A stretch of 36,718 bases of DNA. It comes from Defluviitaleaceae bacterium (GTDB taxonomy: Bacteria > Bacillota > Clostridia > Lachnospirales > WRBF01). A model generated the notes under the pieces. It had not been told where the DNA came from and ran no database searches. It saw nothing but the letters and a program-made list of their open reading frames with translations. The stretch lies in contig WRBF01000016.1 of NCBI GenBank assembly GCA_009784685.1, positions 1 through 36,718 on the forward strand. The letters run 5' to 3'. Made by a program: the position numbers and the translations under genes. Below, in pieces: positions 1-36,718 of the stretch (position 1 is the stretch's first letter; each line of letters opens with the position of its first letter).

Positions 1-272
1 CCCTTGCAATACAATGTACAACACGGTTTTGAGTTGGAAATTTTTATCCCTGCCTTTGTCAATAGCCCTTGCCTTACATTGGTAAGGCTGCGGTCTCTTT
101 TCGTGGCAGGAATAAAAATTTCCTACTCAAAACTCTCCGACCTAAAGCCGCTAAAAATTCGTTTATTCGAAATTTGAGGTCGCAGGTCGTACTAGCCGTA
201 CACCAAGACCGAGAATAAAGAAGAAGCGAATTTTTAGCAGCTTTAGGCGTGTTGTACATTGTATTGCAAGGG
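1..272. repeat. Nested palindromic (MITE-like) element
   Basis: The outer arms 1-25 and 248-272 are perfect 25-bp inverted repeats. Inside them sit two more hairpins. One pairs 26-54 with 105-133 (27 of 29 positions) and carries a small apical hairpin, 71-77 with 82-88. The other pairs 141-161 with 227-247 (20 of 21). Folded, the whole unit is a three-way junction that accounts for nearly every base. No transposase is encoded; long antisense frames across it are by-products of the palindrome. Position 1 is the window edge, so the outer arm may continue leftward. It ends 40 bp before the phosphoglucomutase start, so it could affect that gene's transcript. A non-autonomous mobile element or a structured RNA are both possible. 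Confidence 0.8.
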
Positions 273-312
273 TATGCAGCATGCTTTGATCTGATAAAAA
301 GGAGAGACCCAT

Positions 313-2043
313 ATGAGCTATAAAGATATTTATAACAGTTGGATAAAAGACAGTTATTTTGATGAGTGTACGAGAAATGAACTTTTAAGCATAAAGTCTG
401 ATGAAAGAGAAATTGAAGAAAGATTTTGCCGCAATCTTGAATTTGGCACAGCGGGGCTTCGCGGGATAATTGGTGCAGGAACAAACCGCATGAATGTTTA
501 TACTGTGCGCCGGGCGACTCAGGGTTTTGCAAACTATATTTTAGGTAAAAAAGGCGCAAAAGATAAGGGCGTTGTTATAGCATATGATTCAAGGCGTATG
601 TCTCCGGAGTTTGCTCTTGAAACTGCCCTTGTGTTTAATGGGAACGGGATAAAAACATATTTGTTTGAAGATTTGCGTCCGGTGCCGATGCTTTCATTTG
701 CTGTCCGCCGTCTTAAAGCGGCGGGAGGCGTGGTTATAACAGCAAGCCATAACCCGCCTGAGTATAACGGTTACAAAGTTTATGGAGAAGATGGTGCTCA
801 AGTAGCTTTTCCGGTGGATTTAGCTATTATAAGTGAAGTTAACGGGATTGAAGACTTTCAAAGCATAAAAATTTCAAACCGTCTTGACGCTAAAGCCGCT
901 GGACTTTTTAATATAATAGACAAGGAAGTTGATGATGAATATATCAAAGAAGTTACGGCACAGCTTGTAGATGCAGAAACTGTAAAAAATACGCAGAAAG
1001 ATTTAAAAATAGTGTATACGCCCCTTCATGGCAGCGGTAATATGCCTGTTCAGCGTGTGCTTAAAGCAGCAGGTTTTGAAAATGTACATACTGTTGCTGA
1101 GCAGGAAGCCCCTGACCCGGATTTTACAACGGTTAAATCTCCAAACCCCGAAGACCCAAAAGCATTTGAACTGGGAATAAAGCTTGCGAATGAACTTGGG
1201 GCAGATATTGTAATAGGTACAGACCCCGACGCAGACAGGGTTGGTGCCGCAATAAGAGAAAAAGATGGAAAATACAGCTTTTTAACAGGCAACATGACGG
1301 GGCTTTTAATAGCGGAATATACTCTCGCAGGTCTTAAAAAAGCCGACAGGCTGAACCCTAAAAGCACTGTGATATCATCAGTCGTTTCAACGAAATCAGT
1401 TCAAAAGATGACAGGGGCATACGGTGTTCAGTATATTGAAGTTTTGACAGGATTTAAATATATTGGCGAAAAGATCAAGGAATTTGAAGAAACCGGAAGC
1501 AATGAGTTTATTTTTGGTTTTGAAGAAAGTTATGGATGTCTTAAAGGCACATATGCCCGGGATAAAGATGCTGTTTCTGCTTCAATGCTTCTTTGCGAGC
1601 TTGCGGCATACTATAAGTCCAGAAATATGACTTTGATTGATGGGCTTGAAGAAATCTATAAAAAATATGGATATGCAAAAGAGCATGTTGTTTCGATAAC
1701 TCTTGCAGGGCTTGACGGGCTTGCAAAAATAGAAGAAATAATGAAGACTCTAAGAAAAACTGAAAAACTTATAATCGGCGGTAAAGAAACAGTAGAGTTT
1801 AGAGACTACTCAGCGGGAACCCGCAAGAACATGGTAAATGATAAAATTGAAAAGATGAATCTGCCGAAAGCCGATGTTTTATATTATATTTTGTCAGATT
1901 CAACATGGATTTGCGTTCGACCATCAGGAACAGAACCGAAGATTAAAGTTTATTTTGGAGTTACAGGCACGGACTCAAACGATGCTGATAAAAAATTAGA
2001 TAAAGCCCGGACAGCTATGATGAAATTCATTGAAGGAATTTAA
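313..2043 (+). CDS. pgcA: Phospho-sugar mutase (alpha-phosphoglucomutase type)
   Basis: Interconverts glucose 1-phosphate and glucose 6-phosphate (possibly also mannose phosphates) in the cytoplasm, feeding glycogen, wall and envelope sugar synthesis. The 576-residue length fits the long PgcA-like branch of the phosphohexomutase superfamily. All four signature sites are present: the catalytic phosphoserine loop TASHNP with Ser145, the metal loop DPDADR with Asp304, Asp306 and Asp308, the sugar-binding loop GFEESYG at 402-408, and the phosphate-binding loop RPSGTEPK at 536-543. The ATG is preceded by a GGAGAG ribosome site at about 301-306. The gene stands just after the nested palindrome, and no clear promoter is visible between them. 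Phosphomannomutase activity cannot be excluded from sequence. Confidence 0.93.
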   Translation: MSYKDIYNSWIKDSYFDECTRNELLSIKSDEREIEERFCRNLEFGTAGLRGIIGAGTNRMNVYTVRRATQGFANYILGKKGAKDKGVVIAYDSRRMSPEFALETALVFNGNGIKTYLFEDLRPVPMLSFAVRRLKAAGGVVITASHNPPEYNGYKVYGEDGAQVAFPVDLAIISEVNGIEDFQSIKISNRLDAKAAGLFNIIDKEVDDEYIKEVTAQLVDAETVKNTQKDLKIVYTPLHGSGNMPVQRVLKAAGFENVHTVAEQEAPDPDFTTVKSPNPEDPKAFELGIKLANELGADIVIGTDPDADRVGAAIREKDGKYSFLTGNMTGLLIAEYTLAGLKKADRLNPKSTVISSVVSTKSVQKMTGAYGVQYIEVLTGFKYIGEKIKEFEETGSNEFIFGFEESYGCLKGTYARDKDAVSASMLLCELAAYYKSRNMTLIDGLEEIYKKYGYAKEHVVSITLAGLDGLAKIEEIMKTLRKTEKLIIGGKETVEFRDYSAGTRKNMVNDKIEKMNLPKADVLYYILSDSTWICVRPSGTEPKIKVYFGVTGTDSNDADKKLDKARTAMMKFIEGI

Positions 2044-2066
2044 GATTTGGTTTGATATATCAATTT

Positions 2067-2099
2067 TTTCTGGAACACGCAGTATATGTATGGTATAAT
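2067..2099 (+). promoter_or_regulatory. Sigma-A-type promoter, extended -10
   Basis: A consensus TATAAT at 2094-2099 is preceded by TG one base upstream (2091-2092), giving an extended -10. The -35 region around 2067-2076 is poor, as often with extended -10 promoters. It lies 30 bp before the flavin reductase-rubredoxin gene and suggests that gene starts a new transcript. Confidence 0.6.
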
Positions 2100-2128
2100 A
2101 TCGTAAGAAAGCAAAAGGGGGTTGATTC

Positions 2129-2737
2129 ATGGATAATTCTGCATTATTTAAATTAGGATATGGGCTTTATGTCCTTACAGCGAACGAAAACGGAAGAGAT
2201 AATGGATGCATTATCAATACGGCAATGCAAATTTCAAGTTCTAACTTGTCTATTGGGGCTATTGCTGTTAACAAACAAAACTATACTCACGATATGATAT
2301 TGAAAACAAAAAAGTTTAATATATCAATTCTCACAACAGAAACGCCTTTTGAGGTTTTTAAACATTTTGGTTTTAATTCAGGGACATCTTATGACAAATT
2401 TGCCGGCTATACAGATATAGCCAGGAGCGAAAATGGAATAACTTATCTTACAAAACATACCAATGCATTTTTGTCATTTGATGTTTTAGACACTATGGAT
2501 TTTGATTCGCATACTATGTTTAAGTCTAATATAATGGATGGCAAGGTTTTAGATTCAAAGGACAGTGTAACTTATGCGTATTATCACCAAAATATTAAAC
2601 CAAAATCGGAATTTGTAAAAAAGAGCGGCGGTCATCGTTGTGTTATTTGCAATTATGTTTACGAGGGTGATGTTTTGCCTTTAGATTTTATTTGTCCGAT
2701 ATGCAAGCATGGAATAAGTGATTTTGTAAAGATTTAA
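2129..2737 (+). CDS. Flavin reductase-rubredoxin fusion (high-molecular-weight rubredoxin type)
   Basis: Residues 1-160 look like an FMN-binding flavin reductase domain. Residues 169-202 are a rubredoxin domain with the iron-binding pairs Cys171/Cys174 and Cys189/Cys192 (CVIC and CPIC). This matches the high-molecular-weight rubredoxin architecture of anaerobes, which passes electrons from NAD(P)H or a partner to flavodiiron proteins or rubrerythrin in oxygen and peroxide detoxification. The length (202 residues) is usual for the fusion. A G-rich ribosome site precedes the ATG. No flavodiiron protein or rubrerythrin gene lies nearby, so the acceptor is unknown. The rubredoxin call is firm; the flavin domain rests on its overall pattern and family knowledge. 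Confidence 0.85.
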   Translation: MDNSALFKLGYGLYVLTANENGRDNGCIINTAMQISSSNLSIGAIAVNKQNYTHDMILKTKKFNISILTTETPFEVFKHFGFNSGTSYDKFAGYTDIARSENGITYLTKHTNAFLSFDVLDTMDFDSHTMFKSNIMDGKVLDSKDSVTYAYYHQNIKPKSEFVKKSGGHRCVICNYVYEGDVLPLDFICPICKHGISDFVKI

Positions 2738-2778
2738 AGCATTAAGCCATTAAGTTCATATCATTACAGGTGTTAATT

Positions 2779-3768
2779 ATGAAGCATTTAGTCGTAGTAA
2801 ATCCAAGGTCTTTTTCAAGAGAATGCCAAATGACTGCCGTTTCCGGCGAAATCAGAAGCTTTTTTAGAGATAACGGAGGCTTAGATAATGCTGTGCATTT
2901 ATCACGTTACCCGAGGGATGCAATTAGGGTAATACAGGCATATGCAAGCAAAACAGAAGACATAGTTAGGGTATATTCTGTCGGGGGAGATGGAATACTT
3001 CATGACTGCCTTAACGGAGTTATGGGTCTTAAGAACATGCAGCTCGCTGTTATGCCTTATGGCACTTCAAACAGTTTTGTCCGTGCTTTTGGTGAAAATA
3101 AGAAAGATATTTTCAAAAACATATCAAAGCAAGTATCTTCTCTAGATACGGCTGCAACGGATGTAATTAGCGTCTCGCCCGGGAACGGACGAGGAAGAGG
3201 AGGGAGATATGCCTTAAGCTTTTGTGCTTTGGGCGCAGAGGCATATGCCATATCTAAGTATCTTGATTTAATTCGAAATCGACCTAGTTTGGCAAACTTA
3301 TTAGTAAATCATCTTTATTCGGCGGTGGCAAGCTTAACGGCTTTCGATAAGAGCAACTTTTGCCAAGACTATAAAATAATAATTGACGATAAGGAATATA
3401 CCGACACTTATTTAGGGATACATATTTCAAACACCGGCCGTTATGGAGGAAACATGACCCCTGTGCCATCGGCGCACCCTGCCGACGGTCAGCTTGATAT
3501 TATACTCATTGAAAACATACCCAGAGTTGCCTTATTTCCTATGACAAGAGCCTATACAAAAGGTAAATCTCATAAATATCCTAAATTCTTTAAACATGTA
3601 CAGGGTAAATCTATAAGTATAAGAAGCAAAAAGCCACTCAGCATAAATCTTGACGGAGAGGTTTATTATGACACATTTGTTGAAGTTAATGTCTTACCTT
3701 CCGCCGTTAATATCGTTGTCCCTTCCGGGATAAAGTATGCTAATTCTGTTTTTGAAGATACGCTCTAA
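2779..3768 (+). CDS. Diacylglycerol kinase family lipid kinase
   Basis: A DagK/YegS/BmrU-type kinase that would phosphorylate diacylglycerol or a related lipid at the inner face of the membrane, recycling lipid into phosphatidic acid. The nucleotide-binding motif GGDGIL is at 69-74, a variant of GGDGTL. It is followed by PYGTSNSF, matching the family PxGTxNxF element, and a beta-rich C-terminal domain with NLDGE. An upstream in-frame GTG at 2770 exists, but AGGTG at 2768-2772 is correctly spaced for the ATG at 2779, which I prefer (329 residues). It is followed after 14 bp by the hybrid kinase gene, so the two are probably co-transcribed. The natural lipid substrate is not determinable here. 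Confidence 0.85.
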   Translation: MKHLVVVNPRSFSRECQMTAVSGEIRSFFRDNGGLDNAVHLSRYPRDAIRVIQAYASKTEDIVRVYSVGGDGILHDCLNGVMGLKNMQLAVMPYGTSNSFVRAFGENKKDIFKNISKQVSSLDTAATDVISVSPGNGRGRGGRYALSFCALGAEAYAISKYLDLIRNRPSLANLLVNHLYSAVASLTAFDKSNFCQDYKIIIDDKEYTDTYLGIHISNTGRYGGNMTPVPSAHPADGQLDIILIENIPRVALFPMTRAYTKGKSHKYPKFFKHVQGKSISIRSKKPLSINLDGEVYYDTFVEVNVLPSAVNIVVPSGIKYANSVFEDTL

Positions 3769-3782
3769 GGAGATGGGTATGT

Positions 3783-6458
3783 GTGAACAACCTAAGCTAC
3801 AAGATTAACCATGAAAACTCTCATACTTTTTGGGCAAACGCACTCTCATTTTTAATATTGATTGGGTATACGACTGTGCGGTGGGCATACTTTTATGCAA
3901 GCGGCCAGAGAAATTTAATCCTGGTTTTTCTTATTATATTTCTTACCGTAGGCATTTTAATGGTGTCCTCGTTGTTTGTTTTTAAAAATAGGCCTGAAAT
4001 TTGGGCTTTTGTCCTGCCGGGCTCTATCGTTGCAGGGTTATTTACCTTTACCATTTTCGTAGAAGGAAACCCCTATTTGTTTTTAATATTAACGAGTCTT
4101 TGCGGTGTCAGCGGGTCTTATCTTTATATCAAATCTTATTTGCGATTTATTCTTTTCGTTAATGTGCTCTTGTTCATTTCGATTGTCATGCTTCAACTTC
4201 CTATTGAGGGCGTTGCTATTGATAATGAAAATATATACACTAAATGGTTTTTGATGATGTTTTGTGTTTTGAGTTTATACATAGCTCTTGTGCATGTTAC
4301 AAAAAAACATGAGGAAAACACTAACGCAATGGGATACTTTATAACAATGTTAGATGCTACCCCTAATATTGTTGCTGTAGTAGATATGAATAACCGCGTA
4401 AACTATATAAGCAAAGAGCTCTGTAAGCTTGCGAAACTTGAAAACATTGATTTTGCCAAAAATCGCCCTTTGCTTGACTTGTTTGGTAATTCAGAAATAT
4501 CTGATATGATAGCCGATATACTGGACACTGTTGGTGATTCTGAAAACACAGTAAAAGTTGAAATAGACGGTGAGGACAGATATTTAAAAATATCTTGTGT
4601 TCGCTTGGGTCGGAAAAAAGGTAAATTTATAAACATTTCCGAGGTTACTCCAATAATGCAAGCAAGGATTGAAGCAGAACATGCATCAAGAGCTAAAAGT
4701 GATTTTTTAGCTACGATTTCTCATGAAATTCGAACTCCGATGAATGCAATTATAGGAATTGCACAAATTCAGCTGCAAAATGAAGACCTTCCGGATGAAT
4801 TTGCGGCGGCACTTGATAAAATTTGGCATGCAAGCGACAGCTTACTTGGAATTATAAATGATGTTTTGGACATGTCAAAAGTTGAAGCAGAACGGTTAGA
4901 ATTAAGCCCGGCAAATTATGATGTGCCAAGTTTGATTAGTGATGTTGTGCAGCTTAACATTATAAAAATTGCTTCCAAACCCGTAGAATTTGTGTTAGAT
5001 GTAGATGAAAACTTACCGTCAAGATTTTTTGGTGATGAACTTAGAATTAAACAAATTTTAAACAATTTTTTGTCAAATGGTATGAAGTATACAGCGAGAG
5101 GCTCTGTGCATTTATCTGTCAGCCACTCTGACCACGGGGAATTCGCTATGCTTAAGTTCGTTATTAAAGATACTGGGCAAGGGATTAAGTCCCAGGATGT
5201 GGAAAAATTGTTTTCGAAATATCAGCGTTTTAACAGCGAAGAAAACCGTAACATTGAAGGCACGGGGCTTGGTTTGTTTATAACCTATAAACTTGTAGAG
5301 ATGATGCAAGGTAATATAATCGTTGAAAGTGAGTTCGGAAAGGGAAGCACATTCACAGTTGAAATAAAGCAAAAAACCGCAGAATGCCCTGTTATCGGTG
5401 CCGAACTTTCGAATAAGCTCTGTAGTTTTACATTTGCGGATAAAAGAAAAAGAACCAAAGCTATGATCGCCAATTATACACCTATGCCTTATGGAAAAGT
5501 TTTGATTGTTGATGATATCGAAACGAATTTATATGTTGCAAAGGGGCTGCTTGTACCATATGATCTGAATACTGAAACGGTAGACAGCGGCTTTGCAGCT
5601 ATTGATTTTATAAAAAATGGCAAGAGTTATGATATAATTTTTATGGATCACATGATGCCCGGAATTGATGGTGTTGAAACAACTAAAAGGCTGCGGGAAC
5701 TTGGGTATACTAACGCTATTGTAGCTCTCACCGCTAACGCTTTAACGGATAATGATGAAATGTTTGCACAAAATGGTTTTGATGGCTTTCTTTCAAAGCC
5801 GATAGATGTTAGAAATTTAGACGTTGTACTTAATAAATTCATTTGTGATATGCACCCGGAAGAGTCTGTTAAGTACAAGCCTATAATAGCAGAACGGCGC
5901 AAGATACGCCGGGATAATAATATAGTCGAAAGAAGCCCGGAACTAATAAAGGTTTTTTGCAAAGATGCCAAAAAAGCGATAACAGTATTACGCAAAGCTT
6001 TGTTAAACAAAGACATAGCATCCTTTACCATTACTACACATGCAATGAAAACAGCTCTATCAAATATCGGAGAAAACGGTAAATCAATCCTTGCATCTAA
6101 GCTAGAAACTGCAGGTAAAGAAAATGATTGGGGTTTCATTGTTTTTAACACAGAACGATTTGTGCAGTTGTTGGAAGAATTAATAAAAGAAATGGATGTA
6201 CTTGAAGTATTTGAAAACGAACCAAATAGTGACTTGCAGGAAGACATGCTATATTTGGAAGAACAGCTGAAGCTTATAAAAATTGCCTGTGATGATTATG
6301 ACGACACAGCTGTTTATAACGTTATAGACCGTCTAAGAGGGAAGCCGTGGAGGTCTGAAATATGCACTTTGATTGATAACATGTATGATATGTTGTTTTT
6401 GCACAGTGATTTCGACGGTGTAGGCTCAGCAGCGCAGGATCATTATGAGAGGGAATAA
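3783..6458 (+). CDS. Hybrid sensor histidine kinase (6 TM, PAS-like, HisKA, HATPase, REC, HPt)
   Basis: An 891-residue membrane kinase with a full internal phosphorelay. Six hydrophobic segments fill about residues 10-175. A PAS-like region follows at about 185-285, then HisKA with the H-box SHEIRTPMN (phospho-acceptor His314). The ATPase domain shows N-box (NNFLSNGMKYT), G1 (DTGQGI) and G2 (GTGLGLF) motifs. A receiver domain carries DD near its start and phospho-acceptor Asp622 in FMDHMMPG. The C-terminus has an HPt-like segment with His753 in THAMKTALSNIG. The start is GTG, with AAGGAG 9 bp upstream; the overlapping ATG at 3779 is out of frame and closes quickly. The REC-HD-GYP gene begins 27 bp downstream, making it the likely phosphate acceptor. 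The signal sensed is unknown. Confidence 0.92.
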   Translation: MNNLSYKINHENSHTFWANALSFLILIGYTTVRWAYFYASGQRNLILVFLIIFLTVGILMVSSLFVFKNRPEIWAFVLPGSIVAGLFTFTIFVEGNPYLFLILTSLCGVSGSYLYIKSYLRFILFVNVLLFISIVMLQLPIEGVAIDNENIYTKWFLMMFCVLSLYIALVHVTKKHEENTNAMGYFITMLDATPNIVAVVDMNNRVNYISKELCKLAKLENIDFAKNRPLLDLFGNSEISDMIADILDTVGDSENTVKVEIDGEDRYLKISCVRLGRKKGKFINISEVTPIMQARIEAEHASRAKSDFLATISHEIRTPMNAIIGIAQIQLQNEDLPDEFAAALDKIWHASDSLLGIINDVLDMSKVEAERLELSPANYDVPSLISDVVQLNIIKIASKPVEFVLDVDENLPSRFFGDELRIKQILNNFLSNGMKYTARGSVHLSVSHSDHGEFAMLKFVIKDTGQGIKSQDVEKLFSKYQRFNSEENRNIEGTGLGLFITYKLVEMMQGNIIVESEFGKGSTFTVEIKQKTAECPVIGAELSNKLCSFTFADKRKRTKAMIANYTPMPYGKVLIVDDIETNLYVAKGLLVPYDLNTETVDSGFAAIDFIKNGKSYDIIFMDHMMPGIDGVETTKRLRELGYTNAIVALTANALTDNDEMFAQNGFDGFLSKPIDVRNLDVVLNKFICDMHPEESVKYKPIIAERRKIRRDNNIVERSPELIKVFCKDAKKAITVLRKALLNKDIASFTITTHAMKTALSNIGENGKSILASKLETAGKENDWGFIVFNTERFVQLLEELIKEMDVLEVFENEPNSDLQEDMLYLEEQLKLIKIACDDYDDTAVYNVIDRLRGKPWRSEICTLIDNMYDMLFLHSDFDGVGSAAQDHYERE

Positions 6459-6485
6459 TGATGAAAGTTATTGAGAGGGAAAAAA

Positions 6486-7493
6486 ATGAAAACGATATTT
6501 GTAGTTGATGATAATGATACTAACTTGATGATGGTTAAAAGAGCATTAGATGGGATATATAAAACATTTGCCTTACCATCTGCTGAAAAGATGTTCAAAC
6601 TTGCGGAGAAAATCCGCCCGGATCTTATTTTGTTGGATGTAAATATGCCTGTTATGAACGGATTTGAGGCTATGAAAATATTAAAGGCTAATAAGGAGTT
6701 AAAAGACGTTCCGATAGTTTTTCTTACTGCGAGGAATGATGAAGCTTCAGAAATAGAAGGGTTTGGCTTAGGTGCAATTGATTTTATTAACAAGCCTTTT
6801 TCTGCCCCGGTTTTGGTGCGTCGTATTGAATCACATATTGAGACTGATAAATTGGTTAAAAAAAGTCAACAAGCTGTGCGCAATATCCATCTTGCTACAA
6901 TTAGCGTAATTGCGGATATGGTTGAGAGCAGAGACAAAGAAACAGGAGGACATATCGAACGAACACAAATTTATTTGGAAATTATTGTAAATGAGCTCAT
7001 CAGAATGGGGATTTATCAAGATGAAATTCAAAGTTGGGATATGAGCCTGCTTTTACCGTCAGCTCAGTTACATGATGTAGGGAAAATTACAGTTAGCGAT
7101 TTAATACTTAACAAGCCTTCAAAGCTTACCGACGATGAATTTAAGCTTATAAAACAGCATTGTGGATATGGTGAAAGAATTATTAACAAAATTATTAACC
7201 AGACACATAACGATGACTTTTTGCTTCATGCAAAAAGATTTTCAGGATATCATCATGAAAAATGGGATGGAAGCGGCTATCCTCATGGGCTTAAAGGTAC
7301 GGAAATTCCTTTAGAGGGCAGAATTCTTGCTGTAGCTGATGTATATGATGCTCTCGTCTCTAAGCGCCCGTACAAAGAACCTTTTTCTCATGAAAGGGCA
7401 GTAGAAATTATTTGTTCAGACAGCGGCAGCCATTTTGACCCTAACATTATAGAGGCTTTTAAAAATGTAGTTGATGCTTTTAAGGCTTGTTAA
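6486..7493 (+). CDS. Response regulator with HD-GYP domain (c-di-GMP phosphodiesterase, RpfG type)
   Basis: A 335-residue cytoplasmic two-domain protein. The receiver domain (about 1-120) has acidic residues in VVDDND, phospho-acceptor Asp51 in LLDVNMP and the conserved Lys of INKPF. The HD-GYP domain (about 130-335) has HDVGK at 196-200 and HHEKWDGSGYP beginning at His256, so both metal-ligand sets and the GYP signature are intact. Known members hydrolyse c-di-GMP. A TTG at 6471 is in frame, but GAGAGGG just upstream of the ATG at 6486 supports the shorter start. It directly follows the hybrid kinase, so phosphorylation by that kinase's HPt is the natural inference. It ends only 4 bp before the stop of the leftward DUF5050 gene. 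Confidence 0.92.
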   Translation: MKTIFVVDDNDTNLMMVKRALDGIYKTFALPSAEKMFKLAEKIRPDLILLDVNMPVMNGFEAMKILKANKELKDVPIVFLTARNDEASEIEGFGLGAIDFINKPFSAPVLVRRIESHIETDKLVKKSQQAVRNIHLATISVIADMVESRDKETGGHIERTQIYLEIIVNELIRMGIYQDEIQSWDMSLLLPSAQLHDVGKITVSDLILNKPSKLTDDEFKLIKQHCGYGERIINKIINQTHNDDFLLHAKRFSGYHHEKWDGSGYPHGLKGTEIPLEGRILAVADVYDALVSKRPYKEPFSHERAVEIICSDSGSHFDPNIIEAFKNVVDAFKAC

Positions 7494-7497
7494 GACA

Positions 7498-8679
7498 TTA
7501 ATATATGTTTGGCGTCAAGCCTGACCCATCTCTGCGAATTTTGTAAAATTCAGGAAAAAGGCGAAGATATGAGCGAAAATAGATCCACTCGTCATCAGTA
7601 TTGTACACATAACCCCAAAAACCTTCTTCATAATGTAATTGAATGCGCTCTGTACCATCACGGCGAGCCATGATTAATCGGTTTGTTATGTAAAAAATCC
7701 AATCCTCGGAGTGTCCATCTTCAGATGGGGAAAGAATTTGCAGCTCTTCAAAACCATCAGCGGGGTTTCCTAGCCTCATTCTGAAATTGCCTACATATAC
7801 CCATCCGTTACTTATTACAAATTGTTCACGGAAGTCACTGCCGCTGATGCCTAAACCCAGTGGGCTGTATGCAACTAAAGTCGGGTTTGAACCGTCAAGA
7901 TTAATTCTATGAAGTGCAAACCCTTCCGGTCCGACACCTAAAGTTGTATGCCGATAACTGTAAAATATATAATCTCCAACAATTTGATAATAGCCTAAAC
8001 TGTAAGCCAAAAGAGCGCATGTTCTCCCATCAGGTCTGCTCACATATAGCTCGCCGTGATCTCTTCCTAATAGAGTATAGTCAACAAAAAATACATTATC
8101 GCCAACAACGTGAAATCGATCGACAGCTCTCCAACTAACTTGGTATGCGGGGCCGTTATTACTATCATTTCTCATTCGAAATAATGCAGAATATGAAATA
8201 TCGTCAAACTCTACAGGGTATATGAAGTATAGCCAATCTCCAACTATGTATCTATCCCGCATGAGTATATCTATTGGAAAAAGAGGTTCAAATGAATATA
8301 CAATATCATCCCAAGATACACATTGCAAATCAGGAACTATATCGTCTTGCATGGGAGTTATAGTCTGTGATTCCTGAATTGCATATGCTGCCTCTTGCGT
8401 TGTCTCTGTATGCAATGAGGTTTCTGCTTGTCCTTGTTCCATGTTTGCAATAATAAATGGAACTATACCCTGAAAAAGTCCAATTGCTAAACCACAAATC
8501 GAGATTAACACAGGAATGAGCCATTGCATCTTTGATCTTGCCTCATTTTCATTTGTCTTATTTTCGTTTATCTTATTTTCGTTTATCTTATTTTCGTTTG
8601 TTATATTTTCGTTTGTTATATTTTCGTTTATCTTATTTTTTCGTTGATTATTTTTTTTTGTCTTTCGACTTTTCCCCAT
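7498..8679 (-). CDS. Membrane-anchored DUF5050-like protein with Asn/Glu repeat
   Basis: A protein of 393 residues from the preferred ATG. A very basic, Lys/Asn-rich N-terminus holds pentapeptide repeats of the INENK/TNENI kind. One membrane segment follows (about 54-76, PVLISICGLAIGLFQGIVPF), then a large extracytoplasmic region. That region has recurring W-[IV]-Y-[FV] motifs and ends with a YKIRRDGSG element, typical of DUF5050 beta-propeller-like domains of clostridial surface proteins. Function is unknown; ligand or glycan recognition outside the cell is a guess. An in-frame TTG 8 codons upstream is possible, but the ATG at 8679 has a G-rich ribosome site about 10 bp upstream. The neighbouring REC-HD-GYP gene is convergent with a 4-bp gap and no clear terminator. 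Confidence 0.7.
   Translation of the reverse strand: MGKSRKTKKNNQRKNKINENITNENITNENKINENKINENKTNENEARSKMQWLIPVLISICGLAIGLFQGIVPFIIANMEQGQAETSLHTETTQEAAYAIQESQTITPMQDDIVPDLQCVSWDDIVYSFEPLFPIDILMRDRYIVGDWLYFIYPVEFDDISYSALFRMRNDSNNGPAYQVSWRAVDRFHVVGDNVFFVDYTLLGRDHGELYVSRPDGRTCALLAYSLGYYQIVGDYIFYSYRHTTLGVGPEGFALHRINLDGSNPTLVAYSPLGLGISGSDFREQFVISNGWVYVGNFRMRLGNPADGFEELQILSPSEDGHSEDWIFYITNRLIMARRDGTERIQLHYEEGFWGYVYNTDDEWIYFRSYLRLFPEFYKIRRDGSGLTPNIY
8545..8634 (-). repeat. 15-bp tandem coding repeat, six units
   Basis: Six consecutive 15-bp units (two variants ending in ATCTT or GTTAT on the plus strand) lie inside the DUF5050 gene and encode the N-terminal INENK/TNENI pentapeptides. Because the unit is a multiple of three, copy-number change would alter the length of the cytoplasmic tail without shifting frame. 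Confidence 0.9.
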
Positions 8680-8714
8680 CGGATAATCGCCCCAACCCTT
8701 CAATTTTGAACTAG

Positions 8715-8744
8715 ATTATATCATAATCATTAAGTGTAATTCAA
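8715..8744 (-). promoter_or_regulatory. Sigma-A-type promoter for the DUF5050 gene
   Basis: On the minus strand TTGAAT (8744-8739) and TATAAT (8720-8715) are separated by 18 bp. The -10 lies 35 bp upstream of the preferred ATG. Confidence 0.6.
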
Positions 8745-8784
8745 TGTGTTTCCCCGGTAGAATGCAACAGAGAAAAAGCAGGAT

Positions 8785-9216
8785 TTACTGACTTATTTCC
8801 ACAATCATTGTCGCAACCGGCATATGGTTTTCTTTTCTTAGTCTATTTTCTTTTCTCTTTATTAGGAGGAAGGCGGCGATCATTAAAGTTGCGCCAATCA
8901 AAAATGATAATAATTCTACATCTCCTTGAACGCCTATAATAGGCAATATGTAGTAACCAAGCAATACCCCTGATATGAAAAACACACAAGGTATTCCATA
9001 CATTATGAAGACAGCTTTTAAAAATTCTGAGCTTTCAAGCTCGATATTTACATAATCGCCTTCTTTTGCATTACACAAATTTTTTGCATTAATAATCATT
9101 TCATGCTTCATAAGCCCGGCTGTACAAGCTTTGCATTTTGCACAAGCCTCACTGCGTTTTAGTTTTACAACTGCTGATTCTTTGGATGCTGAAACTACAA
9201 GACCGATTTCTCCCAT
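8785..9216 (-). CDS. RseC/MucC-family membrane protein (SoxR-reducing type)
   Basis: A 143-residue RseC-family protein. The N-terminal domain ends in a cysteine cluster, CAKCKAC at about 25-31. Two membrane segments follow (about 69-89 and 102-118) with a short basic tail. In other bacteria the family accompanies Rnf electron-transport complexes, takes part in SoxR reduction, or modulates sigma-E signalling through RseB. None of those partners is present here, so the role in this genome is open, probably membrane redox. The AGGTG ribosome site is well placed for the ATG. It lies downstream of the 6S-like RNA on the same strand and could receive some read-through. Confidence 0.85.
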   Translation of the reverse strand: MGEIGLVVSASKESAVVKLKRSEACAKCKACTAGLMKHEMIINAKNLCNAKEGDYVNIELESSEFLKAVFIMYGIPCVFFISGVLLGYYILPIIGVQGDVELLSFLIGATLMIAAFLLIKRKENRLRKENHMPVATMIVEISQ

Positions 9217-9278
9217 TTTTTATCACCTATAAAGACTGTTTTTGCACTAATAGTATAGATCTAAAAGTATTTTTATAC

Positions 9279-9463
9279 GAAAAAAGACCCTGCCGAGCCG
9301 TATTTTAAGAAAGATTTAAAACCCTGTTTTAGGTGGTTAAGCCCCTGCGGATTCATGTTTCCGGCAAGCCGACATACAATTATTCCGAAGAAGGCTGTTA
9401 TCCCTTAAAATAGCTGTTGGTTATAAATATATCATAACTCGCACTCGGAAGGTGTCTTTTTAT
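9279..9463 (-). ncRNA. ssrS: Probable 6S RNA (about 185 nt)
   Basis: The 337-bp gap between two leftward genes holds one long imperfect hairpin. Read on the minus strand, bases near 9456-9446 pair with bases near 9300-9286 in an 11-bp closing stem with one bulge. A large, mostly unpaired central region follows, with a small hairpin on its 3' side (AAAAC/GUUUU near 9330). An interrupted apical stem then has CGGA/UCCG and UGUCGGC/GCCGG pairings. The stem ends in T6 (9285-9280), a terminator-like end. A TTGATT-17-TATAAT promoter sits directly upstream. Size, own promoter, open central bubble and 3'-side hairpin fit 6S RNA, which mimics an open promoter and traps sigma-A RNA polymerase. I matched topology, not a sequence model, so another structured RNA is possible. 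Confidence 0.65.
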
Positions 9464-9469
9464 CACTGT

Positions 9470-9498
9470 ATTATACTACTATTTCAGACAAAAATCAA
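9470..9498 (-). promoter_or_regulatory. Strong sigma-A-type promoter of the 6S-like RNA
   Basis: On the minus strand TTGATT (9498-9493), a 17-bp spacer and a perfect TATAAT (9475-9470). The predicted start is the A at about 9463, immediately before the closing stem of the RNA. Confidence 0.75.
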
Positions 9499-9553
9499 GC
9501 TTTTTTGCAAAATTACATTTGGTGGGAAATTTTTCACAATCAGTAGGGTTCAC

Positions 9554-10429
9554 TTAGCAGTCGCAATCTTCTTCAGATTCTTTTAATCTCGGAAAACCTG
9601 CTGCTGCGCTCGGCTTAAAATCTTTTTTATGAGGCGGCGCAAAAATATCTATTGGAAAGTCAAGATTGTCAAAGAAATCACAAGGATTAAGCGGGGAAAT
9701 ATCTTCACATTCTTTAGGAATTAAGAAGCCTTTTGATTCGACAAACAAATCAACTATCCTAAAGATTTTAACTACCGCAAACAACCCGATTGTTACAAGA
9801 ACTTCTCTGTGTCTGTGACCTTCAGGCTCTGCACCTCTTCTGTGCCTTCTTGAACTGATTGTAGCTTCAAGAGGTATTGCTTTTGCTTCAACCATAACAA
9901 ATGGTTCAGCATCCATCGTTTTTGATTCATGATGGCGATGATGCATTAAATCGGTTGCTATAACAAGATCAGAACCTGTGGAACCGAACAGCGTTACACG
10001 TTTAGTGAAAACACTTGCCGCTTTTACCGAGCCGATTATATGGTCAGTTTCTCTAAATATTAACTTATATTCAAATACATATTTTAAGTCAATATCCCAA
10101 AATCCTTTTCTAAACTCATTTTCCTTTTTGTTGACAACGACAATCTTTTTAACCTTTAAATTCTCAATTGAAACAGAAACTGCGCTTGCTGGCGGGATTA
10201 TTACTTCGCCCTCTTCAATATGCTGACCATCGATACAAACATTTTCAGCCGCAATTGTTGGTCCTAGCTCATCAGGTGTCAGGCAATATTGCTGACGACA
10301 TCTGTCGTACACCTTGTTAGCAATGATGCACTCTTGTCTTATCTTATCATTTGGAGCAGATTTCAGATCGGCACTTTCGCCTATAGTTTGAATGCGTTCA
10401 TCTTCACGCTTAAATTCAAATGCACTCAT
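9554..10429 (-). CDS. Uncharacterised soluble protein, possible spore-surface protein
   Basis: I do not recognise a named family with certainty. The 291-residue product has no signal peptide or membrane segment of usual type. It has a cysteine-containing N-terminal part (about 34-65, with KVYDRCRQQYCL), a beta-rich middle (about 75-190), a His/Arg-rich stretch (HRRGAEPEGHRHRE at about 196-209), a short hydrophobic stretch, and a Pro/acidic tail ending in DCDC. Clostridial genomes carry proteins with similar cysteine-flanked N-termini that are suspected spore-coat or morphogenetic proteins; this is only a family impression. The ribosome site AAGGAGG is very strong, suggesting high expression. 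It reads leftward, alone, upstream of the 6S-like RNA promoter. Confidence 0.6.
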   Translation of the reverse strand: MSAFEFKREDERIQTIGESADLKSAPNDKIRQECIIANKVYDRCRQQYCLTPDELGPTIAAENVCIDGQHIEEGEVIIPPASAVSVSIENLKVKKIVVVNKKENEFRKGFWDIDLKYVFEYKLIFRETDHIIGSVKAASVFTKRVTLFGSTGSDLVIATDLMHHRHHESKTMDAEPFVMVEAKAIPLEATISSRRHRRGAEPEGHRHREVLVTIGLFAVVKIFRIVDLFVESKGFLIPKECEDISPLNPCDFFDNLDFPIDIFAPPHKKDFKPSAAAGFPRLKESEEDCDC

Positions 10430-10555
10430 ATCATTATCCTCCTTATTACTTAGTTTTATATTGAATAAATGTACAGAATGCTCTCCTGCTTATATAATAT
10501 GTACAACTATTGTTTTGGTGAAAGTTATATATGCCCTCAACTAAAAAGAAAATAT

Positions 10556-10584
10556 TAGACATTTTTCGTTCAATTTGTTATAAT
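10556..10584 (+). promoter_or_regulatory. Sigma-A-type promoter for the Rrf2 regulator
   Basis: TAGACA (10556-10561), a 17-bp spacer and perfect TATAAT (10579-10584) stand 57 bp before the ATG. Autoregulation by the encoded regulator at this site is plausible but no operator is recognisable. Confidence 0.7.
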
Positions 10585-10641
10585 ACAAATCAGAAGCAGC
10601 TTATTAACCGTTGATTCTTAGAGTAGAGGTGATTATTAACT

Positions 10642-11037
10642 ATGCTGTTAACTAAAGAATTTGACTATGCAATAAGAATAATTCGGTCTTTGTCAGGTTT
10701 TGAAAAAAGGTCGGTTAGGGTTATTTGCGATGAAGAATATATACCTGTTCAATTTGCTTACAAAATCTTAAAAAAACTTGAAATCAGCGGCATAGTAATT
10801 GCGTTTCGTGGTGTTAACGGCGGTTATATACTCGCAAAGGATCTTAATTTTATCACAATGCACGATGTTTTAATTTCCGTAGATGACAATTTGTTCATTA
10901 GCGACTGTATGAAGCCGGATAGAGATTGCCCTAATAATGATGGTGGGAAATTATGTAATGTCCATCAAGAGCTTGATAAGATACAAAATAGCCTCATCAA
11001 TATGCTTAAAGAAAAAACAATGGATATGATTTTGTAG
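10642..11037 (+). CDS. Rrf2-family transcriptional regulator with Fe-S cysteine triad
   Basis: A 131-residue Rrf2 protein. A winged-helix DNA-binding domain fills about 1-80, with the wing signature FRGVNGGY at 55-62. Cys89, Cys96 and Cys105 follow in the region where IscR, NsrR and RsrR bind an iron-sulfur cluster. The regulator therefore probably senses Fe-S status, nitric oxide, oxygen or redox state. It is an orphan: neither iscS/iscU nor nitrosative-stress genes adjoin it, so the regulon is not visible. The start has an AGAGGTG ribosome site 10 bp upstream. A dispersed repeat begins 18 bp after its stop. Confidence 0.9.
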   Translation: MLLTKEFDYAIRIIRSLSGFEKRSVRVICDEEYIPVQFAYKILKKLEISGIVIAFRGVNGGYILAKDLNFITMHDVLISVDDNLFISDCMKPDRDCPNNDGGKLCNVHQELDKIQNSLINMLKEKTMDMIL

Positions 11038-11055
11038 AAGCTATACTCAATACAT

Positions 11056-11166
11056 CAATCAAGAGTTAAAAAATAAACTTTTGTCATTGCGGGCTCACGT
11101 GAATCTAATTTGAGCGAACATGCTCAAAATCCCGCAATGGCAGGGGTTTTATTCAACCCTTGATTC
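11056..11166 (+). repeat. Dispersed repeat, copy 1 (imperfect terminal inverted repeats)
   Basis: The left end AATCAAGAGTTAAA and the right end TTCAACCCTTGATT are imperfect inverted repeats. Inside, CATTGCGGG (11085-11093) pairs with CCCGCAATG (11131-11139). The same end sequences and the TTGTCATTGCGGGCT core recur in opposite orientation at 28825-28895. It carries no gene and looks like a short MITE or REP-type element sitting behind a gene. Confidence 0.75.
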
Positions 11167-11205
11167 ATGTCCAATAAGTATAATTATGTAATATTTTTAT
11201 AGAAG

Positions 11206-11244
11206 AACTTTTGATTTACCTTCGAGTAATCAAAAGTTTTTTTT
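11206..11244 (+). terminator. Strong intrinsic terminator
   Basis: A perfect 11-bp stem (11206-11216 with 11228-11238) around an 11-nt loop runs into eight T residues (11237-11244). It ends transcription from the Rrf2 gene and the repeat, and isolates the holin-amidase cassette downstream. An open frame that reads across it to the bitopic protein is not used, because that gene has its own ribosome site further on. Confidence 0.85.
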
Positions 11245-11351
11245 GTGCAAAGACTTTTAAGTGCTATATCACAAAACATTTATACACTGTATATATTGAA
11301 TTAAACAAGCTATTTTTTTTAAACTTTGTATTGTTTGAAAGGGAGATATTT

Positions 11352-11972
11352 ATGAATGTCGTTTGGAAAAAGCTTTTAATACTGTCTCCGATTGTTATAT
11401 TGATTGCGATGCTTTACTTTGTTAATCATACTATTATCCTTTTAAGGGACATAACATATTCGTTTGTTTTTAGCAATAATGCGGGTGCTGTGCAAATGTT
11501 TGAAAAGGAGCTTAAAGCGTTGCCCTTGCCGGGATATCCTAAAGCTGAATACAGCAAATTTTACAGCGGAATAATACATGCTTTTAGCAATGTGCTTGGG
11601 GAAAAACATGTTGTTATTACATTTTTGATTGATGAGAATGGCACAGTACATCACAGCAATTATGAGAATGAAAAGATGTTAGAAGCATGGCTTGAAAATG
11701 AATGCGAGTTAAGACGCCAAATAAAGGCGAACAAATCGGGGTATGTAATTTTGCACAATTTGGAAGAAGAGATGCTTTTTTATTATACTACAATTTTTGA
11801 TGGAACTCAGAATTATAGGCTGTTTGTTGGAATTGACAGAGATGCTCTTGAGGCAGAAATTAACTTCGATAAAATTATTATTCCAGTAAGCATTATCGGG
11901 TTTTTGCTTATAGTCTTTGTTCAATACTCCATTTGGCTTAGAATGACTTATGGAAAAAGGCAGGTGAAATAA
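11352..11972 (+). CDS. Bitopic membrane protein with extracytoplasmic sensor-like domain
   Basis: A 206-residue protein of unknown function. A membrane segment lies at about 8-30 (LLILSPIVILIAMLYFVN) and a second at about 178-199 (IIIPVSIIGFLLIVFVQYSI). The roughly 145 residues between them should face outside. That loop resembles a small Cache/PAS-like sensor by length and alternating pattern, but no cytoplasmic output domain follows, only a short basic tail. The ATG at 11352 has GGGAG upstream; an in-frame start at 11211 falls in the terminator hairpin and is rejected. The stop codon directly abuts the ATG of the holin-like gene, so they are translationally coupled. An anti-holin or lysis-timing role is inference from that context alone. 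Confidence 0.65.
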   Translation: MNVVWKKLLILSPIVILIAMLYFVNHTIILLRDITYSFVFSNNAGAVQMFEKELKALPLPGYPKAEYSKFYSGIIHAFSNVLGEKHVVITFLIDENGTVHHSNYENEKMLEAWLENECELRRQIKANKSGYVILHNLEEEMLFYYTTIFDGTQNYRLFVGIDRDALEAEINFDKIIIPVSIIGFLLIVFVQYSIWLRMTYGKRQVK

Positions 11973-12278
11973 ATGGCGGTTGATTTTATTGAAATTTTAA
12001 TTAACGCTATTCTTGCCGCCTTTGGCGGGGTTGTAAGAAGAATGTCTGAAATGGAGAGGCAAGAAGGTAAAAAAGCAACATTTGCTTACTACATGATTGG
12101 CTCATTCATTTCGATGTTTGTGGGGATAGTAGTTTATTTTCTGTGCAAAAATTTTGAAGTAACCCCATTTCTAACTGCCGGGCTTACAGCTCTTTCCGGC
12201 TACATGGGTTCGCCTGTTCTTGATTTGCTATCAGAAATTATTAATAAGCGTATGAAAAGCGGGATCAGTCATGAATAA
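11973..12278 (+). CDS. Holin-like small membrane protein
   Basis: A 101-residue protein with three short hydrophobic segments (about 5-22, 40-60 and 66-86), a charged loop after the first, and the GYMGSPVLDLL element near the C-terminus that is common in phage holins of this size. Holins form holes in the cytoplasmic membrane that release a muralytic enzyme. The next gene is an amidase, which supports the call. Translation begins immediately after the previous stop. No other phage genes lie nearby, so this is probably a domesticated phage lysis module. The holin family number is not certain from sequence alone. Confidence 0.72.
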   Translation: MAVDFIEILINAILAAFGGVVRRMSEMERQEGKKATFAYYMIGSFISMFVGIVVYFLCKNFEVTPFLTAGLTALSGYMGSPVLDLLSEIINKRMKSGISHE

Positions 12279-12351
12279 ATTGTAATGGTGCATAACCCCA
12301 TTCCGTCATCTTTTTGCCCCATTCAAAAAATCAAAAATAGAGGTGTGAACA

Positions 12352-13089
12352 ATGAATTTAAAAAAATTATTATTGACTAAAAATAACTGTTATATAGCAG
12401 GCGTAAAAATTAAACCAATTGGGATTATGGTTCATTCAACAGGTGTTAATAACCCATATTTAAAAAGGTATGTTGGACCTGATGATGGATTATTAGGTGT
12501 AAACCAATACAATAATCACTGGAACCAACCAAAACCGGATGGACGTGAAGTATGCGCACATGCATTTATTGGTAAGTTAGAAGACGGCACAATTGCAACA
12601 TATCAAACTTTGCCTTGGGATTTAAGAGGTTGGCACGCAGGGGGGACTGCAAACAACACTCATATTGGGTTTGAAATTTGTGAAAATGGGTTAAATGATG
12701 CTGATTACTTCGCAAAGGTTTATCAGGAAGCGGTTGATCTTTGCGTGTTTTTATGCAATATGTATGATATAAAGCCTGAAAGCCCTCATTTAATATGCCA
12801 TTCAGAAGGCTATAAGCTTGGTGTTGCAAGTAATCATGCCGATGTAATGCATTGGTTTCCCAGGTTTGGAAAAAGTATGGACTCGTTTCGTGCGGATGTA
12901 AAAAAAGCCTTGCTTGCATTAGCAGCTGATAAAAGAACACCGGAGGAAGTTACTGTTGATAATGCAATCTCAGATGGAATTATAACAACAAAAGAGCATT
13001 GGCTTGGCGTACTAAAGGGGGATATTGCTCCAAGAAGAGAGTATATTAAAATTATGATGGATAATGCGCATAGAAAGATAAACGGATAA
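12352..13089 (+). CDS. N-acetylmuramoyl-L-alanine amidase (Amidase_2 endolysin)
   Basis: Cleaves the bond between N-acetylmuramic acid and L-alanine in peptidoglycan. The Amidase_2/PGRP-like fold spans about 20-185: MVHSTG with His28, a conserved WHAGG at 94-98, GFEIC with Glu108, CHSEGY with His150, and HADVMHWF with His162 and His167. His28 and two of the later histidines are candidate zinc ligands. A C-terminal segment (about 198-245, with AISDGII...W) resembles the helical wall-binding units of clostridial phage endolysins. There is no signal peptide, as expected for a holin-dependent enzyme. A GAGGTG site precedes the ATG. It follows the holin-like gene by 73 bp and converges on spo0A. 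Confidence 0.9.
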   Translation: MNLKKLLLTKNNCYIAGVKIKPIGIMVHSTGVNNPYLKRYVGPDDGLLGVNQYNNHWNQPKPDGREVCAHAFIGKLEDGTIATYQTLPWDLRGWHAGGTANNTHIGFEICENGLNDADYFAKVYQEAVDLCVFLCNMYDIKPESPHLICHSEGYKLGVASNHADVMHWFPRFGKSMDSFRADVKKALLALAADKRTPEEVTVDNAISDGIITTKEHWLGVLKGDIAPRREYIKIMMDNAHRKING

Positions 13090-13103
13090 GCTAAAAGAAA
13101 AAA

Positions 13104-13147
13104 TAAGTTTAAGGGCTGATTCCTTGGAAGAATATCCCTTAAACTTA
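13104..13147. terminator. Bidirectional terminator between amidase gene and spo0A
   Basis: A perfect 12-bp stem (13104-13115 with 13136-13147) with a 20-nt loop lies between the two convergent genes. On the minus strand it is followed by a U-rich run (TTTTTTCTTTT within 13103-13092), so it is a good terminator for spo0A and a weaker one for the amidase gene. Confidence 0.7.
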
Positions 13148-13181
13148 CTTATATCTTACATTATGTTTTAAATAAAATCCA

Positions 13182-13970
13182 TTAGCTGGCTTTAAGCTCT
13201 AATCTAAGTCTATCTGCAATAAGTGCGATAAACTCGCTATTTGTTGGCTTGCCTTTATGGTTACTTATTGTGTAACCGAACAAATTATCAATGGCAGATA
13301 CTTCACCTCTGCTCCATGCAACCTCTATCGCATGGCGTATTGCACGCTCAACACGACTTGAGCTTGTGTTGCATTTTTTTGCAACCGTTGGGTAAAGTTC
13401 TTTTGTTATATAATTTAATACGTCTATGTTTTGAACTGCTAAAATAATCGCTTCACGCATGTAGTTATATCCGCGGATATGCGCCGGAACGCCTATTTCT
13501 ATTAAAATATTAGTAACCCTTACTTCAAGATCCATTTCATTTCCGCCCCTGAACCCGGACATGCCTCTTTTGCCTTTATCAATAGAAGGAGGTTGTTCTT
13601 TCAATTGTCTTATCCGAGATGCAAGTGCATCAAGGTCGAAGGGTTTTGCTATGTAATACGCAGCACCAAGATCTATCGCCCGGCTTATAACCTTTTCTTG
13701 TGCCATAGCTGAGAGTATTACAACGAGCGGTTTGTTTTCTGAGTTATCATCTTGAATTTTTTCCAAAACTCCTAAACCATCAAGTCTTGGCATAATTCCG
13801 TCTAAAATTGCAACATCAGGTTCAAGTTCGGTTATTTTTGTTAATGCATCAACTCCGTCATAACAAGTTCCAACAACCTCTATTCCCCCTGATTTGTTCA
13901 AATAATCGCTCATAACATCACAAAAATCTTTATTATCATCTGCTAGCAAAACTTTAATATTATCGTTCAT
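13182..13970 (-). CDS. spo0A: Spo0A, master regulator of sporulation
   Basis: A 262-residue response regulator. The receiver domain (about 1-125) has Asp11/Asp12, phospho-acceptor Asp57 in [11 protein letters not shown], and Lys109 in AKPF. After a linker, the Spo0A DNA-binding domain (about 148-262) has the recognition-helix region [16 protein letters not shown], essentially invariant in the family. Phosphorylated Spo0A binds TGTCGAA-type boxes and starts sporulation while repressing vegetative programmes. The ribosome site AGGAGG is strong. In most Firmicutes spo0A follows spoIVB; here spoIVB is absent and spo0A stands alone, divergent from flhA and separated from it by 457 bp of structured DNA. 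Its promoter is not confidently identified. Confidence 0.97.
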
Positions 13971-14130
13971 AATTTCCTCCTGCGTTTAGGGCGTAGTATG
14001 GTATTGTGCCCATTTCTTTTAAAAAATTTGGCAAATTTGGAATTATTTACCAATATTTTTGAATTGATTGTAGCGCAATTTGCAAAAAAAAGCAAGCAAT
14101 AGTTTTTTCTATTAAACGACAATATTAGCA

Positions 14131-14169
14131 TAAAAACCCGAACATTCATGGGGGGGATGAATGTTCGGG
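14131..14169 (-). terminator. Intrinsic terminator with C7 loop, upstream of spo0A
   Basis: A perfect 13-bp stem (14137-14149 with 14157-14169) closes a loop of seven identical bases (G on plus, C on minus). On the minus strand the stem is followed by TTTTT (14136-14132). It would stop any leftward transcript that starts beyond 14170, before it reaches spo0A. On the plus strand there is no T-run, so flhA-ward transcripts are not affected. Confidence 0.7.
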
Positions 14170-14373
14170 CCATAGGGGGGACAATATGCTTATGACACTA
14201 ACATACCAAAAATTAGGTAAGAGTTAGTCCATAAGCGAATCTAACTTGTTGCAATCAGTAGATAAGCTTTAAATCACTGATTTAACAAAATTAGCTTACA
14301 CTGATAATATTTGCCAAAATATAAAATTCTATACATATTTCGAAAATTATTGTGGAAATATTGTAGTAGAGTG
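14170..14373. other. Structured intergenic region between spo0A and flhA
   Basis: No gene is visible here. Two clear stem-loops are present: 14188-14202 with 14223-14236 (7 bp plus 6 bp around a small bulge, with an inner 4-bp TACC/GGTA pairing) and 14253-14263 with 14273-14282 (7 bp plus 3 bp). Together with the terminator at 14131-14169, a leftward transcript would fold into three hairpins ending in U5, like a small RNA or a terminated leader. No convincing minus-strand promoter was found. It does not match the c-di-GMP riboswitch pattern I know. Confidence 0.5.
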
Positions 14374-14399
14374 TGTTATAATGATCGTCATGTTATAAT
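14374..14399 (+). promoter_or_regulatory. Two tandem extended -10 elements upstream of flhA
   Basis: TGTTATAAT occurs twice, ending at 14382 and 14399, each a perfect -10 with TG extension. Neither has a good -35 at 16-18 bp. They lie 28-45 bp upstream of the flhA ATG and are the best candidates for starting the motility transcript in this window. Confidence 0.5.
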
Positions 14400-14427
14400 C
14401 CCTTAATATATTGTGGGAAGTGTGCTA

Positions 14428-16476
14428 ATGAAACTTAGAGAAGTTGCTATTGGTGCTTTTATAATCGGCACTGTTGTATTCATAATTATCCCTATACCCC
14501 CGATACTGCTTGATGCTTTGCTTATGATAAGTATCGGTCTTTCAACTATCGTTTTACTAAACGCTATCTATGCTAAAGAACCGCTCGACATGTCGTTTTT
14601 CCCGACTGTTCTTTTGATAACCACGATGCTAAGGCTTTCGTTAAGCATTTCGTCTACACGGCTTATACTTGGCCGAGGGGAAGCGGGCGAAGTTATTAAC
14701 GCATTTTCTAACTTTGTCGGCGGTGGTAATTTAATTGTCGGGCTTGTAATATTCGTGCTTATAATGCTTGTTAACTTTTTGGTTATTACAAAAGGTTCCG
14801 AGCGTGTTGCTGAAGTTGCGGCAAGGTTTACGCTTGACGCTATGCCGGGTAAGCAAATGGCTATTGATGCGGATTTAAATGCAGGTCTTATAGACGAAAA
14901 TGAAGCCAGAGACCGCCGTAAAAAAATCGGTGATGAAGCTAACTTCTTCGGTTCTATGGATGGTGCTGCTAAGTTTGTTAAAAACGATGCTATTGCGGGG
15001 ATATTGACAACTATCATAAATATAGTAGGCGGTATTGCAATTGGCGCAACAGGTGCAGGAACGGGCACGCCTATTTCAATCGGCGAAGCGTTTAATCTTT
15101 ACGGCTTCCTTACGATAGGCGACGGTCTTGTAAGTGCTATCCCGGCACTTTTAACTGCTGTTGCAACGGGTATGCTTGTTACAAAATCAACGGCAGAAGA
15201 TGAAATTACGCCCGCTCTTATAAAGCAGCTTTTCAGCTCTCCCCTTGTTATGATGATAACCGGTGCAGTTATGATTGTACTTGGTTCTTTAACTGCCCTT
15301 CCAACGATTTTCTTTGTGCCTTTTGGTTTAGCTTTGATATATCTTTCATATTCATTGCGCAAGAAAAATGAAGTTGAAGCTATTCGTGATGAAATTGCCG
15401 CAGAGGATGAAGTAGGTGCAGAGGAAATACGACGCCCGGAAAACGTTGTTTCTCTTTTATCGGTTGATCCTATTTTGCTTCTTTTCGGTTACGGGCTTAT
15501 TCCACTTGTTGACCCGGTTCAAGGGGGCGACCTTCTTGACAGGGTTGTTATGATACGAAGGCAGATTGCGCTTGAACTTGGTGCAATAGTCCCGATTATT
15601 CGCCTTAGAGATGATATTAAGCTTAGTCCTAACCAATACAAAATTATGATAAAAGGAACTGAGGTTGCAAGCGGAGATATCCTTTTTGACCATTATATGG
15701 CAATGAATCCCGGATATGTGGAAGAAGAAATTGATGGTATTGAAACAGTTGAGCCATACATGGGGCTTCCTGCTCTTTGGATTTCAGAGTCTCAACGAGA
15801 GCGTGCGGAGGCATTTGGTTACACAGTTGTTGATCCGCCGGCGATTATTGCAACGCATTTAACAGAAATAGTTCGTGAACATCTTAGTGAACTTCTTTCA
15901 AGGCAGGATGTTCAAACGCTTATCCAAAACGCAAAAGAATCAAACCCTGTTTTGGTTGATGAGCTTATACCAAAACTTCTTACAATTGGCGATGTTCAAA
16001 AAGTTTTGGCAAATCTTTTGCAAGAAGGCATATCAATAAGAGACCTTATTTCAATACTTGAAACACTTGCAGATTATGCTCATGTTACAAGAGACACTGA
16101 TATGCTTACAGAATATGTAAGACAGTCGCTTAGAAGGTCAATTTCTCATAAATTCTTCGACAGCGATGTCAATAAGGTTATAACACTTGACCCGGAACTT
16201 GAACAGCAAATTATGGGTGCCGTTCAGCAAACGGAACAAGGTTCTTACATTGCACTTGACCCAAGGGCAACTCAGAACATATTTGAAAGTCTTAATATCG
16301 AGCTTAAAAAGCTTACATCAATAGGTCTTCAGCCTATAATTTTGACTTCGCCAATAGTCAGGACATATTTCAAAAAGCTTGTTGAGCAGGTTGCGCCTGA
16401 CTTAGTTGTTCTTTCTTATAATGAAATAAATCCTAACATTGAAGTGCAGTCAGTAGGGATGGTGAGTCTTGCTTGA
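14428..16476 (+). CDS. flhA: Flagellar type III export protein FlhA
   Basis: The export-gate component of the flagellar type III secretion system. The N-terminal half (about 1-310) contains the multi-span membrane domain, with the conserved cytoplasmic loop at about 130-165 (RFTLDAMPGKQMAIDADLNAG), the signature region of the FHIPEP family. The C-terminal cytoplasmic domain (about 345-682) docks export chaperone-substrate complexes. The length of 682 residues is normal. GTG at 14413 is in frame, but GGGAAG is correctly placed for the ATG at 14428. The gene heads the motility run; flhB and the fliP-Q-R genes usual just upstream are absent, with spo0A there instead. The stop overlaps the flhF start. 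Confidence 0.97.
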   Translation: MKLREVAIGAFIIGTVVFIIIPIPPILLDALLMISIGLSTIVLLNAIYAKEPLDMSFFPTVLLITTMLRLSLSISSTRLILGRGEAGEVINAFSNFVGGGNLIVGLVIFVLIMLVNFLVITKGSERVAEVAARFTLDAMPGKQMAIDADLNAGLIDENEARDRRKKIGDEANFFGSMDGAAKFVKNDAIAGILTTIINIVGGIAIGATGAGTGTPISIGEAFNLYGFLTIGDGLVSAIPALLTAVATGMLVTKSTAEDEITPALIKQLFSSPLVMMITGAVMIVLGSLTALPTIFFVPFGLALIYLSYSLRKKNEVEAIRDEIAAEDEVGAEEIRRPENVVSLLSVDPILLLFGYGLIPLVDPVQGGDLLDRVVMIRRQIALELGAIVPIIRLRDDIKLSPNQYKIMIKGTEVASGDILFDHYMAMNPGYVEEEIDGIETVEPYMGLPALWISESQRERAEAFGYTVVDPPAIIATHLTEIVREHLSELLSRQDVQTLIQNAKESNPVLVDELIPKLLTIGDVQKVLANLLQEGISIRDLISILETLADYAHVTRDTDMLTEYVRQSLRRSISHKFFDSDVNKVITLDPELEQQIMGAVQQTEQGSYIALDPRATQNIFESLNIELKKLTSIGLQPIILTSPIVRTYFKKLVEQVAPDLVVLSYNEINPNIEVQSVGMVSLA

Positions 16477-17780
16477 CAATTAAAAGATTTGAAGCTGGAA
16501 ATGAAGAAACGGCAATTAAAATAGCGCAAGCGGAATTTGGTGAAGATGCTTTAATATTAAAAGTCCGAGAGAAAAATCCGCCGTGGTTTTTACGTATTTT
16601 AAAAAAGCCGACAGTTGAAGTAACTGCGGCGATTAAAGAGGTAAATCCGGAAGAAGAAAGCCGGGCTGAGCTTTTTAATGCTATACTTGAAAAGCAAAAT
16701 GCTATTGAAAACAATGATTTTAATGTTCATGGTTCTCATTCATCTGACAACTTTGATATCCATAAGCCTCTTGAAAATGAAGGCGGCATCGACTATAACG
16801 TTCAAAAATTGGAGCAGGCTGATGATGAAAGTGAAATAGAGCTTGACAAGCAACGTAAAAAAATTGAAGAACTTGAAAATAAAATAAACGACACAGAAAA
16901 TCTTCTCTCTAAAGTAACATCACGCCTTACGATAGCTAACCGACAGCTTAAAGATAAAGACCGAAAATATGATAATACAGTTTTGCAGCTCTTTTATGAC
17001 ACACTTATTTCTCAAGGTGTTGCGGATTATATAGCGGATGAACTTTTAACCGAAGTTTTGGAACAGGTTTCAGAAGATGAAATTAACATAAATCTTATAG
17101 TTAAAATCGTATATAATAGCATAATCAGCATCCTTCACCCGACAGAAGATCCGTTTGTAAAAAAAGATCCTAAACAAGAAGCCAAAATGTTTGTTTTTAT
17201 TGGACCGACAGGTGTTGGAAAAACAACGACTATTGCAAAGCTTGCATCTATCTTGATCTTGAAAAGATCATTAAAACTTGCACTTATTACAGCAGATACG
17301 TACAGAATTGCCGCTGTTGAGCAGCTTAGAACTTATGCCGATATACTTGATATAGGTGTCGATGCTGTCTACAAACCGGAAGACTTACCAAAGGCGGTAA
17401 ACAAAAATAAAAAAGTTAATGATGTTATGCTGCTTGATACTGCGGGGCGTTCTCATAAAAATGATGAAAATATGCGTGAAGTTTCTGATCTTTTAAACAC
17501 AGTTCCAAAAAGTGAAAGGCTTCTTGTCTTGAGCCTTACAACAAAATATGATACACTTATGGAAATCGTTAAAGCTTATTCCGCAATTACTGATTTCAAC
17601 CTTATCTTTACTAAGGCTGATGAAGCGGAGGAGCTGGGTTCGATACTGAACATATGCTATCTTACGGGCAAGAAAGTTTCATATATAACAGCGGGGCAAA
17701 ATGTTCCTGAAGATATTGAGCTTGCAAAACCGGAAAAAATTGCAAAGTCTTTACTTGGTTTAGGCGGTGATATATCTTGA
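16473..17780 (+). CDS. flhF: Flagellar biosynthesis GTPase FlhF
   Basis: An SRP-family GTPase that sets the place, and with FlhG the number, of flagella. The basic N-terminal region starts IKRFEAGNEETAIKIAQ, followed by a coiled-coil linker (about 115-165), an N domain and the G domain. G1 is GPTGVGKTTT at 244-253, the following TADTYRIAAVEQL is the family signature, G3 is LLDTAGRS, and G4 is the variant FTKAD. The length of 435 residues is normal. The start is TTG, whose last two bases are the first two of flhA's TGA (TTGA overlap), preceded by GGTGAG. This tight overlap implies translational coupling to flhA. Confidence 0.95.
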   Translation: MTIKRFEAGNEETAIKIAQAEFGEDALILKVREKNPPWFLRILKKPTVEVTAAIKEVNPEEESRAELFNAILEKQNAIENNDFNVHGSHSSDNFDIHKPLENEGGIDYNVQKLEQADDESEIELDKQRKKIEELENKINDTENLLSKVTSRLTIANRQLKDKDRKYDNTVLQLFYDTLISQGVADYIADELLTEVLEQVSEDEININLIVKIVYNSIISILHPTEDPFVKKDPKQEAKMFVFIGPTGVGKTTTIAKLASILILKRSLKLALITADTYRIAAVEQLRTYADILDIGVDAVYKPEDLPKAVNKNKKVNDVMLLDTAGRSHKNDENMREVSDLLNTVPKSERLLVLSLTTKYDTLMEIVKAYSAITDFNLIFTKADEAEELGSILNICYLTGKKVSYITAGQNVPEDIELAKPEKIAKSLLGLGGDIS

Positions 17781-18688
17781 CATCTGATGTTATAACAGTG
17801 CTTGACCAAGCGCAGGAGCTAAGAAGCCTTGTGATGCAAAAAAGAAACGAGAAAAAAGAAGAAACACCTGAAAAATACATTAAAACCGCAAGAGTAATTG
17901 CTGTTACAAGCGGTAAAGGCGGCGTTGGCAAAACTAATTTTACCGTGAATCTTGCAATAGCTTTAAGCCGCCACGGTAAACGTGTTTCAATAGTTGACGC
18001 TGATTTTGGGCTTGCTAATATAGAGGTTCTTTGTGGTATAATACCTAAGCATACACTTGGAGATGTTTTGCTTGGTAAAAAGTCTATGAATGAAGTTCTT
18101 TCGGACGGACCTGAAGGAATAAAATTTATATCAGGCGGTTCAGGAATTACAGAACTTGCAAACATTAACGCAAACCAAACGGATTATGTTTTACAAAATC
18201 TTAAATTTTTAGATGAAGTTTCAGATATAGTGTTGATAGATACAGGAGCGGGGATATCAAAATCCGTCGTAAGCCTTATATCAGCTTCTTCTGAGGTTAT
18301 AATAATTTCAACTCCTGAACCAACATCTCTTACGGATGCATATTCAATAATTAAAACTATTAAAGAATCTGACGGAATTAATCCGGATTTTAAAATAGTT
18401 GTAAACAGAGTTGAAAGTACAAAGGAAGGCGAAGAGATATTTGAAAAGCTTTCCTTGGTTTCTCAAAAGTTTTTGTCACTTTCGATAGAAAAACTTGGTA
18501 TAATACCTAGTGATAATCATTTGGTTAAGGCGGTTAAAAGCCAAAAGCCTCTATTAATAAGCTCTCCTGATTCGGAAGCGGCAAGGGCAATTAATGATAT
18601 ATGTTCAAAGCTTTTAGAGCTTCCTATTACAGAAAAAAAATCCAACGGTGGGTTTATGGGTTTTTTAAAACGGCTTACGAAAACATAA
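17777..18688 (+). CDS. flhG: Flagellar number regulator FlhG (MinD/ParA-like ATPase)
   Basis: A 303-residue MinD-type ATPase (FlhG/YlxH/FleN) that binds FlhF, stimulates its GTPase activity and limits flagellar number. The deviant Walker A motif SGKGGVGKT is at 45-53 with Lys47 and Lys52. IVDADFGLANI follows, and LIDTGAGIS is the Walker B-like switch. The C-terminus ends in a basic amphipathic stretch (GGFMGFLKRLTKT), suited to membrane contact. The N-terminal part (DQAQELRSLV) matches the FlhF-activating helix of FlhG proteins. The TTG start again overlaps the upstream stop as TTGA. The gene order flhA-flhF-flhG is standard for Firmicutes. Confidence 0.94.
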   Translation: MTSDVITVLDQAQELRSLVMQKRNEKKEETPEKYIKTARVIAVTSGKGGVGKTNFTVNLAIALSRHGKRVSIVDADFGLANIEVLCGIIPKHTLGDVLLGKKSMNEVLSDGPEGIKFISGGSGITELANINANQTDYVLQNLKFLDEVSDIVLIDTGAGISKSVVSLISASSEVIIISTPEPTSLTDAYSIIKTIKESDGINPDFKIVVNRVESTKEGEEIFEKLSLVSQKFLSLSIEKLGIIPSDNHLVKAVKSQKPLLISSPDSEAARAINDICSKLLELPITEKKSNGGFMGFLKRLTKT

Positions 18689-18701
18689 GGGGATTTCTTG
18701 A

Positions 18702-19382
18702 ATGATTAAAGATGTGGCGATTGGCGACAAAATAGAGATAACGCTCAGAAAAGATAAGTCGCGCATTATTGTTTATATGAGCCATGTTATGGATATTGTT
18801 GATAATGATATTGCGATTTGCTCTTTACCTATTTCCGGCAGAAAGCTTGTGAAGCTGCCTCTTGGTCCGGCATATAATTTTATTTTTTTTACAGTGAATG
18901 GGATGATCCGTTACGAGGTAAACGTATTAGAGATTTTTTCTAAAGATAAATTACATCTTATGCGGGTTAAAATTGAATCTGTTGGTGAAAAAGAGCAGAG
19001 GCGAGGTCATTTTAGGCTTAGCAAAAACCTTCCTATTAAATTTTCAGTTATTAATGACGGCGATGATGAATCAATCGTTAACATAGCAATTGATGATATG
19101 TTTACAGGGATAACTAAAGATATAAGCGGAAGTGGAATTCGTTTTGTTTCTAACGAAAAGTTAGAGGATAATGCAAAGCTTGGGTGTGTTATTCTCATAG
19201 AAAATGAACCATTTATTGCAATAGCCCGGCTTTTATTCACCGTAACCTTTAAAGATGCGATTTATAAATATCAGTATAGAGTGAAGTTTTTAAGTGTCCT
19301 TCCCGAAGAGCAGGATAGGTTGGTTAAATATATATTTAATGAACAACGAATACAAATGTCGAGAATCGGTACTAAAATATAA
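18702..19382 (+). CDS. PilZ-domain flagellar brake (YcgR/MotI/DgrA type)
   Basis: A 226-residue c-di-GMP receptor. A YcgR-like N-terminal barrel spans about 1-95 and a PilZ domain about 100-220. The PilZ signature is intact: an arginine motif in QRRGHFR (RxxxR) and DISGSG at about 145-150 ([D/N]xSxxG). Known relatives bind c-di-GMP and then slow or stop the flagellar motor. The HD-GYP enzyme at 6486-7493 would lower the ligand for this receptor, so the two ends of the window may be functionally joined. AAGGGG precedes the ATG. It lies 13 bp after flhG, in the usual clostridial position. Confidence 0.9.
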   Translation: MIKDVAIGDKIEITLRKDKSRIIVYMSHVMDIVDNDIAICSLPISGRKLVKLPLGPAYNFIFFTVNGMIRYEVNVLEIFSKDKLHLMRVKIESVGEKEQRRGHFRLSKNLPIKFSVINDGDDESIVNIAIDDMFTGITKDISGSGIRFVSNEKLEDNAKLGCVILIENEPFIAIARLLFTVTFKDAIYKYQYRVKFLSVLPEEQDRLVKYIFNEQRIQMSRIGTKI

Positions 19383-19396
19383 ACGAGGTGAGACAC

Positions 19397-20017
19397 ATGA
19401 AAGATAAAAAAATTGATAGTATAGTAGAGGAACATGTTGATATTCTTAAGGAAATTGCAAGTATCGGATGTGGCAATGCAGTTACTGCGCTTTCAAGCTT
19501 GCTTAATAGGCGTGTTAAAATGTCTGTGCCTGTGGTTAACATGCTTGACTTTAAAGATGTTTCTAATTGCATTGGCGGGGCAGAAAATATCATAGCCGGT
19601 GTTTTGGTTGGGCTTTCCGGTGATATAAACGGTATTATGATGTTTATTGTTGATGAAGATATTGCCCACCGTTTTGTTGATATGCTTCTTGGCAAACCAA
19701 CGGAACCACATGATGGATTTTCTGAAATAGAATATTCCGCCCTTACAGAGGTCGGCAACATACTTACAAGTTCTTATTTAAGTTCACTTGCAAGCCTTAC
19801 ACGGACGACTATTAATCAATCCGTTCCTCAGCTTTCTATTGACATGGCGAATGCTATTTTATCAGTGCCTGCTATTGAATTTGGTAAAGTTGGCGACAAA
19901 GTGCTCTTTATTGAATCCGTTTTTGAAACAGATACGGAAAACGTTTCCGGTTACTTTATTCTTGTTCCGGACATGCCATCATTTGAAGTGATTTTTAAAT
20001 CATTAGGAGTTATGTGA
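19397..20017 (+). CDS. cheC: Chemotaxis phosphatase CheC
   Basis: A 206-residue CheC that removes phosphate from CheY-P and works with CheD in adaptation. Both phosphatase sites of the family are visible. The N-terminal one is EIASIGCGNA, about residues 15-24, with a proline about 20 residues on (MSVP). The second is ALTEVGNILTSSY with SVPQL following. Two active sites place it with CheC rather than CheX. An in-frame GTG at 19388 lies within the GAGGTG ribosome site, so the ATG at 19397 is preferred. The CheD gene begins one base after its stop. Confidence 0.93.
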   Translation: MKDKKIDSIVEEHVDILKEIASIGCGNAVTALSSLLNRRVKMSVPVVNMLDFKDVSNCIGGAENIIAGVLVGLSGDINGIMMFIVDEDIAHRFVDMLLGKPTEPHDGFSEIEYSALTEVGNILTSSYLSSLASLTRTTINQSVPQLSIDMANAILSVPAIEFGKVGDKVLFIESVFETDTENVSGYFILVPDMPSFEVIFKSLGVM

Positions 20018-20018
20018 T

Positions 20019-20507
20019 ATGAAACCTGGAATGATATTAGTCGGGATGGCAGATTTAAATGTGACAAAAGCCCCGGGTGCTCTTACAACCCTTGGGCTTG
20101 GGTCGTGTATTGGAATTGCCATTTTTGACCCGATAAGCAAAGTTGCCGGGCTTGCTCATATAATGCTTCCCGACAGCCGTGCAATTTCAAACAATTCAAA
20201 TGTAGCAAAGTTTGCAGATACTGCAACGGCAAAGCTTGTGTTTGACATGGTCAAAATGGGAGCTGACCGTAAGCGGCTTAAAGCAAAAATTGCCGGTGGA
20301 GCACAGATGTTCGCCTTTTCTTCAACGAACGATAATATGCAAATTGGTAGAAGAAATGCCGAAGCATCAAGAGCTGTGCTTAAGCTGCTTAACATCCCTA
20401 TTATTGCGGAAGATGTTGGCGAAAATTACGGTAGAACAGTTGAATTATATGCCGACGACGGCAGATATTTGATAAAAACTATCGGTCATGGTCAGAGGGT
20501 TATTTAA
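20019..20507 (+). CDS. cheD: Chemoreceptor glutamine deamidase CheD
   Basis: Deamidates glutamine residues of chemoreceptors and is a partner of CheC. The catalytic cysteine is Cys30 in LGLGSC and the histidine is His47 in LAHIMLP. The family segments AKIAGGAQMF and IGRRNAEA follow. The 162-residue length is normal. An AGGAG site lies within the end of cheC, and the one-base gap implies coupled translation. A new promoter follows the gene, so it may be the last gene of one transcript. Confidence 0.95.
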   Translation: MKPGMILVGMADLNVTKAPGALTTLGLGSCIGIAIFDPISKVAGLAHIMLPDSRAISNNSNVAKFADTATAKLVFDMVKMGADRKRLKAKIAGGAQMFAFSSTNDNMQIGRRNAEASRAVLKLLNIPIIAEDVGENYGRTVELYADDGRYLIKTIGHGQRVI

Positions 20508-20519
20508 AGAATACTTATT

Positions 20520-20548
20520 TTGATTTTGCAATAAATTTCTATTATAAT
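20520..20548 (+). promoter_or_regulatory. Sigma-A-type promoter upstream of the sigD cluster
   Basis: TTGATT (20520-20525), a 17-bp spacer and perfect TATAAT (20543-20548) lie in the 136-bp gap after cheD. A second TATAAT at 20617-20622 has no good -35. This would give the sigD gene a housekeeping promoter independent of the flhA transcript. Confidence 0.7.
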
Positions 20549-20643
20549 TTGCATAATTTATTACATACTTTTAGTATGGATATGAATCTGTATTCTGATT
20601 AAAAAAGGCAGATTGATATAATAGTGCCTAGGAGACTAATAAA

Positions 20644-21030
20644 ATGCTGACAAAAATACATTTATTGATTTGTTTAATTGCCGCAATATCTGTTTGCGTG
20701 CTTAATATAATAAACGACGTTCCTTTTGAAAGCGCAACTATTAACTTAATAACCATTATTGTCTTGTTCTATTTTTTCGGGTTTGCGGCAAAATATTATT
20801 TAGGTAAACATGTGTTCCCACCTAAAATAGAAGAGAATGAAGTTGCAAGCGAAGCGGAATCTGAAGCTATGGAAGAAGCAGGAGAAAGTAAAGAAAGAAT
20901 ACTTCAAGATGAATTTGATGAAAATTCTGAGGGTACTACTCTGACGGAAATCCCGGAGGAAGTCAAACCAAGATCCCGGAGACCAAAGAAGCCTGTTACT
21001 GTCTTGGCTGAATCGGAAGCTGATGAGTAA
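20644..21030 (+). CDS. Small two-TM membrane protein of the motility operon
   Basis: Function unknown. The 128-residue product has two membrane segments (about 4-22 and 31-52) and then a strongly acidic tail of about 45 residues rich in Glu, ending in a basic patch (RSRRPKK) and a final acidic stretch. Similar small proteins stand between cheD and sigD in some Clostridia, which is the only hint of a role. The tail should be cytoplasmic if both termini are inside. AGGAG precedes the ATG, and sigD begins 27 bp downstream. Confidence 0.65.
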   Translation: MLTKIHLLICLIAAISVCVLNIINDVPFESATINLITIIVLFYFFGFAAKYYLGKHVFPPKIEENEVASEAESEAMEEAGESKERILQDEFDENSEGTTLTEIPEEVKPRSRRPKKPVTVLAESEADE

Positions 21031-21057
21031 GGTTAGTTTTGCAACGAGGTATGAAAT

Positions 21058-21822
21058 ATGTCAGCAGATCCAAAATTGTTTAAAGAGTACAAAGAAACAA
21101 AAAGTAAGGTTATAAAGGATGACCTTATTTTGTCATATGCGCCTTTAGTTAAGTATGTGGCAGGGCGCTTGCATGTGCAGCTTGGCGGTAATGTTGAATA
21201 TGATGATTTAGTAAGTTACGGAATTCTTGGGCTTATTGATGCGATAGAAAAGTTTGACTATCTTAAAGGCGTTAAGTTTGAGACATACGCTTCCTTAAGA
21301 ATAAAAGGAGCGATAATTGACAGTATACGAAAAGTTGATTGGGTTCCAAGAAGTGTACGTCAAAAAAGCAAGCAGCTTGAGTTGGCATATGAAGAACTTT
21401 CGAATGATCTGTTAAGAGAGCCGACAGAAAAAGAGATCGCAGATAAGCTTGGTATTAAAGAAGATGAAGTTATTGAATTAATCGGAAATCATTCAGCTCT
21501 TTCTCTGGTATATCTTGACAGCATAACAGAATCCGGCGGTGAAACTGCAAATATTTTGAAAGAACCTTCAGATTCTTCAAAAAATCCGGAAGCAAGTTAT
21601 ATGAAACAAGAGCTAAGCAATATTTTAGTCAAGGCGATAGAAAATTTAACCGAAAAAGAAAAAAGCGTAGTTACGCTGTATTATTTTGAAGAACTTACGC
21701 TTAAAGAAATAGGCAAGGTTCTAGAAGTTTCTGAATCACGAGTATCACAGCTTCATTCAAAAGCGATGCTGAAATTAAGAGGTAAGCTTGGAGCTTTTAA
21801 ATCTATATTGGAGACTGTTTAG
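21058..21822 (+). CDS. sigD: Flagellar sigma factor SigD (FliA/WhiG family)
   Basis: A sigma-28-class factor that transcribes late flagellar and chemotaxis genes. Region 2 includes YDDLVSYGILGLIDAIEKFD (about 49-68) and the promoter-melting helices; region 3 begins with RIKGAIIDSIRKVDWVPR; region 4 has the helix-turn-helix LTLKEIGKVLEVSESRVSQL. The length of 254 residues is typical. Its place after cheC-cheD matches Bacillus subtilis. No anti-sigma FlgM gene is in the window. No convincing sigma-28 promoter was found in the window, so its targets are probably elsewhere. Confidence 0.95.
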   Translation: MSADPKLFKEYKETKSKVIKDDLILSYAPLVKYVAGRLHVQLGGNVEYDDLVSYGILGLIDAIEKFDYLKGVKFETYASLRIKGAIIDSIRKVDWVPRSVRQKSKQLELAYEELSNDLLREPTEKEIADKLGIKEDEVIELIGNHSALSLVYLDSITESGGETANILKEPSDSSKNPEASYMKQELSNILVKAIENLTEKEKSVVTLYYFEELTLKEIGKVLEVSESRVSQLHSKAMLKLRGKLGAFKSILETV

Positions 21823-21840
21823 CACAAGGGGTTGATAGCT

Positions 21841-23445
21841 ATGTCGAATAAGAGCAGTGCTAATATTGAAGTAAGAGCTGATGGTTTGTACCTTGTCATT
21901 GATAATGTAGAAGGTGCGGACAAAGTAACCAGAAAGCAAGTTCTTGACTTGGTTGAGCTGTTCGGTGTTAAGGATTTAAGTTTTGAAACTATTCAAGAAA
22001 TTTTTAAAAGCGAAGAAATGTTTATTGAACGTAAAATTTCTGAAAATCAAGACATAGTTAAAAAAGACGAAGAGATAAAAGTCGAAATTGCAAAAGACCG
22101 CTTATCGGCATCTATATCTTTTAAACCGGCTGTAGGTCTTGGAAAGCCTGCCGGGGAGATTGAAATTCTTGATGCCCTTTTAAAGGGAAATGTAAAATAC
22201 GGCATTGATATGGCTGAAGTTAAAAGACTTGGAGCAAAGCATGGCTATGATGCCGATTATAAAATTGCATCAGCAAAAGATCCTGTTAATGGTGAAAACG
22301 GGTATTTAGATTTTGGTTTTGACCCATCAGAAAAAAAAGAAGCACGTCCGGAACTTCTTGAAAATGGAAACGTTGACTTTAGAAGTCTTAATTTGATTGA
22401 AATGGTGGAAAAAGGGCAAACGCTTATAACTTTTATTCCTCCTAAAGAAGGCGTAGACGGGGTAGATGTTCTTGGTAATGCCATCCCATATAAACGCGGA
22501 AACCCTACCCCTAAAGTGACTAAAGGTCAAGGGGTTTCAGTCAACGAGAATGAAACGGAAATGATTGCGGAAACAAGCGGTCAAGTTATTTATGTTAATA
22601 AAAAACTGGTTGTTAATCCTATACTTGAAATAGCAGGTGATGTCGGACCTTCGACAGGTAATGTAAAATTCAATGGATCTGTAAAAATCCGTGGTAACGT
22701 TATGTCTGGCTATTCGATTGTAGCAGAAGGTGATATTGATGTTCAGGGTACAGTCGAGGCGGCTAACATCGAATCCGGGAATGATGTGTTTATGTATAAT
22801 GGTGTACAGGGCGGAGATAAAGCAACAATTACAGCAGGCGGAGATATAAATACAAAATTTGCCGAAGGTTGTACTCTTAAAGCGGGGCGAAATATAGTCG
22901 CTAACAGCATAATGCATAGTGATGTTCATTGTGCCGGAGTTCTTACTCTCGACGGAAAAAACGGTAACTTAGTCGGTGGTATTATAAATGTTGGAGAAAG
23001 TGTTAAAGCTAAAGTAATAGGGTCGAGTATGGCAACTTCGACAGAAATTGTTGTCGGGAACGACCCGGAAAGACTTGAAGAATATAATAAATTAGTCGTT
23101 GGATACGAAAGTAAAGCGGCGGAATTTGATAAACTGGATAATTTATTGCAAAAACTTATTGACGAGCATAATAGCGGTAAGACTAATGCCGATAAGAAAA
23201 ATTTGCTGCTTAAATCGCTGCAGGTTAAAGCTCATCTTAGAAAAGAGCTTTTAGATCTTGAGGCTTCTCTTGAAGAAATGAAGCATTCTCTTGAAACTAA
23301 ACGTGGTGAAATATATGCCTATACTGTAATCAGGTCGGGCGTTAAAGTAACTATCGGAAACGCAACAATGTTTATAAGGGATGATGTGCAAAATGCACTT
23401 TTAAGAAATGAAGGGGCTAAAATTGTTATTAACAGTGCAGTATAG
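21841..23445 (+). CDS. FapA/DUF342-family flagellar-associated protein
   Basis: A 534-residue FapA (DUF342) protein. An N-terminal domain spans about 1-190. A right-handed beta-helix region (about 240-395) has short repeating strands such as GSVKIRGNVMSGYSIVAEGD, rich in Gly and Val. A C-terminal coiled coil covers about 405-490. Relatives lie at the end of fla/che operons in Firmicutes and in Vibrio affect flagellation or polar protein localisation; the precise activity is not known. An in-frame TTG at 21832 exists, but AAGGGG at 21825-21830 suits the ATG at 21841. It follows sigD directly and belongs to the same run. Confidence 0.85.
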   Translation: MSNKSSANIEVRADGLYLVIDNVEGADKVTRKQVLDLVELFGVKDLSFETIQEIFKSEEMFIERKISENQDIVKKDEEIKVEIAKDRLSASISFKPAVGLGKPAGEIEILDALLKGNVKYGIDMAEVKRLGAKHGYDADYKIASAKDPVNGENGYLDFGFDPSEKKEARPELLENGNVDFRSLNLIEMVEKGQTLITFIPPKEGVDGVDVLGNAIPYKRGNPTPKVTKGQGVSVNENETEMIAETSGQVIYVNKKLVVNPILEIAGDVGPSTGNVKFNGSVKIRGNVMSGYSIVAEGDIDVQGTVEAANIESGNDVFMYNGVQGGDKATITAGGDINTKFAEGCTLKAGRNIVANSIMHSDVHCAGVLTLDGKNGNLVGGIINVGESVKAKVIGSSMATSTEIVVGNDPERLEEYNKLVVGYESKAAEFDKLDNLLQKLIDEHNSGKTNADKKNLLLKSLQVKAHLRKELLDLEASLEEMKHSLETKRGEIYAYTVIRSGVKVTIGNATMFIRDDVQNALLRNEGAKIVINSAV

Positions 23446-23554
23446 CGCAGTGTTAGTGCAATATAATGCTGTTGGCAGGTTAAGGGTATTTACATAATAG
23501 GTTCTAGGAATATTTATTTATGCCTTAGGTGTCTATTCAAAAAGAGGTGTTGTT

Positions 23555-23863
23555 ATGTCGATAAGACCGATTGATCTTCAAGTCACGATTCAAAGAAGTG
23601 TTGAAGTAGGAAGAATAGGCGAGAACAATGTGCGTCAGGATGCGAATGCTCAGGCATTTCCTGATATTGTGAAAAAAGAAATAGACCTTGATGATCGCCA
23701 AATTAAAGACCTTGATAAGTCAGAGCAGGATAAAATTACAAGAGATAAAAAAGGCAATTCAGGCGGTTATAGCGGTCAAAAAAGGAATAAAAACAAGCAA
23801 GATGAAGATGAAGATGCGAAAGATGCTCCTAAACAGCGGGGTATGTTTGACGTGTCGGTATAA
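23555..23863 (+). CDS. Small charged protein of the motility operon
   Basis: A 102-residue, hydrophilic and probably disordered protein. It starts MSIRPIDLQVTIQRS, a beginning I associate with conserved small proteins found after DUF342 genes in clostridial motility loci. The rest is rich in Lys, Asp, Glu and Gln. No membrane segment, cysteine or known domain is seen. The AAAGAGGTG ribosome site is good. The 109-bp gap before it contains no clear promoter or terminator, so it is likely co-transcribed. Function unknown. Confidence 0.65.
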   Translation: MSIRPIDLQVTIQRSVEVGRIGENNVRQDANAQAFPDIVKKEIDLDDRQIKDLDKSEQDKITRDKKGNSGGYSGQKRNKNKQDEDEDAKDAPKQRGMFDVSV

Positions 23864-23879
23864 GAGAAGGTAGAAATTT

Positions 23880-24371
23880 ATGATGGTATTGCAAATATCT
23901 GGTGTAATTTTAATGATTATTGGTATTGTATGTATGCTTTACGGTATTTTCATTTTTACTCGGAGCAAGCCTGTCCAAGAAGATGATTACTTAGAAAAGA
24001 GCATTTTATCTTCAATTGGAAACAAAACAGAAGAAATTGACAAGACGATTGATGAATTTGATAAAGTATCTGGCGAGGTTTTAACACAGCTTGATGAAAA
24101 ATACAACGAACTGCTCTTTTTGTATTCTCTTATAGACGATAAAAAGTCAGAAATGGCGGGGCTTTCCGAACGTGAGCCGCAAATTACCAAAAAGCTTTCG
24201 GAATTTCAAGAACTGTCACAAGGAACATCCGACGGCAAGAAGTTTAAAAATGTTAAGCATGATGAAGTTAAAAGGCTAATTGAGCAAGGTATCTCCGTTG
24301 CCGATACAGCTAAGACTCTTAATATTGGGCAGGGCGAAGTTCGACTTATATTGGAGCTTGGTAAAATGTAA
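23880..24371 (+). CDS. SwrB/YlxL-like protein (DUF6115 type)
   Basis: A 163-residue protein. A single N-terminal membrane segment (about 4-25) is followed by a long coiled coil (about 35-105) and a C-terminal helix-turn-helix-like end. That end, RLIEQGISVADTAKTLNIGQ, leads into GEVRLIL. The same layout and end pattern occur in Bacillus SwrB, encoded after sigD, which promotes flagellar export-apparatus assembly by acting on FliF and FliP. I infer a comparable role; homology to SwrB itself is a judgement from architecture and position. ATG at 23880 or 23883 are both possible behind GAAGG. Confidence 0.65.
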   Translation: MMVLQISGVILMIIGIVCMLYGIFIFTRSKPVQEDDYLEKSILSSIGNKTEEIDKTIDEFDKVSGEVLTQLDEKYNELLFLYSLIDDKKSEMAGLSEREPQITKKLSEFQELSQGTSDGKKFKNVKHDEVKRLIEQGISVADTAKTLNIGQGEVRLILELGKM

Positions 24372-24422
24372 GCATTTTTCTGATTTGTTTATTACTCAAA
24401 AGACACGATAAAGGAGTAAAAT

Positions 24423-24929
24423 ATGAAAAACTCCAATCCGATTTTTAAAGTAGGTACAATTCTTATAACCTTAGGTGCTGTTCTGTTTATGACAGGTTTC
24501 TTTTTTCCGGTGGATGAACCTGAAACTATAAGTAACCGAGAGGTTATAGGGCAAGCTGCTGATCTTAGCATGACGCATCGAAATAACAATACCGAATCAC
24601 AGGTAAATACATCATCGGTTGAAAGCGAATATATGACAGATGAGGAAATTATGCAAAGAGCGGAAGAGCTTGGTATGGTTTTTGAATATTCAAACGATTA
24701 CCAACGGGAAACGGGTCATATAATTATCCAGAATGGTGCGAATGCATCTGATATTGCTTGGATGCTTGAAGAGGCGAAGATAATTGATGATGCTGCTGCG
24801 TTTGCAAGGTTTATATTAATGGAAGATATGGCAAGATATATAAATTCCGGTGAATATCATATTGAAAAAGGGCTTGAATATATAGATGTTTTGAGAATAA
24901 TTTCAACGAGATTCCGGGTACAAAATTAG
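24423..24929 (+). CDS. Membrane protein with MltG-like LysM subdomain, no catalytic domain
   Basis: A 168-residue protein. The N-terminal membrane anchor (about 9-27) is followed by a Thr/Ser/Asn-rich linker and a C-terminal domain (about 97-165) with the pattern of the LysM-like part of MltG/YceG: IIIQNGANASDIAWMLEEAK, then GEYHIEKGLEYIDVLRII. The endolytic transglycosylase domain of MltG, with its catalytic Glu, is absent, so it should bind glycan strands without cutting them. Truncated MltG-like proteins of this kind occur in other Clostridia. AAAGGAG precedes the ATG. It lies between the motility genes and the GlmU-like gene. Confidence 0.75.
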   Translation: MKNSNPIFKVGTILITLGAVLFMTGFFFPVDEPETISNREVIGQAADLSMTHRNNNTESQVNTSSVESEYMTDEEIMQRAEELGMVFEYSNDYQRETGHIIIQNGANASDIAWMLEEAKIIDDAAAFARFILMEDMARYINSGEYHIEKGLEYIDVLRIISTRFRVQN

Positions 24930-24942
24930 CGGAGGCGATTTT

Positions 24943-26064
24943 TTGATAGCACTAATAATACCGAATAAAACAGAGTTTAGCGAAAGAAAAATACTGGGTA
25001 AAACAGTTCTTGAGCATTTAATTATTAGACTTAGCGAAGGGTTTGATGAAGTTTTGATGCTCGATGGTGTATTTGACAGGATTAAATCAGCTAAAGATGA
25101 GAATGTGGATGTGTTTGTAATTTCAGGGGATATACCCCTTGTTGAGCCTGGAGACCTAGAGTCGCTGCTTGACTTTCATATAAATAATGATAATGATTTT
25201 TCGTATGTTGAAAATATTTTAAGCGGCGGTGTTTGCTTTTTCAGATCATCTTCTTTGTTTGAAATTATTTCAATCTGTGGCTTAGATACATTAGATTCAA
25301 TTGAAGTATTGATATCAGAATCGATTAAAAGGTTAAAAAGTGGTGGATTTATCTCGGGGAATACTTTTACAAGGACTAATAATGCGGCAAGATTCCACAG
25401 GATAGTAGAGGCGCTTAAACTTCATGTGAATCTTACATATGAAGAAAACGGCGTACAGTTTATAGACATTGACCGCTGCAATATTGATTTTGGTGTAGAA
25501 ATTGGAAAAGGTACGGTTATTTACCCCGGTGTAATCATCGAAGGCGAAACAGTAATTGGCGAAAACAACGTAATCGGACCGGGTTGTCATTTTAAAAACA
25601 TGAAAATTGGTAATTCAAATAATATGTCCAACACTGTCGCTTATGATTCTGAAGTCGGGGACAATACTGAAACAGGACCGTTCGCATATATTCGTCCGGG
25701 CTGTAAAATTGGGTCAGGCTGTAAAGTTGGGGATTTTGTTGAAGTTAAAAACAGCGTAATGGGTGACGGCGCAAAAGCTTCGCATTTAACATATATTGGA
25801 GATGCGGATATTGGAAAAGGCGTAAATCTTGGCTGTGGTACTGTTGTTGTTAATTATGACGGCAAAAATAAGTTTAGAACAGTTGTTGAGGATGACTGTT
25901 TTGTAGGATGCAATACCAACCTTATATCGCCGGTGACGGTCAAAAAAGGTGCATTTATTGCAGCGGGGTCAACTATTACGGAAGATGTTCCGGAATGTTC
26001 GCTTGCAATTGCTCGTGCTAGGCAGGTTAATAAATTCGATTGGGAAAGACCGGTTAAAAAATAA
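24943..26064 (+). CDS. GlmU-like acetyltransferase with eroded nucleotidyltransferase half
   Basis: A 373-residue GlmU-type protein. The C-terminal left-handed beta-helix (about 177-365) retains every residue I can align with the E. coli GlmU acetyltransferase site at identical spacing: Arg251, Lys269, His281, Tyr284, Asn304 and Lys310 (E. coli 333, 351, 363, 366, 386, 392). It should acetylate glucosamine 1-phosphate with acetyl-CoA. The N-terminal Rossmann part is about 80 residues shorter than usual and lacks the LAAGxGTRM nucleotide-binding loop; only SGDIPLVE (Asp63) recalls the metal site. Uridylyl transfer is therefore doubtful. The start is TTG behind GGAGGCGA. The ROK kinase gene begins 2 bp after its stop. 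Confidence 0.85.
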   Translation: MIALIIPNKTEFSERKILGKTVLEHLIIRLSEGFDEVLMLDGVFDRIKSAKDENVDVFVISGDIPLVEPGDLESLLDFHINNDNDFSYVENILSGGVCFFRSSSLFEIISICGLDTLDSIEVLISESIKRLKSGGFISGNTFTRTNNAARFHRIVEALKLHVNLTYEENGVQFIDIDRCNIDFGVEIGKGTVIYPGVIIEGETVIGENNVIGPGCHFKNMKIGNSNNMSNTVAYDSEVGDNTETGPFAYIRPGCKIGSGCKVGDFVEVKNSVMGDGAKASHLTYIGDADIGKGVNLGCGTVVVNYDGKNKFRTVVEDDCFVGCNTNLISPVTVKKGAFIAAGSTITEDVPECSLAIARARQVNKFDWERPVKK

Positions 26065-26066
26065 AT

Positions 26067-27020
26067 ATGAAGAGAATTGGCATAGATCTTGGCGGAACAA
26101 ACATATCAATAGGGGTAATATCTGAAAATTGTGAAATTTCAAGCAAGCTTGTAATACCTGTTAAGCAAGCAGCAACAGGCGGAAAGCAGTCGAAAGAGAT
26201 TATTGATGATATAATATCGGGTATGCTTAACCTGCTTAAAGCCGAGGGATTGACCTACGCGGATATTGATTTGATTGGTATAGGAGTGCCGGGCATTGTT
26301 AATGCTGATTCCGGAGTTATCATTTATACTCCGAATTTGGAACTGAAAAATGTGCCTATTAAGGAAATTATAGAAATCAAAACGAAAATTTCAGTTAAAA
26401 TCAGTAATGATGCCAATTGTGCGGCTCTTGGTGAAGTTTTGGCAGGTTCTGCAAAAGGTGCTGAAAATGTTATTCTTTTAACCCTTGGCACGGGGGTTGG
26501 TGCGGGGATAATAATTGACGGCAAAATATATTCAGGATGTTATTCCGCCGGCGGTGAAATAGGACATGCGGTAATCGCAGTTGACGGACGAAGATGCGGA
26601 TGCGGAAGAAATGGTTGTTTTGAAGCTTATGCCTCCGCCACCGCTCTTGCTAAAGATGCGCTTGAAACACTTAGATGCTATCCTAATTCATTTCTTATAG
26701 AGATATGTGAAAATTCACTTGATAAAATTAATGGTAAGATGATATTTGAAGCGGCAGCGAGCGGGGATGAATGTGCGCAAGTTGTTGTTAGTCGATACAT
26801 TAAGTATTTAGGTGAAGGCGTTATAACTATTGTGAACATTTTCCGCCCGGAAAAGATTGTGCTAGGCGGCGGAATAGCTGATGCGGGAGACTTTCTTATA
26901 AAGTCTGTTAACGAATATATAAAGGACAAGTGTATGGGCGGTGACTTGCTGCCTGTTCCACCGATTGTTAAAGCCGTTTTGGGTAATGATGCAGGGGTTA
27001 TTGGAGCAGGGATGTTATGA
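26067..27020 (+). CDS. ROK-family sugar kinase (glucokinase type)
   Basis: A 317-residue ROK kinase. The ATP phosphate loop is GIDLGGTNIS near the N-terminus. The sugar-binding and catalytic segment is ISNDANCAALGE, a second glycine-rich loop is TLGTGVGAGII, and GGEIGHAVI leads to the zinc site CGCGRNGC. Glucose is the usual substrate for this branch, but N-acetylglucosamine, glucosamine or mannose kinases share the fold. No good ribosome site is seen in the 2-bp gap, so translation is probably coupled to the GlmU-like gene, which makes an amino-sugar substrate worth considering. The stop overlaps the apbE start (ATGA). Confidence 0.9.
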   Translation: MKRIGIDLGGTNISIGVISENCEISSKLVIPVKQAATGGKQSKEIIDDIISGMLNLLKAEGLTYADIDLIGIGVPGIVNADSGVIIYTPNLELKNVPIKEIIEIKTKISVKISNDANCAALGEVLAGSAKGAENVILLTLGTGVGAGIIIDGKIYSGCYSAGGEIGHAVIAVDGRRCGCGRNGCFEAYASATALAKDALETLRCYPNSFLIEICENSLDKINGKMIFEAAASGDECAQVVVSRYIKYLGEGVITIVNIFRPEKIVLGGGIADAGDFLIKSVNEYIKDKCMGGDLLPVPPIVKAVLGNDAGVIGAGML

Positions 27021-28051
27021 AAAGCAAATTTACTCTTACAGCAATATGCCTAGTGATGCTGTTAACTGGCTGCAACTTTTTTAGCCCTTTAAGGCTTTAT
27101 GAAACAAGCTTCCTTCTACTGTTTAACACGAAAATTACAATTATGCACTATACATATTCCGCAGAAGACTTTAGGGCTTTCGCTGAGCTTGCACACAACA
27201 AGTTCGAAAATTATCATAGGTTATTCAACATTCATACAAGCTACGACGGCGTGAATAACATCAAAACGGTTAATTCTAATGCAGGCATTTCAGAAATTAT
27301 AGTTGATGATGCGATAATTGACCTTTTGGTTTTTGCCAAAGAGAAATACGAAATTGCATCCGGTACAGTTAATATTGCTCTTGGGCCGGTTCTTACAATA
27401 TGGCGTAGCTATAGGGAGGCAGGGCTGCGAGATCCTGAAAGCGCAAGAATCCCCTCTGTTGAACAGCTTCAAGCAGCACATGAGTACAGCAGCATTTGCA
27501 ATGTTTTAATTGATGAAGAGCGCAGAACGGTTTTTTTGCCGTATGAGAATATGAGCCTTGATGTTGGGTCTGTTGCAAAGGGCTTTGCGGTTCAAAGGGT
27601 TGCTGAAGGTCTTAAAGCCGAAGGCTATGATTCATTTTTAATAAATGCCGGTGGAGATGTTAAAGCAGTTGGCACAAAAATAAGAAATACGCCATGGAAT
27701 ATAGGTGTTGCAAATCCTAATTTAAGCGGAGAGCTTATTGCAACATTGCAAATTGCTGATATGTCGACTGCTACAAGCGGTGACTATCAGCAGTATTTTA
27801 CAGTAAACAATCAAAGGCACAACCATATTATTGATCCCGGAACACTTTTCCCCGCCTTAAACTTTAGGTCGGTAACAGTTATTAACGAAAACGCCGGTAT
27901 AGCTGATTTTCTTTCAACAGCATTATTTGTTATGTCGTATGAGGATGGCAAAAAGTTGATTGAAAATTTTGAAAACACTTATGCTATATGGGTCGATGCG
28001 CAGTTTAATGTGCAATTTAGCGAGAGAATAGATCATATTTTGAGATATTGA
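27017..28051 (+). CDS. apbE: FAD:protein FMN transferase lipoprotein ApbE
   Basis: Attaches FMN through a phosphoester to Ser/Thr residues of extracytoplasmic redox proteins. The N-terminus is a lipoprotein signal with lipobox LTGC (Cys19), placing the enzyme on the outer face of the membrane. Family motifs follow: DVGSVAKGFAVQRVAEGL, INAGGDVKAVG, TSGDYQQYF and HIIDPGT. The usual DPxTG reads DPGTL here, a small change near the metal site. The length of 344 residues is normal. The ATG overlaps the ROK kinase stop. No Rnf, Nqr or typical FMN-binding substrate protein adjoins it; the 35899-36369 gene has a related but degenerate domain. Confidence 0.93.
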   Translation: MKSKFTLTAICLVMLLTGCNFFSPLRLYETSFLLLFNTKITIMHYTYSAEDFRAFAELAHNKFENYHRLFNIHTSYDGVNNIKTVNSNAGISEIIVDDAIIDLLVFAKEKYEIASGTVNIALGPVLTIWRSYREAGLRDPESARIPSVEQLQAAHEYSSICNVLIDEERRTVFLPYENMSLDVGSVAKGFAVQRVAEGLKAEGYDSFLINAGGDVKAVGTKIRNTPWNIGVANPNLSGELIATLQIADMSTATSGDYQQYFTVNNQRHNHIIDPGTLFPALNFRSVTVINENAGIADFLSTALFVMSYEDGKKLIENFENTYAIWVDAQFNVQFSERIDHILRY

Positions 28052-28052
28052 C

Positions 28053-28081
28053 TTGATTTAAAGCACAAGAACATATACAAT
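28053..28081 (+). promoter_or_regulatory. Sigma-A-type promoter for purC
   Basis: TTGATT (28053-28058), a 17-bp spacer and TACAAT (28076-28081) lie just after apbE and 51 bp before purC. No guanine or PRPP riboswitch is recognisable in the short leader. Confidence 0.6.
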
Positions 28082-28132
28082 AATTATGCAGCCGCCAATT
28101 GGCAAATTCTAAAGTAAAGGAATTTTAAACTA

Positions 28133-28813
28133 ATGAAGCATGTTTATGAAGGAAAGACAAAAAAAGTTTTTGAGTTGCCGGACGGTAACTATTTAATCAA
28201 ATTTAAAGATGAAGCAACAGGAGAAAATGGTGTGTTTGACCCGGGTGCAAATACAGTTGGGCTTACAATCGAGGGAATGGGCAAGGCATGTCTTAAGATG
28301 ACGGATTATTATTTTAATAAAATCAATGATGCGGGAATTCCTACGCATTATGTATCAGCAAATATTGATGATGTGTCGATGACAGTGCTTCCTGCTAAAA
28401 CTATAGGGCGAGGGCTTGAGGTAATATGCCGTTTTCGTGCAACAGGAAGTTTTATGCGCCGCTATGCACTTTATGCAAATGAAGGTCAGGAGCTTGATGC
28501 TTTTGTTGAAGTTACACTTAAGGATGATGACCGCCTTGATCCGCCGATTTCAAAAGATGCGCTCCAAGCCCTTGGTCTTTTAGATGGCGAAAAATATGAA
28601 GAATTAAAGATTTTAACTCAGCGGATAGCAAAGCTCATAAAACAAGACCTTGAAGAAAAAGGTATGGAACTTTATGATATTAAGCTTGAGTTCGGGTTTT
28701 TAAATGGGACGAATGAATTAGCACTTATTGATGAAATTTCCGGGGGAAATATGCGTGTGTTTAAAGATGGAAAGAGTGTTTTGCCTCTTGAGCTTGTTAA
28801 TTTGGTGATTTAA
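28133..28813 (+). CDS. purC: Phosphoribosylaminoimidazole-succinocarboxamide synthase (SAICAR synthetase)
   Basis: Joins CAIR with aspartate using ATP in de novo purine synthesis. The N-terminus YEGKTKKVF is the ATP-binding strand-loop of the family. VICRFRATGSFMRRY contains the conserved arginines, and the metal/ATP region is represented by DIKLEFGF and IDEISGGNMR (usual DEISPDxxR). The length of 226 residues is slightly under the typical 235-240. The start has AAAGG upstream. It is not in a purine operon here. It converges with tmcAL across 182 bp that hold a dispersed repeat and a long hairpin. Confidence 0.92.
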   Translation: MKHVYEGKTKKVFELPDGNYLIKFKDEATGENGVFDPGANTVGLTIEGMGKACLKMTDYYFNKINDAGIPTHYVSANIDDVSMTVLPAKTIGRGLEVICRFRATGSFMRRYALYANEGQELDAFVEVTLKDDDRLDPPISKDALQALGLLDGEKYEELKILTQRIAKLIKQDLEEKGMELYDIKLEFGFLNGTNELALIDEISGGNMRVFKDGKSVLPLELVNLVI

Positions 28814-28824
28814 TATTGATTATG

Positions 28825-28895
28825 CGAATCAAGGGTTGAATAGAATCACTGTCAAGCCCGCAATGACAAAAATTTATTTTTTAACTCTTGATGGA
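28825..28895 (-). repeat. Dispersed repeat, copy 2 (short form, inverted)
   Basis: Relative to the copy at 11056-11166 this one is inverted. It shares both terminal sequences (AATCAAGGGTTGAA and TTTTTTAACTCTTGAT on the plus strand) and the GCCCGCAATGACAAAA core. About 40 bp of the interior, including the second arm of the central GC-rich stem, are missing. It lies directly after purC. Confidence 0.75.
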
Positions 28896-28906
28896 CGTTG
28901 ATTATA

Positions 28907-28958
28907 AGCAAGTATGAGAACAGCAAGGAAGAAGAATTTTGCTGCGTTCATGCTTGCT
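28907..28958. other. Long imperfect hairpin between convergent purC and tmcAL
   Basis: 20-bp arms 28907-28926 and 28939-28958 match at 16 positions around a 12-nt loop. There is no long T-run on either side, so it is not a classical intrinsic terminator, but it may serve as one or stabilise the 3' ends of the two convergent transcripts. Confidence 0.5.
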
Positions 28959-28995
28959 ATACTCAAAACCTGAACTTAACTATTGTCAACACACC

Positions 28996-30225
28996 CTAGG
29001 GTACTACAACCAACGGAATACCGTATTCAATATTTTTTCGTTTGGTATAAGACGAATAGCTGTTTTGTGAAATGTAATATATGTCGGATGTCATCATTTC
29101 ATATTCGAGCATGTTAAGCCCTTTAGAACACAAAAGATCATGTGCCTGCTTCAAGTTGGTAATAATATGAACTGAGCTTTCCCTGTAAAGCTCTTTTAAA
29201 AGATTTTCAGATGATTTTTTGAACCCCAAAACACGTATGTATGGAAGGGTCTTGCTTCTGTAGGCAGCAAAATTTTCTTTTGATATCCCAAGTATTATTT
29301 GTAAAATAATTCGTCTGATTTTTGACATAGTATATCTTTTTGTTTTAATTTTTTGCATTATGTCGCTTATTTTATAATGCTCTTCCGCTGCTGCAATTAT
29401 CCTGTTTTCAATCCCTTCTGATATATCAAGAGCCATAGCAATTTCTTTTTTTGATTTGGTTTTAATAATGTAATGGAAAATATGACTTAAATTGTCGAAT
29501 GCGGCGATGTTTTCATTTGCCAAAGCTTCTTGATACAAATATCTGGTATTTTCAGGCACTGATTCAAATGCTCCGCTTATATTTCTCGTAAGCATTGCCT
29601 TTCTGACTGCCGTTGCGGAGCTGACTTCGCCAAGTATTTGTTCTGAATGGTAATCAGCCAAAACTCTTTTTATCGTACATGGTTCAATCCGGCTTTTTGA
29701 TAAATTAATGGCTTTAACGTATTCAACCGCTAAAATATTATTAGGCGATTCAAGTACCTGCCGAGCGGACTCATCCGCTTCCGCAAAAGCTCTGGCTCTT
29801 GCATCCGGGAACGACATTCCTGTTGCAAGATTATGTCTTAAAGCAGTTGAAACACTCTTGTTTTCACTAAGCATCATATTAGCTGTTTTTTTGATAAGGT
29901 CAATATCCCCACATTCAGACCCGAAGCAGAGGCTGTTCGTAATGTTTGTCGCATTTAATACTTTTATTGCCCCTTCAGCAAAATATTCTCCTGCGGCACA
30001 AGCGGCAAAAAATGGTATTTCAAGAACTAAGTCAACACCGTTTAAAAGAGCCGCCTTTGTGCGTAGATGTTTATCAAAAATTGCAGGTTCGCCTCGCTGC
30101 ACAAAATTACCGCTCATCACTGCAATTACATAATCAGACGCTGAAGATATGCGTGCTGTTTCAACATGAAGTTTATGACCGTTATGGAACGGGTTATATT
30201 CAGATACTATCCCTGTTACTTTCAT
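28996..30225 (-). CDS. tmcAL: tRNA(Met) cytidine acetate ligase TmcAL (YlbM)
   Basis: Uses acetate and ATP to acetylate the wobble cytidine of elongator tRNA-Met (ac4C34) through an acetyl-adenylate. The nucleotidylyltransferase fold begins GIVSEYNPFHNGH, the HIGH-like motif near residue 15. The central region includes VMSGNFVQRGEPAIFDKH, characteristic of the family, followed by a helical C-terminal part that binds tRNA. The product has 409 residues. A GTG four codons upstream is in frame, but AAGGATG is too close to it and better suits the ATG at 30225. It is the only gene of its strand between purC and cheR. Confidence 0.92.
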   Translation of the reverse strand: MKVTGIVSEYNPFHNGHKLHVETARISSASDYVIAVMSGNFVQRGEPAIFDKHLRTKAALLNGVDLVLEIPFFAACAAGEYFAEGAIKVLNATNITNSLCFGSECGDIDLIKKTANMMLSENKSVSTALRHNLATGMSFPDARARAFAEADESARQVLESPNNILAVEYVKAINLSKSRIEPCTIKRVLADYHSEQILGEVSSATAVRKAMLTRNISGAFESVPENTRYLYQEALANENIAAFDNLSHIFHYIIKTKSKKEIAMALDISEGIENRIIAAAEEHYKISDIMQKIKTKRYTMSKIRRIILQIILGISKENFAAYRSKTLPYIRVLGFKKSSENLLKELYRESSVHIITNLKQAHDLLCSKGLNMLEYEMMTSDIYYISQNSYSSYTKRKNIEYGIPLVVVP

Positions 30226-30397
30226 AAATGACAGCACATCCTTGATTTATTTTTCAAAATCTGTTTTAAACCGATACGGGTTCTGAATTTTTAAACGCTT
30301 ACTTGTAGATACTATAATTCTAATAACAGAAATTAGAGCGTATCATCGAAAATTTTTTAAATCTTTATGTGCGTTATTATATATTATCTGATAAGAC

Positions 30398-30427
30398 TTG
30401 ACAACTAAGGCTGTTTTCATATATATT
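30398..30427 (+). promoter_or_regulatory. Sigma-A-type promoter for cheR-cheA-cheW
   Basis: A perfect TTGACA (30398-30403), an 18-bp spacer and TATATT (30422-30427) stand 59 bp upstream of the cheR start. It suggests housekeeping rather than SigD control of this operon. Confidence 0.6.
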
Positions 30428-30486
30428 TATGGTTGTACCAGATTATATTATAAGTAGCATATTGATACAATTTAGGAAGTGATCAC

Positions 30487-31305
30487 TTGAAGCCACTGTC
30501 TGACAGTGAATTTCAAAAAATAAGAGACTTTGTTAAGCAAAGATTAGGAATAAATCTTAGTGACGAAAAAAAGTCTTTAATATATTCAAGGCTCCGACCA
30601 ATACTTGTTGCAAAGAACATGGATAACTTTTCAGACTATTACAATTTCTTGACTGGCGATAAAACAGGCACAGCAGTAACTGAAATGATTAATAGAATTA
30701 CAACCAATCATACGTATTTCATGCGTGAAACAGATCATTTCGATCATCTTAAAGATAAGGCTTTACCTGAAATTTACGAAAACTTTAATTCGCAAAAAGA
30801 TATTAGGCTTTGGTGTGCGGCATCATCTTCAGGTGAGGAACCTTATACTCTTCAAATGATAATTGAGGACTTTTTTAAAAGCAAGACTCCGAAATGGAAT
30901 ACAGAAAGTTTGGCTACTGATATTTCAGCTTCTGTTTTAAATAAAGCTGTGCATGGTGTTTACAACACTGGAAGTATTGAGGAATTACCTGCCACTTGGC
31001 AAAAAACATATTTCAAAAAGCTTGACAGTGAAAATAGTATTGTTGTTGATAGTTTAAAATCAAAAATAATGTTTCGGAAGCTTAATTTGATGGATGAAAA
31101 ATTTCCGTTTAAGAAAAAGTTCCATGTTATTTTTTGCCGAAATGTAATGATTTATTTTGATGAGCCTACTAAGAACAGAGTGATCCGGAAAATGTATGAT
31201 ATTTTAGAGCATGGTGGGTATTTATATATAGGACACTCTGAAACAATAGGACGAGCCGGTGATGGTTTTAAATATATAATGCCGGCTGTTTATAAGAAGT
31301 TATAA
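30487..31305 (+). CDS. cheR: Chemoreceptor methyltransferase CheR
   Basis: Methylates glutamates of chemoreceptors using S-adenosylmethionine. The N-terminal helical domain contains ITTNHTYFMRE (the family NxTxFFR element). The SAM-binding domain contains LWCAASSSGEEPYTL, where the more usual G-C-S-T-GEEPYS reads A-S-S-S-GEEPYT, and later IFCRNVMIYFD and GYLYIGHSE. The length of 272 residues is normal. The start is TTG, preceded by AGGAAGTG. It is the first gene of a three-gene chemotaxis operon; the opposing enzyme CheB is not encoded anywhere in the window. Confidence 0.95.
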   Translation: MKPLSDSEFQKIRDFVKQRLGINLSDEKKSLIYSRLRPILVAKNMDNFSDYYNFLTGDKTGTAVTEMINRITTNHTYFMRETDHFDHLKDKALPEIYENFNSQKDIRLWCAASSSGEEPYTLQMIIEDFFKSKTPKWNTESLATDISASVLNKAVHGVYNTGSIEELPATWQKTYFKKLDSENSIVVDSLKSKIMFRKLNLMDEKFPFKKKFHVIFCRNVMIYFDEPTKNRVIRKMYDILEHGGYLYIGHSETIGRAGDGFKYIMPAVYKKL

Positions 31306-31354
31306 CAGGATTTTCACATAAAATACATGACAGGACGGGAAAGGAGAGGATGTT

Positions 31355-33433
31355 TTGGCTGATTTCGATAGAGATGCTATGCTTGAAATGTTCACTTTTG
31401 AGATGACCCTTCTGCTTGAGCAGTTGGAACAGAACATTATTCAAGGTGAAACGGGATATACAATGAGTGAAATCAATGAAATATTCCGAATAATGCACAC
31501 TATCAAGGGCTCCGCTTCGATGATGCTTTTTGACAGTATTTCAACTTGTTCTCATGCAATTGAGGATTTGTTCTTTTATCTTCGTGAGCACAACCCTGAA
31601 AATGTTGATTATTCAACGCTTACCGATATAGTGCTTGCCGGGATGGATTTTGTTAGAAACGAGATTGCTAAAATTTCGCATGGCGAAAAACCGGATGGCG
31701 ATGGCAGTGATATAATTGCGACAATAAAAGAATTCCTTAATCACTTAAAAGGCGGTAGTTCTTCAGATACAGATTCAAGCAGTGCGACGGTATCTGATGC
31801 AGTTCCTGTTAAAAAATCGTCTTCTGAATCCAGGGTTATGAACAAATTCAATGCGCTTATCCGTTTTCAAGATGGATGCGAGATGGAAAATGTTCGTGCA
31901 TACACCCTTGTTCATAACTTAGGTGATGATATCACTCAAGTAACCCACAGTCCTATGGATCTTGTTAGTGAAGAAGCAATAGAGCCTATTCGGGCTAACG
32001 GCTTTGAGCTTTCTTTTTCATCAGTATTAACCTATGATGAAATAAAAGAAATGCTTGAACGAACGATATATCTTGATTCGCTTGCTTTAACTATGGCATC
32101 GCCGGACGCTTCGGCTGTAGCGGAGCAGGAAGCGGCAGAAGTTCCTCAAGATGCTGCAATAGCAGCTGCTGATGCTTCTTCTGCGGTATCGTCTGATAAT
32201 GATCCAAAATCAATTGACACAGCTAAAATGGTTGCGGCAAACCCAAGTATGGAAGATGCCAACAAAAAATCAAGTGCCCAGAAAGTTATATCGGTTAATG
32301 TAAGCAAGCTTGACCAACTTCTTAATCTCATGGGTGAGCTTGTTATTTCCGAAGCTATGGTTACTCAAAACCCTGAGCTCGAGTCGCTTGAGCTTGAAAG
32401 TTTCCACAAAGAAGCACGGCAGTTACGTAAGATTATCAATGAGATACAAGATAACGTAATGTCGATGAGAATGATCCCTCTTTCGACTACGTTCTTTAAA
32501 ATGCATAGAATTGTTCGTGATATGTGCAAGCAATTGAGCAAAGATATTAAGCTTGACGTGATCGGTGAGGAAACGGAAGTTGATAAAAACATTACCGAGC
32601 ATATCGCTGATCCGATAATGCATATAATAAGAAATTCAATAGATCACGGCATAGAAATGCCTCAAGACCGTGTGGCGAAAGGTAAACCTGAAAAAGGAAC
32701 CGTTCTGCTTGAAGCTAAAAATGCAGGCGGCGATGTTCTTATAATTATCAAAGATGACGGTAAAGGTCTTGACAGAGATAAAATTATGACCAAGGCTAAA
32801 AACGCAGGTCTTCTAAGAAAGCCCGAAAGTGAATATACTGATAAAGAGATTAATTCTTTCATATTCTTGCCGGGATTTTCAACGAACGCACAAGTTACAA
32901 GCTATTCCGGCAGAGGAGTTGGAATGGATGTTGTTAATAACAATCTTGAGGTAATAGGCGGTTCTGTTATCGTTGACAGTGTGCCTGGTGAAGGAACTAC
33001 TTTCACTCTTAAAATACCTCTTACTCTTGCAATTATTGAAGGTATGACAATACTTATGGGCGGTGCTAAATATACTATCCCGATAGTATCTATAAAGCAA
33101 AGCTTTAAGGCAAAAAATGAAGACATATTTACAGATCCGGACGGTAATGAAATGATTAAAGTCCGTGGAGAAGTTTATAATGTTGTCAGATTATGCGACG
33201 TATTTGGAATTGACAACGCTATAAGAGATCTTGAGGAAGGCATAATGATAATGCTTGAAAACGGAGATCAAACAGTTTGCTTATTTGCTGATGAACTGGT
33301 TGGAGAACAGCAGGTCGTTGTTAAAACCTTATCAAAATACATTGGAAAAGTTCGTGGTATAAGCGGATGTACGTTGCTTGGTAACGGAGATATCAGCTTG
33401 ATTATTGATGTTGGTGGATTTTTTGATAAATAG
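31355..33433 (+). CDS. cheA: Chemotaxis histidine kinase CheA
   Basis: A 692-residue kinase that phosphorylates CheY on signals from receptors. P1 (HPt) carries the phospho-acceptor His48 in RIMHTIKGSAS. A P2-like region (about 165-250) and an Ala/Asp-rich linker follow. P3, the dimerisation domain, begins at about 315 (VNVSKLDQLLNLMGELVI). P4, the ATPase domain, shows the N-box HIIRNSIDHGIE, G1 DDGKGLD and G2 GRGVGMDVV. P5, the CheW-like regulatory domain, ends the protein. All kinase residues appear intact. The start is TTG with AAGGAGAGG upstream. cheY is not in the window. Confidence 0.96.
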   Translation: MADFDRDAMLEMFTFEMTLLLEQLEQNIIQGETGYTMSEINEIFRIMHTIKGSASMMLFDSISTCSHAIEDLFFYLREHNPENVDYSTLTDIVLAGMDFVRNEIAKISHGEKPDGDGSDIIATIKEFLNHLKGGSSSDTDSSSATVSDAVPVKKSSSESRVMNKFNALIRFQDGCEMENVRAYTLVHNLGDDITQVTHSPMDLVSEEAIEPIRANGFELSFSSVLTYDEIKEMLERTIYLDSLALTMASPDASAVAEQEAAEVPQDAAIAAADASSAVSSDNDPKSIDTAKMVAANPSMEDANKKSSAQKVISVNVSKLDQLLNLMGELVISEAMVTQNPELESLELESFHKEARQLRKIINEIQDNVMSMRMIPLSTTFFKMHRIVRDMCKQLSKDIKLDVIGEETEVDKNITEHIADPIMHIIRNSIDHGIEMPQDRVAKGKPEKGTVLLEAKNAGGDVLIIIKDDGKGLDRDKIMTKAKNAGLLRKPESEYTDKEINSFIFLPGFSTNAQVTSYSGRGVGMDVVNNNLEVIGGSVIVDSVPGEGTTFTLKIPLTLAIIEGMTILMGGAKYTIPIVSIKQSFKAKNEDIFTDPDGNEMIKVRGEVYNVVRLCDVFGIDNAIRDLEEGIMIMLENGDQTVCLFADELVGEQQVVVKTLSKYIGKVRGISGCTLLGNGDISLIIDVGGFFDK

Positions 33434-33455
33434 AGGCTAAAGGGAGGCTTAATTA

Positions 33456-33950
33456 ATGGTTACAGATGATCAAGAATATGGGATGTATAACTCACATTCA
33501 GAATTTGATACGCCAGAAGACACTACAAAGGGTCAGTTCCTAACTTTTGCCGTTGAAGACGAGGTTTATGGCGTTGAAATTAGCAGTATAAAAGAAATTA
33601 TAAGCATTTGCGAGATAACAAAAGTTCCTCTTACAGAGGCACATATCAAAGGCATAATTAATCTAAGAGGTGAAATTATTCCTGTTATTGACATCCGTGC
33701 GCGTTTTCTTAAACCGGATGTGGAATATGATGACTTAACTTGTATCGTTGTTGTCGAGTATGCTAGATATTCGTTAGGTCTTATAGTCGATAGGGTTAAT
33801 GAAGTTATGCATATTGATGATGAAAATATATTAATGCCGCCGAACGCAAAGCTTAGTCACCATAATCAATATATTCGAAATATCGGTAAGTCAGGCGATA
33901 ACGTTATATTGCTTTTAGATTTAGATAAACTGCTTGAGACTGAACACTAG
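33456..33950 (+). CDS. cheW: Chemotaxis coupling protein CheW
   Basis: Links receptors to CheA in the signalling array. A single CheW domain fills about 25-160, with the typical INLRGEIIPVIDIRARF strand and a C-terminal LLLDLDKLL helix. The first 25 residues are a short acidic extension. AGGGAGG is placed correctly for the ATG. It follows cheA by 22 bp and is ended by the intrinsic terminator immediately downstream. Confidence 0.95.
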   Translation: MVTDDQEYGMYNSHSEFDTPEDTTKGQFLTFAVEDEVYGVEISSIKEIISICEITKVPLTEAHIKGIINLRGEIIPVIDIRARFLKPDVEYDDLTCIVVVEYARYSLGLIVDRVNEVMHIDDENILMPPNAKLSHHNQYIRNIGKSGDNVILLLDLDKLLETEH

Positions 33951-33968
33951 AATATTAATCTTGAACTG

Positions 33969-34003
33969 AACCATCAGTCTTACATCTTGGCTGATGGTTT
34001 TTT
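33969..34003 (+). terminator. Intrinsic terminator after cheW
   Basis: A perfect 9-bp stem (33969-33977 with 33991-33999) with a 13-nt loop runs into six T residues (33998-34003). It ends the cheR-cheA-cheW transcript 26 bp before the first degV gene. Confidence 0.85.
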
Positions 34004-34028
34004 AAAGAAAAATTAGGGGGATGCAGTT

Positions 34029-34907
34029 ATGCGTGAAATCAAAATCGTATCGGATACATCATGTGAACTGAGACAAACAGAAGCGGCCGCTCTTGGTGTT
34101 GACATTGTGCCGTTTACAATTACACTTGACGGCGTAAATTACATAAGAGATATTGATATATCACTGGAAGATTTTTATAAAAAAATTGCCGGAAAAGATG
34201 TTAAGCCGAAAACCTCTCTACCTTCTCCGGGTGACTATTTTGAAGTATTTGAACGAAACGTTAAGGAAGGTAAGGATATAATCTGCTTATGTTTAAGTTC
34301 TGCGCTTAGTGGATCATATCAATCTGCCGTAACTGCATCGGAAGAGATACATGATAAATATCCGGAAGCCAGAGTTCATGTAATTGATACAAAAACGGTT
34401 ACGTGGATAACATGGTCTTTAATTGTTGATGCGATTGAGATGATGAGCCAAGGAGCAGATGCGGAAAAGATCGTAGCTGCTTTAAAAGATGCATATAACA
34501 GCTTAACCGGGGCGTTGACTGTTGATTCGCTTGAACATCTTGTAAGAGGTGGGCGATTGAGTAAAGTTGCCGGGCTTGCCGGTAGTGTTTTAGACATAAA
34601 GCCAATTATACATTTCCAAAATGGTTCTTTAGTTCCGGGACAAAAAATCCGTGGCCGTAAAAAGGTTGTTTTAGCTTTGGTTGATCTAATAGCTGAAGCA
34701 GTTAAAGGCAAGGATTTAAGCGAATATCGGTTTTTTACTTTATACGGCGGCAACGAGGAATATGGTAAAGACTTGCGGAGTCTGATGGCTGAGAAGCTTG
34801 AGATTTCTGAATCAGATATAAAATTTGGTCCGATAGGAACAGTTTTGGGCTGCCATGGCGGTCCGACGGTATCAATTGCCGCTTGTGTTCGTAAGATTAA
34901 TATTTAG
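34029..34907 (+). CDS. DegV-family fatty acid-binding protein, copy 1
   Basis: A 292-residue DegV (FakB-like) protein. The family binds a fatty acid between two domains and in FakAB systems presents it to the kinase FakA. Typical features are the start EIKIVSDTSCEL, TSLPSPGDYFEVFE at about 59-72, CLSSALSGSYQSA, VDSLEHLVRGGRLSK and IKPIIHF. A GGGGG-type ribosome site precedes the ATG. It is about half identical to the next gene by eye, so the two are tandem duplicates. No FakA gene is nearby. The ligand and the reason for two copies are unknown. Confidence 0.92.
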   Translation: MREIKIVSDTSCELRQTEAAALGVDIVPFTITLDGVNYIRDIDISLEDFYKKIAGKDVKPKTSLPSPGDYFEVFERNVKEGKDIICLCLSSALSGSYQSAVTASEEIHDKYPEARVHVIDTKTVTWITWSLIVDAIEMMSQGADAEKIVAALKDAYNSLTGALTVDSLEHLVRGGRLSKVAGLAGSVLDIKPIIHFQNGSLVPGQKIRGRKKVVLALVDLIAEAVKGKDLSEYRFFTLYGGNEEYGKDLRSLMAEKLEISESDIKFGPIGTVLGCHGGPTVSIAACVRKINI

Positions 34908-34919
34908 GGAGAAATATTC

Positions 34920-35801
34920 ATGCGTGAGATTAAAATTGTGGCAGACACTTCATGCGAATTGTCTTTAAAAATGGCTTCTGATCTTTCTGTGGATTTAGTG
35001 CCATTTAACATTACAATCGATGAAACAACCCAGTTTAAAGATACTTTTGATATGTCATCAGCTGAGTTTTATAAAAAAATAAAGGAAAACGGTGCACATC
35101 CGAAAACTTCTCTGCCTTCACCCGGGGATTATCTTGAAGTTTTTGAACGCCATGCAAAAGATGGCAAAGATATAATATGCTTTTGTTTAAGCTCGGTGTT
35201 AAGCGGGTCTTATCAATCTGCTTTAACTGCGGCAAATGATATTAGAGATAGATATCCGGAAATAAAAGTCTATGTCGTTGATACAAAGCTTGCAACTTGG
35301 CTTATATCCTCTATCGTGACCGATACGGTAGAGCTTGCGAATCAGGGTGTTGAGGCTGAAAAAATAATTAAAGCAATCGAAAGCGCACAGACTGACTTTA
35401 TTGGAACGTTTACTGTAGACTCTTTGGATCAACTCGTAAGAGGAGGCAGGATAAGCAAAATTGCAGGAGTCGCCGGGAATGTTCTTGATATAAAGCCAAT
35501 TATACATTTAAAAGACGGAGGGCTTGCCGCCGGTATAAAACTTCGAGGGCGCAAAAAAGCCGTTGTGTATACAGTAGATAAGCTTTATGAATGGCTTCAA
35601 GGGAAAAATCTGGCTGATTATCGAATTTTTGCACTGTATGGTGATAACCTAGAAGATGGCAAGGAGATTCAACGGTTGATTAATCAAAAGCTTGATGTTC
35701 CTGAATCTGAGATATTTTTGCGTGCCGCAGGTTCGACAATAGGTGCGCATACGGGTCCGACGATTAATGCCGCCGCAAGCATTGCACGTTTGAAAGTTTA
35801 A
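34920..35801 (+). CDS. DegV-family fatty acid-binding protein, copy 2
   Basis: A 293-residue paralogue of the preceding gene, 12 bp downstream in the same transcript. The same family segments are present: IVADTSCEL, KTSLPSPGDYLEVFE, LSSVLSGSYQSA, VDSLDQLVRGGRISK and IKPIIHL. The copies differ most in the first 60 residues and in the C-terminal quarter, where ligand specificity may differ. GGGAGA precedes the ATG. An intrinsic terminator follows. Different fatty acid preference between the two is known for FakB1/FakB2 pairs elsewhere and is only inferred here. Confidence 0.92.
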   Translation: MREIKIVADTSCELSLKMASDLSVDLVPFNITIDETTQFKDTFDMSSAEFYKKIKENGAHPKTSLPSPGDYLEVFERHAKDGKDIICFCLSSVLSGSYQSALTAANDIRDRYPEIKVYVVDTKLATWLISSIVTDTVELANQGVEAEKIIKAIESAQTDFIGTFTVDSLDQLVRGGRISKIAGVAGNVLDIKPIIHLKDGGLAAGIKLRGRKKAVVYTVDKLYEWLQGKNLADYRIFALYGDNLEDGKEIQRLINQKLDVPESEIFLRAAGSTIGAHTGPTINAAASIARLKV

Positions 35802-35820
35802 GTCTGAATTTACATAAATT

Positions 35821-35852
35821 ATCCCCGACGGCGATTGCCTTCGGGGATTTTT
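35821..35852 (+). terminator. Intrinsic terminator after the degV pair
   Basis: An 8-bp GC-rich stem (35821-35828 with 35841-35848) with a 12-nt loop is followed by five T residues. The leftward gene ends 47 bp further on, so it serves mainly the degV transcript. Confidence 0.85.
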
Positions 35853-35898
35853 CTTGGGTAACTCCTATGTAGTAAAACTTTTTGCCCATATAGTAATA

Positions 35899-36369
35899 TC
35901 AATCTTCCCGGGCAACTTGCGCAGAATCAAGTGCAACTCTAATTGCATCAAGCAAAATCCGGCTTGTAAATTCATAGTCCGAATTAAGGGCAATCTCATG
36001 TGATTGGGTTCTTAACACTTCACTTGAAAGATGTGCCATTGCAGAGTATAAAAGGGGATAAAATGCCTTATGCTTTTCGCTAAGCTCTGCAAATCTAACT
36101 GCGGTTATTTCATTTTCTGTTACTTCCACTTCCAGATTAACAGGTGCATTTGTTAAGAGAAGCTCAATCGTATAAGTTCCCGGCGTATACATAGTATGCA
36201 ATGCATCGTCGTCTTCATTTGTGTGAACTGTTGGCTCTGTAATGGTTCTTTCGCCCTGCGGCATAAAGAAGTAAGCCAGAAGGATGATAAGCGCTATTCC
36301 TATCATAACGTATATCGCCGATTTGAACACTTTTCTCAGCTGTATCACAAATATTTTTGTGGAGCCCAT
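35899..36369 (-). CDS. Single-TM protein with degenerate FMN-binding-like domain
   Basis: A 156-residue protein. One N-terminal membrane segment (about 18-36) is followed by an acidic linker. The extracytoplasmic domain (about 62-152) follows the outline of FMN_bind/RnfG C-terminal domains: a YTIELL strand, VEVTENEITAVRF, then TQS and a C-terminal helix LLDAIRVALDSA. Where flavinylated members have SGAT-x-TS, this one has SDYEFTS, so the flavin-accepting Thr is Glu. It therefore probably does not carry covalent FMN, although an ApbE is encoded at 27017-28051. The family assignment is from pattern only. An AAGGAGG site precedes the ATG. Confidence 0.6.
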   Translation of the reverse strand: MGSTKIFVIQLRKVFKSAIYVMIGIALIILLAYFFMPQGERTITEPTVHTNEDDDALHTMYTPGTYTIELLLTNAPVNLEVEVTENEITAVRFAELSEKHKAFYPLLYSAMAHLSSEVLRTQSHEIALNSDYEFTSRILLDAIRVALDSAQVARED

Positions 36370-36400
36370 AATACCTTTTCCTCCTTAAAGCAGTTTGCTT

Positions 36401-36428
36401 TTTATAGGCTTATCATTAATGAAAGCAA
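36401..36428 (-). promoter_or_regulatory. Possible promoter of the FMN-binding-like gene
   Basis: On the minus strand TTGCTT (36428-36423), a 16-bp spacer and TATAAA (36406-36401). The match is moderate. The DNA between here and 36597 holds no gene or strong structure that I can see. Confidence 0.4.
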
Positions 36429-36597
36429 GCTGCAGCTGTTTTAACCTTTTAAGCTAACGAAAAAAAGAAAGGTCAAAACGCTATAAAGTATCGTGTTAGT
36501 AAGTTTATTAAGAATGGTTTTAAAATATGTCTCAGTTGTTTGTATAAATATTTTAAAAGCTTTGAATAACGCAATAAATTGGGGTGGAAATATTCCT

Positions 36598-36661
36598 CCG
36601 CAAAAAAAAATAAAAAAAAATAAAAAAACCCCTTGACGAGGTGATAAAAAAGTGCTATTAT
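36598..36661 (+). promoter_or_regulatory. Very strong promoter with UP-like A-tracts, probably for an rRNA operon
   Basis: Three A-tracts (about 36602-36627) lie just upstream of TTGACG (36633-36638), a 17-bp spacer and TATTAT (36656-36661) with a TG extension (36653-36654). A-tracts upstream of a near-consensus promoter act as UP elements, as at rRNA promoters. The start should fall near 36668, and the window ends 50 bp later with no reading frame begun, consistent with an untranslated leader. The downstream gene is outside the window, so the rRNA link is inference. Confidence 0.6.
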
Positions 36662-36718
36662 GACATTCGCTTCTGAAATAGCCGAGAGAAACGCTAGAGT
36701 GGAAGAGAGTAGAAACAG

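Follow-up and report, generated by a model that had tools for sequence, protein, structure and literature searches.

By sequence, the window (the whole 36,718-nucleotide stretch of DNA analyzed here) encodes a GlmU orthologue that has a complete acetyltransferase domain and a decayed uridylyltransferase domain. GlmU is a bifunctional GlcN-1-P acetyltransferase/GlcNAc-1-P uridylyltransferase and carries out two consecutive steps toward a cell-wall precursor. We consider it likely that the window GlmU is an acetyltransferase only and that P0002, a nucleotidyltransferase encoded in the same genome, makes UDP-GlcNAc; we infer both activities and the order of events from protein families, structure models, and gene distribution.

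RESULTS

The Acetyltransferase Half of the Window GlmU

The open reading frame list, profile matches, and an alignment with 24 homologues (alignment A1) place the gene for this protein (P0001, 373 aa) at 24943..26064 on the forward strand. It opens with a TTG codon, a credible start because a GGAGG ribosome-binding site (24931..24935, forward strand) lies 7 nt before it. Residues 146–373 (25378..26061, forward strand) correspond to a complete left-handed β-helix acetyltransferase domain, as judged from profiles, PDB alignment, A1, and a structure model. Residues 146–368 align to positions 224–446 of NF010934 GlmU (the full-length protein scores 313.5 bits) and to positions 223–452 of TIGR01173, against which the protein scores 274.7 bits, under the curated cut-off of 366.85. 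The C-domain is 60% identical to that of a full GlmU from another genome. In the AlphaFold2 model the β-helix is found at high confidence behind a shrunken N-terminal domain, and the complete model fits onto crystal structures of GlmU (TMq 0.68–0.79).

The initial annotation had reported acetyltransferase residues at exact E. coli spacing, and A1 bears this out: Arg-251, Lys-269, His-281, Tyr-284, Asn-295, Lys-310, and Arg-358 are invariant and correspond, at a constant offset of 82, to E. coli Arg-333, Lys-351, His-363, Tyr-366, Asn-377, Lys-392, and Arg-440. His-281 (codon 25783..25785, forward strand) is the equivalent of His-363, the catalytic base of GlmU.

The window glmU is placed after flagellar genes and is followed, 2 bp after its stop codon, by a gene for a ROK-family sugar kinase (26067..27020, forward strand; open reading frame list and Pfam/profile matches), with which it is probably co-transcribed. 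The kinase scores 255.5 bits, just under the ROK glucokinase cut-off of 260.35. Elsewhere in the window, positions 24423–24929 encode a 168-aa protein that matches the N-terminal part of MltG/YceG only (below cut-off) and has no catalytic domain, and positions 28133–28813 encode a 226-aa SAICAR-synthetase-like protein (104 bits, compared with a curated purC cut-off of 190).

The Decayed Uridylyltransferase Half

Residues 1–145 (24943..25377, forward strand) appear as a shrunken, alternating α/β fold in A1, in the AlphaFold2 model, and in a Pfam trace. This uridylyltransferase domain has ∼145 residues, compared with ∼225 in full GlmU, and the earlier reading of an N-terminal domain about 80 residues short and devoid of GxGTRM agrees with the gaps in A1. 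Relative to full Clostridia GlmU, A1 reveals three deletions, which comprise the LAAGxGTRMKS loop (G-loop), the LQEKQLGTGHAVMQA segment ending in GTGHAV (GTxHA segment), and the GYGRIIRD...VEHKDA...EIN segment. The GDIPL motif of the nucleotidyltransferase fold survives (residues 62–66; 25126..25140, forward strand; A1 and PDB alignment), including the Mg-ligand aspartate Asp-63. Pfam returns for this domain a sub-threshold NTP_transf_3 trace only (residues 49–90, E 0.032), and pLDDT values are mostly 60–88. The domain is probably a catalytically inactive relic that might still serve in folding or in the packing of the trimer.

Other Candidate Enzymes in the Genome

The acetyltransferase site is thus intact and the uridylyltransferase site is gone, in support of the initial proposal that the protein acetylates GlcN-1-P and depends on a further enzyme for UDP-GlcNAc. 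We searched the genome of the window (1.53 Mb, 77% complete) for such an enzyme. The TIGR01173 profile found neither a second GlmU, the complete copy that the initial annotation had suggested looking for, nor a stand-alone N-domain in this 77% complete assembly. Its only further matches are IspD (contig C33) and a γ-carbonic-anhydrase-like protein (contig C18), which we rejected on these identities as halves of a split GlmU. PF00483 matches only a GlgC/GlgD-like pair, P0002, and IspD. At the same completeness there is no match to UDPGP (PF01704) or GlmR (TIGR01826), and GalU was not found. A nucleotidyltransferase that is co-distributed with N-domain loss, P0002, is present.

Recurrent Decay of the GlmU N-domain in Clostridia

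A short N-domain is found, in graded degrees, in 64 of 163 sampled GlmU orthologues (a sample enriched for such cases), which argues against a chance event. Across Clostridia the decay ranges from mild through stronger to total absence of the N-domain; among the milder cases in A1, ILSSGMGTRMKS is still readable in L193 (genome G229), and L207 (genome G323) shows IFASDEGTGMKS. A tree of the 163 C-domains, four rows of which duplicate another row with identical sequence, requires at least 16 changes between full and short forms, 8 of them forced by well supported branches. In this tree the full GlmU of G276, a genome that also has P0002, is sister to a C-domain-only form with P0002 (98% support).

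The canonical glmU locus is spoVG-glmU-prs-pth-mfd. In R. papyrosolvens, a GlmU of 410 aa with a decayed N-domain (L009) is encoded between genes that we take, by reading their sequences, to be spoVG and prs-pth-mfd. We found no report of natural GlmU truncation or loss in the open-access literature.

Taken together, these data bear on three other accounts of the window gene. That a sequencing or assembly error truncated its N-terminus, as the initial annotation had considered, is hardly credible: the genome is probably metagenome-assembled, judging from assembly statistics, but the reading frame is open, the three internal deletions are in register, the ribosome-binding site is good, and the same graded decay recurs in dozens of independent genomes, which argues that the loss is no artifact of assembly. 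We consider it quite unlikely that the unassembled 23% holds either an entire glmU or a gene for a separate N-domain and that the window gene is a redundant paralogue. The completeness of 77% leaves room for such a gene, and pairs of split GlmU genes occur in other families; against this, near-complete relatives with the C-domain only (G018, G026, G250, and G339, each 100% complete, and G004, 97%) contain no N-domain and do contain P0002, which makes a full glmU in the missing part of the window's genome unlikely. We rejected the paralogue hypothesis, including the specialized paralogue raised in the initial annotation, because the active-site residues are unchanged, the 77% complete assembly yielded no other GlmU, and the decayed R. 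papyrosolvens relative occupies what reads as the canonical locus. It is also very improbable that the window protein acetylates another sugar phosphate outside UDP-GlcNAc synthesis. The adjoining ROK kinase and the position downstream of flagellar genes would fit such a role, but the active-site residues are those of GlmU, no other GlmU-like acetyltransferase turned up in the genome, and the C-domain shares the 60% identity given above with a full GlmU.

P0002, a Candidate UDP-HexNAc Pyrophosphorylase

P0002 is a 305-aa nucleotidyltransferase (G000:C20:18049–18963) and a clear member of the PDB 3PNN family (E 1.7e-83; model TM 0.92); after 3PNN, its fold is nearest to RmlA/UDP-glucose pyrophosphorylases. 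AAGxGSR, Lys-21, GTxHA, and ADD are kept in the family (23 homologues) and make up, by sequence, a full pyrophosphorylase site of the kind that a sugar-phosphate nucleotidyltransferase should have.

Physical linkage between glmU and the P0002 gene was not seen in the ∼11-kb neighborhoods that we read. Genome G240 has a galE-P0002-nahK operon, in which the neighbor of the P0002-family gene matches N-acetylhexosamine 1-kinase crystal structures (E 3e-96). P0002-nahK operons are also found in G266 and G059, where the kinase was assigned by mutual similarity, and galE-P0002 operons in R. papyrosolvens (P0002 homologue at L131:1477–2403) and G250; in some genomes, such as G265, a ROK kinase lies beside P0002. 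On a Hymenobacter tibetensis plasmid (L274:5001–7063), an N-acetylhexosamine 1-kinase gene overlaps a P0002-family gene by 4 bp, which extends the pairing to Bacteroidota. The adjoining N-acetylhexosamine 1-kinase points to a HexNAc-1-phosphate as the substrate of the family, and for P0002 itself we infer GlcNAc-1-phosphate.

Co-distribution of P0002 with N-domain Loss

We compared the occurrence of P0002 with the state of GlmU, defined by TIGR01173 domain coverage, in 196 genomes of the order. Among the 34 genomes that retain the GlmU C-domain and nowhere encode the N-domain, 30 have P0002, compared with 17 of 113 full-GlmU genomes (Fisher p 4e-15). The rest of the class behaves alike (19/25 without the N-domain versus 18/85 with full GlmU, p 9e-7), as do the named genomes (7/7 versus 6/23, one of the six being a weak fragment). 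When relatedness is accounted for, eight independent pairs remain, five in the expected direction and none opposite, a test of little power at this number of pairs (sign test p 0.06). The family is also enriched in class genomes without any GlmU domain (17/27); P0002-family enzymes despite the loss of both domains are seen, for example, in G233, G243, G310, G314, G319, and G320. Since 15–26% of full-GlmU genomes carry P0002, the enzyme must have another role too.

True split GlmU, with separate N- and C-domain genes, occurs in eight genomes (G007, G028, G256, G263, G290, G317, G325, and G341), and P0002 is absent from all of them. In most split-GlmU genomes the C-domain protein still bears a decayed N-terminal remnant. 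In most exceptions to the P0002 pattern, the GlmU N-domain is encoded by a gene of its own, or UDPGP or GlmR is present instead: the high-completeness genomes G019 and G258 encode GlmR, and UDPGP is found in G158. Further exceptions (G145, G161, and G281) are incomplete genomes. Tiny genomes of family f30 (G230, G268, G322, and G345; 0.8–1.1 Mb, 99–100% complete) have the C-domain only and, among the known replacements tested, neither P0002 nor GlmR nor any other, which counts against our proposal.

UDPGP (PF01704), which is related to eukaryotic UAP1, is found mostly where GlmU is missing or is represented by its N-domain alone, in order families f6 and f9 (G005, G008, G027, G029, G051, and G125 among them), a distribution suggesting that in some Clostridia the UDP-GlcNAc pathway ends as it does in eukaryotes. 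A GlmU N-domain without a C-domain of comparable score was seen in G002, G003, G012, G027, G040, G043, G249, and G259.

The main rival to our assignment accepts an acetyltransferase-only window protein and sees in P0002 a GalY-like hexose-1-phosphate (galactose/glucose) uridylyltransferase, with some other enzyme making UDP-GlcNAc; we regard this as improbable. A published prediction (PMC5583593) assigns galactose-1-phosphate as the substrate of GalY (Amuc_0031), a member of PF00483 that clusters with galE, and P0002, which shares the Pfam family and has galE neighbors, may belong to the GalY family. The nearness of its fold to RmlA/UDP-glucose pyrophosphorylases and the lack of a detected GalU in the window's genome would fit as well. 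The strong tie to GlmU N-domain loss is, however, unexpected for a galactose enzyme, the product of the neighboring N-acetylhexosamine 1-kinase is a HexNAc-1-phosphate, and split-GlmU genomes are without P0002. A broad P0002 that uses both substrates may reconcile the GlcNAc-1-phosphate and GalY-like readings. There is little chance that GlmR (YvcK) supplies the lost activity instead. It is a proven accessory GlcNAc-1-P uridyltransferase that makes UDP-GlcNAc in vitro (PMC10128056), and it is found in the C-domain-only, P0002-less genomes G019 and G258, in the latter on the same contig as glmU. It was not found, however, in the 77% complete genome of the window and is missing from most C-domain-only genomes tested (G004, G018, G026, G033, G050, G226, G265, G266, G284, G335, and G339, for example), for which reason we rejected it as a general replacement. 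UDPGP/UAP1 was rejected in that capacity because it occurs in families f6/f9, mostly in genomes without GlmU or its C-domain, and not in the window's genome.

DISCUSSION

In the pathway that we propose, with P0002 as the partner of an acetyltransferase-only GlmU, the window gene would be the organism's glmU after losing one of two activities. Its C-domain would acetylate glucosamine-1-phosphate with acetyl-CoA to give GlcNAc-1-phosphate, which a separate nucleotidyltransferase, most likely P0002, would convert with UTP to UDP-GlcNAc and PPi. A salvage HexNAc-1-phosphate uridylyltransferase that was already present probably rendered the GlmU N-domain redundant, and the redundant domain would then have decayed repeatedly in different Clostridia. 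The occurrence of P0002 beside full GlmU, G276 included, suggests that the replacement enzyme came first and that N-domain decay followed. More broadly, we lean toward regarding the 3PNN-type family as an unrecognized class of bacterial UDP-GlcNAc pyrophosphorylases, which served first in salvage with N-acetylhexosamine 1-kinase and then repeatedly displaced the uridylyltransferase half of GlmU across Clostridia, with all stages of decay still visible.

GlmU is taken to be essential, bifunctional, and intact, and it is regarded as a target for antibacterial drugs. If our proposal is true, a sizeable share of Clostridia (in the order sample, 34 genomes versus 113 that have full GlmU) makes UDP-GlcNAc by a different, uncharacterized enzyme and would escape inhibitors directed at the uridylyltransferase site of GlmU. 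The last step to UDP-GlcNAc becomes a silent gap because TIGR01173 leaves such glmU genes below its cut-off. The solved 3PNN structure would gain a testable function, and the system would present a stepwise domain loss that follows non-orthologous replacement.

Compared with GlmU as described by TIGR01173 and NF010934, the window protein retains the complete acetyltransferase domain with its residues and their spacing, whereas its uridylyltransferase domain is decayed and without the nucleotide-binding segments. It resembles the GlmU C-domain crystal constructs (PDB 3twd and 4aa7), which likewise present the acetyltransferase domain without an active N-domain; those are laboratory truncations, whereas the loss described here is natural and evolutionarily repeated. 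P0002 belongs to the same family as PDB 3PNN from P. gingivalis, to which no function has been assigned and for which we propose a UDP-HexNAc pyrophosphorylase role. Like GlmR/YvcK (PMC10128056), P0002 would supply UDP-GlcNAc outside GlmU; GlmR/YvcK is of a different, CofD-related family that is found neither in the window's genome nor in most of the C-domain-only genomes tested. The proposed pairing with a kinase also recalls AmgK/MurU and NahK salvage, where a kinase and a nucleotidyltransferase lead from a free sugar to a UDP-aminosugar, but P0002 is a 305-aa enzyme of the 3PNN type and would, in our proposal, have been taken over into de novo synthesis.
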